In this document: positions 1 to 64,000 of the stretch, in pieces
Layout of the letters: every line of letters begins with the position of its first letter
Position numbering within the stretch: the stretch's first letter is position 1
Source of the DNA: Fulvivirga imtechensis AK7
GTDB lineage: Bacteria; Bacteroidota; Bacteroidia; Cytophagales; Cyclobacteriaceae
NCBI RefSeq assembly: GCF_000331535.1
Contig: NZ_AMZN01000024.1
Span: 1-64,000, forward strand
Length of the DNA: 64,000 bases
Reading direction: 5' to 3'
Notes under the pieces: model-generated
Database searches by the model: none
Told to the model about the DNA's origin: nothing
The model's input: the letters and a program-made list of their open reading frames with translations, nothing else
Position numbers and translations under genes: made by a program

Positions 1-69
1 GTCAGAATGACTGTTAAATTAAATTTTTGACTTTTGAGACACCTCCTTTTACAATTCTTAGCTTTGCAA

Positions 70-1380
70 CTACTTCTTAAGCCCAGGCTGTCTTTCCAGA
101 AATTCATCATAGAGTCTGGTCTGACGGCTTATCAAAGGAATTTTCCAGCCTTCAATAAATACATGCTTCACCTGAGTTTTTGTTTCAAAAGGATCACCGT
201 CAGCCACAAACAAAGTAGCGCTTTTACCCACCTCCAATGAGCCTAATTGATCTGCAACCCCAAATATTTCGGCCGGAATAATAGTAATAGCTCTGAGCGC
301 TTGCTCTTTATCCATTCCATAAGCAGCAGCGAAGCCTGCATTGTAAGGCAGGTTTCTTACATTTTCTGCATCGGCAGTACGTATGGCTACTTTAACACCG
401 GCTTTCTGCATGACAACAGGATTTGTATATGCACGATCATAGCGGTCGTAATCTCTGTTGGGGATATTAAGTACCGGCCCAGTAATTACCGGGATCTTAG
501 CCTCAGCCAGCTCCTCCGCCATTCTCCATCCTTCAGAAACACCACTAAAGATCACCTTCAGGTTTTTATCTTTTACCCATTCAATGGCTGCCTTAATGTC
601 ATTAGCCGCATTCACCTCTACGAGCAGGGCTCGTTCACCTCTTACAACGGGCAGTAAAGCCTCCATTTCAGGGTAGTACTCCAGTTTCTTATCAGATTTT
701 GTAGCATTAATAGCAGAATCCAGTTTATAGTAAGAAACAGCTTTTCTCCATACATCATTGAGTTGTTTCAATGCTTTTTCAGCATCCTTTTTGATCTCCT
801 CATCAGATCTGCTATCCCATCGGCTTCTTTTGCCGGTTGTAGGGAAATTGAGCACAACGGCCTGAAAACCTGCATACATCTGTTCTGGGGTATAACCATG
901 CAAATTGATCAAAGCGGCTGTTCCGGGCAACAGACCTCCTGTAGGCATGGCCAGTGAGGTAGTAACTCCGCTTACTCTGGTAACGGGTATCAAAACTGAA
1001 TTAGGATTAACCGCAGTCAACGCCTGCATTTGCGGGATTACATCTCCTATTTCGTTGTAGTCACGCGTACGGGCATCCGACCCTACTTCTGTGAGTCCAA
1101 GCCGCGCTCCTCCTTCTATCATTCCGGGATAGATGTACAAGCCGTTGCAATCAACCACCTCGGCTCCTTCCGGTATAGCTACTGTGTTTCCTAATGCCGC
1201 TATTTTTCCTTCTTGAATGATCAACATTCCTTTTTCAATGGTTCCGTTGGTTACTGTAACGAGTGTAGCATTGGTTAGTGCAAATGTGCCTTCCTTTCCT
1301 TTTGCTGACTGACTTATAGCTGAACTAGCGGCGGCCAAAAGCAAAAAGAGGCAGTTAAATATATTCTTAATATTCTTCAT
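70..1380 (-). CDS. Exported amidohydrolase-like protein, metal ligands lost
   Basis: A 436-residue protein of the amidohydrolase superfamily (imidazolonepropionase-like group), with an N-terminal signal peptide (hydrophobic residues about 8-24), so probably periplasmic. The family fold is clear from the N-terminal beta segment (TLVTVTNGTIEKG) and the C-terminal GSLEVGKSATLFVADGDPF segment. The usual PGxIDxHxH metal site is replaced by PGMIEGGARLG around residues 85-95, so both histidines are missing (Gly91 and Arg93 in their places). It is the last gene of a three-gene minus-strand operon, 10 bp after the gene ending at 1391. Hydrolase activity is doubtful; a structural or regulatory partner role for the intact paralogue upstream is an inference. 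Confidence 0.85.
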   Translation of the reverse strand: MKNIKNIFNCLFLLLAAASSAISQSAKGKEGTFALTNATLVTVTNGTIEKGMLIIQEGKIAALGNTVAIPEGAEVVDCNGLYIYPGMIEGGARLGLTEVGSDARTRDYNEIGDVIPQMQALTAVNPNSVLIPVTRVSGVTTSLAMPTGGLLPGTAALINLHGYTPEQMYAGFQAVVLNFPTTGKRSRWDSRSDEEIKKDAEKALKQLNDVWRKAVSYYKLDSAINATKSDKKLEYYPEMEALLPVVRGERALLVEVNAANDIKAAIEWVKDKNLKVIFSGVSEGWRMAEELAEAKIPVITGPVLNIPNRDYDRYDRAYTNPVVMQKAGVKVAIRTADAENVRNLPYNAGFAAAYGMDKEQALRAITIIPAEIFGVADQLGSLEVGKSATLFVADGDPFETKTQVKHVFIEGWKIPLISRQTRLYDEFLERQPGLKK

Positions 1381-1390
1381 GGTTCATGTA

Positions 1391-2746
1391 TTAATCTCTA
1401 AACAAAAATTCGGTATTCTGCATACATCTGTCTTCACTATGGCTTACTGTCGAATGTAGCGTAACATCGATGGTCTCCCTGGCATCAGCATAGATCCTCA
1501 TATCATCTTCATCCGTTTGGCGGTCAAATTCCACTACCCCATCTACTATTGTATACATGGGTATGGTATAGATGGATAAGGGATGGTTTTTAAAGATAGC
1601 TATATCTCCATCCTTGCCTTCCTCGATCGATCCTACCCTTTTTTCTATACCTAGTTGCTTTGCCGGATTAATGGTGATCATCGCCAGTGCCTGGTCATCT
1701 GAAAGTCCACCATATTTTTGTGTCTTGCCCGCTTCATGGTAGAGGTGGCGGATCAGCTCCCCGGAATCAGAGTTGATAGATGTGACCACACCGTTTTCAG
1801 TAAGTATAGCTGCATTATATGCCGTAGAATAATACACCTCAAATTTATATGCCCACCAGTCGGAAAATACTGAGGCCATTGCTCCGAACTCAGCCAGTTC
1901 CGGGGCAACTTTAAATCCTTCGTTCACATGCTGAAAGACCAGGCGTTTGATACCAAAGTCGCGGCACACCTGCATTAGCATATATATCTCATCAGCACGA
2001 TAAGAGTGACAGTGAATAATGATCTCTCCGCGCAGAATGTCGGCAAGGGTTTCAAGCCGTAGGTCATACTCAGGCGCAACGCCTTTGAAGCCCTTCTTAT
2101 CCTTGTTGGCCTTATATACTTCCCATGCCTTCATGTATTCCTGTGCCTCTGAGAATGAATTTCTGAAAACTGCCTCCACTCCCATCCTCGTCCTTGGTAA
2201 AATCCTGTTGCCTCCACCGTGCACCCTTGTAGGGTTTTCACCAAGTGCAAATTTAATAGTACGTGGAGCGCCCTGCATGCGTATCACGTCAGGGTCTACT
2301 GTACCATATCGGTGCTTTATTGTTTCACACTGTCCGCCAATCGCATTGGCCGAGCCATGCATGGCATGAGAAATGGTGACTCCCCCTGCCAATGCCCGGT
2401 AGATGGATACATCCATTGGATTAAGAGCATCTCCCGTCCACACTTCTGCCGTCACCGGAGAGGTGGCTTCATTTACCGCATCCAGGGCTATATGAGAGTG
2501 GGCATCGATAATGCCCGGCATCACAAACATACCGGAAGCATCAATAGTTTTACTTCCTTTGGGAGCGCTAAGGCCTTTGCCGATTTTTGATATGACACCG
2601 TCTTTTATCAGCACATCCGTATTCTCCAGTGTGCCGTTGGTGATGGTTAGTACCGTACCGTTCTTAACAAGGATTGTGCCCTTCTGCTGCGCGTTTACCG
2701 CCACAGCAAAAAGAAATAATAAGAAACCAATTGTATATTTTTTCAT
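1391..2746 (-). CDS. Exported amidohydrolase (metal-dependent hydrolase)
   Basis: A 451-residue exported amidohydrolase with signal peptide (residues 1-20, ending VNAQ). It keeps the catalytic pattern of the superfamily: PGIIDAHSH (His83 and His85), IIIHCHS, FQHVNE and a late INSDSGE aspartate. The C-terminus returns to the beta-sandwich with GSIEEGKDGDIAIF. The substrate is not readable; relatives include imidazolonepropionase and prolidase-type dipeptidases. It lies 17 bp after the 2764-4470 gene and 10 bp before the 70-1380 gene on the same strand, and is the only one of the three with an intact active site. Confidence 0.9.
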   Translation of the reverse strand: MKKYTIGFLLFLFAVAVNAQQKGTILVKNGTVLTITNGTLENTDVLIKDGVISKIGKGLSAPKGSKTIDASGMFVMPGIIDAHSHIALDAVNEATSPVTAEVWTGDALNPMDVSIYRALAGGVTISHAMHGSANAIGGQCETIKHRYGTVDPDVIRMQGAPRTIKFALGENPTRVHGGGNRILPRTRMGVEAVFRNSFSEAQEYMKAWEVYKANKDKKGFKGVAPEYDLRLETLADILRGEIIIHCHSYRADEIYMLMQVCRDFGIKRLVFQHVNEGFKVAPELAEFGAMASVFSDWWAYKFEVYYSTAYNAAILTENGVVTSINSDSGELIRHLYHEAGKTQKYGGLSDDQALAMITINPAKQLGIEKRVGSIEEGKDGDIAIFKNHPLSIYTIPMYTIVDGVVEFDRQTDEDDMRIYADARETIDVTLHSTVSHSEDRCMQNTEFLFRD

Positions 2747-2763
2747 TTTTATTGCTGTTTAGG

Positions 2764-4470
2764 TTATTTATTTGGCAACCTTTCACCCTCAATAGGAAAG
2801 CTGCCATGTACACCGGCTGTCATTGATCCTTCAAAGGTATTGCCATCTACTGTTACAGAAACATCTATATTTAAAGTGTCACCCCCTACATTCATGGAAA
2901 AAGAGAATGACAACTCTTTACCATCAACAGTGATGTTGGTCAGGACATTTTCATCTCCTGAAAAGCTGCCAGTAATAGTTCCCGAATAGTTTCCTGGCTC
3001 ACCGGTTATCACAATATTGCCTGTGCCAGCACCCTGAGGTGTTTCCGTGGTATAGCTCCACGTGCCTGAAACCTCTACATCTTCCTCGTCAGAGTGCTTC
3101 TTTTTTGGTTTATCCTCTAATTCGAACTTCCGGCCATCTACAAACACATACTTCACTTTAGACTCTTTATTAAAATAGGGTTTATCGCTTATCACAAGGT
3201 TGGCCAGCTTTCCATTATCGATGCTACCCATAGTAGCTGAAAGGCCCAGCAACTGAGCAGGTGAAGTAGTAAGGGCGGCAAGCGCTGCATCTTCGCTCAA
3301 GCCATTTTCGACCAACTTTGAAAGGTGGTTTTTAATATCCTTGCTCTTAGCTTCCAGCGTAGAAAACCCATGGATAATGCCTTCACTTGCAAATAAGGCT
3401 GGTTGTGTATAAAACTTTCGGATCATTTCCTCTTTTCTCAGCTCCAGCCTCTCCCTTTCGAGGTCTACTTCGGTTTTTCTCTTTTCTTTCTCCTCTACTT
3501 TTCCACTATCAGCCTTAGCTTTTTTCTCTTCTTTCAGCTCTGGCAGATCGAGTGATAGAAATACTTTAGCTCCTGAAGTTTTGATCTTATCGGTTATGTC
3601 CCACCCCTCTTTAACTTCACCGAGAATAAGGTTGAAGCCCAATTCATTTTTCAGGCTAAATACCCGCTGAATGTCCAACACCTTTTCTGCTTTGAATGCC
3701 ACCGGCATCGAGCGATCGATAACCGGATAAAAGGCCTCCAGCACGCGATCTGATTTAGGTCTTTCCATTCCTGATGCATCCTGGATATAACGCTTTTGGT
3801 ACGATTTAGCCTGATCAGCCTGCCTGTAAAGCTCCCTGTATTTAGCCATTACGCCCATTACAGTGTTAGGGTAAATACCCGCTGCTCCATGCAGTTGACT
3901 AAACATGGACACCGGTCCTTTATAAACCAATTCATCGGGGCTGTTACCCGCCAGCAATATGATGGCTCCCTGCCCGGGAAGCATTCTGCCGTGTGGAACC
4001 GTATGAGCTGCCGTAAAACCGATAGCTCGCATGTCGGGGATCGATTTATCAGCAGGGTCCAGCAGGTTTCTAACATCCCTGTGGGGTTCAATACCTGCAA
4101 TATTATTTGGTGGATTACCTGGATCTTTTACTTTCTTATCCTGATTCTCGTCTTTAGGCTTCGGCACACCTGTATTGGAAAGACCATCTATAAAACCTGC
4201 ATAAACATACAGAGAGTCAGCTTCTATGATAATAGCGTCGGCTGGGATGTTTACCGTATTGCCTACAGATTGAATAATTCCATTCCTAATGAGTATGGCT
4301 CCTTTATCTATTTTTCTTCCTGGCGCCTGGATGATGTTGGCATTCCTGATCACATAGGCTCTGCTCACCGGGGCCAACTCTTCATTCTGGCTGTATGCCG
4401 TAAATGTGGCAGTCACCATCAGAAGCATCAGTACGGTCAACCGTAAATACACTGGCATTTGTTCTTTCAT
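2764..4470 (-). CDS. Exported amidohydrolase-like protein with extra C-terminal beta domain
   Basis: A 568-residue exported protein, first gene of the three-gene amidohydrolase operon. The signal peptide covers about residues 8-27. The amidohydrolase fold is recognised from the AYVIRNANII and GAILIRNGIIQSVG segments and from LLGLSATMGSIDNGKLANLVISD. The metal site is replaced by AGFIDGLSNTG (Leu97 and Asn99 where HxH is expected). A lysine- and glutamate-rich stretch near residues 315-350 looks like a charged linker or coiled coil. About 100 residues at the C-terminus (from SGTWSYTTETPQG) form an added beta-rich domain, probably a small barrel. Catalysis is unlikely. The start is the ATG at 4470; a later Met (residue 5) is also possible. 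Confidence 0.85.
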   Translation of the reverse strand: MKEQMPVYLRLTVLMLLMVTATFTAYSQNEELAPVSRAYVIRNANIIQAPGRKIDKGAILIRNGIIQSVGNTVNIPADAIIIEADSLYVYAGFIDGLSNTGVPKPKDENQDKKVKDPGNPPNNIAGIEPHRDVRNLLDPADKSIPDMRAIGFTAAHTVPHGRMLPGQGAIILLAGNSPDELVYKGPVSMFSQLHGAAGIYPNTVMGVMAKYRELYRQADQAKSYQKRYIQDASGMERPKSDRVLEAFYPVIDRSMPVAFKAEKVLDIQRVFSLKNELGFNLILGEVKEGWDITDKIKTSGAKVFLSLDLPELKEEKKAKADSGKVEEKEKRKTEVDLERERLELRKEEMIRKFYTQPALFASEGIIHGFSTLEAKSKDIKNHLSKLVENGLSEDAALAALTTSPAQLLGLSATMGSIDNGKLANLVISDKPYFNKESKVKYVFVDGRKFELEDKPKKKHSDEEDVEVSGTWSYTTETPQGAGTGNIVITGEPGNYSGTITGSFSGDENVLTNITVDGKELSFSFSMNVGGDTLNIDVSVTVDGNTFEGSMTAGVHGSFPIEGERLPNK

Positions 4471-4687
4471 TGATTCAATGGTTTTTTAATTGGACTCACT
4501 AAGTATAAGCTTTTGAGAGAATTATTCACGAATTACTACACGAACGGTTGAAAAATGTAAAAAAAACAATACATGCAATCTGCAGTTCAGTACAATCATC
4601 TTACAGTTGACTACCATCACCTACCTAAGCATGCAACAAATACCGATAATTGTACCGTAAGAGTAAGTAAACTCAAAATAAATAGTT

Positions 4688-6181
4688 ATGAACAGGTCAG
4701 GTCAAAAACTCAAAGGTTCTAAAAGAGAAGCAAAGGCAAGAACATACATAATGTTCTTGCTGATGCTTTTCTTTTTTACAAGTACTCCAACTGTGGCTCA
4801 AAAAACTTATGTTACTACCGGTGACAAGATTATTATCACAGATGGAAAAAATGTAAGGCGACACACGCAATCTAACGGGATCAACAGCTTCAATATTGAA
4901 TATAAGGGTACTATTGAAGTTACCGATGACGACAAAGACGTTAAAAGCATTTCACCTGGTGGCTATATAGAGATCAGCAAGACCACCTTTGGCAGCAGAA
5001 GGTCCATTCTTATTGAAGCCAGTTCAAATGGCCTGCGAAGGGAATATTACGAAAGCCGCAAAAAGGTTGATTATGAGCCTGAAGGCAGAAAATGGTTAGC
5101 GGAGATCCTTCCTGATGTGGTTAGGTCTACCGGAATAGCTGCTGAAAGCAGGGTAAACCGGTACTATAAACAGGGGGGTGTAGATGCCGTGCTGAATGAA
5201 GTAGGCCGATTGGAAAGTGATTATGTGAGATCCATCTATGGAAAGATCCTGCTTCAGAAAGACGGCCTTTCTTCAAATGACCTGGTGAAGGCCGCAAAAG
5301 GGCTGGCTGATAAGATCAACTCCGATTACTACCTGGCAGAAATGCTCAAAAGCAATTCTTCACAGTTTTTGAAGAATGATAAAACTGCAGAAGCTTATTT
5401 CGAAGCTGTTTCCAACATTGGAAGTGATTACTATACCGCTGCAGTACTCAAGGAAGCGCTCGACAATCACCAGGCTTCAGCCAGATCGATGACACAAATA
5501 TTAAATGCCAGTAAAAACATCGGATCGGATTACTACAAAGCCACTGTCCTTAGCCAGGTGCTGGACCAGGATAACGCCAATGATCATGTAGTTGGCGAGA
5601 TCATAAGCTGCACAAAAAATATCGGATCGGATTATTATCAAACACAAATTCTTAGCAAAGCAATCAGCAAAAAAGGCTTGTCAGGTTCATCGTCAAATGA
5701 ACTTTTGGAAGCAGTAGCTAATGTTAGTTCAGATTATTATATGGCAACTGTATTCTCCAAACTGGTAGAAAACAAACTTGACAATGATGTAAATATTAAA
5801 CTTATAGGGCTTTTAGATGACAAAATGTCTTCTGACTACTATGCAGCATCAGTACTTAGCAAAATGGTAAAGCATCAGGACCTGAACGATCAGGCGGTGG
5901 CTCGAATGGCACAGGCTATCAGCAACATGAACTCCGATAATTATGCCTCATCCATCCTCAAAAATGCCAGTGAAAGTCGCAATTTATCTAAGTCCACACT
6001 GATCTCGCTGGTGAAGGCTGCCGGAGGTATTAAGTCTGACTTCTACAAGTCCAGCGCACTACAGCACCTGGCTCCGCTAGTAAAAAATAGTGACGCTGAG
6101 GTAAAAGCAGCTTATACCGAAGCTGCCAAAAGGATCAACTCTGACACGTATTACGGCAGAGCTATGCGTGCCATTGACTGA
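4688..6181 (+). CDS. Secreted 34-residue SDY-repeat protein
   Basis: A 497-residue protein with a long basic N-terminus followed by a hydrophobic export signal (about residues 21-38, ending TVAQ). The first 150 residues are a beta-rich region with a GGYIEISK segment. From residue 177 an SDY/SDYY motif recurs at residues 177, 212, 246, 280, 314, 348, 382, 416, 450 and 485, an almost exact 34-residue period that predicts an alpha-solenoid. From memory, similar N-terminal and SDY-repeat regions occur on the outer part of some M56/BlaR1-type sensor peptidases, but no peptidase domain is present here. It is followed 84 bp later by a LytS-type kinase, a degenerate kinase and a LytTR regulator, so a role as an extracytoplasmic sensing partner is plausible but inferred. 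Confidence 0.8.
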   Translation: MNRSGQKLKGSKREAKARTYIMFLLMLFFFTSTPTVAQKTYVTTGDKIIITDGKNVRRHTQSNGINSFNIEYKGTIEVTDDDKDVKSISPGGYIEISKTTFGSRRSILIEASSNGLRREYYESRKKVDYEPEGRKWLAEILPDVVRSTGIAAESRVNRYYKQGGVDAVLNEVGRLESDYVRSIYGKILLQKDGLSSNDLVKAAKGLADKINSDYYLAEMLKSNSSQFLKNDKTAEAYFEAVSNIGSDYYTAAVLKEALDNHQASARSMTQILNASKNIGSDYYKATVLSQVLDQDNANDHVVGEIISCTKNIGSDYYQTQILSKAISKKGLSGSSSNELLEAVANVSSDYYMATVFSKLVENKLDNDVNIKLIGLLDDKMSSDYYAASVLSKMVKHQDLNDQAVARMAQAISNMNSDNYASSILKNASESRNLSKSTLISLVKAAGGIKSDFYKSSALQHLAPLVKNSDAEVKAAYTEAAKRINSDTYYGRAMRAID

Positions 6182-6265
6182 TGCCGGTAACACTGAAATT
6201 TCAATAACAACAATCTGACATGATGACTTCAAAATGATCACTAAAATGATTAGATTGAAGTTATC

Positions 6266-7354
6266 ATGGCTATAAATTCTCACAGATTATTTTTTGGATA
6301 CATGCGTAGATTTTGGCTGGGTATATTCATTTCTTCAACTGTGGGTATTCTATACTTCTTTTACTTTTTTTATAGCGAAGAAGGATACCTGCCCACCGTC
6401 ACCAAAAACTATCATTATTTACTAACCAGCCTGGTAACTGCCAATATTGCAGGCCTTATGATCTACCGGTCTGATCTCGCTCTCAACAGGCTTTTACCAT
6501 GGAAAGAAAATTTATCAACCAGGCTTATAGTGGGCATGCTGGTAAATGCGCTTATAGCCATTGCTATCATACTCGTGATATGTTGGATATTTCTGGGACT
6601 ACAAACGGGAAGCTTTGTCTATAAAGGATTATGGACTTCCTATTATGAGCCACTCGTAAAGCTTATGGTCATCACTTTAATGGCTGTTGTATTATATTCA
6701 CTGATATATTTCGCCTTGTTCTCCTACAACGAGTATGCAGTGGTGCATATTGATGCTGTCAAAAATCACAGGAGGCAGTTGGCCGTGCAGTTTGAAGCAC
6801 TGAAAAGTCAACTGAGCCCTCATTATTTGTTCAACAGCCTGAACACCATCTCTTCGCTCATTTTCAAAGATCCCAACATGGCCGAAGACTTTATCAGGAG
6901 GCTAGCTCAAACCTACCAATACATTTTGGATAACAATGAAAAACAATATATCACACTACGGGAAGAGGTGGAATTTGTTAAATCATATAATTACCTGCTT
7001 AAAGTGAGATTTGAAAACAACCTGCATATCGAAATAAACCTGCCTCCGAATGTTTTGGATACCAAAATGCCTCCACTCACGCTACAGATGCTGGTGGAGA
7101 ATGCTGTTAAACACAATGTAATCTCAAAAGAACAGCCACTGCATATTTACATCAGCGCCATAGATAATACAGACATCAAAGTGACCAATACAAAAACCAA
7201 GGCGCCTGCTCATGTTACTTCCTTTCATATAGGACTTGACAACATCAAAAAGAGGTACAGCTTCTTCACCAATAAGGCCATCAAAGTTGAGAATAGCAAT
7301 AAATTTACTGTAAGGTTACCGGTAATAAGGGATGAATTTGCAAAAACCGCCTGA
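6266..7354 (+). CDS. LytS/YehU-type sensor histidine kinase
   Basis: A 362-residue membrane histidine kinase of the His_kinase (PF06580) type. Four hydrophobic segments in the first 160 residues give the membrane domain. The cytoplasmic part has the phospho-acceptor motif SPHYLFNSLN with His186, and the N-box LVENAVKHN with Asn279. A C-terminal HIGLDNIKKRYSFF segment corresponds to the ATP-lid G-box. It would autophosphorylate and hand phosphate to a LytTR regulator. It stands 3 bp before the degenerate kinase at 7358 and upstream of the regulator at 8431, so the three are very likely one transcription unit. Confidence 0.93.
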   Translation: MAINSHRLFFGYMRRFWLGIFISSTVGILYFFYFFYSEEGYLPTVTKNYHYLLTSLVTANIAGLMIYRSDLALNRLLPWKENLSTRLIVGMLVNALIAIAIILVICWIFLGLQTGSFVYKGLWTSYYEPLVKLMVITLMAVVLYSLIYFALFSYNEYAVVHIDAVKNHRRQLAVQFEALKSQLSPHYLFNSLNTISSLIFKDPNMAEDFIRRLAQTYQYILDNNEKQYITLREEVEFVKSYNYLLKVRFENNLHIEINLPPNVLDTKMPPLTLQMLVENAVKHNVISKEQPLHIYISAIDNTDIKVTNTKTKAPAHVTSFHIGLDNIKKRYSFFTNKAIKVENSNKFTVRLPVIRDEFAKTA

Positions 7355-7357
7355 AAA

Positions 7358-8416
7358 ATGAAAAAGATATTCATCAACCATACATTATTCAGATTGCTCG
7401 TTCCTCCATTTTACGGAGCACTGGTTTACCTGTTGATATTACTCGTTAATAATAATGTGGCCCAAATATCTGAGATCTTTACCGGGCAGGAGGTATATGT
7501 ATGCATAGGGTTAAGCTATTTACTCTCCGAGACGCTAAGACTGAATGTAAAACTCGCTGAAAAACTTACTGACGATCAGACCACTGCACTCAGCAGGATC
7601 ATTTTACAGACTCTTTCAGGGTTGATTTTATCTGTTATCGTAATATCGCTGACCATCTCGGCATACTTCACTTATATTTTACAGTTTAGCATTACAGAAA
7701 CCCAGCTTATTATCTTCAATTCAATTTTTGCGGTGTCAAGCTTGCTTTACAATCTCCTCTACTTCAGCAATTATTATTTGTACCGTCAAAACCTCAGCAG
7801 ACTGGAAACGGAAAAAATGTTGACAGAAAACCTGGAGATCGAACTGGGCCAGTTTAAGAATGAAGTAAATCCTAAACTTCTTTATGATAGCCTGGAAACA
7901 TTGATCACGCTTATACATAAAAACAACGAGGAGGCCGAAGACTATATAGACCATCTTTCACTCGTATACCGCTACATTCTTAGTCATCGAAAAATTGAAT
8001 TATCATCTCTTGATGAAGAAATAAAAGCGGCTAACAACATCACACATTTGTTGAATTATCAATATGACAACACCATTACCTTTAAAGCCAACATACCGCC
8101 CGATCATTTGCACCTTCCCATGGTGCCCGGCTCCCTGCCCGGTCTTGTAGAGTCAATCATCCGAAGTACTATTATCAATAAATTCAACCCACTGATCATT
8201 GAGTTGGCCATAGAGGAAACCGACGGATATCTTATATTGAGCAATAAACTTAATGACCGGCTTATTGTGGATTCTAACAGAAAAGAAGTGGTGAATAACC
8301 TGCAACGGTCTTACAGCTATTTTAGTGAAAAACCTGTGGTGCAGGTAAAGGCCTATAACATAAATTACATAAAAATTCCTATACTTGAATTAGCCGAAGA
8401 GAAACTGGCTGTTTGA
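7358..8416 (+). CDS. Degenerate LytS-type kinase (pseudokinase)
   Basis: A 352-residue protein with four hydrophobic segments and a C-terminal half aligned with the PF06580 kinase core. Both catalytic signatures are lost. The expected NPHFLFNSL reads NPKLLYDSLE, so the acceptor His is Lys173. The N-box VENAIKHN reads VESIIRST, with Ser266 in place of the essential Asn. The glycine-rich lid is also absent. The frame is intact and the membrane part retained, which argues for a kept function such as heterodimer partner or ligand sensor for the active kinase directly upstream. Its end overlaps the regulator region by a few bases if the TTG at 8413 is used as the next start. Confidence 0.85.
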   Translation: MKKIFINHTLFRLLVPPFYGALVYLLILLVNNNVAQISEIFTGQEVYVCIGLSYLLSETLRLNVKLAEKLTDDQTTALSRIILQTLSGLILSVIVISLTISAYFTYILQFSITETQLIIFNSIFAVSSLLYNLLYFSNYYLYRQNLSRLETEKMLTENLEIELGQFKNEVNPKLLYDSLETLITLIHKNNEEAEDYIDHLSLVYRYILSHRKIELSSLDEEIKAANNITHLLNYQYDNTITFKANIPPDHLHLPMVPGSLPGLVESIIRSTIINKFNPLIIELAIEETDGYLILSNKLNDRLIVDSNRKEVVNNLQRSYSYFSEKPVVQVKAYNINYIKIPILELAEEKLAV

Positions 8417-8430
8417 AAATACTATATTTA

Positions 8431-9201
8431 ATGAAGGTATTAATAATTGAGGATGAAGTACCTGCCGCTGAAAAGCTGGAAAGATACCTGCACAGGTATG
8501 ATGAAAATATTGAGGTAGTTGATAGGATAACTTCAGTCAGTGACGCAGTGCAGTGGCTAAAAAACTATCAAGATAAGGTAGAGCTGATCTTTATGGATAT
8601 ACAGCTAACGGATGGCAAAAGCTTTGATATCTTCAAGGAAGTTACCATCAACAAACCGATCATTTTTATCACAGCGTTTGACGATTACGCAATTGATGCC
8701 TTTAAGGTCAATAGCATTGACTATTTACTCAAACCTATCACTTTTGCGGATCTTACTGCCGCATTGGAAAAATTAACTTCGCTTAAGCAAAATCTCGGCT
8801 CACCATCTGCTCCACCCCAGGACATCAACAGTACACTTCAGCAACTGAGCTCAAAGACCTACAAAAACCGATTTATGGTTAAGCTGGGAGAGCATATTAA
8901 GTCCATAACCACGGATAATATTGAATTTTTCTATGCAGAAGGCAGAAATGTATACCTTATTACCGGCCAAAATAGAAAGTTTATCATCGATTATAAGCTG
9001 GAGGAGTTAGAGGAGCTGCTGGACCCTGTACAATTCTTTAGGGTAAACCGTTCGTTCATTATGAACATTAATGCTATTGAAGATGTGGTAATGTATTCCA
9101 ACAGCAGATTAAAAATAACCCCCTGCCTGACTTTCGACAAGGAGATTATAGTAAGCCGGGAAAAAGTTAATGCTTTTAAGGACTGGTTTAATGGACTGTA
9201 A
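8431..9201 (+). CDS. LytTR-family response regulator
   Basis: A 256-residue response regulator. The receiver domain (residues 1-120) has the acidic pair in IEDE, the phospho-acceptor Asp56 in FMDIQL, and the conserved Lys in LLKPI. The LytTR DNA-binding domain covers about residues 150-255 (from NRFMVKLGEHIKSI through FFRVNRSFIMN). The ATG at 8431 is chosen because MKVLIIEDE is the canonical start; a TTG at 8413 would add six residues and overlap the preceding stop. It is the presumed output of the 6266/7358 kinase pair. An inverted repeat at 9209-9296 follows immediately. Confidence 0.93.
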   Translation: MKVLIIEDEVPAAEKLERYLHRYDENIEVVDRITSVSDAVQWLKNYQDKVELIFMDIQLTDGKSFDIFKEVTINKPIIFITAFDDYAIDAFKVNSIDYLLKPITFADLTAALEKLTSLKQNLGSPSAPPQDINSTLQQLSSKTYKNRFMVKLGEHIKSITTDNIEFFYAEGRNVYLITGQNRKFIIDYKLEELEELLDPVQFFRVNRSFIMNINAIEDVVMYSNSRLKITPCLTFDKEIIVSREKVNAFKDWFNGL

Positions 9202-9208
9202 AATAACT

Positions 9209-9296
9209 AAGGAGCCGTCTCAAATGCCCCAGTCATCCCGCCTGTTTCCAACTGAACGACTATCGAAATGATTTTAGGTGTTGAGACAGGCTCCTT
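9209..9296. repeat. Inverted repeat pair, possible element remnant or terminator
   Basis: A left arm AAGGAGCCGTCTCAA (9209-9223) and a right arm TTGAGACAGGCTCCTT (9281-9296) are complementary except for one unpaired base. They enclose 57 bp with no reading frame. The pair lies between two convergent genes. It could be a bidirectional terminator, but the loop is long and there is no T-run, so a short non-autonomous mobile-element remnant fits as well. No clear target duplication is visible. Confidence 0.5.
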
Positions 9297-9333
9297 ACCA
9301 CTTAACAGTACAAGGGTGGTTTTGGTGATTAAT

Positions 9334-10581
9334 TTAATTAAAATTAACCTCTCTTACATCTTCCCAGGACACATATACCGGATCACCGCCACTTTTGAAG
9401 ATCAATATGCCTGTATTCTTATCAGATACGTCCTGTCCTTCACCGATTAATACCTTTTGGCCATTCTTTAGCTCCACATCACTGAAATCATAGTTTTTAG
9501 GAGTGATCCTTTTAATGTCGCCAAAAGCAATAATGTATTCTATATCATCGCGTTTGCCTTGTAACACTTCGTAGTTACTTTCTTCATCCAGATCAAATAC
9601 TATCCTGCCCTTGTGTGATTCGCCATTCCTGGTAGTAACTGTACCTTCCAGTTTTTTCTGGTGCTTAAAATCTCCGTAAGATTTCATTTTTCCCGGAGCT
9701 TTATCTTCAAAGGTGACCTTTTTAAATTCTTCCCACGGTATATCAATCCTTCCATACTTATCAGAAGTAACGATAATCCCTCTGTTCTCAGAATTCACGT
9801 CATTGCTTCCTCTGAGTTTCATATCTCTTCCTGATTTCAACACTACACGGCTGGCGTTGTAGCCCTCCCTCTCAATGGATTTGATGTTACCAAACTCTAT
9901 AGAAAGATCTCCGTCAGAAGTATCACCATCCAGTTTGTCGGTGGTTAATCTTTCATCATGGTCCCACTGGACGTATCCGGCAAAAGTGCCTGCGTAGGTT
10001 TCTACAATGCCATATAACGGCTCCCCAAACTTCTTAGTGAGCCTCGGGGTGCTGCTGAACTCAATTTTTTCTATCCTGCCCCAATCAAACGAAATTTCGC
10101 CTATCTCAGCGTCTATAATTTTTACATTGGTGCCGATATCATTGTAGCCTTCGCCTTTAAACTTGAATTTATCACCATTTTGGAGGGTCACCTCTACACT
10201 GCTGCGGCCAGTAGGCTTTATTGATCTGATATTGCCAAACTGACAGACAAACTGGTGGGTATGATCATAACTGTCTGATCGGTAATAATTTATCCTGGAA
10301 CTTACCCAGTGAACAAATCCGTTGTTCCAATGATGGCGCTCCTCCAGTTTCTTCCGTTGCTCCCTGGTGAGGTAGTCCAGGTTGTTGTTCTCCTCTTTGG
10401 CTACATTGAACATGTCTGTCCAGAAAACCTCTTCCTTTCCCCACCGGATGGGGCCTTCAAAAGATTTATCATCGATGGTGGTAATCTTTCCGTAGATGAA
10501 ACCCTCATCTTGCGACATGCCCAAAAAAGCAACCCCGGACATGAGCAGAAAACAGAAAGTAGATTTTAAAATGCTTCTCAT
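9334..10581 (-). CDS. Secreted three-repeat beta protein, paralogue of the 12877 gene
   Basis: A 415-residue protein of unknown function with a signal peptide (MRSILKSTFCFLLMSGVAF...GMSQ). It consists of three divergent repeats of about 110-125 residues. Each opens with a G-x-V/I-T beta strand (YGKITTIDD, YGIVETYAG, EGTVTTRNG), passes a FGNIKSI or FGDIKRI strand, and ends with a W-E/R-x-V/I-x-x-V/I-x-F strand. It is clearly related to the protein at 12877-14124, with shared GEGYNDIGT, LRGSNDV and NRGIIV blocks and the same length of 415 residues. The ATG at 10581 is chosen because the upstream extension is basic and hides the signal peptide. Its job is unknown; the location beside two LytTR systems suggests an envelope or sensing role. 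Confidence 0.8.
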   Translation of the reverse strand: MRSILKSTFCFLLMSGVAFLGMSQDEGFIYGKITTIDDKSFEGPIRWGKEEVFWTDMFNVAKEENNNLDYLTREQRKKLEERHHWNNGFVHWVSSRINYYRSDSYDHTHQFVCQFGNIRSIKPTGRSSVEVTLQNGDKFKFKGEGYNDIGTNVKIIDAEIGEISFDWGRIEKIEFSSTPRLTKKFGEPLYGIVETYAGTFAGYVQWDHDERLTTDKLDGDTSDGDLSIEFGNIKSIEREGYNASRVVLKSGRDMKLRGSNDVNSENRGIIVTSDKYGRIDIPWEEFKKVTFEDKAPGKMKSYGDFKHQKKLEGTVTTRNGESHKGRIVFDLDEESNYEVLQGKRDDIEYIIAFGDIKRITPKNYDFSDVELKNGQKVLIGEGQDVSDKNTGILIFKSGGDPVYVSWEDVREVNFN

Positions 10582-10903
10582 AGTTATTTTGAATTTTGAC
10601 CTTGAAAGTTTACCTGCTCTCAGGCAGATATTTGACCTTTTTTTATACTTCAAATATGTGAGAAACAACACTATTATTAAAGAAGAAGCAGATGAGTCGG
10701 CATATCACCTGTCCGAATCGGGATATGGCTACACCGGAAAAAGTCAGGATCAATCCGTATTTTTTAAAATTGGAAGTTTTTACTGTGAAGAAGCAGGAAG
10801 TTGGTAGAAGCTAGCCAGGGAGAATCTTGGCAAATTAAAATTACCTCCTCCGATTGTCTGAAACATCATAAGTTCGACTAATAAAAGCAGCTTGGTGCGA
10901 AAA
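10582..10903. other. Gene-free spacer of 322 bp
   Basis: No credible gene, RNA or strong hairpin was seen here. The stretch lies between the start of the 9334-10581 gene and the stop of the 10904-11656 regulator, both read leftward, so it should hold the promoter of the former. No exact TAnnTTTG element was found in the first 60 bases upstream of that start. An open frame across 10496-10807 is not supported. Confidence 0.5.
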
Positions 10904-11656
10904 TCACTGATCCAGCCAACTCTTAAACTCCGGGGTTTTATCAGCGCTGATCACTATTTCATCATCGGCCTCCGGTTTAAGGTTGATCTTGATCCTGCCT
11001 TTGAAATGAGGGTGTATCTCTCTAATGGCTTCAAATCGTACAATGTACTTTCTGTTGGCCCGGTAAAAAATTTTAGGATCCAGTTGTTGATCAATTACCT
11101 CAAGCGGTTGATCATAGGCATATTTTTTCTCATCAGTAGTCACCAGGTAGGTGAGCTTATTTTGACTGAAAAAATAAGCTACTTTATCTACGGGTACAGC
11201 CAGTATCTTATGTCCGTTGCGGATCATAAACCGCGATTTATACACTTTCCTGCTCTCCAACATTTGCAAAAGCTGATCATAGGCAACAGGTTGTTCGGTT
11301 TGGGCAACACGTTTGAATTTCCCAATGGCCAACGCCAGTTTTTCCTTCTGCACAGGTTTGAGAAGGTAATCTATGCTATTGATCTCAAAAGCCTTAATAG
11401 CATATTGATCATAAGCCGTGGTAAAGATCACAGGCTTGTTTATCTCTACCTTCTTAAAGATCTCAAAGCTTAGTCCATCCAATAATCTGATGTCACTAAA
11501 TATAAGGTCGGGATGTTCATGGGTAGAAAACCAATCTACAGCTCCTTCCACAGATTTCAGTATACCTGCTATTTCTATCGCCGGATCTACCTCCTTTATA
11601 AGATTTTGAAGCTTTTCCGCTGCTAACGACTCATCTTCCAGTACCAAAATTTTCAT
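10904..11656 (-). CDS. LytTR-family response regulator
   Basis: A 250-residue response regulator, second copy in the region. The receiver domain carries the acidic LEDE, phospho-acceptor Asp55 in IFSDIRLL and the Lys of LLKPV. The LytTR domain covers about residues 145-250 (from SRFMIRNGHKIL through FYRANRKYIV). It lies on the minus strand downstream of the kinase at 11836-12861, but the 179-bp gap between them contains a MITE-like insertion (11690-11821). It presumably receives phosphate from that kinase, and may also exchange with the facing 6266-9201 system, which is inferred. Confidence 0.93.
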   Translation of the reverse strand: MKILVLEDESLAAEKLQNLIKEVDPAIEIAGILKSVEGAVDWFSTHEHPDLIFSDIRLLDGLSFEIFKKVEINKPVIFTTAYDQYAIKAFEINSIDYLLKPVQKEKLALAIGKFKRVAQTEQPVAYDQLLQMLESRKVYKSRFMIRNGHKILAVPVDKVAYFFSQNKLTYLVTTDEKKYAYDQPLEVIDQQLDPKIFYRANRKYIVRFEAIREIHPHFKGRIKINLKPEADDEIVISADKTPEFKSWLDQ

Positions 11657-11682
11657 ATTCCCATGTTTATGCTATTGTAGCG

Positions 11683-11828
11683 CTACTTAGTGTCTGTAAG
11701 AAAACGCCAATGTCTGCATTATGCTTGTCTCAAAAATGCTCTCGTACCTCGGTACGCTCCGCTTTTTGGGACTTCATCCCGCTCTTTAGCAGGAACGTCA
11801 CTCGGAGTTTTCTTACAAGCACTACTTA
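11683..11828 (+). mobile_element. MITE-like element, copy A, with 7-bp target duplication
   Basis: A 132-bp element (11690-11821) flanked by perfect direct repeats CTACTTA (11683-11689 and 11822-11828). It starts GTGTCTGTAAGAAAAC and ends GTTTTCTTACAAGCA; TGTAAGAAAAC at 11695-11705 is the exact reverse complement of 11807-11817. Inside are a CGTACC-TC-GGTACG hairpin and CAAAAATGC/GCTTTTTG arms. No reading frame is present. Copies B (51387-51525) and C (30781-30816) share both ends. This copy separates a kinase stop codon (7 bp away) from its downstream regulator gene in the same operon. Confidence 0.75.
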
Positions 11829-11835
11829 ACCAATC

Positions 11836-12861
11836 TTAAAACTCTTCCATTTCTATAAGCGGAACCTCCACAGTAAAGTGGCTGGCATTTCTCATTATCT
11901 TAATTTCTCTGTCAGTAAAATACCTATACCTCCTCCTGATATTCTCCAGTCCGCTACCTGATTGCTCCTTTGGCTCCTCAGGCCTTTTGTTTAAGCTGTT
12001 ACTTACGATCAAATATTCATCTGAAATAGCAATAGAAACCTCTAGGGATCTTTTTTCACTAATAATATTGTGTTTAATGGCATTTTCTATTAACATCTGT
12101 AATGTTAAAGGTGGAATGACTTTATTTTGAATATCAGCTCCTCCCTCAATCTTAAACAAGATAAGCTCTTCGAACCTTGTTTTCAACAAAGAAATGTAGC
12201 TTTGAATAAAGTTAAGCTCATCACTTAAAGGTATCAGGTCCTCGTCTTTTGATCGTAAAATTGCACGATACACCTCAGCAAAATTATCAAGAAAAGCTTT
12301 TGACTGCTCTTTCCCACGATCAATGAGCGATGACAGGATATTGAGGTTATTAAACAGAAAATGGGGATCAAGATGGTTTTTTAGTGATTCCAGTTGCGCC
12401 CGAATACTTTCCTTTTTGAATTTTTCTACATCAAGCTCCGACTTCTTCCAATGCCGCAGAAACTGAAGGCTAAAATAAATTGAATAAAAAGGTATAAAAA
12501 TGACGAGGCCATAGGCATTCATAACCACGTATTGTTCCGGGGTTGGGGCATTGGCGGTAAATAGTCCTTTAAAAGTGACATAAGCAAGATTGATAATTAC
12601 CAGCGAATAAATAATGCCAATCGCTAACTGCATAAAAAAGCGAAGGTTACCATACTTTAACCATGGTATATGCTTATCAAACTGATGGGTGAGGAATCCG
12701 TTTCCAAGTGCCAGGAGCAGCAGCACCACCAGTATCCATGCGGCGGTGTAATAGAAGGTTGGTTCCAGCTCCAGTTGAACCAGGTAATATGCAATTGCAG
12801 CCACTAATAACACAGCAACTGCAATAATTGAGATCATTTTCCTGTTGAGTATCACATCCAC
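11836..12861 (-). CDS. LytS/YehU-type sensor histidine kinase
   Basis: A 341-residue membrane histidine kinase of the PF06580 type. Four hydrophobic segments fill the first 135 residues, followed by a short linker. The acceptor motif DPHFLFNNLN carries His167, the N-box LIENAIKHN carries Asn260, and the lid reads GSGLENIRRRYRYF. The start is a GTG at 12861, 15 bp after the preceding gene; an ATG at 12837 (MISIIAVA) is an alternative that would still keep the first membrane segment. It forms an operon with the secreted repeat protein upstream and, past the inserted element, the regulator at 10904. Confidence 0.92.
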   Translation of the reverse strand: MDVILNRKMISIIAVAVLLVAAIAYYLVQLELEPTFYYTAAWILVVLLLLALGNGFLTHQFDKHIPWLKYGNLRFFMQLAIGIIYSLVIINLAYVTFKGLFTANAPTPEQYVVMNAYGLVIFIPFYSIYFSLQFLRHWKKSELDVEKFKKESIRAQLESLKNHLDPHFLFNNLNILSSLIDRGKEQSKAFLDNFAEVYRAILRSKDEDLIPLSDELNFIQSYISLLKTRFEELILFKIEGGADIQNKVIPPLTLQMLIENAIKHNIISEKRSLEVSIAISDEYLIVSNSLNKRPEEPKEQSGSGLENIRRRYRYFTDREIKIMRNASHFTVEVPLIEMEEF

Positions 12862-12876
12862 CTATTTGATCATAGG

Positions 12877-14124
12877 TTAATCAAAAGTAATTTCCGTTAT
12901 ATTTTTCCAGGGTATATGCTCGGGGTCCTTTATTCCTTTCTTGAAGATCAGCAGGCCGGCATTTCTATCTGAAATATCACGGCCCCCTCCCAGCAACAGT
13001 GTTTCCCCATTCCTTAAAGTTATCAAAGAATAGCTATAGTTTTTTGGAGTGATTTTTTTAATGTTTCGAAAAGGTATCTCATAGCCAATCTCATCATCAT
13101 TACCTTCCAGTATCTCCAGCTCCCACGCCTCATCAATGTCGTAAATGATCCTGCCTTCGACTGCACCACCCTCGTATCGCTCCACACGGCCATATAATCC
13201 CATAGGTACGCCATAGCTCCCATAGCTTTCTCCACTGTTTTTAGCCTTAGTAAATTCTACTTTGTCAAAAGCCTTCCAGGGAACCGTGATCTTTCCAATG
13301 CCCTCTATCGAAACTATGATACCTCTATTACCCGAATCAACATCATTAGAACCTCTTAAATAGTACTCTCTGCCGGATAGAAGCACCACTTTGCTACCAT
13401 TCTGGTACTTACTGATCTGCTTAATATCGCCAAAGGCAATAGAAACGCTACCATCAGGAGACCTGCCATCCAGCTTATCTCCGCTCAGCCGCTCATCATG
13501 ATCCCACTGAATAAATCCTGTAAATTCGCCCTTACGCACAGTCCTGACAGTGCCATACAATGGCGCTCCCATATTGGCCTTCATTCGCGAGGGCGTGGGC
13601 TTAAACTCTATTTTCCTGATCCTTTTCCAATTAATGGAGATAAGGCCAAGCTCATCATCCATCACGAGCACCTCCGTGCCTATATCATTATACCCCTCAC
13701 CTCCTACCTCCAGGATCACACCATTTTTTAGCTTTAGATTTACACGAGTATCTCCCTTGATCTCCAGCTCTCCGATATCTCCAAACTGGCAGGTAAACTG
13801 ATGGCTGACACCCCCACGCTTATCTTCCCAAATACTGGAAAGACGCCAATCAAAATCTCCCCAGGAACTTTTCTCTGTATTCCCTCCCGAAACTATTGAT
13901 TGATAGTCGTTTTTATACAGCTTCACGGCATTGAACAGGTCATTCCAAAATGCCTCCTCTTTCCCCCACCTGATCTGCCCCTGATATGAGTTGTCTATGG
14001 TGTAAACCTTACCATAGATAAATCCGGCATCTGATTGAGCGCTGCCCTTCGATGAAAGCATCAAACACAACAATAAGCTGAAAATGCCATACCCAAGTTG
14101 CTTACCACTACGCATCAGCCTCAT
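12877..14124 (-). CDS. Secreted three-repeat beta protein, first gene of a LytTR operon
   Basis: A 415-residue exported protein of unknown function and paralogue of the 9334-10581 protein. It has the same three-repeat plan: YGKVYTIDNSYQGQIRWGKEEAFW, then YGTVRTVRKGEFTGFIQW, then YGRVERYEGGAVEGRIIY, each closed by an aromatic-rich strand (WKRIRKIEF, WKAFDKVEF, WKNITEITF). The signal peptide ends near SSKGSAQ. The ATG at 14124 is preferred over a TTG at 14130, and a TATGTTTG promoter element lies 17 bp upstream. It is the first gene of the operon with the kinase at 11836-12861, 15 bp downstream. An envelope protein that informs or is governed by the kinase is an inference. Confidence 0.82.
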   Translation of the reverse strand: MRLMRSGKQLGYGIFSLLLCLMLSSKGSAQSDAGFIYGKVYTIDNSYQGQIRWGKEEAFWNDLFNAVKLYKNDYQSIVSGGNTEKSSWGDFDWRLSSIWEDKRGGVSHQFTCQFGDIGELEIKGDTRVNLKLKNGVILEVGGEGYNDIGTEVLVMDDELGLISINWKRIRKIEFKPTPSRMKANMGAPLYGTVRTVRKGEFTGFIQWDHDERLSGDKLDGRSPDGSVSIAFGDIKQISKYQNGSKVVLLSGREYYLRGSNDVDSGNRGIIVSIEGIGKITVPWKAFDKVEFTKAKNSGESYGSYGVPMGLYGRVERYEGGAVEGRIIYDIDEAWELEILEGNDDEIGYEIPFRNIKKITPKNYSYSLITLRNGETLLLGGGRDISDRNAGLLIFKKGIKDPEHIPWKNITEITFD

Positions 14125-14140
14125 ATCCAAATCTTTAAAT

Positions 14141-14148
14141 CAAACATA
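14141..14148 (-). promoter_or_regulatory. Promoter -7 element for the 12877-14124 operon
   Basis: On the minus strand the bases read TATGTTTG, an exact match to the Bacteroidota -7 consensus TAnnTTTG, 17 bp before the ATG at 14124. A -33 element at the usual 19-22 bp is not obvious, which lowers confidence. Confidence 0.45.
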
Positions 14149-14290
14149 ATAACTTGTTTCACAAATGGATAAAGATCAATTCATTACCCATGTTACAAAG
14201 AAATGGATAAACTTGTAGTGAGAGAAGTAAAGCACGCTCTATCAGGGTATGAGGCAACTGAAAAGGGATATATTGTTACCGAACCCGGTA

Positions 14291-14641
14291 TCAACCACGA
14301 ATTTGTTTAACACGGTACCCTTCGCTTCGAAGTATGTCCGCTACTTTAGCCCGGAAATCTCCCTGGATCAAAATTTCACCATCTTTAGCAGAGCCACCAA
14401 CCCCGCATTTAGACTTAAGCATTTTGCCCAGGTCTTTTAAGTCATCCTGGCTACCTATAAAACCACTGATCAATGTTACCTGCTTGCCACCTCTCGCCTT
14501 TTTATCCAGCTCAACCCTGAGGTTTTGCTCATCAGGCGACAGAGTATCTGCTTCCTCCTCTCCCTGATAGCTATATTCAAAGTCATCATTTGTAGAGTAA
14601 ACGACTCCGTCTCTGTTCTTCCACTTATTCTTTTTTGACAT
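14291..14641 (-). CDS. SUI1/eIF1-like translation factor (YciH family)
   Basis: A 116-residue protein whose C-terminal 75 residues match the SUI1 fold shared with eukaryotic eIF1 and bacterial YciH: ARGGKQVTLISGF, then KDLGKMLKSKCGVGGSAKDG, then GDFRAKVADILRSEGY. The N-terminal 40 residues are acidic and probably disordered. Bacterial members are thought to affect initiation fidelity at the ribosome, but their exact role is unsettled. It lies 12 bp after the PorP/SprF gene on the same strand, probably cotranscribed. Confidence 0.9.
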   Translation of the reverse strand: MSKKNKWKNRDGVVYSTNDDFEYSYQGEEEADTLSPDEQNLRVELDKKARGGKQVTLISGFIGSQDDLKDLGKMLKSKCGVGGSAKDGEILIQGDFRAKVADILRSEGYRVKQIRG

Positions 14642-14653
14642 AAGACTAAAATT

Positions 14654-15700
14654 TTAAAAATCAGGACATGGTATCTGCATGATGTGCTTAGGTGGCTTTC
14701 TCGGGTCTCTGTTGTTCCAGGAGTACGAAATAGAAATTTCATGGGCACCGCCACTACCAGAGCCCAATTTTGAAATAGTATAGTCGTAGCTATACCCAAT
14801 GTTCAGCAGATCTCCCTGTCCCCCTTTTTTGGTAAAACCAATTAATAATACAATCGATTCGTTGTTGTTAAACCCTTCAAGTTTCTTGAACGGAAGGCCC
14901 CGGTACCAGGTCCCGATAATGATTGGCTCCAGTGTCAGGTACAGCCCCATATCCAACTGATCAAACTCCCCTTGCGTTTTATACTGAAAGGTAGGCGTAA
15001 GGCTTCTTTCCTGTGGCCGGGCGTAAAGACCACTACCCATGGTTCCCGGTGAAAACAATAACTTTATGCCTCCGTGAAAAGACAGTTTGGTGGGTAATTC
15101 CTTAGGGTCTGCATCCTCTTCAAAAGCCTGGTTCGGGGTGTTCAAGTGATGAGCGGCCACCCCTACCCATATATTTTTTGTATAAAGTACACCTCCTGCT
15201 GACAGATCGACAAAGTTCTTACTCAGATTACCGAAAGATTCATTCGTGGGGTTGATGATCTCCCCGGTGTTCGGATCAAACTGATCACCAAATGTAAGAT
15301 CGCTAAAATTAACATGCCGGTTGTAAAAGGCAGCCTGAAAACCAGGACGGAAGGTTAACCAATCCGTTATATAAAGCTGGTAAGCATACTGCAGCCCTAC
15401 ACTGGTAGACTTGAGTCCGGCCTGTCCCTCAGTGTCTCTCATAAGCAGCATACCCACACCACTGTTTTTACTTTCAATAAAAGTGTCGAAGAAAGCCGAT
15501 ATGGTCACAAAGTTAGCATCTATCGATGGCCACTGATTCCGGTAGTTCAGTCCTACCCTGGCCTGCTGTGTTGCTCCGGCAAAAGCAGGATTCAAATAAA
15601 GAGGTGCCGCATAAAACTGAGAGAACTGCGGGTCCTGTGCAGTTACCACCTCTGGCATTAGCAGCATCAATAGACAAAATGGAAGTAAAAGTCTGCGCAT
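14654..15700 (-). CDS. PorP/SprF-family outer membrane protein (T9SS)
   Basis: A 348-residue outer-membrane beta-barrel protein of the PorP/SprF family, with a signal peptide (residues 1-21, ending VTAQ). The family start DPQFSQFYAAPLYLNPAFAG and repeated aromatic-ended strands are present (GLNYRNQWPSID, SVGLQYAYQLY, HHLNTPNQAF, ISYSWNN). Such proteins anchor or export type IX substrates with type B C-terminal domains. It is divergent from exactly such a substrate (15914-20332), an arrangement typical of Cytophagales. The SUI1 gene follows it closely. Confidence 0.93.
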   Translation of the reverse strand: MRRLLLPFCLLMLLMPEVVTAQDPQFSQFYAAPLYLNPAFAGATQQARVGLNYRNQWPSIDANFVTISAFFDTFIESKNSGVGMLLMRDTEGQAGLKSTSVGLQYAYQLYITDWLTFRPGFQAAFYNRHVNFSDLTFGDQFDPNTGEIINPTNESFGNLSKNFVDLSAGGVLYTKNIWVGVAAHHLNTPNQAFEEDADPKELPTKLSFHGGIKLLFSPGTMGSGLYARPQERSLTPTFQYKTQGEFDQLDMGLYLTLEPIIIGTWYRGLPFKKLEGFNNNESIVLLIGFTKKGGQGDLLNIGYSYDYTISKLGSGSGGAHEISISYSWNNRDPRKPPKHIMQIPCPDF

Positions 15701-15913
15701 GAGCGTAATCCGTTTTTTGCACTAAGTAGCAAAGTAGGAAATTAAACTAAAATATTTTAACGAATCAAAAATAAAGAAAGTTAGGCTCTTAGCATAACGC
15801 CAGTTTGCTGTTATTTGTATAAATTCGTATTGAATAGTGTAAATATTTTACATGATGTTCATACAATCAGAGCTATCTTTTACAGTTATATAATAAAACT
15901 AACCGTGTAGAAA

Positions 15914-18900
15914 ATGCCACATTTTGACCTTCGCAGAGCTTGTCTTGTTATGTTTTTGTTTGTTGGCAGTATTTTTCAGGTCTACTCGCAAAGTTACTCG
16001 GGAATAAACTGGTATTTCGGAAATAATCAGCGGGGCCTGGTATTTGTACGACCGGGCTTGCAGCCATCAGCCATAAGCACCCCATTTCCTTTAGGTGCAG
16101 GAGGCAGTGCAGTAGCCTCTGATCCTGTTTCAGGAGAAATAATATTTTACACAGACGGCAATACAGTATATGATGCCACTGACCAGGCATTGAGTACAAC
16201 GTTAAACGGCAGCACAGGCCTTAATCAGGGAGTAGTCATCTGCCAAAATCCTGCTAACCCTGACCAGTATTTCATCTTCACTATCGACAGCGGTACCGGT
16301 TTACTCGAACAATCGGTTTTTGACCTTACAGTATACAGTAGCGGTTCAGCGGGGTTCCCGGCACCTGCCCGGGGAGATCTGGTAGGATTGCCTACAAATA
16401 CCAACCTCCCTGCCACTCCAAGGTCGCCGGGAATGATCATTATCCCGAACGATACAAGGGATGGTTTCTACCTTATTTCCCACGAAAGTGGCGCCAGCAC
16501 CAGCTATGATGTCACTACAATTGCTGCTGATGGAACCCTCAGTACTGTATCTTCCGGCAGTATTGGCACCATAGACAATGTAGCCAACTTTTCCTACAAT
16601 GCAGCCACCAGTCAAGTATCGGTATCCCCGGTTAATCCCGGGCAGCCGGTCGAAATTCTGAGTATCGATCCGGCAACAGGAGCTCTTTCCTTTGTGACAG
16701 ATATCCCTGGAACAGAGTTGAGCAGCCTCGCAAATGAAAATATTTATGACACCGAATGGTCTAACAACGGAGATTTCCTGTACATATCCGGCAACTTTGG
16801 AGATGCACAGGATTCTGTGGTCCAGGCAGATATGACGCAGGTGCCGCCCACATTGACCTATCTACAAACCAGGAATGTAGTAAGAAGCTATGGCCTGCAA
16901 ATGGCCCCCGACAGTACTATATATCATTTGTATGAAAATGTTGCAGGAGAATTCAGGCTGGGAAGGATCAACGACCCTGATTCGGTAGCCTCACAAGTAC
17001 TTTATGATCCGGCTCCACTCGGTATTCAAAACTATGCAGGAAGGCAATTTCCAGCATTCCTCCCCAGGATCAATCAAAACCTAACTGTTGACTTTACCCA
17101 TTCAGGAGAGTGCCAAAATGCCCCTACCCTGTTTTACCCGGATATCCAGCCTGGTGCAGACAGTGTAAGGTGGGATTTCGGAGATGGGAATTCTTCCAAT
17201 CAATTGGCACCAATATATACTTATGCAGAAGCCAACACCTTTGATGTCAGGCTTACCGCTTTTCTAAATGGTGATTCAGCTTTCGTGGTGCATCCTGTGA
17301 CGATCACACAGTTTGAGCTGCAGATCTCTGTACAGTCCGATACCACTTTCTGTAGAGAAGATTTTCCACCTCCTTACGGAAGCACAGGTACTGCAAGTGT
17401 AGTTGCTCAGATCTCTGGCAACGCTACAAGTGTGGTTTGGTCGAATGGCCAAACAGGAAACACTTTAAGACCGGATTCTTCCGGTTACTATTATGTAATT
17501 GCAACTGATGCCTCAGGATGCTCCGCCTATGCGGGGGTAACTGTAAATACTTATGGTTTACAGGAGCAAAGAGCAAATGTGTGGTATTTTGGTAATAATG
17601 CAGGAATAGATTTCAACCCACTGGCCCAAGGTGGGTCTCCGGTAAATATCCCCCTGGGTGACCCTGATATATACAATGGCGGCAATCAAATGCAGGCTCC
17701 CGAGGGATGCGCTATTTATTGCGACCGCAATGGACAGCCTTTGTTTTATTCAGATGGTGTGGACGTTTATGACCGGGAAGGCAACCAACTTACAGGTACC
17801 GATCCGGCAGATAAAATAGGTGGTGATCAAACTGCCACCCAATCAGTGATGATCGTACCTTTCCCAAATGATGAAACATTGTTTTACATTTTCACAACAG
17901 AGGAAGTGTATGGCACCGGCACCTATGACCTCAAATATGCTGTTTTCGATCTTAAGGATGAATCAAGTGGCACAAAAGGTGCGTTGGTGAGAACAGCGGC
18001 AGGCAATCTCTCCACCACCCTTTGCTCGGGAGTAACCGAAAGAATAACAGGAAATAATAACTGGGTAATTGTACATGAGTATGGCAACAACAATTTCAAG
18101 GCATTTCCTTTATTTACCACCGGAATAGGAGCTCCGGTGATATCTAATGTTGGTTCAGTACACGATTCCGACAGAGAAAGCGAAGGTTATATGAAACTCG
18201 GACCAAATAGCATGTTGGCAGTAGCATATTCCGTATCAGACAGCGAAAATTTTGTAGAGCTTTTCGACTTTGTGGATAGTACCGGAGCAGTGAATCTTAT
18301 AACACAATTGAATTTCAATGATCCTACTCCAAATACTATTCCGAATGGCCCCACTCCTCCCTCCAATGTTCAGGGCCAGGTCTATGGTGTGGAATTTAGC
18401 CCGGATGGCCGAAATCTGTTTTCCACTTTTCAAAGCGCCTCGGAAAGTCATATTTATTGGTGGAGGGTGGATACTACCACCACTACAGCAACCACAACTA
18501 CGCCTGAGTTTATAAGAAATTCTACCAGGTATGTAGGCGCTGATCAGGACCTTCTGGGTGCGCTTCAAACCGGGCCAGACGGACAAATTTACATAGCCCA
18601 AAATGGTATACAAGCTTTAGCTACAATCAGCAACCCTAATGTGGATACCACGGGCACTCCGGATATTACCGGAAGCTTCGGTTTAGCGCCGGGAACCACC
18701 AGCAGGTTGGGGCTGCCCAATTTTATACAAAACATTGGTAGTCCATTACAAGGCGCCAGTTTACAAGTAACCAATGGTTGCGAGGGAGAATCTCTGACAT
18801 TCCAAATAATAAATGCTCAGAATCTTGAAGATTATTATTTGAATATATTTAGTGAAAATGATCTGGTAAATCCGGTAAGAGGTCCTATTCATCTTACTCA

Positions 18901-20332
18901 AGACAATCCCAGCTTCACCTTTACTTTAAACCAAGCCGGCAATTACGTAGCTACTGTAGTAATTGACCCGCAATGCTCTGGATTTAGTAATACCACTATG
19001 CCTCCCCAGACCTTTGTGATCAATCCCTTGCCAAACTTTGATTTGTCAGTGATTAACCAGCCTTCAGCGTGTATGGCTAACGACGGTGTTATTGCAGTTA
19101 ATTTCACCTCATCGGCAGATATGATGTACACAGTAACCGGCCCAGTGTCATATCCCGCTGCCAGTGTTACCGGACCAGGCACAGTGAATGTCACCGGTTT
19201 GTCAGCAGGATTCTACACAGTAAGAACAAGTTTTGTAGCCACCGGATGTAGTAATGTCAGAACCATCGTATTAAACGATCCTGTGCCTTATACTGCCAAT
19301 GATCAACAGATCAACAGCACATGTAGCGAGGTAGATGGTGAGTTAGCACCCATTACCTTCACTGGTCCCGCCCCGGCAACGTATAGCTGGACACTGAGAA
19401 CACAAGAAACAAATATCACTGTTGCATCGGGAACAGAAGCGGACCTTCCTTTTAGCCCTGTCGCCACAGGTAACTATTATGTGGAAATAAGAGATACTGA
19501 TGGGTGTATTACATCGGCTAACGTAATTGCCTCTCCTCCACCTCCGATTGATCTGGCACTACCCACAGAGTTTGCAGTTTGTGATGAAACGGTGGCGAGA
19601 GTACCTTATTTTACATCCAGCAACCAATTAGTGGCTACCAATCCTTCTATGCAGATTGAAGGAGACAGCATCATACTGGTAACTCAACCCGGTACTTATA
19701 CGGTTACTGCTTTTGGTGATGGAATAAACACATGTGATCGTCAGGAAACGCTTACCGTATCTTTTGGGAATTCTGACCCTATTCCATTTGACTCACGATT
19801 TGGCATATGCCCGCAACTGGATGAAACTGTAACTATATTTGTACCTGGCTTCGTCAATGTTGAGTTCTTCGATGAAGACGGCAATCCCCTGCAAGATGGT
19901 AATGGATATGAAATATATGCAGATAGTATCAAGGTATTTGTAACGGGAAAGGTCAATGTAAGGATGACAAATGCCTTTGGCTGTATAACTGAAGGGGATT
20001 TCGATGTAGTGGAAGACTGCAAAGCCAGAATAAACGCTCCAAACGCTTTTACGCCAAACGGGGATGGGCGAAATGACTTCTTCACTGTCTTTCCCATACT
20101 GGTTTCTGCCGAGGACTTCCAGATCTTTATCTTCAACCGGTGGGGTGAAATGATATTCCAGTCAACCGATCTGGCCAGTTTCCTGGAAACCGGTTGGAAC
20201 GGAGGCTATAACAATGACCCCAACAGACCACTGCCTGGAGGAACCTATGCATACAGGATTAACTTCAGAAGTGTGATTCCCGAACGTAGCAACTTACAGG
20301 AAACTCGCGGAGGGATAACTTTGATACGCTAA
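15914..20332 (+). CDS. Giant T9SS substrate with PKD domain and type B sorting domain
   Basis: A 1472-residue secreted protein. The signal peptide spans about residues 1-26. Two halves start with related WYFGNN domains (near residues 33 and 556), each with a YTDG/YSDG segment and a beta-propeller look, so the gene contains an internal duplication. The first copy is followed by a PKD-like domain (VRWDFGDGNSS, about residues 418-430). Later come Ig-like repeats with paired cysteines. The C-terminus has the gliding-motility-type sorting domain: NAFTPNGDGRNDFF, IFNRWGEMIF, GWNGGYNN, LPGGTYAYRINFR and GGITLIR. It should be carried across the outer membrane by the T9SS and retained by the PorP/SprF partner encoded divergently. 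Adhesin or gliding roles are inferred. Confidence 0.92.
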   Translation: MPHFDLRRACLVMFLFVGSIFQVYSQSYSGINWYFGNNQRGLVFVRPGLQPSAISTPFPLGAGGSAVASDPVSGEIIFYTDGNTVYDATDQALSTTLNGSTGLNQGVVICQNPANPDQYFIFTIDSGTGLLEQSVFDLTVYSSGSAGFPAPARGDLVGLPTNTNLPATPRSPGMIIIPNDTRDGFYLISHESGASTSYDVTTIAADGTLSTVSSGSIGTIDNVANFSYNAATSQVSVSPVNPGQPVEILSIDPATGALSFVTDIPGTELSSLANENIYDTEWSNNGDFLYISGNFGDAQDSVVQADMTQVPPTLTYLQTRNVVRSYGLQMAPDSTIYHLYENVAGEFRLGRINDPDSVASQVLYDPAPLGIQNYAGRQFPAFLPRINQNLTVDFTHSGECQNAPTLFYPDIQPGADSVRWDFGDGNSSNQLAPIYTYAEANTFDVRLTAFLNGDSAFVVHPVTITQFELQISVQSDTTFCREDFPPPYGSTGTASVVAQISGNATSVVWSNGQTGNTLRPDSSGYYYVIATDASGCSAYAGVTVNTYGLQEQRANVWYFGNNAGIDFNPLAQGGSPVNIPLGDPDIYNGGNQMQAPEGCAIYCDRNGQPLFYSDGVDVYDREGNQLTGTDPADKIGGDQTATQSVMIVPFPNDETLFYIFTTEEVYGTGTYDLKYAVFDLKDESSGTKGALVRTAAGNLSTTLCSGVTERITGNNNWVIVHEYGNNNFKAFPLFTTGIGAPVISNVGSVHDSDRESEGYMKLGPNSMLAVAYSVSDSENFVELFDFVDSTGAVNLITQLNFNDPTPNTIPNGPTPPSNVQGQVYGVEFSPDGRNLFSTFQSASESHIYWWRVDTTTTTATTTTPEFIRNSTRYVGADQDLLGALQTGPDGQIYIAQNGIQALATISNPNVDTTGTPDITGSFGLAPGTTSRLGLPNFIQNIGSPLQGASLQVTNGCEGESLTFQIINAQNLEDYYLNIFSENDLVNPVRGPIHLTQDNPSFTFTLNQAGNYVATVVIDPQCSGFSNTTMPPQTFVINPLPNFDLSVINQPSACMANDGVIAVNFTSSADMMYTVTGPVSYPAASVTGPGTVNVTGLSAGFYTVRTSFVATGCSNVRTIVLNDPVPYTANDQQINSTCSEVDGELAPITFTGPAPATYSWTLRTQETNITVASGTEADLPFSPVATGNYYVEIRDTDGCITSANVIASPPPPIDLALPTEFAVCDETVARVPYFTSSNQLVATNPSMQIEGDSIILVTQPGTYTVTAFGDGINTCDRQETLTVSFGNSDPIPFDSRFGICPQLDETVTIFVPGFVNVEFFDEDGNPLQDGNGYEIYADSIKVFVTGKVNVRMTNAFGCITEGDFDVVEDCKARINAPNAFTPNGDGRNDFFTVFPILVSAEDFQIFIFNRWGEMIFQSTDLASFLETGWNGGYNNDPNRPLPGGTYAYRINFRSVIPERSNLQETRGGITLIR

Positions 20333-20407
20333 AGTTGTTCATTAAATTCACACGTGAATGGCAGCCTTTTTGCAGGAGGCAGCTTAAACGAGAAAAATTT
20401 ATTGACC

Positions 20408-20764
20408 ATGAAAAATCTTAAATACCCATTATTAGCAATAGGAATTGCATGTTTGTTTGCTTTCAGCAGTGTCCAGTTGATGAAAACCTCACTTACAATT
20501 ACAGTCAGAAATGAACTGGGCAATATTGAAGAAGGTGTTGGCGTTCAACTTTTCCCTACAGAAGAAGACTACCGGAATGAAACCAATCCTGCCACTGAAA
20601 TAGAATATTCAGATAAAAAAGGCAAAGTAAGGTTTAAGGATCTGGAGGCAAAGGTATACTTTGTAAATGCTGTAAAAGGTGACAAAAACAATATAGGCGC
20701 GGGCGTGCAAACAGACACCCTGCAAGAAGGAAAAGTCAACAAGGTGACGATCATTATTGAATAA
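20408..20764 (+). CDS. Small exported beta-sandwich protein, unknown
   Basis: A 118-residue protein with an N-terminal signal or anchor (MKNLKYPLLAIGIACLFAF) and a single beta-rich domain (TITVRNELGNIEEGVGVQLF, GKVRFKDLEAKVYF, KVNKVTIIIE) resembling the transthyretin-like carboxypeptidase regulatory fold. The ATG at 20408 is preferred over an earlier start at 20354 because the signal peptide begins there. It abuts the NUDIX gene with no spacer. Function unknown. Confidence 0.72.
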   Translation: MKNLKYPLLAIGIACLFAFSSVQLMKTSLTITVRNELGNIEEGVGVQLFPTEEDYRNETNPATEIEYSDKKGKVRFKDLEAKVYFVNAVKGDKNNIGAGVQTDTLQEGKVNKVTIIIE

Positions 20765-21304
20765 ATGCATCGACAGAAAATATTAGAGCAACTACAATCC
20801 TACAGCCCTGAACTTGAAGCAGAAAAGCAATTCAGGGCTTCATTTTTGGCTTTTATCGAGGTAAACTCCACCTGTTTCGAACGTTCACTTCAAGAGGGGC
20901 ACATTACCGGATCGGCATGGATTATTAATCATGAAAGAGATAAAGCACTACTTACTCATCATTTCAAACTTGATCGCTGGCTGCAGTTAGGCGGACATGC
21001 CGATGGTGATCCTGACATCATCAGGGTAGCTACAAAAGAAGCAACGGAAGAATCCGGTCTTTCATCTATTGAACTGGTCAGTGATCAGATCTTTGATATT
21101 GACATTCATACTATTCCAGCCAGAAAAGCCGAGCCCGAGCATCTGCATTATGATGTGAGATTCCTTTTTAAGGCTGATGAACAAGAACCGCTGGTAGTCA
21201 ACAGAGAGTCAAAAGAGCTTGCGTGGCTGTATAAAAACGAGCTCTGGAAACTTTCCAACAACAATGAAAGCATCTTGAGAATGGCGGAGAAATCATTGAA
21301 ATGA
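20765..21304 (+). CDS. NUDIX hydrolase
   Basis: A 179-residue NUDIX-fold pyrophosphohydrolase. The Nudix box is read in LGGHADGDPD followed by KEATEESGL, where the usual REUxEExGU has Lys for Arg, as seen in related GGHADGD-type members. The metal-binding glutamates of the EE pair are present. The substrate cannot be read from sequence; nucleotide or sugar-nucleotide cleaning is likely. The ATG starts at the base after the stop of the 20408 gene, so the two are probably translated from one message. Confidence 0.88.
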   Translation: MHRQKILEQLQSYSPELEAEKQFRASFLAFIEVNSTCFERSLQEGHITGSAWIINHERDKALLTHHFKLDRWLQLGGHADGDPDIIRVATKEATEESGLSSIELVSDQIFDIDIHTIPARKAEPEHLHYDVRFLFKADEQEPLVVNRESKELAWLYKNELWKLSNNNESILRMAEKSLK

Positions 21305-21683
21305 TACTCATCTAATGACTTAGAGTCATCTGATGAGTAGGTTACAAACCCTGCTCGGGCGTGTTTGTAACGCGTTCGTCTACTTCTCCTGCTGTAATTG
21401 GTGTTTTCTAACAACAACTACACCTGAGGTAATGAAATGAAAGGATCCTGCGGTGCAGCAGGATCCTTATCAACCTTAAAATTAACTGTAATAACACTAA
21501 AAAACCATGAAAGATGAGTAGTTAAGTCATCATCCAAAGTGATTCAAAGGCGAATCATATTTATAACAACTTCAGGCAGTTATGGTTTTGTGTTTTTTAA
21601 TATTATTATTAAATGTATCGCACCACCACAATTTTACGCTATAGAATAGTGGTGGCACTAAACCCGGCAGCATGATGCAAATA
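21305..21683. other. Hairpin-rich spacer of 379 bp
   Basis: No gene is seen here, but there are several strong inverted repeats. ACTCATC and ATGACT (from 21306) pair with AGTCAT and GATGAGT (to 21339). GTTACAAAC (21341-21349) pairs with GTTTGTAAC just before 21372. AAGGATCCTGC (21441-21451) pairs with GCAGGATCCTT (21458-21468). GTGATTC and GAATCAT lie near 21540-21557, and GCACCACCAC with GTGGTGGCAC near 21620-21660. The first ones follow the NUDIX stop and may end its transcript; the last may end the small membrane gene from the other side. So many stems in one spacer is unusual. Confidence 0.5.
21441..21468 (+). terminator. Strong stem-loop, possible terminator
   Basis: An 11-bp perfect stem AAGGATCCTGC/GCAGGATCCTT with a 6-base loop. 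There is no T-run after it, so it may act as a factor-dependent terminator or an RNA-stabilising structure for the upstream NUDIX transcript. Confidence 0.4.
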
Positions 21684-21845
21684 TCAACGTGCTGCAACCA
21701 AAAGAAGCCCAAAACTTACTACCACGAGCCAAAACATATAAGGTACAAGCACAGGAATAATGATTATAGACTTTGCCATTAAAGCCCATAGGACAATAAG
21801 TATAATAGAAATTATCTTTAAGGTAGATCTGGTTTTATTGCTCAT
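21684..21845 (-). CDS. Small two-segment membrane protein
   Basis: A 53-residue protein starting at the ATG at 21845 (MSNKTRSTLKIISI). It has two hydrophobic stretches, about residues 10-31 and 32-51, with a basic N-terminus, as expected of a small inner-membrane protein. A longer in-frame reading to 22142 is rejected because it would run back through the start of the divergent Sua5 gene. The family is not recognised; similar short bitopic or polytopic proteins are common in Bacteroidota and are usually hypothetical. Confidence 0.55.
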   Translation of the reverse strand: MSNKTRSTLKIISIILIVLWALMAKSIIIIPVLVPYMFWLVVVSFGLLLVAAR

Positions 21846-21891
21846 GATAGATAGGAGTTGGTTGTCAGGTAAATATATAAAGTTAATGTAA

Positions 21892-21924
21892 TTGATGCCA
21901 TAACTGTTAAAATTAATACTTTTG
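21892..21924 (+). promoter_or_regulatory. Bacteroidota-type promoter for the Sua5 gene
   Basis: The -7 element TACTTTTG (21917-21924) matches TAnnTTTG. A TTG at 21892-21894 stands 22 bp upstream as the -33 element. The ATG at 21942 is 17 bp downstream, leaving a short leader. Confidence 0.55.
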
Positions 21925-21941
21925 CAGATCGATTTATCACC

Positions 21942-22898
21942 ATGGCAACCATTGGCACTGACGTACAGGCGGCAAAATCTTATTTGGAACAGGGGGACCT
22001 CGTAGCTATTCCTACGGAAACAGTTTACGGACTGGCAGGAAATGCCTATAAGCCTGAGGCCATCGCTAAAATATTTGAGGCAAAAAACCGACCTGCTTTT
22101 GACCCGCTTATTGTACATACCCATTCGCTGGCTGAGGTTCAAAAAATAGTACGGGATCTACCCGAAAAAGCGCTGATACTGGCAGAGCGCTTTTGGCCCG
22201 GTCCACTTACATTACTACTACCCAAGCAACCCATAATTCCTGATCTCGCTACATCCGGTATGGATACCGTAGCTGTGAGAATACCTCAACAACCATTAAC
22301 TCTGGAGTTGCTAAGATCTATTGACTTCCCCCTGGTAGCCCCCAGCGCTAATCCATTCGGATATGTCAGTCCTACCACTGCGCAACATGTGGAAGACCAG
22401 TTGGGACAAAAAATCCCGTATATTCTCGATGGCGGCAACTGCTCCGTAGGAATCGAATCTACTATTGTCGGTTTTGATGGAAATGATGCTATTATTCACA
22501 GACTGGGTGGCACCAGTCGGGAAAAAATAGAAAGTGCTATCGGAAGGGTAAAACTCATGCCCAACTCCTCTTCCAATCCGAAAGCCCCCGGCATGTTAAA
22601 AAGTCATTACTCCCCGGGAAAAAAAGTCGTTTTAGGCAATATTCAGGAGCATCTAAAAAATTATGCCGACCAAAGTGTAGGCATTTTAGCCTTTGATAAA
22701 GCCATACCCGGAGTTCCCACAAGTAATCAAATCATTCTTGCCGAAGATAGCAATTTAGCCACTGCTGCTAAAAATTTATTTTCAGCGCTCCGCATCATGG
22801 ACAAGATGGACGTGGACGTCATCCTCGCTGAACGTGTCCCCGAACACGGTTTGGGTTTAGCTATAAATGACAGGTTGACAAGAGCAGCAGCAAAATAA
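21942..22898 (+). CDS. sua5: L-threonylcarbamoyladenylate synthase (Sua5 type)
   Basis: A 318-residue enzyme that makes threonylcarbamoyl-AMP from threonine, bicarbonate and ATP, the first step of tRNA t6A37 modification. The YrdC-type domain (about residues 10-200) shows IPTETVYGLAGNAY, KNRPAFDPLIVH and APSANPFGYVSPT. The C-terminal Sua5 domain begins with APGMLKSHYSPGKKV and covers about residues 210-318. Length fits the two-domain Sua5 form rather than the short TsaC form. It stands alone on the plus strand with its own promoter. Confidence 0.95.
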   Translation: MATIGTDVQAAKSYLEQGDLVAIPTETVYGLAGNAYKPEAIAKIFEAKNRPAFDPLIVHTHSLAEVQKIVRDLPEKALILAERFWPGPLTLLLPKQPIIPDLATSGMDTVAVRIPQQPLTLELLRSIDFPLVAPSANPFGYVSPTTAQHVEDQLGQKIPYILDGGNCSVGIESTIVGFDGNDAIIHRLGGTSREKIESAIGRVKLMPNSSSNPKAPGMLKSHYSPGKKVVLGNIQEHLKNYADQSVGILAFDKAIPGVPTSNQIILAEDSNLATAAKNLFSALRIMDKMDVDVILAERVPEHGLGLAINDRLTRAAAK

Positions 22899-23106
22899 CT
22901 TCCTTTTTCAGAAAATCTTCATCTCATAAGTCCCGCACCAGAAGCACTTTCTCGATGAAGTTCAAACGATTACGGACTGCATTCACTTGACTATCAACCG
23001 CTTTTAAGGCATAAAAAAGCCAATCAGAGCCTCAAAAAACAATCTTTGCCATTAAGCAGTTTAAGATATTATTTTAGATATTTACGCCTCGAAAAAACAA
23101 GAGCTT

Positions 23107-24294
23107 ATGAGAACAATTGATGACATTAACTTCAAAAATAAGAGAGCATTGATCAGGGTAGATTTTAATGTGCCCTTAAACAATAAATACGAAATTACTG
23201 ATGATACCAGGATCAGGGCCGCTGTTCCTACTATCAAAAAAATCCTTAACGATGGTGGCTCTGTAGTGTTAATGTCTCATCTGGGCAGGCCCAAAACAGG
23301 TCCCGAGGAAAAATTCTCTTTAAAGCATCTGGTAAAGGACCTTTCAGGCCGCTTTAACACCGAGGTGAAATTTGCCGGTGACTGCATCGGTAATGAAGCC
23401 GAAGCTATGTCATCCAACCTAAAAAGCGGTGAGATACTGCTTTTGGAAAACCTGAGATTTCACCCAGAAGAAACAAAAGGTGACGAGGCTTTTGCCAAAA
23501 AACTTGCCGCTCACGGCGATATTTATGTAAATGACGCATTCGGGACAGCCCACCGGGCGCATGCTTCCACCAGCATCGTTGCTCAATTCTTTGACGAAAA
23601 AGTATGCGGTTATGTGATGGCTGCCGAGCTTGAAAATGCACAAAAGGTGCTCGACAGTGCTACCAGCCCCTACACTGCTATTATGGGAGGCGCCAAAATA
23701 TCTGACAAAATATTGATCATAGAAAAGCTGCTCGACAAGGTGGACAACCTGATCATCGGTGGTGGCATGTCTTATACCTTCTTCAAAGCCATGGGAGGCA
23801 AAATTGGCGCTTCGTTGGTAGAAGAGGATAAGCTGGATCTGGCTAAAGAACTGATACAAAAAGCCAAAGAAAAGAATGTTAATTTGGAATTGCCATTCGA
23901 CTCAGTAATTGCCGATAAGTTCGACAATAATGCAAAAACAAATGTAGTGCAAAATGGAGCTATACCTGATGGCTGGATGGGCCTCGATATCGGGCCCCAG
24001 GCGCGTGAGGTGTTTGCTAAGATCATAAGAGACTCAAAAACCATCCTTTGGAATGGTCCGATGGGTGTATTTGAAATGAGCAACTTCGCGAAAGGTACTG
24101 TCAGCATTGCAGAGGCGGTGGTAGAAGCTACAGAACGGGGTGCTTTTTCACTTATCGGTGGCGGTGACTCGGCATCAGCAGTGAACAACCTGGGCTATGG
24201 TGACAGGGTATCTTATGTTTCAACAGGCGGTGGCGCTCTATTGGAGTATATGGAAGGTAAAGAATTACCGGGCGTAGCAGCTTTGGAAGATTAA
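23107..24294 (+). CDS. pgk: Phosphoglycerate kinase
   Basis: A 395-residue glycolytic enzyme converting 1,3-bisphosphoglycerate and ADP to 3-phosphoglycerate and ATP. Signature segments are [12 protein letters not shown] near the N-terminus, [27 protein letters not shown] and the nucleotide-binding GGGDSASAV. Length is standard. Its stop overlaps the start of the TerB-like gene by one base (TAATG), so the two are translationally coupled. The 208-bp spacer upstream shows no clear promoter. Confidence 0.98.
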
Positions 24295-24698
24295 TGGCAC
24301 TCTCTCATGAAGAAAAGCTAAGCCACCTGCTGGATCTGATGAATCTGGCGAAGGCAGACGAGCAAATATCAAAGATAGAGACCATCTACATCCTTAAGGT
24401 GGCAGAAAGACTCGGTATTGATCAGCTTGAGTTGGCGAGACTCGAGGCTTTGGGAATAGAGAAAAGATCTATTCCCAAGGCTGAGCATCACATTATCCCC
24501 CTCTTCCACCGGTCATTAATATTAATGGGTATCGACACCAGAATAAATGATGAAGAAATTGGTTTTTGTAAAAACCTGGGGCTGCAGATGGGTCTGAACT
24601 TATATGCGATTAATGATATTATTCAATTAGCCCTTAACGGCTATGAGTTCATGGATCCACAGCAGATCAACGACATTTTCAAAAAGTATTACAACTAG
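24294..24698 (+). CDS. TerB-like domain protein
   Basis: A 134-residue all-helical protein resembling the TerB/tellurite-resistance-like domain: LLDLMNLAKADEQISKIET at the N-terminus and a second acidic helix pair around GIDTRINDEEIGF. TerB domains are small metal-linked helical modules; the exact role is unknown. It starts on the last base of the pgk stop codon, which makes cotranslation with pgk likely. Confidence 0.7.
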   Translation: MALSHEEKLSHLLDLMNLAKADEQISKIETIYILKVAERLGIDQLELARLEALGIEKRSIPKAEHHIIPLFHRSLILMGIDTRINDEEIGFCKNLGLQMGLNLYAINDIIQLALNGYEFMDPQQINDIFKKYYN

Positions 24699-24761
24699 TT
24701 AACTCATTCTAACAACTCAACGTATAAGGGAGCTGTATATTAAATTGCTCAAACCAGACTT

Positions 24762-26675
24762 TTACTGACTTATAACCAACACCAATCTCCACTGATCATC
24801 ATACGATACCTCCCCTGCATCCACCATTTCGCGCATTACCTCCAAAAAAGCATCTCTGTTTTTGGGGTTGATATTGTCCATTAATTCCTCCATAGTCAAT
24901 GGTTGCTCCCCTAACAGGTGCCTGGCCTGCAAATGGTATTGATCGATATCGTGATCTTTTTTGTTATGCTTCAGGCTTACGCATACATCGCAAATACCAC
25001 AGCTATCATAACTGGTTTCCCCGAAGTAGTCAAGGATCAACCTCGTTCTGCAGGCTTTTTCATGAGTGACATAGGCAATAATAGCCTCCATTTTTTGTTT
25101 CGCATTGCTTTCCCGCTGTGCCAGCCGCACCTTGTTTAGCGCCAGGTTATTGGCATCCTGCCGGGGAACAGTAAAAACGACCTGCGGCTTTTCCTTTTTT
25201 CGATCATAGTTTACAATTCCATATTCTCCTAGCTTTTCCAGTGCTTTCACAATCTCTGTTTCTGTAGTTTCCAACATCTTTGCCAACTGCGCTTCCGAAA
25301 CCTTAACAAAATTATTGAACAGCTCCCCACCATAAACCCGTAGTAGCATTTTAATAAAATAATCAAACTTTGCATTGGCTATCTGAAACTCATACAGCGC
25401 TTTATTATCTACTGCCATATGAAGTTGTGAGGGATTATAGAAGCTTTCGTTAAACTGGATCAGCTCTTCTTCCTCTAATTTTTTCAATGCATAATATACT
25501 TCAATATGATCTAGTTTATAATTGTCAGAAAAATCCTGTATCTCAAAATCAAAGCTTTGGCCCATACCGCTTCCCACCGCCATTTTGTAATAATTGGCCA
25601 TACATTGGTACACTTTCTTCATATAATTAATTGAAGGGTATTGTTGCTGCACGCGGTTCCTGAGATCATCGATATCCACGCTTTCATATATTACTACCGC
25701 AAAAGCCTTTCTCTCATCCCGTCCTGCTCTCCCCGCCTCCTGGTAATACGATTCCAGGTCCTGAGGAAGGTCCATGTGCACCACCAGTCTCACATCGGGC
25801 TTATCGATGCCCATACCAAAAGCATTGGTAGCCACCATTATCCGCCTCTTATTCCTGATCCAGTTTTCCTGTTTTGCCACACGATCTTCATGAGGCAGAC
25901 CAGCGTGGTAAAAGTCCGCTGAAAAGCCATTTTTCAATAGCAAAGCAGCAATTTCTTTGGTAGATTTTCTGGTACGGGTGTAAATAATAGCTGAGCCAGG
26001 AACATTTCTTACGATTTCGAGTAGCTTTTTTTCTTTGCCCTCAACCTTGCGAACAGCGTAAGACAAGTTATCACGGGCAAAACTCTTCTGAAAAACATTT
26101 TTTTTAACGAACAGTAGCTTGTCCTGAATATCGTCCCTCACTTCAGGTGTGGCAGTGGCCGTCAACGCCACCACATTCACATCCGGTATCAACTCCCGAA
26201 CGTCAGAAATGCGCAAATAAGAAGGCCGGAAGTCATAGCCCCATTGAGAGATACAATGTGCTTCATCTACAGCCAAAAGCGCCACTTGCATCTTTTTCAG
26301 CCTTTCCAGGAATATATCCGTTTGCAGTCGTTCAGGGGAAACATACAGAAATTTCACTCCGCCATAAATGCAATTGTCCAGTTTTATATCGATCTCCTTT
26401 TTGCTCATACCGGAGAAAACGGCCTCTGCTTTGATGCCCCTTTTTGTAAGCTGCTCCACCTGATCTTTCATCAATGCTATGAGAGGTGTCACAACAATAC
26501 AAATGCCCTCTCTGGCCATAGCCGGCACTTGAAAACATATGGATTTACCACCACCTGTAGGCAAGAGCGCCAAAACATCCTCTCCAGCCAGCACAGCATC
26601 TATAATCTCCTCCTGTACAGGACGAAAGGCCGTGTAACCCCAGTATCGGTTCAGTATGGATAAGGTTTGTTTCAC
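24762..26675 (-). CDS. recQ: RecQ-family ATP-dependent DNA helicase
   Basis: A 637-residue 3'-5' DNA helicase. Motifs in order: Walker A LLPTGGGKSICFQ, motif II VDEAHCISQWGYDFRPSY, TATATPEVRDDI, and motif VI YYQEAGRAGRDERKA. The RecQ C-terminal zinc region has CRTRLILDYFGE and SCGICDVC, then a winged helix. The protein ends soon after, without an HRDC domain, so it is the short RecQ form. The start is a GTG at 26675; no better ATG is available. It likely works in recombination and fork repair. Confidence 0.95.
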   Translation of the reverse strand: MKQTLSILNRYWGYTAFRPVQEEIIDAVLAGEDVLALLPTGGGKSICFQVPAMAREGICIVVTPLIALMKDQVEQLTKRGIKAEAVFSGMSKKEIDIKLDNCIYGGVKFLYVSPERLQTDIFLERLKKMQVALLAVDEAHCISQWGYDFRPSYLRISDVRELIPDVNVVALTATATPEVRDDIQDKLLFVKKNVFQKSFARDNLSYAVRKVEGKEKKLLEIVRNVPGSAIIYTRTRKSTKEIAALLLKNGFSADFYHAGLPHEDRVAKQENWIRNKRRIMVATNAFGMGIDKPDVRLVVHMDLPQDLESYYQEAGRAGRDERKAFAVVIYESVDIDDLRNRVQQQYPSINYMKKVYQCMANYYKMAVGSGMGQSFDFEIQDFSDNYKLDHIEVYYALKKLEEEELIQFNESFYNPSQLHMAVDNKALYEFQIANAKFDYFIKMLLRVYGGELFNNFVKVSEAQLAKMLETTETEIVKALEKLGEYGIVNYDRKKEKPQVVFTVPRQDANNLALNKVRLAQRESNAKQKMEAIIAYVTHEKACRTRLILDYFGETSYDSCGICDVCVSLKHNKKDHDIDQYHLQARHLLGEQPLTMEELMDNINPKNRDAFLEVMREMVDAGEVSYDDQWRLVLVISQ

Positions 26676-26783
26676 ACTTTTCTCTCTGATCCAAATTAAA
26701 CAAATAACGACATCTTAATATTAAGACATTTGCAATAAAAACAGTGATCTCTTAAGTTTAGCCTGTGATTTTTTTCAGCGGCC

Positions 26784-26813
26784 ATAAAAAAAGGCCACCA
26801 GATAGGCAGCCTT
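26784..26813 (-). terminator. Rho-independent terminator of the 26834-27706 gene
   Basis: On the minus strand a 9-bp stem (AAGGCTGCC with GGTGGCCTT, two G-U pairs, 5-base loop) is followed by a run of seven T. It begins about 20 bp after the stop of the solute-binding protein gene. Confidence 0.8.
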
Positions 26814-26833
26814 CAATCATGTAACTTAGCTCC

Positions 26834-27706
26834 TTAGCGTTTTGTTTGAAGCAACTTTACCCCAGTATCTCCCAAATGTTTAGATAGTATTTTCTTGTAC
26901 GCCATAGAGTTGGTATACCCACCATCAGCGGCAAAAAATTCTTCCATTAAGGGCTGCCAGTCGCTGTTCATTGGCATTATGAATCCAAATTGCTCTGACG
27001 ACTGGTCGCCAACCGGGTGTCTTTTCAGGGGTTGCCTTCTTTGTACCGCATCCAGATAAAAAGCGAGATCCAGGTACGAGAAAGATTTGGGGTCGGAAAG
27101 CACCTTTTCCAATGTTTCAGGGCTGGATGACGCATACGCTACTTTCATATCAGGGTAATATTTACTCTTGAGGTCTGCCAATCTCTTATCGTTAAGTGTA
27201 CCTTTCGCAGTATAAGCGGTAAGACCTGCAAAAGTCTTCGATATTTCATTCAAACTATTTAGCGTAGGCACGCTATTTTGTGTTACCAGTATTGCAAAAT
27301 TAGTAATGAATGGCGGGCTGAATTTAATCTCTTTTTTTCGGGCAGGCGTAATCGTAATATTTCCTAATCCGAACACTCCACCCTGACTGCCTTTCACGTT
27401 GTTATACATTCCACCAAAGCTACTCCCATCGCCTACAAACTGAACCGAGAGCTTTACTCCTTTTTTCTCACCCACGTAACTCACAAAATCTCTCATGATA
27501 TCCACACAAATCCCTGTCAGATTACCGGCATTGTCTTTATAAACAAATCCGGGAGTCTCTACATAGGCTAAGGATATCATTCCTGATCCTGAACTGCCAG
27601 CCTTTTGCCATGTATCACCACTGTATTGCGCATGCAATGGCGAGCATAAGAAGCCCAGAAAAACGGCACTTACACCAAAAAAAAATGTTAATACTTTTGT
27701 TTTCAT
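26834..27706 (-). CDS. Periplasmic solute-binding-domain protein (SBP_bac_3 type)
   Basis: A 290-residue exported protein with signal peptide (residues 1-26, ending LHAQ) and the fold of family 3 extracellular solute-binding proteins (PF00497): TPGFVYKDNAGNLTGICVDIM, then GNITITPARKKEIKFSPPF, then AYTAKGTLNDKRL and a late FGFIMPMNSDW. The GxxVD and TxxR landmarks of amino-acid binding proteins are recognisable. No permease or ATPase gene is nearby, so a role as an orphan binding protein or sensor input is possible. A clear terminator follows. Confidence 0.82.
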   Translation of the reverse strand: MKTKVLTFFFGVSAVFLGFLCSPLHAQYSGDTWQKAGSSGSGMISLAYVETPGFVYKDNAGNLTGICVDIMRDFVSYVGEKKGVKLSVQFVGDGSSFGGMYNNVKGSQGGVFGLGNITITPARKKEIKFSPPFITNFAILVTQNSVPTLNSLNEISKTFAGLTAYTAKGTLNDKRLADLKSKYYPDMKVAYASSSPETLEKVLSDPKSFSYLDLAFYLDAVQRRQPLKRHPVGDQSSEQFGFIMPMNSDWQPLMEEFFAADGGYTNSMAYKKILSKHLGDTGVKLLQTKR

Positions 27707-27816
27707 ATCGCTGATTATTGATTTACAACCCCTAATAAAACACTATCTTCCGCTTTAACCTATCAAATAACCGGCCAAAACAATCAAAATTTGTTTTTGT
27801 TATAAAAAACACTGAA

Positions 27817-28596
27817 TTATTTCCATTTTATTTCTTCTTTGTTAAGGAAAGCTGCTATTCCTTTTTTACAATCTTCACTGGCACGTGCTTCGGCATTCAT
27901 CTCTGCTGCATATTGCAATCCATCTTCAACCGACATGGATTGCACCTTCGCTATCATTTGCTTTGTAAAAGCCATGGACTGACCACTATTATTGGTAATC
28001 AGTTTATTAGCGAAGTCCTCAACATGTTGCTCCAGGTCTTCCTGTGCTACTACCTGATTCACCAAGCCATATTCCCTCGCTGCCTCGGCAGTAACAAGCT
28101 CACCTGTTAACAACAGCTCCTTAGACCTCATCTCCCCTATTTTTCGAAGCAGAAATACCTTGACTATCGCAGGAATAAATCCTATTCTCACTTCAGTATA
28201 GCCAAATTTCGCCTCCGGCACAGTAACGGCAAAATCACACACTGTTGCTAACCCGCACCCTCCGGCTATCGCATGCCCCTGCACCTGGGCTATCACGACT
28301 TTATTCAAAGTATATATCTGGTAAAAAAGCTCTTTCAGGTGATTGGAATCCTCCAGGTTCTCTTCGTAGGTATTGCTTTGCAACTGCTGGAGATATGCAA
28401 GGTCTGCACCCGCACAAAAAGCCTTTCCATTGGCTCTGAGTATGATAACCTTGACATTTTTATCTTCAGAAGCCTTAGAAAAAGCCGCTTTGAGATCAGA
28501 TACCACTTCGTAACTCAGCGCATTTCTTTTGTCAGGACGGTTTAAAGTAATATAGCCCTTCATATCAACCACGCTGTATTCCACGTATTTCATCAT
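27817..28596 (-). CDS. Enoyl-CoA hydratase/isomerase family protein (LiuC-like)
   Basis: A 259-residue crotonase-fold enzyme. The CoA-binding FCAGADLAYL segment and the oxyanion-hole region AIAGGCGLATVCD are present. The first catalytic Glu of enoyl-CoA hydratases is Gly115 here, while the second is kept as Glu135 in YTEVRIGFIPA. That combination resembles LiuC-type methylglutaconyl-CoA hydratases of leucine breakdown, recalled from family knowledge. It follows comEC by 16 bp on the same strand. Two adjacent ATG codons (28596 and 28593) can start it. Confidence 0.88.
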   Translation of the reverse strand: MMKYVEYSVVDMKGYITLNRPDKRNALSYEVVSDLKAAFSKASEDKNVKVIILRANGKAFCAGADLAYLQQLQSNTYEENLEDSNHLKELFYQIYTLNKVVIAQVQGHAIAGGCGLATVCDFAVTVPEAKFGYTEVRIGFIPAIVKVFLLRKIGEMRSKELLLTGELVTAEAAREYGLVNQVVAQEDLEQHVEDFANKLITNNSGQSMAFTKQMIAKVQSMSVEDGLQYAAEMNAEARASEDCKKGIAAFLNKEEIKWK

Positions 28597-28612
28597 TAAT
28601 CTATTTATATTT

Positions 28613-30700
28613 TTAGTATGTTATTTCCAAAGCTCCTTCATGATATATGGAGTAATATTTCAACCCATCAGCCTCGATCTCTTTTTTAAATTTATTGGCC
28701 TGATAGTATGATAGCGTTCCGTCAAGAATGAGCAGGTCAAAAATAAAATTATTCTTTATCCATTCTAAATCTTTATTGAATTCCCGGCATATCAATATAT
28801 AATCTACGGTAACTGGTGCTGTAAATAACTGATCTTGGACCTCATTATTGAGGATGATCAGTTTTGTTCCCCGCCAGGAAGCCATGGTTACTCCGTTAAA
28901 TGTATTTATAAATGACACTTCGCCAGGCCGTACGGGAGTGCTTTCCCTGATGTTTGAAGACAGGCGATTAGGCATAATATGAAACCTGATCTTCCCGGAG
29001 TCTTCCAATAACACACTGTCTCCATAAAAAAAGGCATGTCCATCAGCCATAAAATCTATAGCCGTATGGTGGCTAATCCGGTATATGCTGATCTTATCTT
29101 GCTGTGCGAGGTGTTGGCTGGCTATTCGAAATGAGCTGAAGCATAATACCAACAGGAAGGCTATATAAACAAACCTCATATGTTTTACTCGAAAGAATAT
29201 GAACAGCATGATAATGATCAACAGGATCAGCCAGGTTTCAAGTACAGAAGTGTGGACTCCTGTGACCTGGGAGAAAGGGATCCTTTCGATCCAAAACACC
29301 ACCTCATTGACCAGGTATATGCACCACTCCAGGAGCTTTCCTAACCAACCGGCTAATACTCCTATCCAACTGAATATGATCACCAGCAACCCCAAACAGA
29401 GGATGACGAATGCACCAGGAATAACCACGAGATTAGAAAGGAAGAAAAAGGTGGGAAACTGATGGAAATAGAGTAGACCTAATGGAAAAGTAGCCAGTTG
29501 TGCGGCAAATGCCACGGCTGTAATAGCCCATATTTTGTCTACCAACCAATTGTTTGGTACGTACAGGCCGTAAAGCCTTGGCTGGATATAAACAATCCCT
29601 AATACTGCCAGAAAAGACAATTGAAAGCCCACTGACATAATTAAATATGGGTCAAATAATAAAAGGGCAAACGCTGAAGCGGCAAGTGTATTATAGATAT
29701 TAGTATCTCTGTTGGCAGCATCAGCAACGGCTATAAAGCTGAACATCGTAACAGCCCGAAGTACTGAAGGCGAAAAACCTGTGATCAGCGCATAGGACCA
29801 AAGCACCAAAATACTTATCAGCGCAAAGGCCCACCGGCCACTTTTAGAACGTTTGATCCTACCCATCAGTAGCGCTATCATACCGTAAACGATCCCTACA
29901 TGTAAACCTGATACTGCTAAAACATGCATAGCTCCCGATGCCGCATAAGCATGCTGAATTTCATTATCCAACCCATCTTTCACTCCCAGCACAAGAGCAA
30001 GGGCTATATTCAGTTCTCTGGGAGAGCTAATTCGGGCACTCAATTGGTGAGTTGCCCATTTTCTTGCTACAAAAGCATAGCTCAGCAGTTTATTAGGTGG
30101 ATCATGTTTTATGAGTTGATAAGCGGCTGAATCCAGGAACTGCTGGTGATAGATGTTTTTAAAACTTAAAAACCGTTTGTAGTCAAACTCCTCAGGATTT
30201 TGCGGAGGAGTAAGCAATTGAGGAGCACCTTTGACAAGTATTTTATCTCCGTATTTTAAATCAGATCCTTTATTCAAATAAAGATAAATTTTTCCCAGCC
30301 CCTCGCTCCACTGATCGTTAGCTCTGTAGCTCAATATCTCCGCCTGGTATCGTGCTGTTTTTGTTCGCTGTTCCCCTGGCCTGGTGACCACTGCTACATA
30401 ATGACTGATGCCCTTCTGGTGAAGGATGTGGTTGAGATCATTGGCCTCGGTAGACAACGTCAAGTGAAAATACCCCAAGGCAAAGAGGGTGACAAACCCC
30501 AGGCCTGACAAAAGCAAGTTGAGAGAAAAAAACCGCTTTCTAAACCACCAATTACATCCGATATAGCTCAGCAAAAGTAAAATGATGCCGTAGACTACGA
30601 TGCGCTGACTCATATACTCACCCAGATAGATAGCGGATAGTATACCTGCAATAAAACACCCTGTGATCCTAAGAAACGCGTACGGAATCCACTGAAGCAT
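28613..30700 (-). CDS. comEC: ComEC/Rec2-family DNA-uptake channel protein
   Basis: A 695-residue polytopic membrane protein of the ComEC/Rec2 family, the inner-membrane channel for transforming DNA. The N-terminal soluble DUF4131-like region follows two membrane helices. The competence domain has HVLAVSGLHVGIVYGM and LYFHQFPTFFFLSN. The last 150 residues occupy the place of the metallo-beta-lactamase domain of classic ComEC but show no HxHxDH motif, as in many shorter Bacteroidota members. The crotonase gene follows 16 bp downstream. Whether this organism is transformable is unknown. Confidence 0.92.
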   Translation of the reverse strand: MLQWIPYAFLRITGCFIAGILSAIYLGEYMSQRIVVYGIILLLLSYIGCNWWFRKRFFSLNLLLSGLGFVTLFALGYFHLTLSTEANDLNHILHQKGISHYVAVVTRPGEQRTKTARYQAEILSYRANDQWSEGLGKIYLYLNKGSDLKYGDKILVKGAPQLLTPPQNPEEFDYKRFLSFKNIYHQQFLDSAAYQLIKHDPPNKLLSYAFVARKWATHQLSARISSPRELNIALALVLGVKDGLDNEIQHAYAASGAMHVLAVSGLHVGIVYGMIALLMGRIKRSKSGRWAFALISILVLWSYALITGFSPSVLRAVTMFSFIAVADAANRDTNIYNTLAASAFALLLFDPYLIMSVGFQLSFLAVLGIVYIQPRLYGLYVPNNWLVDKIWAITAVAFAAQLATFPLGLLYFHQFPTFFFLSNLVVIPGAFVILCLGLLVIIFSWIGVLAGWLGKLLEWCIYLVNEVVFWIERIPFSQVTGVHTSVLETWLILLIIIMLFIFFRVKHMRFVYIAFLLVLCFSSFRIASQHLAQQDKISIYRISHHTAIDFMADGHAFFYGDSVLLEDSGKIRFHIMPNRLSSNIRESTPVRPGEVSFINTFNGVTMASWRGTKLIILNNEVQDQLFTAPVTVDYILICREFNKDLEWIKNNFIFDLLILDGTLSYYQANKFKKEIEADGLKYYSIYHEGALEITY

Positions 30701-30739
30701 GCCACAAGATAGTAAATCCTGCTTAGTGGTATAGTGTAT

Positions 30740-30772
30740 AAAAAGAAAAAGCGCCGGATTCTACCCCGCGCT
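30740..30772 (-). terminator. Rho-independent terminator after the thioredoxin-like gene
   Basis: On the minus strand AGCGCGGGG pairs with CCGGCGCT over a short loop and is followed by TTTTTCTTTTT. It is about 70 bp from the stop of the 30840-31415 gene; the MITE-like copy C lies between the stop and this terminator. Confidence 0.7.
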
Positions 30773-30773
30773 A

Positions 30774-30823
30774 TTAGTTAGTGTCTCTAAAGTCACTTAG
30801 AGTTTTCTTACAAGCAGTAGTTA
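30774..30823 (+). mobile_element. MITE-like element, copy C, internally deleted
   Basis: A 36-bp remnant (30781-30816) that starts GTGTCTCTAA and ends GAGTTTTCTTACAAGCA, the same ends as copies A and B, with the middle missing. It is flanked by TTAGTTA (30774-30780) and GTAGTTA (30817-30823), matching in six of seven bases. It sits 16 bp after the stop of the thioredoxin-like gene. Confidence 0.65.
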
Positions 30824-30839
30824 TCAGAATTTGGAAAAC

Positions 30840-31415
30840 CTATTGGCTGATCTTAGATTCAAAATTCTGTTCCCACTCCTGCCAGGCTGTAGTCTTAAAG
30901 TGATCACCTCCAATATACTTAACTATTTTCTCAAATTGATCGGGCTTCTGATATCCAGCCAGCGGCTGGATCATATTGAAATCTTCATCCAGAAATACAA
31001 CTGAAGGATAGCTTAGCTTGTTGTTAAGAAGCGCTGCCGCCAACTCATGATACCCTCTTTTCCCTGATGGCACAAATTTAAAGGTACGATCACGAAAGGT
31101 GATCTCTTCCTCTTGCTCGGCATCAAATTTTACAGGGTAGAAATTTTCGTTCAGATATTTGGCGATCTCTGGTTCGCTAAACGTGTTTTTGTCCATTACC
31201 TTGCACCAGCCACACCAGTCGGTATATACATCAATAAATATTTTTTTCTTCTCCACTTTGGATTTCTCGACAGCCTCTTCAAAAGTCATCCAGTTTACGG
31301 TTCCCGCTGCTCCCTTTCTTACCTGCGGACCGGAATTTTTAAGCATAAATGCTGAACTGCCAAGGAAAACTACAACCAGCGACAGGAACAAGATCAATAA
31401 TACATTCTTTTTCAT
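30840..31415 (-). CDS. Membrane-anchored thioredoxin-fold protein
   Basis: A 191-residue protein with one N-terminal membrane segment (residues 4-24) and a periplasmic thioredoxin domain. The redox motif is TDWCGWCKVMD near residues 66-76. The downstream YPSVVFLDEDFNMIQPLAGYQ contains the cis-proline. This form (thioredoxin_7-like) often reduces or isomerises exported proteins. Transcription probably ends at 30740-30772. Confidence 0.88.
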   Translation of the reverse strand: MKKNVLLILFLSLVVVFLGSSAFMLKNSGPQVRKGAAGTVNWMTFEEAVEKSKVEKKKIFIDVYTDWCGWCKVMDKNTFSEPEIAKYLNENFYPVKFDAEQEEEITFRDRTFKFVPSGKRGYHELAAALLNNKLSYPSVVFLDEDFNMIQPLAGYQKPDQFEKIVKYIGGDHFKTTAWQEWEQNFESKISQ

Positions 31416-31480
31416 AGCTTTGGGTCTATACGGCTAAAACACCCCTTAAGTTAAAATAATTTCATTATTAATACCAGCAA

Positions 31481-32383
31481 TCAATCATTTGTCACCGATT
31501 TGATGTAGGAAAACACATCGTCATAATCATCCGGATGAAACCATTTTATCTCTTCATCCTTACCGAACCATGTCAACTGACGTTTGGCATATCTTCGTGT
31601 ATTTCTCTTCAATAACCGTACCGCTTCCTCCCGATCGTATTTTCCCTCCATGTAGTCAAAGATCTCTTTATACCCTACTGTTTGCAGCGCATAATGGTTT
31701 CGATATTGATACAATTTCCGGGCTTCGTCAAACAACCCTTGTTCGATCATAACATCCATTCTGGCATTAATCCTTTCGTAAAGCTCTTTTCTGGGCCGAT
31801 TTAAACCAATCTTTATAGTCTTGAAATCTCTTCTTCGAGGTTTCTGAGATCTCAATTCAGAATATTTCTTACCTGTACCTATACATACCTCAAGAGCGCG
31901 GGTAACGCGCTGAGGATTCTTAAGATCCACCTCATCGTAATACTCGGGATCCAGCATTTTCAGCTCTTCAGTAAGCGCCTCCAGTCCGACTTCGGCTAGT
32001 CTTTGGTTCAACTGCATGCGTATTTCTTCGTCAACTTCCGGTATATCAGCCATGCCCTCTGTAATCGCTTTCAGGTAAAGCCCTGATCCCCCGGTAATTA
32101 TCAGCTTATCTCTCGATATAAAAAGTCTTTCAATCTTTTCTAAAGCTTCCCTCTCATAATCTCCCGCATTGAATGGTTCGTGTATGGAATGTGAATCAAT
32201 AAAATGATGCGTTACCAATGCCAGTTCCTCCTGAGTGGGCTTGGCAGTACCAATATGCATCTCACGAAATACCTGCCGTGAGTCAGCAGATATAATTTCG
32301 GTATCCAATTGCTGCGCCAGGTGTAGACATAGGGCTGTTTTACCGACAGCAGTAGGACCAACAACAGCAATCAGATATTTCAT
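31481..32383 (-). CDS. miaA: tRNA dimethylallyltransferase
   Basis: A 300-residue enzyme that prenylates A37 of tRNAs reading UNN codons, using dimethylallyl pyrophosphate. The P-loop GPTAVGKTALCLHLA, the DSRQVFREMHIGTAKPT segment and the RDKLIITGGSGLYLKAI segment are diagnostic. The C-terminal half includes the tRNA-binding TVGYKEIFDYMEGKYD and the KRQLTWF ending. Length is standard. Confidence 0.96.
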   Translation of the reverse strand: MKYLIAVVGPTAVGKTALCLHLAQQLDTEIISADSRQVFREMHIGTAKPTQEELALVTHHFIDSHSIHEPFNAGDYEREALEKIERLFISRDKLIITGGSGLYLKAITEGMADIPEVDEEIRMQLNQRLAEVGLEALTEELKMLDPEYYDEVDLKNPQRVTRALEVCIGTGKKYSELRSQKPRRRDFKTIKIGLNRPRKELYERINARMDVMIEQGLFDEARKLYQYRNHYALQTVGYKEIFDYMEGKYDREEAVRLLKRNTRRYAKRQLTWFGKDEEIKWFHPDDYDDVFSYIKSVTND

Positions 32384-32390
32384 GTATAAT

Positions 32391-32422
32391 TTAGTATTGA
32401 GATGTTAGTATTGAGTATTGAG
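32391..32422. repeat. Short direct repeats TTAGTATTGAG
   Basis: TTAGTATTGAG occurs at 32391-32401 and 32405-32415, followed by a third TATTGAG at 32416-32422. The run lies just upstream of miaA. It looks like a slippage-type microrepeat; no function is evident. Confidence 0.5.
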
Positions 32423-32556
32423 ACTGAATATCGCTGTTTCATGGCCTTCCAGACCATGACAACCAAGACTCAGACAAAATAGTGTTTAAATCGCGACTTG
32501 ACCAAAAGTCAGGTCAGTGAATTTTGATTGGCGATAATTTGTTATCTTCACAATAC

Positions 32557-34920
32557 ATGAAGGACCGTTTAATAAATTCCAACGACTTAGAGGGAACGAT
32601 AAGTGAGCTAAAGGAAAAGCTACGCGATGAGAAGGGGAAAAACTCTTTTATCAATGCCATTCTGGAAGGCGGAACACTTATCATTTGGGCTGTTGACACT
32701 CATCTGGAGTTAATCTCTTTCAATCAAAACTATTTTAACTTCTTTCTTCACAAAAATCCAAAATCAAGAGTAGGCTACGAAAAGAATGGTGAAATAAAGA
32801 CTGCCAGTTCGGCCAAATTCTGGCAGCAGAAATATAAAATAGCGCTTACTGGCCGTACGCACAATTTTGAGATCCGTATGGAAGTTGGTGATAACGAGGT
32901 ATGGAAGGAAGTATTTCTCAATCCTATCTATGATACTGACGGGGAAATAACTGGTGTGTCAGGGCTTGCATATGATATTACAGAAAAGATGTATTCCAGG
33001 CTTGCCCTTATAAAGAGTGAGGAAAAGTTCAGGAACATATTCGAGTCATTTCAGGACCTGTACTTCAGGTGTGATTTTAATGGTAAACTCACCATGCTCA
33101 GCCCATCAGTAAGAGACATTATGGGCTATTCTGAAAAGGAGCTTTTAGGAAAGAATATCACTAATTTCTACCTCTACAACATCCAAACTAAATTTCTTCT
33201 GCGCCAATTGGCGAAGCTGAAGCGAGTCAGAAACTTTGAAGCAGGGATTGTACATAAGTCTGGCGAGATAATTCCATGTATATGTAACGTAAGAATAATA
33301 CAGGATGATAAAGGTAAGTTGATGCATGTAGAAGGTGTAGCACGCGACATAACCGAATTAAAGAGAACAAACGAAGAACTTCAGCGCTCTAAAGACCTGG
33401 CGGAAAAGTCCTTAAAAATAAAGGAGCGATTTTTGGCTAACATGAGCCATGAGATCAGAACCCCATTAAATGGTATAATGGGTATGCTTCATCTGCTGGA
33501 TGAGACCAAACTTGATGACCATCAAAAAAAACATGTCCGTGCCTTAAAGAGCTCTTCGGATATACTGCTTAATATACTCAATGACCTCCTGGACCTGTCT
33601 AAAATAGAAGCAGGAAAAATGGAGTTGAAAAACAGTGAAGTCAGCACCGGGGAAGTGTTTGAAAAGCTTGCGCTACTCTACAAACAGCAGGCCCAAGACA
33701 ACGATATCCGGCTTATCTTCAAAACGAAGAAGGGAGTACCTCAATACATTCTTATTGATGAAACAAAGCTCATACAGGTCTACTCAAACCTGATCTCAAA
33801 TGCAATAAAGTTCACTCCATCAGGTGGGACTGTTACTGCTGGTATAATGCTAGATGAGCGTTTTGATGAAAAGGTTGTATTGAAAGGTTATGTAAAAGAC
33901 ACGGGCATCGGCATTTCAAACACAGATAAGGACAAGCTGTTCACCAGTTTCACCCAGCTTGACAGCTCCAACAGCAAAAGTTACAAGGGGACCGGTTTGG
34001 GACTGTATATTTCTAAAAAAATAGTAAAACTCTTTAATGGAAGGATAGGGGTAAAATCAGAGGAAAACAAGGGTAGTAAATTCTGGTTTACTTTTGAAAC
34101 CAAGCCTGTTGCTAAAGCCGAGAAAAAAGCTGAATCAGCTAAAGAGGGCGTCACTTTAAGTCACTCCCCCCACGTGCTAATTGTAGACGACAACAAAGTG
34201 AACCTGGATCTGGCTTCGGAGATGCTAAAAAATGCCGGCTGCCGCGTGGCCATTGCTTCCAGTGGTCAGCAGGCTATTGACCTTTCCGTGAGCACCTGTT
34301 ACGATCTGATATTAATGGATATACAAATGCCGGACATGGACGGCATTGAAACTGCCACACACATCCGAAAAAGATGCAAGGAGGCTACTCCCCCTATTAT
34401 TGCCATGACTGCATACTCCATGCATGGCGATGATCAGAAATTTCTGCAAGCCGGCATGGATGATTATATTGCAAAACCGATAAAACCTACTGTTCTTATT
34501 GAAAAAGTTGAACAATGGACCGGGCATGATTGGCATGAACAAAAGCACCACGAAAAAGAAATCAGCACAGCGCATCATACAATTAATGAAGATACGTTAA
34601 ATTTACTGATTAAGTATGCGGGGGAAGAAGCCGTAGCTGAGGCATTGGGAGAATTTAATGAGGAATGTGAAATGCAAATAAAAAATTGCACCGAGCTTTT
34701 CCCGGAGAAAAAATTTAAAGAAATTTTAGATATATTGCATACTTTAAAAGGTAATGCCAGTACATTGGGAATCGAAAAGTTGGCTTTTAAAGCCGAAACA
34801 ATGGAAAGCGATATAAAAGAACAAAAATATTGTAACTTTGAAAGGGATCTTGATATTTTGGTATCGCTTTACAGGTCCTATATTAAAGAAGCAAAAAGGT
34901 TTGATAAACTTAAACTTTAA
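32557..34920 (+). CDS. Hybrid PAS sensor histidine kinase with receiver and HPt domains
   Basis: A 787-residue cytoplasmic phosphorelay kinase; no membrane segment is seen. Order of domains: a PAS-like domain (about residues 30-140), a second PAS domain (about 155-265), HisKA with His298 in ANMSHEIRTPLNG, the ATP-binding domain with SNAIKFTPSGG and KGTGLGLYISKK, a receiver with Asp588 in ILMDIQMPDMDG, and a C-terminal HPt domain with His728 in LHTLKGNASTLG. All phosphate-transfer residues are intact. The ATG at 32557 is preferred over a TTG at 32524. The lone receiver encoded 2 bp downstream is the likely terminal acceptor. Confidence 0.93.
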   Translation: MKDRLINSNDLEGTISELKEKLRDEKGKNSFINAILEGGTLIIWAVDTHLELISFNQNYFNFFLHKNPKSRVGYEKNGEIKTASSAKFWQQKYKIALTGRTHNFEIRMEVGDNEVWKEVFLNPIYDTDGEITGVSGLAYDITEKMYSRLALIKSEEKFRNIFESFQDLYFRCDFNGKLTMLSPSVRDIMGYSEKELLGKNITNFYLYNIQTKFLLRQLAKLKRVRNFEAGIVHKSGEIIPCICNVRIIQDDKGKLMHVEGVARDITELKRTNEELQRSKDLAEKSLKIKERFLANMSHEIRTPLNGIMGMLHLLDETKLDDHQKKHVRALKSSSDILLNILNDLLDLSKIEAGKMELKNSEVSTGEVFEKLALLYKQQAQDNDIRLIFKTKKGVPQYILIDETKLIQVYSNLISNAIKFTPSGGTVTAGIMLDERFDEKVVLKGYVKDTGIGISNTDKDKLFTSFTQLDSSNSKSYKGTGLGLYISKKIVKLFNGRIGVKSEENKGSKFWFTFETKPVAKAEKKAESAKEGVTLSHSPHVLIVDDNKVNLDLASEMLKNAGCRVAIASSGQQAIDLSVSTCYDLILMDIQMPDMDGIETATHIRKRCKEATPPIIAMTAYSMHGDDQKFLQAGMDDYIAKPIKPTVLIEKVEQWTGHDWHEQKHHEKEISTAHHTINEDTLNLLIKYAGEEAVAEALGEFNEECEMQIKNCTELFPEKKFKEILDILHTLKGNASTLGIEKLAFKAETMESDIKEQKYCNFERDLDILVSLYRSYIKEAKRFDKLKL

Positions 34921-34922
34921 GA

Positions 34923-35294
34923 ATGGTGAAAAAGATCTTACTTGCAGATGACAGTCCGGTGATCCAAACTTTGTCAAAGAAAATATTTCAAGGACAAGGC
35001 TATGAAATAAAAGGGATTAAAACGGGCACGAAGGTATTGGAAGAAATAGAAAAGAATGATTACGATGTGGTAATCCTTGATATCATTCTTCCTGGTGCGG
35101 ATGGTATGGAACTGGCAAGAGAAATCAGAGGTTTTAAAGACAAAAAGAAAGCTGATATACCTATTATTGCCATTTCAGGTAATTACAAAAACTATTCTAA
35201 ATCGGATTTTGATGAGGTAGGAATTAACGAATACCTTATCAAACCATTGGACTATGATGCACTGGTAAATGCAGTGAAAAAGCATACGCAGTAA
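34923..35294 (+). CDS. Single-domain response regulator
   Basis: A 123-residue receiver with no output domain (CheY/Spo0F type). The acidic LADD pair, the acceptor Asp in VVILDIILPGADG and the Lys in YLIKPLD are intact. It follows the hybrid kinase by 2 bp and is directly abutted by the 91-residue gene, which suggests one unit in which phosphate flows from the kinase HPt domain to this protein. Its downstream target is not encoded obviously nearby. Confidence 0.92.
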   Translation: MVKKILLADDSPVIQTLSKKIFQGQGYEIKGIKTGTKVLEEIEKNDYDVVILDIILPGADGMELAREIRGFKDKKKADIPIIAISGNYKNYSKSDFDEVGINEYLIKPLDYDALVNAVKKHTQ

Positions 35295-35570
35295 ATGGCC
35301 GTAAAATATTCAAAGCACTTTTTAAATAAGCTTGAAGACCTAATAGCCGAAACAGATTACATCCTCAGGTACGAACGGGGAAATTTTAAATCTGGCTGGT
35401 GCATACTGAATGACAATAAAATCATTATAGTGAATAAATATTTCGCTACGGATGGAAAGATCAACTGTCTGCTGGATATTATCAAGACTGTTGATATCAA
35501 CAAAAGCCAACTAAGCGAAAAAAATAAGAAACTTTATTTAGAACTGGCACAAACCGAGCTCGAGCTTTGA
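35295..35570 (+). CDS. Conserved small protein, unknown
   Basis: A 91-residue soluble protein without recognised motifs. It starts at the base after the receiver stop codon and its own stop overlaps the TTG start of the next gene. The sequence has a basic N-terminal helix, a short beta hairpin around GWCILNDNKIIIVNKYF and a C-terminal helix rich in Glu and Leu. The tight coupling on both sides suggests it is expressed with the phosphorelay proteins and the MBL-fold hydrolase. No function is assigned. Confidence 0.75.
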   Translation: MAVKYSKHFLNKLEDLIAETDYILRYERGNFKSGWCILNDNKIIIVNKYFATDGKINCLLDIIKTVDINKSQLSEKNKKLYLELAQTELEL

Positions 35571-36328
35571 AAATAACCTTCCTCGGAACCGGAACTTCAC
35601 AGGGAGTGCCTGTTATTGCATGTCACTGCGATGTGTGTCGGTCTCTCGACTTCAGAGATAAAAGACTTCGCACTTCCGTTCACCTGGAAGTAGACACCAA
35701 AGGCTTTGTCATTGATACAGGGCCTGACTTCCGACAACAAGTACTGCGCGAACGGATACAAAGGCTCAATGCCATTATTTTTACTCATGAGCACAAAGAT
35801 CACACAGCCGGGCTTGATGATATCCGTGCGTTTAACTTCAGGCAGAAGCGAGATATGCCAATCTACGGACGACAGAAAGTCATAGACCAGTTGAAACAGG
35901 AGTTTAGCTATGCTTTCTCAGAGAAAAAATATCCCGGTGTGCCCCAGATAGAAACACATATAATTGATGGACAGCCTTTTTCTGTAGATGGTGTGACTTT
36001 TACACCTATTGAAGTCTTACACCTCAAACTTCCTGTATACGGCTTCAGGATCAACAATTTCACATATATCACTGATGCTAATTACATCAGCGAGTCGGAG
36101 AAAGAAAAAATAAAAGGAAGCAAGGTATTGGTATTAAATGCCCTTCAACAAGAACCTCACGTATCCCATTTTAACCTGGAGGAAGCCATTGCACTTGCAC
36201 AGGAAGTTAATGCCGAAGAAACTTATTTTACGCACTTAAGCCACAGGATGGGTAAGCATAAAGATATCGCAGAAAAATTACCCGAAGGAATTAACCTTGC
36301 TTATGACGGACTGGTTTTAGAGATATAA
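35567..36328 (+). CDS. MBL-fold metal-dependent hydrolase (PhnP-like)
   Basis: A 253-residue metallo-beta-lactamase-fold enzyme of the PhnP/phosphodiesterase-like group. It starts KITFLGTGTSQGVPVIAC and carries the metal motif FTHEHKDHTAGLDD, then FTYITDANYIS and a late THLSHRMGKH. A CHCDVCRS pair of cysteines near residues 20-26 is typical of the group. The start must be the TTG at 35567, which overlaps the previous stop (TTGA), because no ATG is available near the conserved N-terminus. Confidence 0.9.
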   Translation: MKITFLGTGTSQGVPVIACHCDVCRSLDFRDKRLRTSVHLEVDTKGFVIDTGPDFRQQVLRERIQRLNAIIFTHEHKDHTAGLDDIRAFNFRQKRDMPIYGRQKVIDQLKQEFSYAFSEKKYPGVPQIETHIIDGQPFSVDGVTFTPIEVLHLKLPVYGFRINNFTYITDANYISESEKEKIKGSKVLVLNALQQEPHVSHFNLEEAIALAQEVNAEETYFTHLSHRMGKHKDIAEKLPEGINLAYDGLVLEI

Positions 36329-36329
36329 T

Positions 36330-37883
36330 ATGCATAATAACTATTATTTTCTCAAACACCTGAGTGCTTCTCTGGATAACAAAATCAGAGGCTTTGAACT
36401 TCTGGAGTGCTTCTCTCAAAATAAAAATGAGTTGGTATTAGGGCTTGGTCATGGTACTTCGGAGTTTTACATCAAAGCCTACCTCGCCCCTTCCTTCTGT
36501 TGCCTGTTCTTCCCTGACGATTTCAGCAGAGCCAGAAAAAACAGTGTTGACCTCTTTAAAGGTCTTTATAAAAAGAAGGTAGAGCGCGTGCATCAGTTCA
36601 AAAATGAGCGTTGCTTCTCTATTGTCTTCGAGGATAATATGCAGTTGCTTTTCAAAATGCATGGCAACCGATCCAACATAGTGCTTTTTAAAGGTGATGA
36701 GATAGAAGAAGTATTTAAAAAAAATCTCAGGAAAGACTTTGAATTAAACATCAAGGAACTGGACCGGGAGATCAATCAGAGTTATGAAGCCTTCAAAAGG
36801 GAAGATGGGGATCTCAAAAAGCTGTTCCCTACTTTTGGCAAAATAATTAAAGCTTATCTCAAAGAAAATGGGATTGATAGCAAAAACACGGAAGAAAGCT
36901 GGCCGCTTGTACAGCATATTCTGGAGAGATTAGCAAAAAATGATTTTTATATCACAGAAAGTGAAGGCCAGTTGAACCTTAGTCTTTTGAAATTTGGAAA
37001 TATTCTTGAGCACTATAACGATCCCCTCGTAGCCATCAATGCATTCTACATACGCTACATTAGTGAGACCACATTAAATACTTTAAAACGTGAAGCACTA
37101 TCAGAAATTCATAAACAACTGAAGCAGGGTGAAAGTTATATAGAAAAGACTACAAAAAAACTGCAAGACATTGAAAAGCAGCAAGGGTATAATCTTTTGG
37201 CGGATGTATTAATGGCTAATTTACACCGTGTGCCTGCCAAAGCAAAAGAGGTAACCCTTGAAAACTTTTATGACAATAACCTCCCTGTAACCATCCGGTT
37301 AAAACAGGACCTGTCGCCTCAAAAAAATGCGGAAGTATACTACCGAAAAGCCAAAAACCAGTCGCTGGAAACGGAGGCTTTAAAGAAAAACCTTGCCCGA
37401 AAAGAAGCATCACTGGACGCACTGCGAAAAAGGAAAGGCATGATAGAAGAAGCAGACGACTTCCGTTCTCTCAAGAACCTGCTTAAAAAAGATCAGCCAG
37501 AGGCTTCAACAAAGGACAAAGCACTCAAGCCCTACCATTCGTTTAACTATGGCGGGTTCGACATATGGGTGGGCAAAAATGCCAAGAGCAACGACAGAAT
37601 GCTACAGCAGTATGCTCATAAAGAAGATCTCTGGCTTCACGCCAAGGATGTAAGCGGATCACACGTATTAATAAAGTATAAGGCTGGAAAAAATTTCCCT
37701 AAAGATGTTATAGAAAAAGCCGCAAGCCTGGCCGGATGGTATTCAAAAAGGAAGTCGGATAGCCTATGCCCTGTCATTGTCACCCCCAGGAAATTTGTAA
37801 GAAAGCGCAAAGGCGACCCTCCAGGGGCAGTGGTGGTGGATAAAGAGATGGAAGTGCTTTTGGCAGTACCGGAAAGAGATTGA
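36330..37883 (+). CDS. RqcH/NFACT-family ribosome quality-control protein
   Basis: A 517-residue NFACT protein, the bacterial relative of Rqc2/NEMF (RqcH, also known as FbpA). An N-terminal domain (about residues 1-200, with FKMHGNRSNIVLF) is followed by a long coiled-coil middle and the C-terminal NFACT-R domain, with FDIWVGKNAKSND, EDLWLHAKDVSGSHV and RKFVRKRKGDPPGAV. The family adds alanine tails to nascent chains on obstructed 50S subunits. It starts one base after the MBL-hydrolase stop. Confidence 0.88.
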   Translation: MHNNYYFLKHLSASLDNKIRGFELLECFSQNKNELVLGLGHGTSEFYIKAYLAPSFCCLFFPDDFSRARKNSVDLFKGLYKKKVERVHQFKNERCFSIVFEDNMQLLFKMHGNRSNIVLFKGDEIEEVFKKNLRKDFELNIKELDREINQSYEAFKREDGDLKKLFPTFGKIIKAYLKENGIDSKNTEESWPLVQHILERLAKNDFYITESEGQLNLSLLKFGNILEHYNDPLVAINAFYIRYISETTLNTLKREALSEIHKQLKQGESYIEKTTKKLQDIEKQQGYNLLADVLMANLHRVPAKAKEVTLENFYDNNLPVTIRLKQDLSPQKNAEVYYRKAKNQSLETEALKKNLARKEASLDALRKRKGMIEEADDFRSLKNLLKKDQPEASTKDKALKPYHSFNYGGFDIWVGKNAKSNDRMLQQYAHKEDLWLHAKDVSGSHVLIKYKAGKNFPKDVIEKAASLAGWYSKRKSDSLCPVIVTPRKFVRKRKGDPPGAVVVDKEMEVLLAVPERD

Positions 37884-37898
37884 GCTGTTGTTCAGTTC

Positions 37899-38153
37899 TC
37901 AGTTCCTGGTTCGCCGTTCTGAATGATATTCAGATTCCTCGTCTATCATTCTAAAAAGCATGTAGCTAATAGCAGCGGATACCAAAATTACGACTAAAAT
38001 AGCAATTAACGTTGGCCAATTAAAGGTCCTTTCGTTAATCGCTACTTTATAAAGCCAATATGTTAATCCCACAATACCGCCAACAGCCCCACCTCCAGTC
38101 AAGACAATAAAATAAGAATTAATAGTATTGCCTATTTTATTTTGCTGACTCAT
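37899..38153 (-). CDS. Small two-segment membrane protein
   Basis: An 84-residue protein with two hydrophobic stretches, about residues 12-34 and 44-66, and a charged C-terminal tail with several Glu and Arg. It follows the pyruvate kinase gene by 25 bp on the same strand and so is likely cotranscribed with it. The family is not recognised. Confidence 0.7.
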   Translation of the reverse strand: MSQQNKIGNTINSYFIVLTGGGAVGGIVGLTYWLYKVAINERTFNWPTLIAILVVILVSAAISYMLFRMIDEESEYHSERRTRN

Positions 38154-38178
38154 TTAAAATTCCGTTTCATTTTTTTAA

Positions 38179-39609
38179 TCATTCCACCACATTCAGCTTT
38201 ACAGTATTGGTCCGCCCACGTGCATGGATCGGCATACTGGCTGTTGTTATAAAAGCATCTCCGGGGTTGATATGACCTCTTTCTTTCAGAATCTGCTCAA
38301 TATCTGCAAACGTATCATCCGTAGACACCTCTTTATCATAGTAATAACCACGGACACCCCAAATAAGATTGATGGTATTCAACAAAGGCCTGTTACTGGT
38401 GAAAATAAAAATATTAGCTTTTGGCCTGTGCGATGAAAGCTTGAAAGCGGTATATCCCGACTGCGTCATACCGATGATGGCTTTAGCTCTCGAAGCTTTA
38501 GCCAATCTACAGGCAGCAAGCACCAGTGTGTTATTATAAAACAAAGGATCACCTTGTTCCGGAAGGTCGTGTTTGAAATAAACATCGGCTTCTCTTTCTA
38601 CACTGGTTATCGTTTTTACCATACTGCGAATTACCTGAACAGGAAATGCGCCCGCTGCCGTTTCTGCTGATAACATCAATGCATCTGCTCCGTCCATCAC
38701 AGCATTGGCAACGTCATTAGTCTCTGCTCTTGTTGGCCTTGGGTTCTCGATCATGCTCTCCATCATCTGAGTGGCTATGATCACAGGCTTGGCAAGCTTA
38801 TTACACTTTCTCACGATCATTTTTTGCGCCATAGGCACTTCTTCCATAAATATCTCCACCCCAAGGTCGCCCCTGGCTACCATTACCGCATCAGTAGCCT
38901 CTATGATGCCGTCAATATTTCGTATGGCTTCCGGCTTTTCAACTTTCGCCACTATTTTACTTTGCCTTCCGGCATCCGTAATCCTTTTGCGCAGGTTATG
39001 AATGTCATCTGCCGTACGTACAAAAGACAAAGCTATCCATTCTACCTCGTGCTTTAAACCAAACTCCAGATCCTTTATATCCTTATCCGTCAGAGATGGA
39101 GCCGATACCTTGGTATAAGGCATATTGATACCCTTGCGAGATTTTAATTTTCCACCGTGTACCACTTCAGTGATCACCTCTGTAGCGTTGATCTCTTTTA
39201 CCTTTAACTCAATCTTACCATCATCAATCAAGACCATATCGCCAACACCAACATCTTTGGGAAGATCCTGGTAAACCGTACTCGCACGCTCTGAATTCCC
39301 GACAACCTCTTCGGTAGTTATAGTAAAGATCTGTCCGGCCTTTAGTTTGGCGCCACTCTCTACTTCACCTACCCTGATCTTAGGGCCCTGTAAGTCTTGT
39401 AACAGACAAACATGGGTATCCATTTCATCATTAAGCTCCCGCACATACTGAACAACCTTTTCATGGTCGGCATGTGTACCATGAGAAAAGTTCAGTCTGA
39501 AGATATCAACACCTTCTTTTATTAGTTTGCGGAGCATCTCCTTTTCATTAGAAGCGGGTCCTACCGTGGCAATAATTTTCGTCTTATTGAATTTAATTTT
39601 CTGGTCCAT
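38179..39609 (-). CDS. pyk: Pyruvate kinase
   Basis: A 476-residue glycolytic enzyme that converts phosphoenolpyruvate and ADP to pyruvate and ATP. The substrate-binding regions RLNFSHG, the catalytic-Lys and metal region KVEKPEAIRNIDGII, MVARGDLGVE and MMESMIENPRPTRAE are intact. The C-terminal regulatory domain follows. The ATG at 39609 is chosen over a TTG at 39615. It follows the IPExxxVDY gene with almost no gap, a pairing often seen in Bacteroidota. Confidence 0.97.
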   Translation of the reverse strand: MDQKIKFNKTKIIATVGPASNEKEMLRKLIKEGVDIFRLNFSHGTHADHEKVVQYVRELNDEMDTHVCLLQDLQGPKIRVGEVESGAKLKAGQIFTITTEEVVGNSERASTVYQDLPKDVGVGDMVLIDDGKIELKVKEINATEVITEVVHGGKLKSRKGINMPYTKVSAPSLTDKDIKDLEFGLKHEVEWIALSFVRTADDIHNLRKRITDAGRQSKIVAKVEKPEAIRNIDGIIEATDAVMVARGDLGVEIFMEEVPMAQKMIVRKCNKLAKPVIIATQMMESMIENPRPTRAETNDVANAVMDGADALMLSAETAAGAFPVQVIRSMVKTITSVEREADVYFKHDLPEQGDPLFYNNTLVLAACRLAKASRAKAIIGMTQSGYTAFKLSSHRPKANIFIFTSNRPLLNTINLIWGVRGYYYDKEVSTDDTFADIEQILKERGHINPGDAFITTASMPIHARGRTNTVKLNVVE

Positions 39610-39611
39610 AA

Positions 39612-40031
39612 TCAAGTTAAAAAGTTGTCCTTTGACTTCAGTTTTTCTACTTCAATGGCGGCAATATATTCAATCCACGGGACTTCTTTTAATTCTTTTA
39701 AAATTTCTTCTTTTGCAAACGATTGCGAGTGCCGGTCTATTTTCACTATGTAATCAAAGTGGTTCAATTCGGGTACCAAATGTGTGTTTTCACCTTCTAT
39801 GGATTTATTCTTAAACAGGTGGAAATAGCTGGTCTCCGGATCAAATAAATAGTTGATAAAATTTGCCTTTCCATTGTTCCTCATCTCAAGGATAAAATCC
39901 TCCTGTTTTACCAACCTTATATCGAGCTTTTTGTTAATAGCCCAGGCAAGTTTATATGACTTTACTGACGCTATTACTCCGAGCAAATCAAACTCATATT
40001 CATGATCAATTATCAGGCGCGTCTTTTTCAT
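39612..40031 (-). CDS. IPExxxVDY-family protein
   Basis: A 139-residue protein of the Bacteroidota family named after its C-terminal IPExxxVDY motif. Here the region reads VPWIEYIAAIEVEKLKSKDNF, a degenerate form of the motif. The N-terminal HEYEFDLLGVIASVKSYKLAW and VKQEDFILEM segments also fit. Function unknown. It is divergent from acpP and directly upstream of pyk, the usual context for this family. Confidence 0.82.
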   Translation of the reverse strand: MKKTRLIIDHEYEFDLLGVIASVKSYKLAWAINKKLDIRLVKQEDFILEMRNNGKANFINYLFDPETSYFHLFKNKSIEGENTHLVPELNHFDYIVKIDRHSQSFAKEEILKELKEVPWIEYIAAIEVEKLKSKDNFLT

Positions 40032-40122
40032 ATTATCAAAGTTCTTGAAAATTAAGAGGATAGTGCGTGTTTTTTAGGGAATTTTTGCCATCTTAGGTAT
40101 GACAATAACTTTAGATAAATTG

Positions 40123-40154
40123 TTTGACATTAATACATTTAATGCATTTCTTTG
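40123..40154 (+). promoter_or_regulatory. Probable promoter for acpP
   Basis: A TTTG at 40123-40126 and a TTTCTTTG at 40147-40154 are separated by 20 bp, as expected for a Bacteroidota promoter; the -7 element misses the A of TAnnTTTG. The ATG of acpP is 29 bp downstream. Confidence 0.5.
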
Positions 40155-40182
40155 CAGATATTTTAACTAAATCATTACAAAT

Positions 40183-40422
40183 ATGTCTGAAATAGCACAA
40201 AAAGTTAAATCAATCATCATTGATAAGTTAGGAGTTGAAGAGTCAGAGGTTACCCCTGAAGCAAGTTTCACTAACGATTTAGGAGCAGATTCTTTAGATA
40301 CTGTTGAATTAATTATGGAATTCGAAAAAGAATTCAACATTTCAATTCCTGATGATCAGGCAGAAAATATATCTACTGTTGGCCAGGCCATCTCTTACTT
40401 AGAAGAAAACGTAAAAAATTAA
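40183..40422 (+). CDS. acpP: Acyl carrier protein
   Basis: A 79-residue acyl carrier protein of fatty-acid synthesis. The phosphopantetheine site is Ser37 in [13 protein letters not shown], and the protein is strongly acidic, as expected. It is followed 40 bp later by fabF and then rnc, the standard gene order. Its own promoter seems to lie at 40123-40154. Confidence 0.98.
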
Positions 40423-40461
40423 ATAAAGACAAACCCCCTTTATCCATTCTAAACTTCTTTT

Positions 40462-41709
40462 ATGACATTAAGGAGAGTAGTAGTAACAGGCATAGGTGCG
40501 CTCACCCCCATAGGTAATTCTGCCCCCGATTATTGGGCGGGATTAAAAAATGGTGTAAGTGGAGCTGCACGAATTACCAGATTTGACCCAGAGAAATTCC
40601 GAACACAATTCGCATGCGAAGTAAAGAACTTTAATGCCGAAGATCATTTTGACAGAAAAGAGGCCCGAAAAATGGACCCCTTTACCCAATATGCTTTGGT
40701 AGTTGCTGAAGAGGCCATGAAAGACTCAAAGTTAGATCTGAATGCCATTAACTTAGATAAAGCAGGGGTGATTTGGGGCTCAGGTATTGGTGGGCTAATG
40801 ACATTTCAGGAAGAAGTAAGGAGCTATGTCAATAATGACAGTACTCCGCGGTTTAATCCGTTCTTTATTCCTAAAATGATTGCCGATATCAGCTCCGGAT
40901 ACATATCCATAAAATATGGATTCCGTGGACCTAATTTTGTTACTGTTTCAGCATGTGCCTCATCTACCAATGCATTGATAGATGCACTTAACTATATCCG
41001 CTTAGGCCACATGGATGTTGCCATATCGGGAGGCAGTGAAGCTGCAGTAACAGAAGCAGGAATGGGAGGGTTTAATGCCATGAAGGCACTTTCAGAGCGG
41101 AATGACTCTCCTGAGACCGCATCAAGACCTTTTGACAAGGATCGCGATGGATTTGTGCTGGGAGAAGGTGCAAGTGCCCTTATACTGGAAGAATATGAGC
41201 ATGCCAAGGCCCGAGGGGCCAAGATCTATGCCGAGATAATAGGTGGGGGTATGTCAGCAGATGCTCATCATATTACCGCGCCTCATCCAGAAGGTTTAGG
41301 GGCTACTAATGTGATGCTCAACGCACTTGCCGATGCTAAGATAAAACCTGAAGAGGTTGATTATATCAACGTACATGGCACTTCAACGCCACTTGGAGAT
41401 ATTAGCGAAACATTGGCCATTAAAAAGGTGTTTGGTGACCATGCATATAACCTCAATATTAGCTCTACCAAATCGATGACCGGGCATTTGCTTGGTGCTG
41501 CCGGGGCTATAGAGGCTGTAGCTTGTGTAATGGCTCTGGAACATGGTGTAATACCTCCAACCATCAACCATTTCACCGATGATGACCAACTGGATAACAA
41601 GTTGAACCTGACGTTTAACAAAGCGCAGGAGAGAAAGATCAATGTTGCGCTAAGCAATACATTCGGGTTTGGGGGACACAATACCTCAATTATTTTTAGA
41701 AAAATCTAA
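40462..41709 (+). CDS. fabF: Beta-ketoacyl-ACP synthase II
   Basis: A 415-residue condensing enzyme that extends acyl-ACP with malonyl-ACP. The catalytic triad is Cys165 in TVSACASSTNAL, His305 in INVHGTSTPLGD and His342 in MTGHLLGAAGA. Length is standard. It sits between acpP and rnc and is expressed with them. Confidence 0.98.
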   Translation: MTLRRVVVTGIGALTPIGNSAPDYWAGLKNGVSGAARITRFDPEKFRTQFACEVKNFNAEDHFDRKEARKMDPFTQYALVVAEEAMKDSKLDLNAINLDKAGVIWGSGIGGLMTFQEEVRSYVNNDSTPRFNPFFIPKMIADISSGYISIKYGFRGPNFVTVSACASSTNALIDALNYIRLGHMDVAISGGSEAAVTEAGMGGFNAMKALSERNDSPETASRPFDKDRDGFVLGEGASALILEEYEHAKARGAKIYAEIIGGGMSADAHHITAPHPEGLGATNVMLNALADAKIKPEEVDYINVHGTSTPLGDISETLAIKKVFGDHAYNLNISSTKSMTGHLLGAAGAIEAVACVMALEHGVIPPTINHFTDDDQLDNKLNLTFNKAQERKINVALSNTFGFGGHNTSIIFRKI

Positions 41710-41715
41710 GTTACT

Positions 41716-42459
41716 GTGCATCGTGCTGTAAAGCGCTTACTCAATATTTTTGAAAAAAAATCCGAGAGAGATAAAAGGCTTATTACCGCAATTAAAACAA
41801 TTGTTGGTAGTAAGCCTTTAAACTTAGATCTGTACAGGCTTGCCATCAAACATAGCTCTATTGCCAAAGCTAACAGCCGCGGCTTGAAGGAATCTAACGA
41901 ACGCCTGGAGTATCTGGGAGATGCCATACTGGGAGCGGTTGTGGCCGACTACCTGTTTAAAACTTTTCCCTTCAAGGAAGAAGGCTTTCTTACTGACATT
42001 CGCTCCAGGATCGTCAACAGAGAGTCGCTCAATACTATTGGTAAAAGGATAGGGCTTAACCAGGTAGTAGAATATGATCAGCGAAAAAAAGGAAAACTCT
42101 CCCACAAATCGCTCTATGGCGATACACTTGAAGCATTGGTAGGAGCCGTATACCTAGACAAAGGCTACAGGTTTTGCAAAAACTTCATTCTTGAGAAACT
42201 CCTCATCCCCTACCTTAACATAGAGGAAGTAATAAAGTCGAATCCTAACTACAAGAGCAAGATCATCGAGTGGGCTCAAAAAGAGAACCAGGAGGTGCGT
42301 TTTGAGATCATCAGCGTTAAAAACGAGAAACACCACCGGGAATTTACTGCGCAGGTATTTGTAAATGATCAACCCCTGGGCAAAGGGTTCGGGCATAGCA
42401 AGAAAAAAGCCGAACAGGATGCTGCCCAAAAGTCATGCGAACTATTGGACTTAGAGTAA
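41716..42459 (+). CDS. rnc: Ribonuclease III
   Basis: A 247-residue double-stranded-RNA endonuclease for rRNA and mRNA processing. The nuclease signature ERLEYLGDAILGAVVADYL and the second metal site GDTLEALVGAVYLDKGY are intact. The C-terminal double-stranded-RNA-binding domain ends with GHSKKKAEQDAAQKSCELL. The start is a GTG at 41716, six bases after fabF. Confidence 0.96.
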   Translation: MHRAVKRLLNIFEKKSERDKRLITAIKTIVGSKPLNLDLYRLAIKHSSIAKANSRGLKESNERLEYLGDAILGAVVADYLFKTFPFKEEGFLTDIRSRIVNRESLNTIGKRIGLNQVVEYDQRKKGKLSHKSLYGDTLEALVGAVYLDKGYRFCKNFILEKLLIPYLNIEEVIKSNPNYKSKIIEWAQKENQEVRFEIISVKNEKHHREFTAQVFVNDQPLGKGFGHSKKKAEQDAAQKSCELLDLE

Positions 42460-42513
42460 AGATTCCGATATTCGCTCCTGATTACTGTTTTCAACGAAAA
42501 AATACCAACACAG

Positions 42514-44403
42514 GTGTCTAAACTACGATTAGCAGGAGCCACATTAAATCAAACGCCACTAGATTGGGAAAACAATGTTAAAAATATTATCGAAGCCATT
42601 AACAAGGCCAATGATAAACGTGTAGACGTACTCTGCCTGCCCGAGCTATGTATTACAGGATATGGCTGTGAAGATGTCTTCCTCAGCCAGTGGATCTACG
42701 AAAAATCGTTGAAACTCCTATTGGAGATTGTTCCGCTATGCCAGAGCATCACCGTTGCCATCGGACTCCCGATACAATTTAAGGGATATTTTTACAATGT
42801 CACCTGTGTAGTCAAAGACCAGAATATCCTGGGCATCTATGCAAAACAGAACATGGCCAGAGACGGTGTTCATTACGAGCCAAGGTGGTTTACTCCATGG
42901 AAATTAGGAGTGGTGGACACCATCGACATTGAAGGAAAAGAATATAAGATCGGTGATGTAATTTTCGATATTGATGGAGTAAAGACTGGTTTTGAGATCT
43001 GTGAAGATGCCTGGTGTAAAACACGCCCAGCTTGTCGGTTGTATGAGCAGAAGGTACAGTTGATCCTAAACCCAAGTGCAAGTCACTTTGCATTTGACAA
43101 AACGGTAGCACGGGAAAAGCTGGTGGTTGAAAGTAGCAAAAATTTTCACTGTACCTATGTATATGCCAACCTTTTGGGCAACGAAGCCGGAAGAATGATC
43201 TACGATGGGGAAATACTCATTGCCAGGTATGGCCAGTTGATACTACGTAATGATTGGCTGTCGTTTGATAATGTACAGTTACAATACGCAGATATTGACT
43301 TTAGTAAGGAAAATGAAAACTATCCTGCACCTGAAGAATTTGTCCGCGACAAAAACACCGAGTTTGTGAAAGCTTCATCTCTGGCATTATTCGACTACCT
43401 GAGAAAAAGCCGAAGCAAAGGCTTTGTTTTATCTCTAAGCGGAGGTGCTGATTCGTCCTCAATAGCCATATTGGTAGCTGAGATGGTGAAGCGTGCGGTA
43501 GATCACTTGGGAGTCGAGGTTTTTTTAGTGAAATCAGGATTAAATACGCTAGAAATACCTCCCTCGTCCGGCAAAGAAGAAGCGATTAAATTTATTGTTT
43601 CTCAACTCCTTACCTGTGCATATCAAGGTACGGTGAATAGTTCTGATGCCACATACCAGTCTGCGAAAAGCCTTGCCGAGAATATAGGCGCCACCTTCTA
43701 TTCCTGGCAAATTGATGAAGAAGTAACTTCATATACCCGAAAGATCGAGAATATCCTTGCCCGTAAGCTGTCCTGGGAACGAGATGACATAGCTTTGCAA
43801 AATATCCAGGCAAGATCCAGGTCTCCTATTATCTGGATGCTGGCTAATATAAAAAACGCCTTGTTGCTTACTACTTCCAATAGAAGTGAGGCCGATGTGG
43901 GCTATGCCACTATGGACGGAGATACTAGCGGAAGCATAGCGCCTATTGCTGCTGTAGATAAATATTTCATCATCAACTGGCTAAAATGGGCCGAGACAAA
44001 TTTAGGATACAAAAGTCTAAGCAAAGTCAATAACCTGCAGCCGAGCGCAGAGCTAAGACCTCTTACCTCAGAGCAGACTGACGAGGATGATTTGATGCCA
44101 TACAAGGTCATTGTTGAAATAGAAAAATTGGCCATCCGTGACCATATGTCGCCCATTGAAGTTTTTAAAGAGCTAAGGAAACAGAAACTCGAAAGTGACG
44201 ATTTGTTGAAGGTCCACATTTCCAAATTCTTCCGATTGTGGAGCCGAAACCAATGGAAACGCGAAAGGACCGCTCCTGCTTTCCACTTGGATGATTTCAA
44301 TGTGGACCCCCGGACCTGGTGCAGATTTCCCATTTTGTCCAGTGGGTTTGAGGAGGAATTGAGGGAGCTGAAAAGCATTGGTTGTAGGAGCAGTTTATTC
44401 TGA
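42514..44403 (+). CDS. nadE: Glutamine-dependent NAD+ synthase
   Basis: A 629-residue two-domain enzyme, last step of NAD+ synthesis. The N-terminal glutaminase (nitrilase fold, about residues 1-270) has the Glu of LCLPELCITGYG, the Lys of IYAKQNM and the Cys of FEICEDAW. The synthetase domain has the ATP P-loop LSLSGGADSSSIA and LLTTSNRSEADVGYATMDGD. The start is a GTG at 42514. It follows rnc by 54 bp on the same strand. Confidence 0.96.
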   Translation: MSKLRLAGATLNQTPLDWENNVKNIIEAINKANDKRVDVLCLPELCITGYGCEDVFLSQWIYEKSLKLLLEIVPLCQSITVAIGLPIQFKGYFYNVTCVVKDQNILGIYAKQNMARDGVHYEPRWFTPWKLGVVDTIDIEGKEYKIGDVIFDIDGVKTGFEICEDAWCKTRPACRLYEQKVQLILNPSASHFAFDKTVAREKLVVESSKNFHCTYVYANLLGNEAGRMIYDGEILIARYGQLILRNDWLSFDNVQLQYADIDFSKENENYPAPEEFVRDKNTEFVKASSLALFDYLRKSRSKGFVLSLSGGADSSSIAILVAEMVKRAVDHLGVEVFLVKSGLNTLEIPPSSGKEEAIKFIVSQLLTCAYQGTVNSSDATYQSAKSLAENIGATFYSWQIDEEVTSYTRKIENILARKLSWERDDIALQNIQARSRSPIIWMLANIKNALLLTTSNRSEADVGYATMDGDTSGSIAPIAAVDKYFIINWLKWAETNLGYKSLSKVNNLQPSAELRPLTSEQTDEDDLMPYKVIVEIEKLAIRDHMSPIEVFKELRKQKLESDDLLKVHISKFFRLWSRNQWKRERTAPAFHLDDFNVDPRTWCRFPILSSGFEEELRELKSIGCRSSLF

Positions 44404-44463
44404 TATGTAATACGGATACACCTTCTTTGGAACTGATTTCTGAAATTTTCGTTAATTTAGGAT

Positions 44464-44679
44464 ATGGACACCATAATAATTAATATTATAAACCCTAAAG
44501 TCCGAAAGCTTCTTGAAGACTTAGAGGCTCTCAATCTGATTTCCATAGCTCGTGACGACAAAAGCTTCAAGGCCCTTGTGACAAAACTGAGAAATAAGGA
44601 CAATCCGAAACCTACATTCGATGAAATAACAAAAGAAGTCGAAAAAGTGAGAGCCAAAGGCTATGGCAAAGAAGGTTAG
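44464..44679 (+). CDS. Antitoxin-like partner of the PIN toxin remnant
   Basis: A 71-residue protein (MDTIIINIINPKVRKLLEDLEAL) with a short beta start and helices, as in the small antitoxins that precede PIN toxins of the COG1569 type. Its 3' end overlaps the toxin start by 17 bases. The reading frame is intact although the toxin is broken, so it may now act alone as a DNA-binding or orphan antitoxin, or be decaying. Confidence 0.7.
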   Translation: MDTIIINIINPKVRKLLEDLEALNLISIARDDKSFKALVTKLRNKDNPKPTFDEITKEVEKVRAKGYGKEG

Positions 44680-45106
44680 GAGAATCATCATTGATACAAA
44701 CATCTGGATCAGTTTTTTAATAACGAAAGATTTTTCACAGCTTGACAAGGATATATTCTCAGGTCGTTCCATTCTGATCATTAGCCAAAAGTTACTCGAT
44801 GAGTTTTTAGAAGTTATTGGGCGCCCTAAATTCAAAAAGTATTTCACTAAGGATGATATAATTAGTGTATTGTCTTTTATAGATGATCATGCTGATTTTT
44901 TCCAGGTATCCAGTACGATTGATGTCTGTCGTGATAAAAAAGATAATTTTTTACTCTCACTTGCCGTAGATAGCCAAGCTGATTTTTAAATTACCGGTGA
45001 TAATGATCTTTTGGATCTGAATGAGATCGGCAACACGAAAATCATAACAGTAAAAGATTACATCACTAATCATAGGTACCTTCCATTCCAAAACACCTTC
45101 CTTTAA
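44663..45106 (+). pseudogene. PIN-domain toxin, interrupted by a nonsense codon
   Basis: A COG1569-type PIN-domain ribonuclease. The first acidic residue Asp11 (IIDTNIWISF), Glu47 (LLDEFLEVI) and Asp94 (DKKDNFLLSLAV) are present. Translation stops at 44987-44989, after residue 108. In the same frame the bases after the stop still read ITGDNDLLDLNEIGNTK and continue to a TAA at 45104-45106. The lost stretch holds the fourth acidic residue (TGD). One substitution, such as TTA to TAA, explains it. The truncated product should be inactive. Confidence 0.8.
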
Positions 45107-45118
45107 CACCAACTTTAA

Positions 45119-45148
45119 TTGCCAATTATAACGAGATAGTTATATTTG
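45119..45148 (+). promoter_or_regulatory. Promoter for lgt, with almost no leader
   Basis: The -7 element TATATTTG (45141-45148) matches TAnnTTTG exactly, and a TTG at 45119-45121 stands 19 bp upstream. The ATG of lgt (45153) lies 4 bases after the -7 element, so transcription would begin at or very near the start codon. Confidence 0.6.
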
Positions 45149-45152
45149 TTGC

Positions 45153-46337
45153 ATGTCAATCTTAAGCTATATCATCTGGAACACTGATCCGGAGTTTTTT
45201 ACCATTCCAATACTCGATCGTCCTGTGCGTTATTACGGTTTGTTATTCGCTCTAGCCTTTCTTATCACACAACAGATCATGTTTTATATCTACCGCAAAG
45301 AGGGTAAGCCTGAGCGTGATGTAGAAACATTGACGATATATATGGTTATAGCCACCATACTGGGGGCGCGGTTGGGGCACGTGCTCTTTTATGAACCTGA
45401 AAAATATCTTGCTAACCCTATCGACATTCTGAAGATCTGGGAAGGCGGATTAGCCAGCCATGGGGCAGCATTCGGAATTCTTTTCGCACTTTGGGTATAT
45501 GTTAATTATTATATAAAAATAAATCTAAACCCATTTTCAAAGCCAAAGAAACGGTTTGCGTTTAAAAAACATAAGAGGGAGCACCAGAGTTATCTCCAGG
45601 TTGTAGATCGCATTGTGATAGTGGTGGCGCTTGCCGGGTGTCTGATCCGATTGGGCAATTTCATGAATTCGGAGATATACGGAATTCCTACTCAGTCAGA
45701 ATATGGGGTGGTTTTTGTAAACAATGCCACCGAAGCATTTGCCGGCTACTCCAGCCCTATTGATGAAATAGACTATAAAAAAGATGGAGGCCGTGCCCTT
45801 TCAGAGCAAGGCTATGTTCCCATTGAATTAGCAGTAAAATTCAAGAATGAGCCTGAAATACTAAATGAACAGAGCATAACTCAATACCTGACCGGTAAGT
45901 TTAAAAATGTTATCACAGACTACGCTTATGTGAGTGCCCATATTTACCACCCCGAAAACCAGGAGTTGGACTACAAGCTTTCTCAAAACCCGGATGGCAG
46001 CTATACCGCTATTGTAAAAGTATATGGCATTGCCAGGCATCCTACTCAGTTGTATGAGGCGGCTACATCGTTCCTGATTTTTGTTTTATTGTTATTACTA
46101 TGGCTCAAGTATAAGAATGAAACACCTCAGGGGCTTTTACTTGGCTTATTTCTGATCCTGCTATTTGGTTTGCGCTTTGTACACGAACTTTTTAAGGAGA
46201 ATCAAGTGGCCTTTGAAGATGAAATGACCTACAATATGGGGCAGATCCTGAGTATCCCGTTGATCATTGCCGGTGTATTGATCCTCTACAGAGCCATATC
46301 AAAAGGCAGGTATAAAGAAAAAGAGCAGAACAGTTAA
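45153..46337 (+). CDS. lgt: Prolipoprotein diacylglyceryl transferase
   Basis: A 394-residue inner-membrane enzyme that attaches diacylglycerol to the lipobox cysteine of prolipoproteins. Family motifs are GARLGHVLFYEP, EGGLASHGAAFG, RLGNFMNSEIYG and HPTQLYEA, within seven predicted membrane segments. It is longer than the usual 270-300 residues because about 110 residues are inserted between the NSEIYG motif and HPTQLYEA, in a periplasmic loop, as in many Bacteroidota. It is monocistronic by position. Confidence 0.95.
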   Translation: MSILSYIIWNTDPEFFTIPILDRPVRYYGLLFALAFLITQQIMFYIYRKEGKPERDVETLTIYMVIATILGARLGHVLFYEPEKYLANPIDILKIWEGGLASHGAAFGILFALWVYVNYYIKINLNPFSKPKKRFAFKKHKREHQSYLQVVDRIVIVVALAGCLIRLGNFMNSEIYGIPTQSEYGVVFVNNATEAFAGYSSPIDEIDYKKDGGRALSEQGYVPIELAVKFKNEPEILNEQSITQYLTGKFKNVITDYAYVSAHIYHPENQELDYKLSQNPDGSYTAIVKVYGIARHPTQLYEAATSFLIFVLLLLLWLKYKNETPQGLLLGLFLILLFGLRFVHELFKENQVAFEDEMTYNMGQILSIPLIIAGVLILYRAISKGRYKEKEQNS

Positions 46338-46455
46338 ATGTGTGGCACTTTCTTACACCATAAATGGTTATTTTGCCTAAGGTCTGTTTTATCAAATAAC
46401 TATTTTTTATTTTAGGCCTATATTGGGACCATACCCTAAGCTGACAAATTGGTGT

Positions 46456-46460
46456 AGGAG
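46456..46460 (+). promoter_or_regulatory. Strong ribosome binding site of the 46466 gene
   Basis: TAGGAG ends at 46460, five bases before the ATG at 46466. Clear Shine-Dalgarno sequences are uncommon in this window, as in Bacteroidota in general, so this one helps fix the start. Confidence 0.5.
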
Positions 46461-46465
46461 AAACA

Positions 46466-47911
46466 ATGCTGGCATTCCTGTTTTCATTTTTATTAACATT
46501 TCAAGGTTATTCACCCACAGCGGGAGAGTTGTACGCCTCTTCCTCTAACGATTCGGTCTTGTCTACCGTCATTGACTCTGTAAGGGGGCGATATATACAA
46601 ATAGACAATATATTTATTATTGGCAACAAAGTAACCCGTGAAAACATCATTCTTAGGGAAATGAGTGTTACTAACGGTGAATTTTATTATGAAGAAGACC
46701 TTTCGGAAATATTAAAAATTGACAGGAGAAAGATCCTGAATACCCGCCTGTTCAACACAGTAGAAGTGACTACCTTGGAACTTTCTGAAAGTAAAGTAGA
46801 TGTGGTGGTCAGGGTAACTGAAAGGTGGTATACTTTCCCATCGCCCATTTTTGATCTCGTAGATAGAAATTTCAACGATTGGTGGCAGAATCAGGGGCGT
46901 GACCTAAGCAGGGTCAATTATGGCATCAGACTGTACAGGAATAATATGCGTGGACGAAATGAAACGCTGAGGCTACAGATCCAACTCGGCTACACGAAGC
47001 AATTTGATATTGCTTACAAGATCCCTTATATCGATCGCGCTCAGAGACACGGATTATCAGTTGGATTTTTATATGCAGAAAATAAAAACATTGCCATCGA
47101 AACGGTGGAGCATAAGAGAAATTTTCTAGACTCTGAAAGCCTGCTCAGACTACAGCGGGTCTATCAGTTGGGCTACCAGTTCAGAAATTCATTTTATACC
47201 ACACATAGCGTATTGTTGGGGTTTCATGATAACAAAATCAGTGACACCGTAGCCATTGCCAACCCCGAATATTATTTGGATGGGCAAACAACACAACGTT
47301 TTTTCAGCATTATCTATGAAGTTGACATCGATAAAAGAGACATCAATTCTTACCCTCTGCACGGACATAAAACCAATTTCTTCCTGCGGAAGTATGGCTT
47401 AGGCATATATGAAGATATTGATCAATTCGATGCAGGTATTAACCATGCACGATACCTGGACTTAAAGCGTAACTTCTACCTGGCCAACTATACATCGGTT
47501 TATGTTAGCGGGCCTGATGAACAGCCTTATGCCAATCGCAGAGGACTGGGCTATAGGAAAGATTTTATTCGGGGATATGAGCTTTATGTGGTGGAAGGGC
47601 AAACCTTCTATCTTAATCGTACCACATTTAAAAAACGACTTTTCGATACTAAAATGCGTCTGGGCTTAATGCCTATAGAAGAATTCAGGAACATGCCGCT
47701 GGCTATATACCTAAAAACTTATTTTGATGTAGGTTATGCTCAGAATTTTGATAATTATGGTGAAAACATCAGACTATCAGATAGATTTTTGTTTGGGACG
47801 GGCGCAGGTCTGGACATTGTCACTTATTACGACACGGTATTGCGTCTGGAATATTCCATCAACAGGGAAAAAGAAACGGGGTTCTTCCTTCATTTGAAGA
47901 AGGAGTTTTAA
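46466..47911 (+). CDS. BamA/TamA-type outer membrane protein with one POTRA domain
   Basis: A 481-residue outer-membrane protein. The N-terminus is a weak signal peptide (residues 1-20). One POTRA domain follows: IQIDNIFIIGNKVTRENIILREM through VEVTTLELSESKVDVVVRVTERW, about residues 45-130. The rest is a beta-barrel with the L6-loop motif DFIRGYELYVVEG and an aromatic-ended final strand (FFLHLKKEF). It is shorter than BamA, which has several POTRA domains, so a TamA-like or patatin-linked role is more likely. The exact substrate is unknown. Confidence 0.85.
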   Translation: MLAFLFSFLLTFQGYSPTAGELYASSSNDSVLSTVIDSVRGRYIQIDNIFIIGNKVTRENIILREMSVTNGEFYYEEDLSEILKIDRRKILNTRLFNTVEVTTLELSESKVDVVVRVTERWYTFPSPIFDLVDRNFNDWWQNQGRDLSRVNYGIRLYRNNMRGRNETLRLQIQLGYTKQFDIAYKIPYIDRAQRHGLSVGFLYAENKNIAIETVEHKRNFLDSESLLRLQRVYQLGYQFRNSFYTTHSVLLGFHDNKISDTVAIANPEYYLDGQTTQRFFSIIYEVDIDKRDINSYPLHGHKTNFFLRKYGLGIYEDIDQFDAGINHARYLDLKRNFYLANYTSVYVSGPDEQPYANRRGLGYRKDFIRGYELYVVEGQTFYLNRTTFKKRLFDTKMRLGLMPIEEFRNMPLAIYLKTYFDVGYAQNFDNYGENIRLSDRFLFGTGAGLDIVTYYDTVLRLEYSINREKETGFFLHLKKEF

Positions 47912-48141
47912 TAACTCAATAGCCAACTTCCTGTTTTCTCCTTTTCCACCCATTCCCCATCTTTAAAACCCCCAGCATATTCCAAACGCCCTTTATCGGT
48001 ATATAATTTCCCCTACCTCCTTACCGAGCTCATGCCACCCTTCCTGAACTGACATGCCGGTCTCATTGTAAACATTCCACTCACCATGCGGCCAGCCATT
48101 TTATAATATATCGCATGCTTGAGCCGGTACATTGACGTTTG
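47908..48141 (-). pseudogene. MORN-repeat (YwqK-like) gene remnant with two frameshifts
   Basis: On the minus strand three pieces in different frames make one MORN-repeat-like protein: IYYK in one frame, then NGWPHGEWNVYNETGMSV...EIIYR in the next, then KGRLEYAGGFKDGEWVEKE...SWLLSY to a stop at 47908. The first break lies in a run of A near 48098; the second is near 47998. The pattern of GEW and G-F-K-D-G repeats is that of YwqK-type MORN proteins. The original start is not identified. The stop overlaps the end of the convergent BamA-like gene. Confidence 0.55.
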
Positions 48142-48235
48142 CTTGGAGACTCGAAGCAGACCAATAGCATCGTAATCTTGATTAAGGATAAAAAATAAAC
48201 CATTTTATTATGTTTCATTTAATTCTTTTTATAAA

Positions 48236-49087
48236 TTGCCTACTTCATTGACTTTTAGATCAAATCTACTGTTGAAATACTTCTTTATCACAATTCTCTC
48301 CGCAATTACCATTCATTGCTTTTCTCAAAACGGCTTACAACAGATTGGTGCCCGGGCTGCAGGCATGGGCTATGCATCCACTACCACTGAAGACAGTTGG
48401 TCAATATTTAATAACCCGGGTGGACTGGGCAGTATCAACGATGCTACTGCTGTCTTTGCCTTTGAAAACAAATTTAACATAACCGGATTAAATAGTATGG
48501 CAGCCGGGGTGGTCAACTCATTTTCCATTGGAACTGTTGGCGTCTCAGCTTTTCGATTTGGTGACGACCTTTACAACGAACAAGCCGGCTCGCTTTCCTT
48601 CGGAAACAGATTCGGAATAGCGAGCTTGGGATTCAGAGCTAATTATTTACAATATAATATTGAAGGATTTGGAAGCAAAAGCTTATTGACCATTGATTTC
48701 GGAGGTATTGCGGAGATCACCAACCAACTATTTTTCGGAGCATACATCAGAAACATTAATCAGGCGCAAGTATCCGAACTGGCCGATGAACGGGTAGCCA
48801 CCACCCTCAATGCGGGTCTTTCATACCGACCAATAGAAAAAGTGATGCTATGTGCAGAAGCAGAAAAAGATATAGACCATAAGGCCTTTTTCAGAGCGGG
48901 ATTGGAATATCAATTCTTAAAAAAGCTAGCGGCACGCACAGGCATAAAAACCGCTCCTTTCACCAACTATTTTGGTCTTGGGTTTAAATTGAGCAAAGTA
49001 GAAATTGATTACTCCCTCTCAATGCACCCGGTACTTGGCCTCAGCCACCAGGCAGCTATAGCGTATCGGCTAAAAAGAACAGAATGA
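48236..49087 (+). CDS. PorV/PorQ-like outer membrane protein
   Basis: A 283-residue exported beta-barrel protein. After the signal region it has QIGARAAGMGYASTTTEDSWSIFNNPGGLG, the N-terminal pattern of PorV/PorQ-type FadL-like proteins. The rest is a series of alternating strands. The start is uncertain: the TTG at 48236 is used because no ATG lies before the signal peptide; TTG codons at 48248 and 48272 are alternatives. Its stop overlaps the ATG of the next gene (ATGA), so the two are translationally coupled. Confidence 0.75.
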   Translation: MPTSLTFRSNLLLKYFFITILSAITIHCFSQNGLQQIGARAAGMGYASTTTEDSWSIFNNPGGLGSINDATAVFAFENKFNITGLNSMAAGVVNSFSIGTVGVSAFRFGDDLYNEQAGSLSFGNRFGIASLGFRANYLQYNIEGFGSKSLLTIDFGGIAEITNQLFFGAYIRNINQAQVSELADERVATTLNAGLSYRPIEKVMLCAEAEKDIDHKAFFRAGLEYQFLKKLAARTGIKTAPFTNYFGLGFKLSKVEIDYSLSMHPVLGLSHQAAIAYRLKRTE

Positions 49088-51156
49088 AATTCACGATCAT
49101 ACTCTCCTTGTGCCTTCTCCTTCACATCAGCCTACATGGTCAGCGCACTGCGGACTATACACATCTTCAGGACCTTGTAGATGATATTTATGCCATTCAG
49201 GACACGGATCTTAACTATGAAGAATTGTATGAATCGCTGCTATTGTATTACTCTTCACCCATAGATCTAAATTCGGTTTCGGCAGAAGAGCTGAAAGCGC
49301 TCTATATTTTATCCGATCAGCAGGTCAACAGTTTCATGAACTACAGACAACAATACGGCAAATTATTATCACTCTATGAACTTCAAGCCATTCCCACCTT
49401 TGATCTCAGCACTATTTATAAACTTACTCCATTTGTGCGTGTGGCAGAAAGTGGTATAAATACCCATAACCGTCCATTACTTAAAAGAATATGGCAAGAG
49501 CCGAACAACTATTTACTACTGCGCTACGAACGTACACTTGAGGATAAAAAGGGTTATCAAAAACATGAAGACCGGAGTTACTATAAAGGAAACCCGGACA
49601 AACTGTACACAAGGTTCAGAACAAGCCACATCAATGACTTTAGTATTGGAATAACTGCTGAAAAGGATGCGGGAGAAAGGCTAACTTATGATAAGAATAG
49701 CCATACTTATGGCGCTGACTTCTATAGTTTCCACTTTCAGTTGAAAAATAAAGGTGAGTTAAAAAACCTGGTAATTGGCGACTATCAAATTCAGTCGGGT
49801 CAAAGCCTTCTTTTAGCAGCAGGCTTCAACGTAGGTAAAGGAGCTGAAACCATTACTACCCTCAGGCGTGCAAATACAGGTATTCGTCCCTATTCATCCG
49901 TTGTAGAAGGCGGTTTCTTTAGGGGAGCGGCTGCAACAGTCGCATTGAACAGCAGGTTTCAGGTTACCTCTTATTACTCAAGGCTGCGGGAAGATGCCCG
50001 CCTTCAATCTGACACAGCCGTGTCCGGAGCTGATTTCATATCATCCATACATACAACGGGTTATCATCGTACAGAAACAGAATTGGCCGACAAAGATCAA
50101 ATTGTGCAGCAAAGCTTTGGCGGAATTTTCCTATATACCAATGAGTCAGGTAACCTTCAGATAGGCGCCACCCTTATTGGTGACCACCTGAGCCGGCCCC
50201 TGATACGTCCCGACAAACCCTACAACCGCTTCAGGTTTGCCGGAACGGAAAATTATAATACAGGACTGTTCTACAGCTATGGGTGGAGAAATTTTAGCTT
50301 TTTTGGAGAAATGGCAAGATCAAAAAGTGGTGGCATTGGTGCTGTTACAGGATTTGTATCCAGTCTGACTCCAAAACTGGAAGCTGCTGTACTCATTCGC
50401 AGCTACGACAGAGATTTTCATAGCTTGCATGGAGCTGCATTTGCCGAGTCTGCAGGGCAAAACCAAAACGAAATGGGCTGGTATTGGGGAATAAAATATA
50501 AGCCATCAAGGAAATACTCCTTTACAGCATACTTTGATCAGTTCAAGTTTCCGTGGCTTAAATATCGCGTAGATGCGCCATCAGCGGGTTATGAGTACTT
50601 AATGAGAGCAAATTATACTCCCAAACGATCTGTTTTGCTTTACGCCCAATATCGTGGTGAATCGAAAGGGATCAACCCGGCCAGTGAGGATCAGTTACAA
50701 GTGAGGACCCCATTCAATGGTCTTAAACGTAGCTATCTTGCGAACCTGAGGCTTCTGGCCGATAAAAAAATATCATTACAATCAAGGGTACAGTGGAGCA
50801 GTTATGATTTCCTTGAGCAAAGAACACATGGATTCCTTATCCTTCAGGATCTTAACCTGGACCTGAAAAGGTTGAGGATAAGCACTCGTTTTGCACTTTT
50901 TGACACTGATAATTATGAAAACAAACAGTATGCTTATGAGCGAGATGTGTTATATGCATTTTCACTACCACCTTATTCCGGAAGAGGAACTCGACAATAC
51001 CTCTTACTGCAGTATAGAGTAACTGCTCACATAGATGTATGGGCTAAATACGCCAGAACACACTACAGGGATAGAGAAACCATAGGCACAGGCCTTGAGG
51101 AAATTGCCGGAAGTGTTAAAACAGACGTAAAGCTCCAAGCCAGGATCAGGTTCTAA
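49084..51156 (+). CDS. Outer membrane beta-barrel protein with N-terminal helix-hairpin-helix
   Basis: A 690-residue exported protein with a signal peptide (residues 1-19, ending LHGQ). Residues about 55-120 hold a ComEA-like helix-hairpin-helix pair: SSPIDLNSVSAEELKAL and YGKLLSLYELQAI. The remaining 550 residues are rich in alternating aromatic strands and end in QARIRF, as outer-membrane barrels do. It is coupled by ATGA overlap to the PorV/PorQ-like gene. The helix-hairpin-helix could bind DNA or protein at the periplasmic side; a part in DNA uptake is only a guess. Confidence 0.82.
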   Translation: MKFTIILSLCLLLHISLHGQRTADYTHLQDLVDDIYAIQDTDLNYEELYESLLLYYSSPIDLNSVSAEELKALYILSDQQVNSFMNYRQQYGKLLSLYELQAIPTFDLSTIYKLTPFVRVAESGINTHNRPLLKRIWQEPNNYLLLRYERTLEDKKGYQKHEDRSYYKGNPDKLYTRFRTSHINDFSIGITAEKDAGERLTYDKNSHTYGADFYSFHFQLKNKGELKNLVIGDYQIQSGQSLLLAAGFNVGKGAETITTLRRANTGIRPYSSVVEGGFFRGAAATVALNSRFQVTSYYSRLREDARLQSDTAVSGADFISSIHTTGYHRTETELADKDQIVQQSFGGIFLYTNESGNLQIGATLIGDHLSRPLIRPDKPYNRFRFAGTENYNTGLFYSYGWRNFSFFGEMARSKSGGIGAVTGFVSSLTPKLEAAVLIRSYDRDFHSLHGAAFAESAGQNQNEMGWYWGIKYKPSRKYSFTAYFDQFKFPWLKYRVDAPSAGYEYLMRANYTPKRSVLLYAQYRGESKGINPASEDQLQVRTPFNGLKRSYLANLRLLADKKISLQSRVQWSSYDFLEQRTHGFLILQDLNLDLKRLRISTRFALFDTDNYENKQYAYERDVLYAFSLPPYSGRGTRQYLLLQYRVTAHIDVWAKYARTHYRDRETIGTGLEEIAGSVKTDVKLQARIRF

Positions 51157-51240
51157 AGAATTTTTCTCACAGACTATTTGTATAGTGAAGTAGTGTTTGT
51201 AAAATAACAAAAGTAAATATTAAGCTAAAGAACGATAGAT

Positions 51241-51345
51241 ATGCATGCAGTAGATATGATCGACTCCTCGGTATTATTGGCCATTGTAGTGGGTGCCATT
51301 TTGTTTGTAGTTATTTTCACTGCCATATTCAGAAAAAGGCGCTAG
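51241..51345 (+). CDS. Tiny single-span membrane protein
   Basis: A 34-residue reading frame: a short acidic N-terminus (MHAVDMIDSS), one strongly hydrophobic segment of about 20 residues (VLLAIVVGAILFVVIFTAIF) and a basic tail RKRR. This is the layout of real bitopic small proteins (N-out, positive-inside tail). It is too short for most gene finders. A MITE-like element lies 34 bp after its stop. Function unknown. Confidence 0.55.
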   Translation: MHAVDMIDSSVLLAIVVGAILFVVIFTAIFRKRR

Positions 51346-51379
51346 AATTATATAAACTTGGAACACTCTGTTACCTTTG

Positions 51380-51532
51380 CTATTTAGTGTCTCTAAGAAA
51401 ACGCCAATGTCTGCGCTAGCTCGTTCCAAAAATGCTTACGTACCCCAGTACACTCCGCTTTTTGGCACTTCACAAGCCTTGACCTGAACGTTTTCTTAAA
51501 GCCACTTAGAGTTTTCTTACAACCATTATTTA
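51380..51532 (+). mobile_element. MITE-like element, copy B
   Basis: A 139-bp element (51387-51525) with the same ends and inner order as copy A: GTGTCTCTAAGAAAACGCCAATGTCTGC at the start (first part 51387-51414), then AAAAATGCTTACGTAC, GCTTTTTGGC and GAGTTTTCTTACAACCA at the end. It is flanked by CTATTTA (51380-51386) and TTATTTA (51526-51532), matching in six of seven bases. It has no reading frame. Confidence 0.75.
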
Positions 51533-51557
51533 AATTAGTATTACAAAAAATTGAACA

Positions 51558-51935
51558 ATGAACGTTAAGGGTAAAATATTAGAAATTTCAGACACGCAGC
51601 AGGTGTCAAACAGTTTTAAGAAAAGAGAATTTGTACTGGAGTATGCAGAAAACCCTCAATATCCTGAGTATTTAAAGTTTGAATTGATCCAGGATAAATG
51701 TTCTGTTTTAGATAGTTATAAGGCAAATGACGAAGTGGATGTATACTTTAACCTGAAGGGAAGAAAATGGACCGACCCCAAAGGCGAAGTAAAATATTTC
51801 AACTCGCTCCAGGCCTGGAAAATTGAAGGAGCCGGCAATGCCCAATCTGCACCACCACCTTCAACAGATAATGGTATGGATCAAATGGAAGAACCAGGAT
51901 GGGTCAGCGAAGGCGATGATGATCTGCCTTTTTAA
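51558..51935 (+). CDS. DUF3127 protein with SSB-like C-terminal tail
   Basis: A 125-residue protein of the Bacteroidota DUF3127 family, with an OB-fold-like core (MNVKGKILEISDTQQV, FVLEYAENPQYPEYLKFEL, DEVDVYFNLKGRKW). A flexible linker follows and the protein ends EGDDDLPF. That ending closely resembles the conserved acidic tail of single-stranded DNA-binding protein (DDDIPF in E. coli SSB), which recruits repair and replication proteins. A role at single-stranded DNA is therefore suggested. A strong terminator follows at 51962-51992. Confidence 0.85.
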   Translation: MNVKGKILEISDTQQVSNSFKKREFVLEYAENPQYPEYLKFELIQDKCSVLDSYKANDEVDVYFNLKGRKWTDPKGEVKYFNSLQAWKIEGAGNAQSAPPPSTDNGMDQMEEPGWVSEGDDDLPF

Positions 51936-51961
51936 ATCTGGCACACCGACTAACTAACTAC

Positions 51962-51992
51962 AATGGTTCGTGTCCCCACGAACCATTTTTTT
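51962..51992 (+). terminator. Rho-independent terminator, likely bidirectional
   Basis: A perfect 11-bp stem AATGGTTCGTG/CACGAACCATT with a TCCC loop, followed by TTTTT. It lies between the DUF3127 gene and the convergent Lrp gene and can serve both. Its core GGTTCGTG-TCCC-CACGAACC resembles the hairpin units at 54577-54734. Confidence 0.85.
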
Positions 51993-52003
51993 AATTTTCT
52001 CAA

Positions 52004-52480
52004 TTACAACACCAAAGCCGTAGTATCCTTCAGCACAGACATGGCAAAAGAACTCTGCACCGTAGCAATATTCTTGATCACCGAAAGCTTCTTCACGGCA
52101 AACTCCTGGTAGGCATTCATATCTTTCACCACTACCTTTAGCATATAATCATACTCCCCGGCCAGGTGGTAGCACTCCAGCACTTCCGGGATCTTTACTG
52201 TCTGCTCTTCAAACAACTTCAGGTTATCAAGCGTATGTTTCTCCAGCTTTACCATACAAATGGCAATCAGCTCCCGCTCTACTTTATTGTTGTCCAACAG
52301 GGTCACGTACTTCCTGATTATTCCGGTTTTTTCAAGTCTTTTAATACGCTCATATACAGGGGTGACCGTTAGCCCAAGCTCTGCTGCCAGCTCCTTATGT
52401 TTCATCTTGGCATCATGCTGTAGCAGGTTCAGGAGCTTAAAGTCGATCTTATCCAGTTTTAAAAAAGATAAATGTTCCAT
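52004..52480 (-). CDS. Lrp/AsnC-family transcriptional regulator
   Basis: A 158-residue regulator with an N-terminal helix-turn-helix (LDKIDFKLLNLLQHDAKMKHKELAAEL, then TVTPVYERIKRLEKTGII) and a C-terminal RAM/effector domain (GEYDYMLKVVVKDMNAY). Such proteins sense amino acids. It is divergent from the Cys/Met-metabolism enzyme at 52618, its probable target, across a 137-bp spacer. The near-palindrome AACGACATGTTGTT at 52481-52494 touches its start codon and could be an operator. Confidence 0.93.
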   Translation of the reverse strand: MEHLSFLKLDKIDFKLLNLLQHDAKMKHKELAAELGLTVTPVYERIKRLEKTGIIRKYVTLLDNNKVERELIAICMVKLEKHTLDNLKLFEEQTVKIPEVLECYHLAGEYDYMLKVVVKDMNAYQEFAVKKLSVIKNIATVQSSFAMSVLKDTTALVL

Positions 52481-52617
52481 AACGACATGTTGTTAAGACA
52501 CAATTTAGACAAAAAACAATGCATTAACATTAAAAATAGTAAAATTTTCTATAGATATGGATATTAATAGAACAAATAACTAATATCGATAAAACGCTAA
52601 ACAAAACAATTAAAGTA

Positions 52618-53880
52618 ATGAAACTCTCACCTGAAAGCCTGATGATGTCATACGGTTACAAACCCGAGCTATCAGTAGGCGCTATAAAATGTCCGATATT
52701 CCAAACCTCCACATTTGTTTTCAAAAGTGCGGAGGAAGGAAAGCATTTCTTTGAGGTAGCCTATGGACTGAAAGAGAAACAGCCGGACGAAGAACTGGGG
52801 TTGATCTACAGCCGATTAAACAATCCCGATCTGGAAATACTGGAAGACCGGTTAACACTTTGGGATAAAGCCGAAGATGCCGCAGTTTTTGAAAGCGGCA
52901 TGTCTGCCATTAGTACTACATTGCTGGAATTCCTGAAACCGGAAGACCTGATCTTGTATACAACTCCTGTTTATGGTGGTACGGATCACTTTATCTCGAA
53001 AATACTGCCCTCTTATGGTATCCACACATTGGGTATCACCCCTTATGACACCAAAGAAGAAGTATTGAAACAACTAAAACAACATAAATACGGAGACAAT
53101 CTGGCCTTTATTTACCTGGAGACTCCGGCCAATCCTACAAACGCCCTGGTTGACATTGGTATGTTTAGAGAAATAGCCGATGAATGCCGTGAAAATGGAA
53201 AAGAGATCTATATTGGAGTAGATAATACATACATGGGTCCCATATGGCAGCATCCGTTGGAACATGGTGCTGACTTAGTACTTTATTCCGCAACTAAATA
53301 TATTGGGGGACATAGTGATGTTATTGCGGGTGCATGCCTGGGGTCAAAAGAACTGATAGGAAGGGTAAAGGTGCTTCGCACTTTTCTCGGCTGCATGGCT
53401 GGCCCCTGGACAGGGTGGCTATTGATGCGAAGCCTGGAGACTTTAAAAGTTCGCATGGAACAACAGGCATTTAACGCTGCCAAGGTAGCTGACTTCTTAA
53501 ACAACCATCCCCTGGTGGAAAAGGTGTATTATCTCGGTAATCTCGGCCCTGAACATGGCAGGCAATACGACATCTACAAAAAGCAATGCAAAAGTGATGG
53601 CGCCATGGTTTCTTTTGACATAAAAGGAGGAGAAAAGGAAGCTTTTAAATTTCTGAATAGTATGAAGCTGATCAAGCTGGCAGTAAGCCTGGGCAGTACG
53701 GAAAGCCTTGCGGAACACCCCGCCAGCATGACCCACTCAGATGTAGAGCCTGAACTTCGTGAGAGAATGTCTATTACAGACAAAATGATACGTCTGTCCG
53801 TTGGCGTGGAAAACTATAAAGACATCATCTGGGATATCGAACAGGCATTGGAGCAGGTAGATGCTTTGGTAGTCCGCTAA
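52618..53880 (+). CDS. Cystathionine gamma-synthase/lyase-family PLP enzyme
   Basis: A 420-residue PLP-dependent enzyme of the Cys/Met metabolism family. The PLP lysine lies in LYSATKYIGGHSDVIAG, with YSRLNNPDLEILEDRL and ETPANPTNALVDI upstream and SLGSTESLAEHPASMTH downstream. Substrate choice (cystathionine synthesis, or gamma-lysis of methionine) cannot be settled from sequence. An Lrp-type regulator is divergent, which would fit amino-acid-responsive control. A strong terminator follows at 53902. Confidence 0.9.
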   Translation: MKLSPESLMMSYGYKPELSVGAIKCPIFQTSTFVFKSAEEGKHFFEVAYGLKEKQPDEELGLIYSRLNNPDLEILEDRLTLWDKAEDAAVFESGMSAISTTLLEFLKPEDLILYTTPVYGGTDHFISKILPSYGIHTLGITPYDTKEEVLKQLKQHKYGDNLAFIYLETPANPTNALVDIGMFREIADECRENGKEIYIGVDNTYMGPIWQHPLEHGADLVLYSATKYIGGHSDVIAGACLGSKELIGRVKVLRTFLGCMAGPWTGWLLMRSLETLKVRMEQQAFNAAKVADFLNNHPLVEKVYYLGNLGPEHGRQYDIYKKQCKSDGAMVSFDIKGGEKEAFKFLNSMKLIKLAVSLGSTESLAEHPASMTHSDVEPELRERMSITDKMIRLSVGVENYKDIIWDIEQALEQVDALVVR

Positions 53881-53901
53881 GTGTCTTACCTACTCCCACT
53901 G

Positions 53902-53939
53902 AATTTATCCCCGGCCTATAATCAGACCGGGGATAAATT
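53902..53939 (+). terminator. Strong stem-loop terminator after the PLP enzyme
   Basis: A perfect 13-bp stem AATTTATCCCCGG (53902-53914) with CCGGGGATAAATT (53927-53939) and a 12-base loop, beginning 21 bp after the stop. The A/T-rich lower stem itself supplies the trailing T residues. Confidence 0.75.
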
Positions 53940-54115
53940 TAAACTGTAATAATGGGCTCATTTTCCTGCACAAAACATTACCTTCCTTACACACCTGATT
54001 TTAATTTTTCCAAAAGCTTTGAATGTTTGGGTTGTACTTCTATCTTAAATTTTTATTCGTTTATAGTTACCTGACGATTTAAAGAAGTATCACTTCAAAA
54101 GCTTTTTAGAAAATT

Positions 54116-54559
54116 ATGAAAATAGTATTGTTCATCACCTGCCTGTTATTTTTTTCAGGGGTCAACGAAAAAAACAGAACCATAGAGTACAATGGCCAGG
54201 CTGTTAAAACCACATTTGATGTGCCACAAACATTTTATGGTACTTATTCGGGTAATAAAAAAGGATATCTCACCCTCAAAGCGGATGGAACTGGCACTTA
54301 TAACTACGATGTTTTTGGCTTTGCCCCTGACGGCTGTAAAAAAGGCATTATTGAAATCGAATGGGGATTCCTGCTGGATGACAATAATAAAATTGTGAGT
54401 TTCGAGAGGGAATACGGACGCTCTTATCCAATTCTTATGGAAAGTACCAGCCCGACTTCTTTTCAGGGATGTCGCAAGCGGGTGATGTTGGATTTCATTA
54501 TGGAGTATAAGAATGGCAAGTTGGGTGTATCTTCTTCGGATGATTGGATGAAGGAGTAA
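54116..54559 (+). CDS. Small exported protein, unknown
   Basis: A 147-residue protein with a short signal peptide (MKIVLFITCLLFFSG). The mature part resembles a small lipocalin-like or calycin barrel: TFYGTYSGNKKGYLTLKADGTGTYNYD, then IEIEWGFLLDDNNKIVSFER. One cysteine lies near the signal end but not in a clear lipobox; two others (DGCKKG, FQGCRKR) could form a disulfide. Function unknown. It is convergent with the metallophosphoesterase gene across the tandem hairpins. Confidence 0.72.
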   Translation: MKIVLFITCLLFFSGVNEKNRTIEYNGQAVKTTFDVPQTFYGTYSGNKKGYLTLKADGTGTYNYDVFGFAPDGCKKGIIEIEWGFLLDDNNKIVSFEREYGRSYPILMESTSPTSFQGCRKRVMLDFIMEYKNGKLGVSSSDDWMKE

Positions 54560-54576
54560 TGTCAATATTACTTAAT

Positions 54577-54734
54577 GGTACTTGGGGGCACGTACCATGG
54601 GAAGGAGTACGTGGGTTAGGTAGCAATGGGTGGTAGGTGGTACGTGAGGACACGTACCACGGGAAGGGGTAGCAATGGGTGGTACGTGAGGACACGTACC
54701 ATGGGAAGGTGAGTGGTACGTGTGGACACGTACC
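54577..54734. repeat. Tandem array of four GGTACGTG hairpins
   Basis: Four near-identical palindromes of form GGTACGTG-4 bases-CACGTACC lie at 54577-54596 (one mismatch), 54639-54658, 54681-54700 and 54715-54734. The starts are 62, 42 and 34 bp apart. Linkers share GTAGCAATGGGTGGTA and CATGGGAAGG. The array sits between two convergent genes. The units resemble the terminator hairpin at 51962 (GGTTCGTG-TCCC-CACGAACC), so one dispersed palindrome family may be present. Confidence 0.85.
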
Positions 54735-54763
54735 ATGGGTAAGAAAAAAACATAGCCTGTTTA

Positions 54764-56011
54764 CTACGCTTTTTTTAATGTTATCAATGTTATTTCGGGA
54801 GGCATGCCTATTCTGCCGGGGTAACCTATATAGCCAAAGCCTCTGTTTACGTACAGATGTTGCTTTCCTTCAGTGTACATACCAGCCCATTGCTTGTATG
54901 CATATTGCGAAGGGCTCCATTTGAAATCACCGATCTCAATACCGAACTGGAAGCCGTGTGTATGCCCGGCAAACATCAGATCAATATCCGGGTAGTTTGG
55001 CCTCACCTGGGCATCCCAGTGGCTCGGGTCATGCGACAACAGAAGCTTAACCGGGGCTTCTTCAGTACCCTTATATGCTTCGTCCATCTTACCGTATTTA
55101 GGAAACCTTCCGGTACCCCAGTTTTCTATTCCCAGCACTGCTATTTGCTCTCCATCCACTTTTAACATTCTGTTTTCGTTCATCAGCAGATCGTATCCCA
55201 TTAACCTGTGAGCCTCCTTCAGGTCCACAAAATTTTGATTTTTGGCCTGTACAGATGGCCATGAGCGATATTCGCCATAATCATGATTACCGGTCGTGGA
55301 GTAAACTCCAAGCGGAGCATTGACTTTCTTAAAGATATCAATATACTCCTTCACCTCTTCCGTCTCATTGTTCACGAGATCTCCGGTAAAAAACACTACA
55401 TCAGGCTTTTCCTTCATCAGCATCTCCACTCCGCCTTTTACAGCAGTCTTATTAAAAAAACTGCCTGAATGGATGTCGGAGAGTTGGCCTATCTGAATGC
55501 CATCAAATGCCTTAGGTAAATTTGGTAAGTAAATCGTCTTTCTTCTTATTCGATAATCGTGAGCCCCGGAAATAATACCCCAACTCATCGACAGCAAAGG
55601 CACTGTACCGGCTATAATAGCAGTTTTCACTAAAAAATCTGATCTTGAAATCCCCTTACCTACCTCGGAGGACGGCTGTGGATTTTGAAATAAAGATGCG
55701 ATCCATTTTCCAAGTCGGATCAGGTCATCGGCAAAAAGAAAGAGTATGGCAAAGACTTTTGAGAAATAATTAATAAAAATGCCTGTGAAAATAAGGCTTC
55801 TGGACTGTCCTCTGAACCACTCCGGGTCACCGAAATTGTAAAGAAGAATAACACCAAAGGTAATAGCTGTTATTCCCCAATAGGTATACTTTACGCTGTT
55901 GCGTAAAACGGCAGAGCTACCCTTAGTGAGAAGACCAATGCCCTGATACACATACCAATCTACAAATACCAACACTGCGAGCAGTGCCAAAATCACTAAT
56001 ATTTTATTCAT
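54764..56011 (-). CDS. Membrane-anchored metallophosphoesterase
   Basis: A 415-residue protein with three or four membrane segments in its first 150 residues and a calcineurin-like phosphoesterase domain after them. Metal motifs: QLSDIHSGSF, FFTGDLVNNE, TGNHDYGEY, LLSHDP and FAGHTHGFQFG. This YkuE/YaeI-like architecture acts on lipid or cell-wall phosphodiesters at the membrane, but the substrate is not known. It follows the RND operon on the same strand past a clear terminator, so it is a separate unit. Confidence 0.92.
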   Translation of the reverse strand: MNKILVILALLAVLVFVDWYVYQGIGLLTKGSSAVLRNSVKYTYWGITAITFGVILLYNFGDPEWFRGQSRSLIFTGIFINYFSKVFAILFLFADDLIRLGKWIASLFQNPQPSSEVGKGISRSDFLVKTAIIAGTVPLLSMSWGIISGAHDYRIRRKTIYLPNLPKAFDGIQIGQLSDIHSGSFFNKTAVKGGVEMLMKEKPDVVFFTGDLVNNETEEVKEYIDIFKKVNAPLGVYSTTGNHDYGEYRSWPSVQAKNQNFVDLKEAHRLMGYDLLMNENRMLKVDGEQIAVLGIENWGTGRFPKYGKMDEAYKGTEEAPVKLLLSHDPSHWDAQVRPNYPDIDLMFAGHTHGFQFGIEIGDFKWSPSQYAYKQWAGMYTEGKQHLYVNRGFGYIGYPGRIGMPPEITLITLKKA

Positions 56012-56019
56012 ACCAGTCT

Positions 56020-56052
56020 AAAAACCCCGGAAACGTCATAAACGTTCCGGGG
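56020..56052 (-). terminator. Terminator of the RND efflux operon
   Basis: On the minus strand CCCCGGAACGT pairs with ACGTTTCCGGGG (one bulged base) and is followed by TTTTT. It stands 25 bp after the stop of the RND gene and just before the metallophosphoesterase start. Confidence 0.85.
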
Positions 56053-56076
56053 AATTACATGAGAAAAAAATCCCAA

Positions 56077-59000
56077 TCAACTTACTCCTAATTTCCTATT
56101 GATCTTAGCAAAGAATTGATACATGATCGGCACAATTACAAGTGTCAGGAATGTGGCAAACGTAAGACCGAAAATGATTGTCCAGGACATAGGTCCCCAG
56201 AACACAACGTTGTCTCCTCCAAGATAAAAGTCTGAATCGTAGCTGGAGAAAAACTTTATAAAGTCGAAGTTAATCCCAACAGCTAGTGGAATCAGGCCAA
56301 GAATGGTAGTGATTGCTGTTAGCAACACTGGTCTGAGCCTGGTTTTTCCGGCTTCGGCTATCGCTTCATTAACATGTTTAAAGTCCAACTTCTCCACACC
56401 AAATTGAGCCTGCTTTCTACCCCTGATCAACTCAATGAAATCGATCAGTACTATGGCATTATTTACCACAACTCCTGCCAGCGAAATAATACCGATCATC
56501 GTCATGATAACCACAAACTCCATATTGAAGACAAAGAGTCCCAGGATAACACCTACTGTACTTAACACCACCGAAGACATGATGATAAACGGTGTGGTAA
56601 TTTTGTTAAACTGAGCCACAATGATCAGAAATATAATAAAGATTGCCAGGATCAAAGCCTGCTGCAGGAAAGCCATTTCCTCAGCCTGCTTCTCCTGCTC
56701 CCCTCCAAACTTGTAGCTGTAACCTACCGGCATTTCAAAATCCTGAAGTAATTCCTTAATATCCTCATTTATGGCAGTGGGGTTGTACCCTCCTATTACG
56801 TTGGAGTACAATGTTATTACCCTGTCCAGGTCCTTCCTTTTCACAGAACCAAAGGTAGTGCTATATTCAACATCTGCAACTGCGGACACAGGGATCTGGA
56901 TCATTTTACCGGTTACCTGATTTCGGAAGGTAACCTGCTTATTTCTCAAAGCTTCCAGATCATACCTGTACTCATCCTGAAGCCTCAGTTGTATTTCGTA
57001 GTCATCTTCTCCCTGCTTAAATTTGGATATTTCCTTCCCAAAAAGTGAGGTCCTTATTTCACTTGCGATCATATTGGTAGAAAGACCAAACCTCCTGGCT
57101 TTTTCTCTGTCAATATTGACCAGTAGCTCAGGCTTGCCTGTCTCAAGATCAGTTTGCAAGTTTTCGATACCGGCAATGCCCGCCTCATTGATGTAATTTC
57201 TCATCCTATCTACAAGATCAATCAGCGTAGCTAAATCTTCACCGGAAACTTCAACACTGACCGGCTTACCCACAGGGGGCCCCGCAGCGTCTTTATCAAC
57301 CGATATCGATACACCAGGATATCCCTTGATGGCACTTCTGATCTTTTCCATTACCTCAGTAGTATTGATACCGTTGCGATCTTTGAATTCTACGAAATTT
57401 ACAGTAATACGCGCTTTGTTAGGCGTATCAGTCTGTCCGAAAGAAGACGGGTCATTCGGATCGGCAGTATCCTGTCCTACTTTTGCAATCATCGATTCTA
57501 CTATCTCATTGTAAGGTTCTATCACCTGGAGCACTTTTTGCTCGATCTGCATTGAAAATTCATTGGTCTTTTCAATATCAGTACCAATAGGAAATTCGAT
57601 AAAGACATTCACATACTTCGGCATATTCTCCGGAAAGAACAGCACTTTCGGAGGCCTGACTGTATTTAAGAATATAGAAAGGAACAGCAACAGTATCGTG
57701 CCCCAAAAGAACAACCAGGGCCTGTACCCGTGTAAGGCAAAAGTCAATGTCCTGGAATATATATCCTCCAGCCATGGAAGAAATGACCTTTGGAACTTGC
57801 GGCTTGCAGGCATCAGCACGTACACATTTAATAAGATGAGCAACCCAAAGAACACCGACAGGTTACCAAAAGCAATCCAGCCCATAAAAATAAATAGTAT
57901 ACCAACAATCACAAATAGTCCAGCGTTCCTTAGAATTTTTCTGTGATCCACATGCTCCTTATTTTCTATGCGCATAAAGGCAGAAATAAGCACTGGGTTG
58001 ATCACGAGCGCCACGAACAGGGAAGATGCAAGGGTGATGATCACACCTATGGGTAAATATTTCATAAACTCGCCCATCAATCCCGGCCATAGTGCAAGAG
58101 GTAAAAATGCCGCCAAGGTGGTGGCTGTTGATGTGATGATAGGCCATGCTACCTCTCCAACACCTAACTTTGTAGCCTCCCAACGGTCATATCCCTGCTC
58201 CATCAGACGGTATACGTTCTCCACGATCACAATACCGTTATCCACTAACATACCCAGCGCCAGAATCAGCGAAAACAGGATCATCATATTGATAGTTATT
58301 CCCAGCGCACTGAGTATCATAAAGCTGATGAACATAGACACCGGTATGGCAATACCCACGAATAATGCGTTGCGTGTACCCAGAAAGAACAGTAGTACGA
58401 GCACCACCAGAATTACACCGGATATGATGTTATTTTCAAGGCTGTTCACCAGATCTCTGGTCATTTGGCTCTGATCATTAGTAATGGCTATTTCAAGTCC
58501 CGGAGGAAAACGCTCTTTCATCTGCTCCAACACCTTATTGATCTTTTCTGTAGCTATAAGCAGGTTTTCACCGCTGCCCTTAATTACATCGACCGACACC
58601 ACCGGCTTCATGGCCAATCTCGCATAGCTTTGTCTTTCTTTGTACCCAAAATCGATAGTGGCAATATCTCCAAGATATACTATACTATTGTTTTCGTATT
58701 TCACCACTACATCAAGCATATCCTGAGGGTCTTTAAATTCACCTACCACACGAATGGTTCTCCTCACATCTCCTTCTTTGATGTTGCCCCCTGAAAAGGT
58801 AATATTCTCTGCGCGGATGGCATTTTCAATATCTTCAAAGCTGACCTTCCTGGCTTCCATAAGATATGGATTAGCCATTATCTTCACCTCTTTATCATCT
58901 ACACCTCGTATTTCCACTGATGATATTTCCCTGATCTTTTCCAGTTCATCCTGCAGGTCCTCAGCAATATTCTCCAACTCCTCCAGACTGTAGTTCCCCG

Positions 59001-59502
59001 ACAGGTTAATGTTCATGATTGGCATCTCAGAAAAATCCATTTCAAAAACATTCGGATCCTTGTCCAGGTCTGAGGGCAATTCTGCTTTTGCTTTGTCTAC
59101 AGCGTCCTTCACTTTTCGAAGAGCCTCCTCTATCTCCATGTCAGGTTGGAATTCTACGATGATCGTTGAATAATCCTGCACGGATGTAGATTTTATATTA
59201 TCAATTTCCGAAATATCGTTAATCTCTTTTTCCAAAGGCCTGGTAATGAGGTTTTCAATATCCACAGGTGAATTACCCGGGTATGAAGTGCCCACGTATA
59301 CCATAGGCTGCTCCACCTCAGGATAACTATCCTTTGGCAAATTGATATACGAACTGATCCCCATCACCACAATTAAGAATAACAGAAAGAAAACAGTATT
59401 TCTATTCTTTAGCGAAAACGTGGTGAGGCCGAAGGCCTTATCGTTATGCTTTTCGTTCTCTGGGTTTTCGTTTGCCTTGTTTATGTTGTTGTTATCTGAC
59501 AT
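56077..59502 (-). CDS. RND efflux transporter, inner-membrane pump
   Basis: A 1141-residue AcrB-like proton-driven pump, last gene of the efflux operon. Two sets of six membrane segments frame two large periplasmic loops. The proton-relay aspartate pattern is present in LGMLVDNGIVIVENV in the fourth helix. Length is slightly over typical because of a charged N-terminal tail. The ATG at 59502 is preferred over a TTG at 59508. Substrates are unknown; hydrophobic or hydroxylated compounds are usual. It needs the adaptor and TolC proteins encoded upstream. Confidence 0.95.
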   Translation of the reverse strand: MSDNNNINKANENPENEKHNDKAFGLTTFSLKNRNTVFFLLFLIVVMGISSYINLPKDSYPEVEQPMVYVGTSYPGNSPVDIENLITRPLEKEINDISEIDNIKSTSVQDYSTIIVEFQPDMEIEEALRKVKDAVDKAKAELPSDLDKDPNVFEMDFSEMPIMNINLSGNYSLEELENIAEDLQDELEKIREISSVEIRGVDDKEVKIMANPYLMEARKVSFEDIENAIRAENITFSGGNIKEGDVRRTIRVVGEFKDPQDMLDVVVKYENNSIVYLGDIATIDFGYKERQSYARLAMKPVVSVDVIKGSGENLLIATEKINKVLEQMKERFPPGLEIAITNDQSQMTRDLVNSLENNIISGVILVVLVLLFFLGTRNALFVGIAIPVSMFISFMILSALGITINMMILFSLILALGMLVDNGIVIVENVYRLMEQGYDRWEATKLGVGEVAWPIITSTATTLAAFLPLALWPGLMGEFMKYLPIGVIITLASSLFVALVINPVLISAFMRIENKEHVDHRKILRNAGLFVIVGILFIFMGWIAFGNLSVFFGLLILLNVYVLMPASRKFQRSFLPWLEDIYSRTLTFALHGYRPWLFFWGTILLLFLSIFLNTVRPPKVLFFPENMPKYVNVFIEFPIGTDIEKTNEFSMQIEQKVLQVIEPYNEIVESMIAKVGQDTADPNDPSSFGQTDTPNKARITVNFVEFKDRNGINTTEVMEKIRSAIKGYPGVSISVDKDAAGPPVGKPVSVEVSGEDLATLIDLVDRMRNYINEAGIAGIENLQTDLETGKPELLVNIDREKARRFGLSTNMIASEIRTSLFGKEISKFKQGEDDYEIQLRLQDEYRYDLEALRNKQVTFRNQVTGKMIQIPVSAVADVEYSTTFGSVKRKDLDRVITLYSNVIGGYNPTAINEDIKELLQDFEMPVGYSYKFGGEQEKQAEEMAFLQQALILAIFIIFLIIVAQFNKITTPFIIMSSVVLSTVGVILGLFVFNMEFVVIMTMIGIISLAGVVVNNAIVLIDFIELIRGRKQAQFGVEKLDFKHVNEAIAEAGKTRLRPVLLTAITTILGLIPLAVGINFDFIKFFSSYDSDFYLGGDNVVFWGPMSWTIIFGLTFATFLTLVIVPIMYQFFAKINRKLGVS

Positions 59503-59526
59503 CCTCAAGTCTGGTTAAATTTGTTT

Positions 59527-60693
59527 TTATAAATGGGCAGTTTCAGTAGTTCTTTCCACCGGCTTAATAAGCACGCCATCGCTCAGGTTGCGATAGCCGG
59601 CAGTTACCACCAGATCGCTGTTGTTCAACCCTTGTTTTATTTCAGTCATACCATCCTGGCTCTCACCTATCTCCACCCTGGTCTTTCTTGCCACCGTAGT
59701 ACCGTCTTTTTTGGTAGCAGTGTATAAAAATTTACCGTCTTTGTCCGACAAGATCACCTCTGAAGGCACCACGATAGCGTCCTCCACCGTATAGTCTACC
59801 AGGCGGAGTATTACAACCTGATTGGGCTTCACTGGGAAGTCCAGCTTAGGCAGTTGTACTTCCACAGAAAAGGTTCGGTTGTCGGGATTTACCACCTGAC
59901 CAACAGAGGAAACCTTAGAGGTCACAGTTTTATCCTGTACAGGGAAATAAAGTTCAACCAAATCACCTGTTTTGAAATCTCCGACATATCGCTCAGAAAC
60001 ATCAGCGTCTATATAGAGTGAGCCTGGGTTTACCAACCTGATAAGAGGCATACCTGGCTGAGCCAATTCCCCCTCACGAGCGGGGATCTTATCCACAGTG
60101 CCTGAAAACGGAGCTTTTATCACGGACTGATCCAACTGAGAGTAAGCAGTGGCCAGGCTTCTTTCGAGTGCCTCTTTTTTATTCTTAGCCTCTAAATACT
60201 GGATCTCGGTGCCAATATTTTTCTCCCATAGATTAGCTTGCCTCTTATAGACAGCTTCTGCCAGCTCCAGTGAAGTTTTTAGTTCTTCAATATTGTTCCT
60301 TATAATACTCGCATCCAGAGTAGCCAATGTCTGCCCTGCCTGTACTGCCTGACCTTCTGTAACTCTTATAGATTGTATCTTACCTCCTGTTTCAGAAGAA
60401 AGCATCACATTCCTTTTGGATTCGACACTACCTCTGATATCGATCTTATGCTTAAACTCCCTTACCTCAGCAGGCTTGGTATTTACCAAAACTGCATTTC
60501 TAGCTACCTGATTCTGATAGGCGGTGTCTTCCTTTGCGATCTCCTTCTTCAGGTCCTCAATTTTGGACTGGAGTTCCTTTACCTCCTTTTTGTATTGCGA
60601 GAGCTTTTCCTTTTTCGATTCGAGCTCGTTTTTCTCGCCACACGAAGCTAAAATCGTGATAAAGGCGATGGCGTAGATAACTTTATTTCTCAT
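59527..60693 (-). CDS. RND efflux periplasmic adaptor lipoprotein
   Basis: A 388-residue membrane-fusion protein linking the RND pump to TolC. The lipobox lies in ITILASCGE near residue 18, giving an inner-membrane lipoprotein. A coiled coil (about residues 25-55) precedes the barrel-sandwich halves around GGKIQSIRVTEGQAVQAGQTLATLD and the matching KAPFSGTVDKIPAREGELAQPG. It lies 24 bp before the pump gene. Confidence 0.94.
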   Translation of the reverse strand: MRNKVIYAIAFITILASCGEKNELESKKEKLSQYKKEVKELQSKIEDLKKEIAKEDTAYQNQVARNAVLVNTKPAEVREFKHKIDIRGSVESKRNVMLSSETGGKIQSIRVTEGQAVQAGQTLATLDASIIRNNIEELKTSLELAEAVYKRQANLWEKNIGTEIQYLEAKNKKEALERSLATAYSQLDQSVIKAPFSGTVDKIPAREGELAQPGMPLIRLVNPGSLYIDADVSERYVGDFKTGDLVELYFPVQDKTVTSKVSSVGQVVNPDNRTFSVEVQLPKLDFPVKPNQVVILRLVDYTVEDAIVVPSEVILSDKDGKFLYTATKKDGTTVARKTRVEIGESQDGMTEIKQGLNNSDLVVTAGYRNLSDGVLIKPVERTTETAHL

Positions 60694-60719
60694 TATACCT
60701 ATATTTTCAAGTTAGTGAT

Positions 60720-62069
60720 TTACTTATTTTTTAGCTGCCCGTAAGCTTTATCAAGCTCTACCTTAGCCACAAGCGCCTCGTAAAGCGCATTGTAATAGTT
60801 TGTTTGTGATTCTTTGTAGTCAGTATCAGCTTCTACTACCTCAAGGTTTGAGCCTACACCCTCCTGATACTTTATTTTTGTTACATTATATATTTCCTCT
60901 GCCAAATCCATATTTTCCCTCTGGGCGCGCATTTGCTCCATCGCATTTACCATATTCACTTTTGCCTGCTTAATTTCCAGGTCTATTGAATTTTCCAGTT
61001 GCTCAAATGTTTGCTCTATCTGCCTGATCTGGATCTTATTCTTCTGTATACGATTGCTCTTCAGCAAACCATCAAAAACAGGAATATTGAGAGACAGGCC
61101 CGTTGTTCCATAGTTAAGCCATCTGTTCGATTTGAACAGTTGGTCAGACTGGCTGGTCTGTGTATTATAACCATAATTAAAATTTGCATACAATGTTGGG
61201 ATATACTGCACCTTATTATTTTTTAAGTCCAGGTTAGCCAGCGCCATATTGGTCTGAAGCTGGGAATACTCAATTCTTTCGTTATAGCTGAAGTCTTCAT
61301 CAATTGAGGGATCCGAGAAAGCAACCTCTTCCAGTTTGTCTGTCAGCGTAATTTCTTCAGAAACATGCATCCCCATTTGAAATTGAAGCAGGTCTTCACT
61401 CAATTCCAATAGCTTGGCAGTATTATCAACCTGAACTTTCAAATTGTTATGCTGTACCTTAAGTCTGCTCACATCAATTTTTTCAGCAAAGCCATTATCG
61501 TACATTACTTTGGTATCATTCAGCAGGGTATCCAACCTTGCCAGATTGGCACGAAGCAATTCATACCTTTCCTCTGTAACCAGTGCATTATAATATGCCT
61601 TAGATACAGCCTCAATCACATCAATTTCTGTTTTGATATACTCCTTTGTAGAAAGCTCTTTATAAGTCTTAGCCGCTTCCAACCCCACGAAAAAAGATCC
61701 GTCAAAAATCAGTTGGCTTAGCTTCAAACCAACATTACCGTCATACTTTTGCTGAAAGGAAAATTCCACTTCGCGTCCTTCCGGGGCATTAGGATCAAGC
61801 ATACGAGCAGGCAGTAAAGATTTTTGGGGTTCAAAATTATAGTTAACACCTGCCTCAATATTTACTTGTGGCAAACCTCTACTTAAAGTTTCTCCTACCT
61901 GAGTTTCTGCTATTTCCTTATCATAGGCCTTATTGATCAGGTTTTGATTATTCTTCAAAGCATAATCAATACATTCCTGTAGAGTGTAGCCTCCGGCAGC
62001 ATCCTCCTGTGCTTTTATCTGGCCAACAAACAATGTAAATACTAGAATTAAGCTTACTGCGTACTTCAT
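60720..62069 (-). CDS. TolC-family outer membrane efflux protein
   Basis: A 449-residue outer-membrane channel of the TolC/OEP family with a signal peptide (residues 1-20, ending IKAQ). The two OEP repeats are visible: YTLQECIDYALKNNQNLINKAYDKEIAETQVGE, and later the matching LDLKNNKVQYIPTLYANFNYGYN. Long heptad helices follow each. Its start codon overlaps the TetR stop (TAATG), so the two are translationally coupled. Confidence 0.95.
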   Translation of the reverse strand: MKYAVSLILVFTLFVGQIKAQEDAAGGYTLQECIDYALKNNQNLINKAYDKEIAETQVGETLSRGLPQVNIEAGVNYNFEPQKSLLPARMLDPNAPEGREVEFSFQQKYDGNVGLKLSQLIFDGSFFVGLEAAKTYKELSTKEYIKTEIDVIEAVSKAYYNALVTEERYELLRANLARLDTLLNDTKVMYDNGFAEKIDVSRLKVQHNNLKVQVDNTAKLLELSEDLLQFQMGMHVSEEITLTDKLEEVAFSDPSIDEDFSYNERIEYSQLQTNMALANLDLKNNKVQYIPTLYANFNYGYNTQTSQSDQLFKSNRWLNYGTTGLSLNIPVFDGLLKSNRIQKNKIQIRQIEQTFEQLENSIDLEIKQAKVNMVNAMEQMRAQRENMDLAEEIYNVTKIKYQEGVGSNLEVVEADTDYKESQTNYYNALYEALVAKVELDKAYGQLKNK

Positions 62070-62698
62070 TAGATACTGTTTTGATTGATAGTTTTTTCCT
62101 TTTCTAAATATTTCATGTAAAGCATTTTGCCCTTCTCTGTCACCACACCATGCACGAAATGGTCAAAGAGCTTCATTTGCGTGTCTTTCAGATCAAACCT
62201 GTCGGCAGGGAATATTTGTTTATCAAATACCAGTTGCACCTGCTCCACCCTCAGAGTAGCCAAAAATTCCGGGTCTATTTCTTTTCTGAAATACCCCTCC
62301 TTAATGCCACGCTTCAGGTTATTGACGATCTGATTTTTGATATGTTCATTTTTGAACTGCAACCACACATTCCAGGCGTTAGGATGATATTTCTGCAGGT
62401 CGAACAACAACGATGGATTCATATCTTTAAAGTCCTTGCGCATGCATGTGCAAACCTTTGACAGTTCTTCCACTGCATCATGTGAACATTCAAAAATCTC
62501 ATCGTATTCCTTCCGCTCCCGCTTAAGGTGTGCCTGCACTGCCATTGTCACTATCTCATCTTTATCTTTAAAGTACTGATAGATCGTTTTTTTTGAAATC
62601 GACAATTGTCGGGCAATGTCATCCATAGACACACTTCGCACCCCATACCTTGTAAATAGCTCCACAGCCCCGGCTATTATTCTGTCTTTTATTTCCAC
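62069..62698 (-). CDS. TetR/AcrR-family regulator of the efflux operon
   Basis: A 209-residue regulator, first gene of the operon. The N-terminal helix-turn-helix reads GVRSVSMDDIARQLSISKKTIYQYFKDKDEIV. The rest is the ligand-binding helical domain. The start is a GTG at 62698, since the upstream ATG is out of frame. The promoter and the palindromic operator at 62736-62763 lie directly before it, so autoregulation, with control of the whole efflux operon, is expected. Confidence 0.94.
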   Translation of the reverse strand: MEIKDRIIAGAVELFTRYGVRSVSMDDIARQLSISKKTIYQYFKDKDEIVTMAVQAHLKRERKEYDEIFECSHDAVEELSKVCTCMRKDFKDMNPSLLFDLQKYHPNAWNVWLQFKNEHIKNQIVNNLKRGIKEGYFRKEIDPEFLATLRVEQVQLVFDKQIFPADRFDLKDTQMKLFDHFVHGVVTEKGKMLYMKYLEKEKTINQNSI

Positions 62699-62726
62699 TT
62701 TTTCATTCCTTGTTTTTATGAAGCCA

Positions 62727-62757
62727 CAAAACTATGGAAACTTTTTGAATGTTCAAA
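62727..62757 (-). promoter_or_regulatory. Bacteroidota promoter of the efflux operon
   Basis: On the minus strand a TTTG (62754-62757) is followed after 19 bp by TAGTTTTG (62727-62734), an exact TAnnTTTG. The GTG start is about 28 bp downstream. This is the best-formed promoter in the window. Confidence 0.75.
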
Positions 62758-62763
62758 GTTTCC
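62736..62763. promoter_or_regulatory. Palindromic operator for the TetR regulator
   Basis: GGAAACTTT and AAAGTTTCC form perfect 9-base arms separated by 10 bases, with an inner palindrome TTGAA-TG-TTCAA. The site fills the space between the -33 and -7 elements and covers the -33 element, an ideal position for repression by a TetR dimer. Confidence 0.7.
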
Positions 62764-62823
62764 TCAGTTCCCAAGGTTTGAACGAGTGTCTCTGAAAAAA
62801 GTTGACTTCTGCCAAACTTTTTT

Positions 62824-63192
62824 TTATTTTTCTCTACTCACCTCTGATTTTTCCTCATTATGATTTGCGGAAGGATCGTGTTGGTGCCATTTGCAGGCGA
62901 ATTTTTGCTTTAACTTTTCTCTTTCCTCAGGGGTCATGTGAGCCATTTTGGCTTTCCAGTCAGCCTGCCATCCCGGGCCACAATGACCTCCCCTGCGAGG
63001 TCTGAACCCACCGAATAGTAGCTTAAATAATAGAAACAGTCCGAGCGCCTGCCAGAAATTAATATGAGGTCCGTTAAAAAGATCTGGTATCAGCCAATTC
63101 CAAACTACCATCACCACTGCACCGAATACGGCCACCATCACAAGTGCCGCCAAAATGCACAACACGATTCTTTTTGTATTGAAATGTCTCAT
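62824..63192 (-). CDS. Small membrane protein with Cys/His-rich tail, next to an ECF sigma
   Basis: A 122-residue protein with two hydrophobic segments (about residues 10-33 and 43-60) and a basic tail containing GGHCGPGW and CKWHQHDPSANH, which could bind a metal. The segment TPEEREKLKQKF is a charged helix as seen in small periplasmic stress proteins. The ATG at 63192 is preferred over a TTG at 63201. It follows the ECF sigma gene by 5 bp, so it may modulate the sigma factor or be its cotranscribed target; this is an inference. Confidence 0.68.
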   Translation of the reverse strand: MRHFNTKRIVLCILAALVMVAVFGAVVMVVWNWLIPDLFNGPHINFWQALGLFLLFKLLFGGFRPRRGGHCGPGWQADWKAKMAHMTPEEREKLKQKFACKWHQHDPSANHNEEKSEVSREK

Positions 63193-63197
63193 TATCT

Positions 63198-63776
63198 TCA
63201 AATTTCGTCATAAAGTGTCTCTAACTTCTTTCGTAGCGCCAGCACAGCATACCGTTTTCTGGAAATCAGTGTATTTACCGGTATATTATACTGCTCAGAC
63301 AGCTCTTTAAAGCTCCTATCCTCTAATTCATGCTGAATAAAGATATCACGCTGGTCTGCAGGTAATTCGCCTAAAGCAGCAGTCACCGCCTCCCAAATGA
63401 TGTCGCGAAAATGCATGTCTTCGGGAGTCTGCCCCAGGTCTGGAAGTATATCACTGAGCATCAATGGTTCTTCGCCATCATCTGCTGCCTGAACAAAAGA
63501 CATTTGATTGGACCTCACCTTCTGCTTGCGATACGAATCAACAATTTTATTACGCGCCACTCTGAAAAGCCATGCAGTGGCCTTCTCGATCGAACCAATA
63601 GTATCATAAGCATCGACAAACTGGAAGAACACATCCTGCAATATATCCTCGGCATCTTCCGTATTATTTACCCGCGTACGGATAAAATTAAGAAGTCGTC
63701 CTTTTTCCCGCTTTATGGTTTCTTCCTGCCTTTCTGCCATGGATAAAGTTAATGATATAGTTGCTTCGTGTGTCAT
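63198..63776 (-). CDS. ECF-type RNA polymerase sigma factor
   Basis: A 192-residue sigma-70 family factor of the ECF type. Region 2 is read in NTEDAEDILQDVFFQFVDAY and ATAWLFRVARNKIVDSYRKQK. Region 4 is read in LPADQRDIFIQHELEDRSFKELSEQYNIPVNTLISRKRYA. The ATG at 63776 (MTHEATIS) is chosen; a longer version from a TTG at 63848 would run through the upstream control region. No classic anti-sigma gene is adjacent, although the small membrane protein downstream could serve that role. Confidence 0.92.
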   Translation of the reverse strand: MTHEATISLTLSMAERQEETIKREKGRLLNFIRTRVNNTEDAEDILQDVFFQFVDAYDTIGSIEKATAWLFRVARNKIVDSYRKQKVRSNQMSFVQAADDGEEPLMLSDILPDLGQTPEDMHFRDIIWEAVTAALGELPADQRDIFIQHELEDRSFKELSEQYNIPVNTLISRKRYAVLALRKKLETLYDEI

Positions 63777-63803
63777 CGCCTTCCTTGTAGTCGGATGACC
63801 GAT

Positions 63804-63850
63804 GAAAATATTTTTAGAAAGTGAAAATATTCTTTTGGCATCTGCCAAAA
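63804..63850. promoter_or_regulatory. Palindrome and direct repeats in the sigma/hydrolase control region
   Basis: TTTTGGCA-TC-TGCCAAAA is a perfect palindrome at 63833-63850. Next to it GAAAATATT occurs twice, at 63804-63812 and 63823-63831, 19 bp apart. They lie between the divergent ECF sigma gene and the alpha/beta hydrolase gene, where operators would be expected. Confidence 0.5.
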
Positions 63851-63900
63851 ATCTATTTTGTTTTACGTTAGTTGTATATCAAACTCATTATTTCATAACC

Positions 63901-64000
63901 GTGACATCGACAGGCCATATAGATTTTCATGATCATACCATCCACTATTACAAGTTTGGGTATGGGGCAAAGGTTATGCTTGCCTTTCATGGCTTTGGCC
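63901..64000 (+). CDS. Alpha/beta hydrolase, 5' fragment
   Basis: The first 33 codons of an alpha/beta-hydrolase-fold protein, cut by the window end. The reading from a GTG at 63901 gives a beta strand HYYKFGYGAKVMLAFHGFG, in which HGFG is the usual oxyanion-hole HG motif of the family. It is divergent from the ECF sigma gene. The start is uncertain. Confidence 0.6.
   Translation, partial: MTSTGHIDFHDHTIHYYKFGYGAKVMLAFHGFG

Follow-up and report, generated by a model that had tools for sequence, protein, structure and literature searches.

A MITE family with TAnnTA target duplications in Fulvivirga imtechensis AK7, and a candidate IS5-family transposase

Background

A 64,000-bp stretch of the Fulvivirga imtechensis AK7 genome (hereafter, the window) contains three short sequences, A, B, and C, which share their ends and lie between matching AT-rich boxes. 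Are these copies of a mobile element that duplicates its target, and if so, which transposase would have moved them? A sequence-only reading of the window had proposed a MITE-like family with target duplications. Its three copies and shared ends are as it described, except that each right limit was placed one base too short. Its target box, TAnTTA, holds for A, B, and C and is too narrow for the wider set of copies studied here, in which the box is TAnnTA.

Methods

The window corresponds to bases 1-64000 of contig C24 of the draft genome (assembly G000; 6.74 Mb, 225 contigs). Copies were bounded by a script that required at least 40 bp, so that copy C is in neither of the two sets used for the flanks. 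The loose set contains 91 copies; 26 of them, with an end-mismatch sum above 4 or a length above 165, were left out of the tight set. In the shuffles, right flanks were re-paired at random, and the target preference was thereby kept. IS5-type elements were bounded by an inverted-repeat search; in the plasmid collection, four loci were opened from 174 records, and in relatives, 14 loci were attempted. ISMae6 and ISAcma17 were placed in NF033578 by the labels of the plasmid hits.

Results

The two end patterns have three exact matches each within the window, one per copy (Table 1). By direct reading, copies A and B are near full length, and copy C, which retains only its ends, is a deletion remnant. 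In each of the three, the terminal inverted repeats are imperfect and the two 6-bp flanks are identical, and the agreement of the flanks within each copy was thus read correctly. Most of the right-end inner motif is missing from copy A, which is 11 bases short of the consensus. In A, B, and C, the right flank is preceded by a base identical to the variable one of the box; this was set aside as chance (11/65 in the wider set). The sequence TTACCTTTGC, just upstream of copy B, fits the Bacteroidota -7 box, TAnnTTTG; thus, copy B may lie in the leader of the gene starting at 51558. Isolated weak left-end matches in the window at 51187-51202 and 63209-63224 (three mismatches each) are possibly decayed ends.

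Table 1. Positions of the three copies in the window and of a second MITE-like family in the genome
Feature	Sequence	Position	Strand	Basis
Copy A, left target duplication TACTTA	window	11684..11689	.	sequence
Copy A, element, 133 bp	window	11690..11822	+	sequence + consensus
Copy A, left terminal inverted repeat GTGTCTGTAAGAAAAC	window	11690..11705	+	sequence
Copy A, interior hairpin: outer stem ending GTC..GAC, inner stem CGTAC/GTACG	window	11727..11772	.	consensus fold
Copy A, right terminal inverted repeat GTTTTCTTACAAGCAC	window	11807..11822	-	sequence + pattern match
Copy A, right target duplication TACTTA	window	11823..11828	.	sequence
Copy C, left target duplication TAGTTA	window	30775..30780	.	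sequence
Copy C, 37-bp remnant: both ends kept, interior gone	window	30781..30817	+	sequence
Copy C, right target duplication TAGTTA	window	30818..30823	.	sequence
Copy B, left target duplication TATTTA	window	51381..51386	.	sequence
Copy B, element, 140 bp; ATG at 51558 lies 31 bp downstream	window	51387..51526	+	sequence
Copy B, right-end inner motif GTTTTCTTAAAGCCAC	window	51490..51505	-	sequence + pattern match
Copy B, right terminal inverted repeat GTTTTCTTACAACCAT	window	51511..51526	-	sequence + pattern match
Copy B, right target duplication TATTTA	window	51527..51532	.	sequence
Second family, copy	G000	C55:18040-18251
Second family, copy	G000	C14:88689-89003
Second family, copy	G000	C24:85648-85962
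Second family, copy	G000	C24:91674-91987
Second family, copy	G000	C6:185868-186182
Second family, copy	G000	C6:249581-249890
Second family, copy	G000	one more on C55

The genome-wide search for the ends, which the sequence-only reading had advised, found many dispersed copies. The element as query gave at least 55 matching stretches (best 40 of 340 candidates scored). Allowing up to two mismatches, the right-end pattern, to which the inner motif conforms as well, matched 425 times and its backward control 43 times; there were 92 matches to the exact pattern TANNTAGTGTCTCTAAGAAAAC and 144 to the pattern TANNTAGTGYCTSTNNGAAAA, each against a control of 0. In 774,414 bp from four contigs, we found 37 copies by the loose rule and 24 by the tight rule, from which the genome total is estimated at roughly 200-320 copies.

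The consensus from 56 copies has 156 bases including the duplications (mean identity 0.82). The element is about 144 bp long and non-coding, with 16-bp imperfect terminal inverted repeats, the left end being GTGTCTcTAAGAAAACGCC and the right end, read inward, GTGttTgTAAGAAAACTCTAAGTGgCTTTAAGAAAAC; most of the 65 tight copies span 117-165 bp, without a transposase gene. At the right end, the end motif is present twice, 21 bp apart. L018 is the sole copy bounded at the inner motif, where its duplication (TAAATA) is exact; either the transposase took the inner motif as the end, or the outer unit was lost when CACT repeats slipped by 21 bp. In L033, the right end is intact and the left end resembles the inner motif. 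L047 and L057 (contigs C101 and C4) have similar ends enclosing a different interior of the CGTCATCGGTAACGAAG repeat type, with flanks that are not identical; thus, the ends rather than the interior seem to be what moves.

None of the 24 tight copies is inside an ORF of at least 120 aa, though ORFs of this length make up 84-87% of the stretches; the ORFs were picked by a simple script and are not annotated genes. A few of these copies, whose flanks are unrelated, may have wrong boundaries. Eight of the 24 lie between convergent ORFs, and 12 (counted from the table of copies) have an ORF stop codon within 13 bp. The copies may lie between genes and beside stop codons because TAnnTA sites containing TAA or TAG are frequent and harmless in such places.

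Two other repeats were seen in the same genome. A second MITE-like family, with ends CCATAGCCGTTAACTTAAG / CTTAAGTTAACGGCTATGG and a length of 212-315 bp, has seven copies in the stretches (Table 1). Five of them have exact duplications of 8-9 bp, which by eye lie within inverted repeats; two copies are inserted in the CCCTTTGG hairpin of the TAnnTA MITE. A third repeat, ending ATATCGAACTCACGTTA, was found at L003, L011, L021, and L056 and at places on contigs C6, C55, and C14. Some copies of the TAnnTA MITE are inserted at its border, which provides TAATTA or TAAATA. The end ACGTGAGTTCGATATAAA of the third repeat resembles the end of Porphyromonas gingivalis MITE239 as given in Table 2 of PMC4596501.

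Did the flanks arise by duplication of the target? Three agreeing variable bases are by themselves poor evidence; the wider set is strong. In the tight set, which is not a random sample but pools search hits and the stretches of four contigs, 33 of 65 copies have the same 6 bases on both sides (re-paired mean 6.6, maximum 14 in 5000 shuffles), and in 49 the two flanks agree at 5 or more bases (mean 28.7, maximum 39). Where TAATTA stands on neither side, 21/43 pairs are identical (mean 3.1, maximum 10), and 34 pairs are exact in the looser set of 91 (mean 6.1, maximum 15 in 2000 shuffles). This supports the argument made from the window, that the agreement comes from target duplication and not from constant ends. 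Mismatched flanks at other copies had been named as evidence against duplication; although 32/65 pairs are inexact, matches are far above the shuffles. The targets seen on both sides are TAATTA, TAAATA, TATTTA, TACTTA, TAACTA, TAGTTA, TAAGTA, TAGCTA, GAAGTA, and GAATTA; non-consensus duplications are present (GAAGTA/GAAGTA and TAGCTA/TAGCTA). When the left flank is not palindromic (n = 47), the right flank is identical in 20 copies and reverse complementary in 0; therefore, base pairing is not the reason for the agreement. Exact duplications occur in 12/22 copies with at least 0.90 identity to the consensus and in 17/34 below; consensus-like copies are no more often exactly duplicated, which we count against our best explanation. 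Drift of 4% across the 12 bases alone would leave about 60% exact.

In 14 genomes of the same genus, the whole element had no match at E<=0.001; among the 58 genomes searched, it matched only in its own genome, G028, and G017. At the sites orthologous to A and B, the element is absent from G014, a genome of the same genus, so that the empty sites looked for do exist: 547 query bases of the joined A flanks align on 531 bases (67% identity) and 428 bases of the joined B flanks on 425 (78% identity), both across the join without an element-sized insertion. Among the matches listed, the B join is also spanned in G001, G008, and G011 with 30-35 left-flank bases and in G003 and G007 with merely about 10; no other same-genus match listed reaches a join. 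In G001, the distance between the two matches flanking the A join equals that in the joined query to within 17 bases in either direction. Presence at the same place in distant relatives had been proposed as a point against mobility; at the sites tested, the element is absent from the relatives. The inverted ends, the dispersed copies, the lack of room for a transposase gene, the identity of the flanks, and the element-free orthologous sites together support the MITE reading.

The ends are abundant in the own genome and rare elsewhere. The pattern TANNTAGTGYCTSTNNGAAAA occurs in 12 of 390 genomes of the bacterial family, with 45 matches in G028 and 1 to 5 in each of ten others beside those of the own genome (backward control, 2 matches in total), and among 390 genomes of the order, the own genome alone has the exact pattern TANNTAGTGTCTCTAAGAAAAC. 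G013, of the same genus, has one end-pattern match, which is counted against our best explanation. In G028, a looser pattern gave 82 matches (control, 0), and a cousin MITE with ends GTGTCTGTCCATAAAG has a related interior. The plasmid and phage collections contained no match to the whole element, and the plasmid collection contained none to the G028 cousin or to long ends from G028 and G837. A lone viral contig with the end pattern has, by eye, one end within 650 bases.

The interior hairpin has a tip of the form 5' TGCTCA - CGTAC - N4 - GTACG - CTCCGC 3' with an asymmetric TCA/CTCC internal loop. It recurs, varied, in the cousin MITE of another genus, viral contigs, Agrobacterium, Aeromonas, Klebsiella, Salmonella (between ffh and rpsP), and Escherichia coli (between pheM and pheS); the loci with the tip are window 11727-11772, L278-L281, L313, L314, and L316-L322. 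In the own stretches, 7/7 strict tip matches are near MITE ends (backward control, 0). The strict tip matched four viral contigs and a looser tip six, against one for the backward pattern; by their surroundings, the viral contigs form two groups. Nine records of the plasmid collection, some chromosome-sized, gave weak tip matches (E 0.004 to 0.5). With a composite query of 49 bases, similar places turned up in 5375/5426 E. coli genomes (median 4 per genome); the two places opened were both between pheM and pheS. The E. coli tip differs in the bases flanking the loop. Of nine tip-bearing sequences folded, seven take the same shape, the exceptions being Salmonella L317 and the G028 cousin. In that cousin, the outer stem changes from C-G to A-T twice and the inner stem from G-C to T-A once, and one inner pair is lost; we read this as a hairpin kept in part through paired changes.

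Rfam gave no match to the element at E<=1 (a single weak hit lies elsewhere in L012) and nothing at the gathering score for six loci with the shared hairpin; sub-threshold hits lie over the hairpin in L317 (AaHKsRNA22, E 0.005) and L318 (sX9, E 0.2). Among the literature matches listed for the tip letters, none was on the subject by title, and the available parts of PMC4666352 and PMC2267715 did not identify the tip. The shared tip may come from common descent or from convergence on a stable hairpin. That the MITE is a vehicle spreading a conserved regulatory or processing hairpin to gene leaders and tails is a doubtful proposal; should the hairpin prove functional, a conserved structure would be spread along with the family.

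Which transposase, then, would move the family? No match to NF033578, PF21804, or PF12762, the three transposase families searched, was found in the own assembly, and NF033578 is also missing from G028, the other of the two end-richest of the 390 genomes. A full-length element with a transposase and the same ends, which the sequence-only reading had hoped for, was looked for and not found. In 774 kb of own sequence, three end pairs with equal flanks are 300-5000 bp apart; two of them are MITE copies with a nested insertion, and the third spans 4.9 kb with long ORFs that by eye resemble ABC-transporter and regulator genes, not a transposase. As no NF033578 gene is in the draft assembly, the family would either be a relic or depend on a transposase copy that was not assembled. 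MITEs without an autonomous partner in the genome are usual for relics; this weakens a claim of present activity and not the assignment to the kind.

Elements of the ISMae6/ISAcma17 type elsewhere show the same target rule. Exact 6-bp duplications were found at three of the four plasmid loci (L205, TAGTTA; L206, TAATTA; L208, TATTTA), L207 having no 6-bp TAnnTA duplication, and at three of six loci above the cut-off in relatives (L209, TAGTTA; L210, TAAATA; L211, TAATTA). Among the 14 loci attempted in relatives, L225, below the cut-off, has a TAAATA duplication with other ends, the L219 flanks agree at 5/6 bases and those of L217 and L218 at 4/6, and the remaining seven gave no bounded pair. 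L212 has no 6-bp TAnnTA duplication. The ends GTGTCTGTAAGAAAAC and GGGTCTGCTGAAAAAC agree by eye at 11/16 positions, similar and not the same, and the right ends of both the MITE and the IS5-type elements run on as AAAACTC. In three genomes of one genus (G921, G962, G970), an IS5-type element has a GTGCCTGTAAGAAAAC end by TAAATA and a GGG end by TACTTA. This mixed-end GTG/GGG junction (L217, L218) may be accidental, because the flanks are equal at only 4/6 bases and the transposase is without the first 77 profile positions.

Discussion

The shared TAnnTA rule and the related ends make the NF033578 group the best candidate, and we think it probable that the family was moved in trans by an IS5-family transposase of this ISMae6/ISAcma17 type (NCBIfam NF033578). 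Such an enzyme would act on the ends of the non-coding elements and cut the TAnnTA target with a 6-base stagger, whose repair would leave the 6-bp direct duplication. Since no complete element with exactly these ends was found, we infer the IS5 identity of the enzyme, as we do the cut-and-join chemistry.

Less probably, yet as a serious alternative, the same MITE would have ends that belong to another transposase family, the draft genomes lacking the bodies of its elements. Contigs of G028, which has no NF033578 match, break about 90-280 bp inside GTGCCTGTTTGAAAAGG, GTGCCTGTACGAAAAG, GTGCCTGTCCGAAAAC, and GTGTCTCTTAGAAAACACC ends, and five contigs of G837 break at the same distance inside GTGCCTCTTAGAAAACACCC ends, as collapsed multi-copy elements would; the NF033578 element that G837 does have (L211) has GGG ends. 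Against this, 6-bp TAnnTA duplications and similar ends are already known from an IS5 group.

It is very improbable that the ends belong to PF21804 (Transposase_29) elements. A PF21804 fragment adjoins one of these ends in G028 (L136), and a PF21804-related gene starts inside another end (L100); however, the similarity of L100 to L140 begins near TTCAGAAC, a place at which its sister copies, L084 and L102, are different, and its PF21804-related sequence can be read as a nested insertion. Of the 15 of 28 PF21804 loci whose surroundings were viewed, 14 extend as far as a ..(T/C)CTGA end, and those whose upstream sequence is long enough begin TTCAG.., not GTG; across all 28, GTG-type ends occur only at L148 (the L136 place) and, weakly, at L163. 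PF21804 was rejected as the partner on its absence from the own genome and on these ends. A gene with a DruA domain (PF14236) adjoins a complete PF21804 transposase at L143 (2531-3166), on the Chlorobiaceae MAG record that L164 also comes from.

Immobile structured intergenic repeats (terminators or RNA), whose AT-rich flanks agree through preference only, would account for the strong hairpins, the intergenic position, the many copies beside stop codons, and the tip recurring in unrelated genomes; we give this reading hardly any credence, as it is contradicted by flank identity far above the preference-keeping shuffles, by flanks that are never reverse complementary, and by the element-free orthologous sites. 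An IS1595-family element is the least credible source of the transposase and was rejected: G017 has a broken IS1595 gene within about 1 kb of its single GTG end (L062), but no second end was found in 9 kb of sequence there, and the own genome has no PF12762 match.

Our searches of the literature on MITEs in Cyclobacteriaceae and in Bacteroidetes (the latter judged by title) found no description of this family. It is a new sequence family of a well-known kind, the MITE: an ordinary type of element, whose landing-site rule is unusual and whose helper enzyme was not found in the assembly. An estimated 200-320 traceable insertions, a clear TAnnTA rule, and element-free relatives provide material for dating a MITE burst, and the same genome is useful for finding the transposase behind the family. 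The doubled right-end motif, together with L018 bounded at the inner one, gives a testable prediction on how the transposase reads the right end.

Among known systems, REP/BIME repeats with RAYT transposases are likewise small palindromic intergenic repeats; unlike the present MITE, they are not known to make a target duplication. According to the available parts of PMC11448079, the 187-nt MITE of Microcystis is also small, dispersed, and stem-loop-forming, and is thought to be moved in trans, but it matches the ISL3 family and has 8-nt duplications. The P. gingivalis MITE239, MITE700, MITE464, and BrickBuilt are Bacteroidota MITEs whose ends match IS5-family elements, and BrickBuilt is intergenic; their end sequences are different, and in the available parts of PMC4596501 their full-length partners share the genomes. 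The ISMae6 and ISAcma17 elements of the IS5 family (NF033578) are autonomous, about 1.6-1.7 kb long, with ends that start GGG instead of GTG, and are absent here; nevertheless, they resemble the present family in their 6-bp TAnnTA duplications, their related ends, and, in the copies of relatives, the AAAACTC continuation of the right end.
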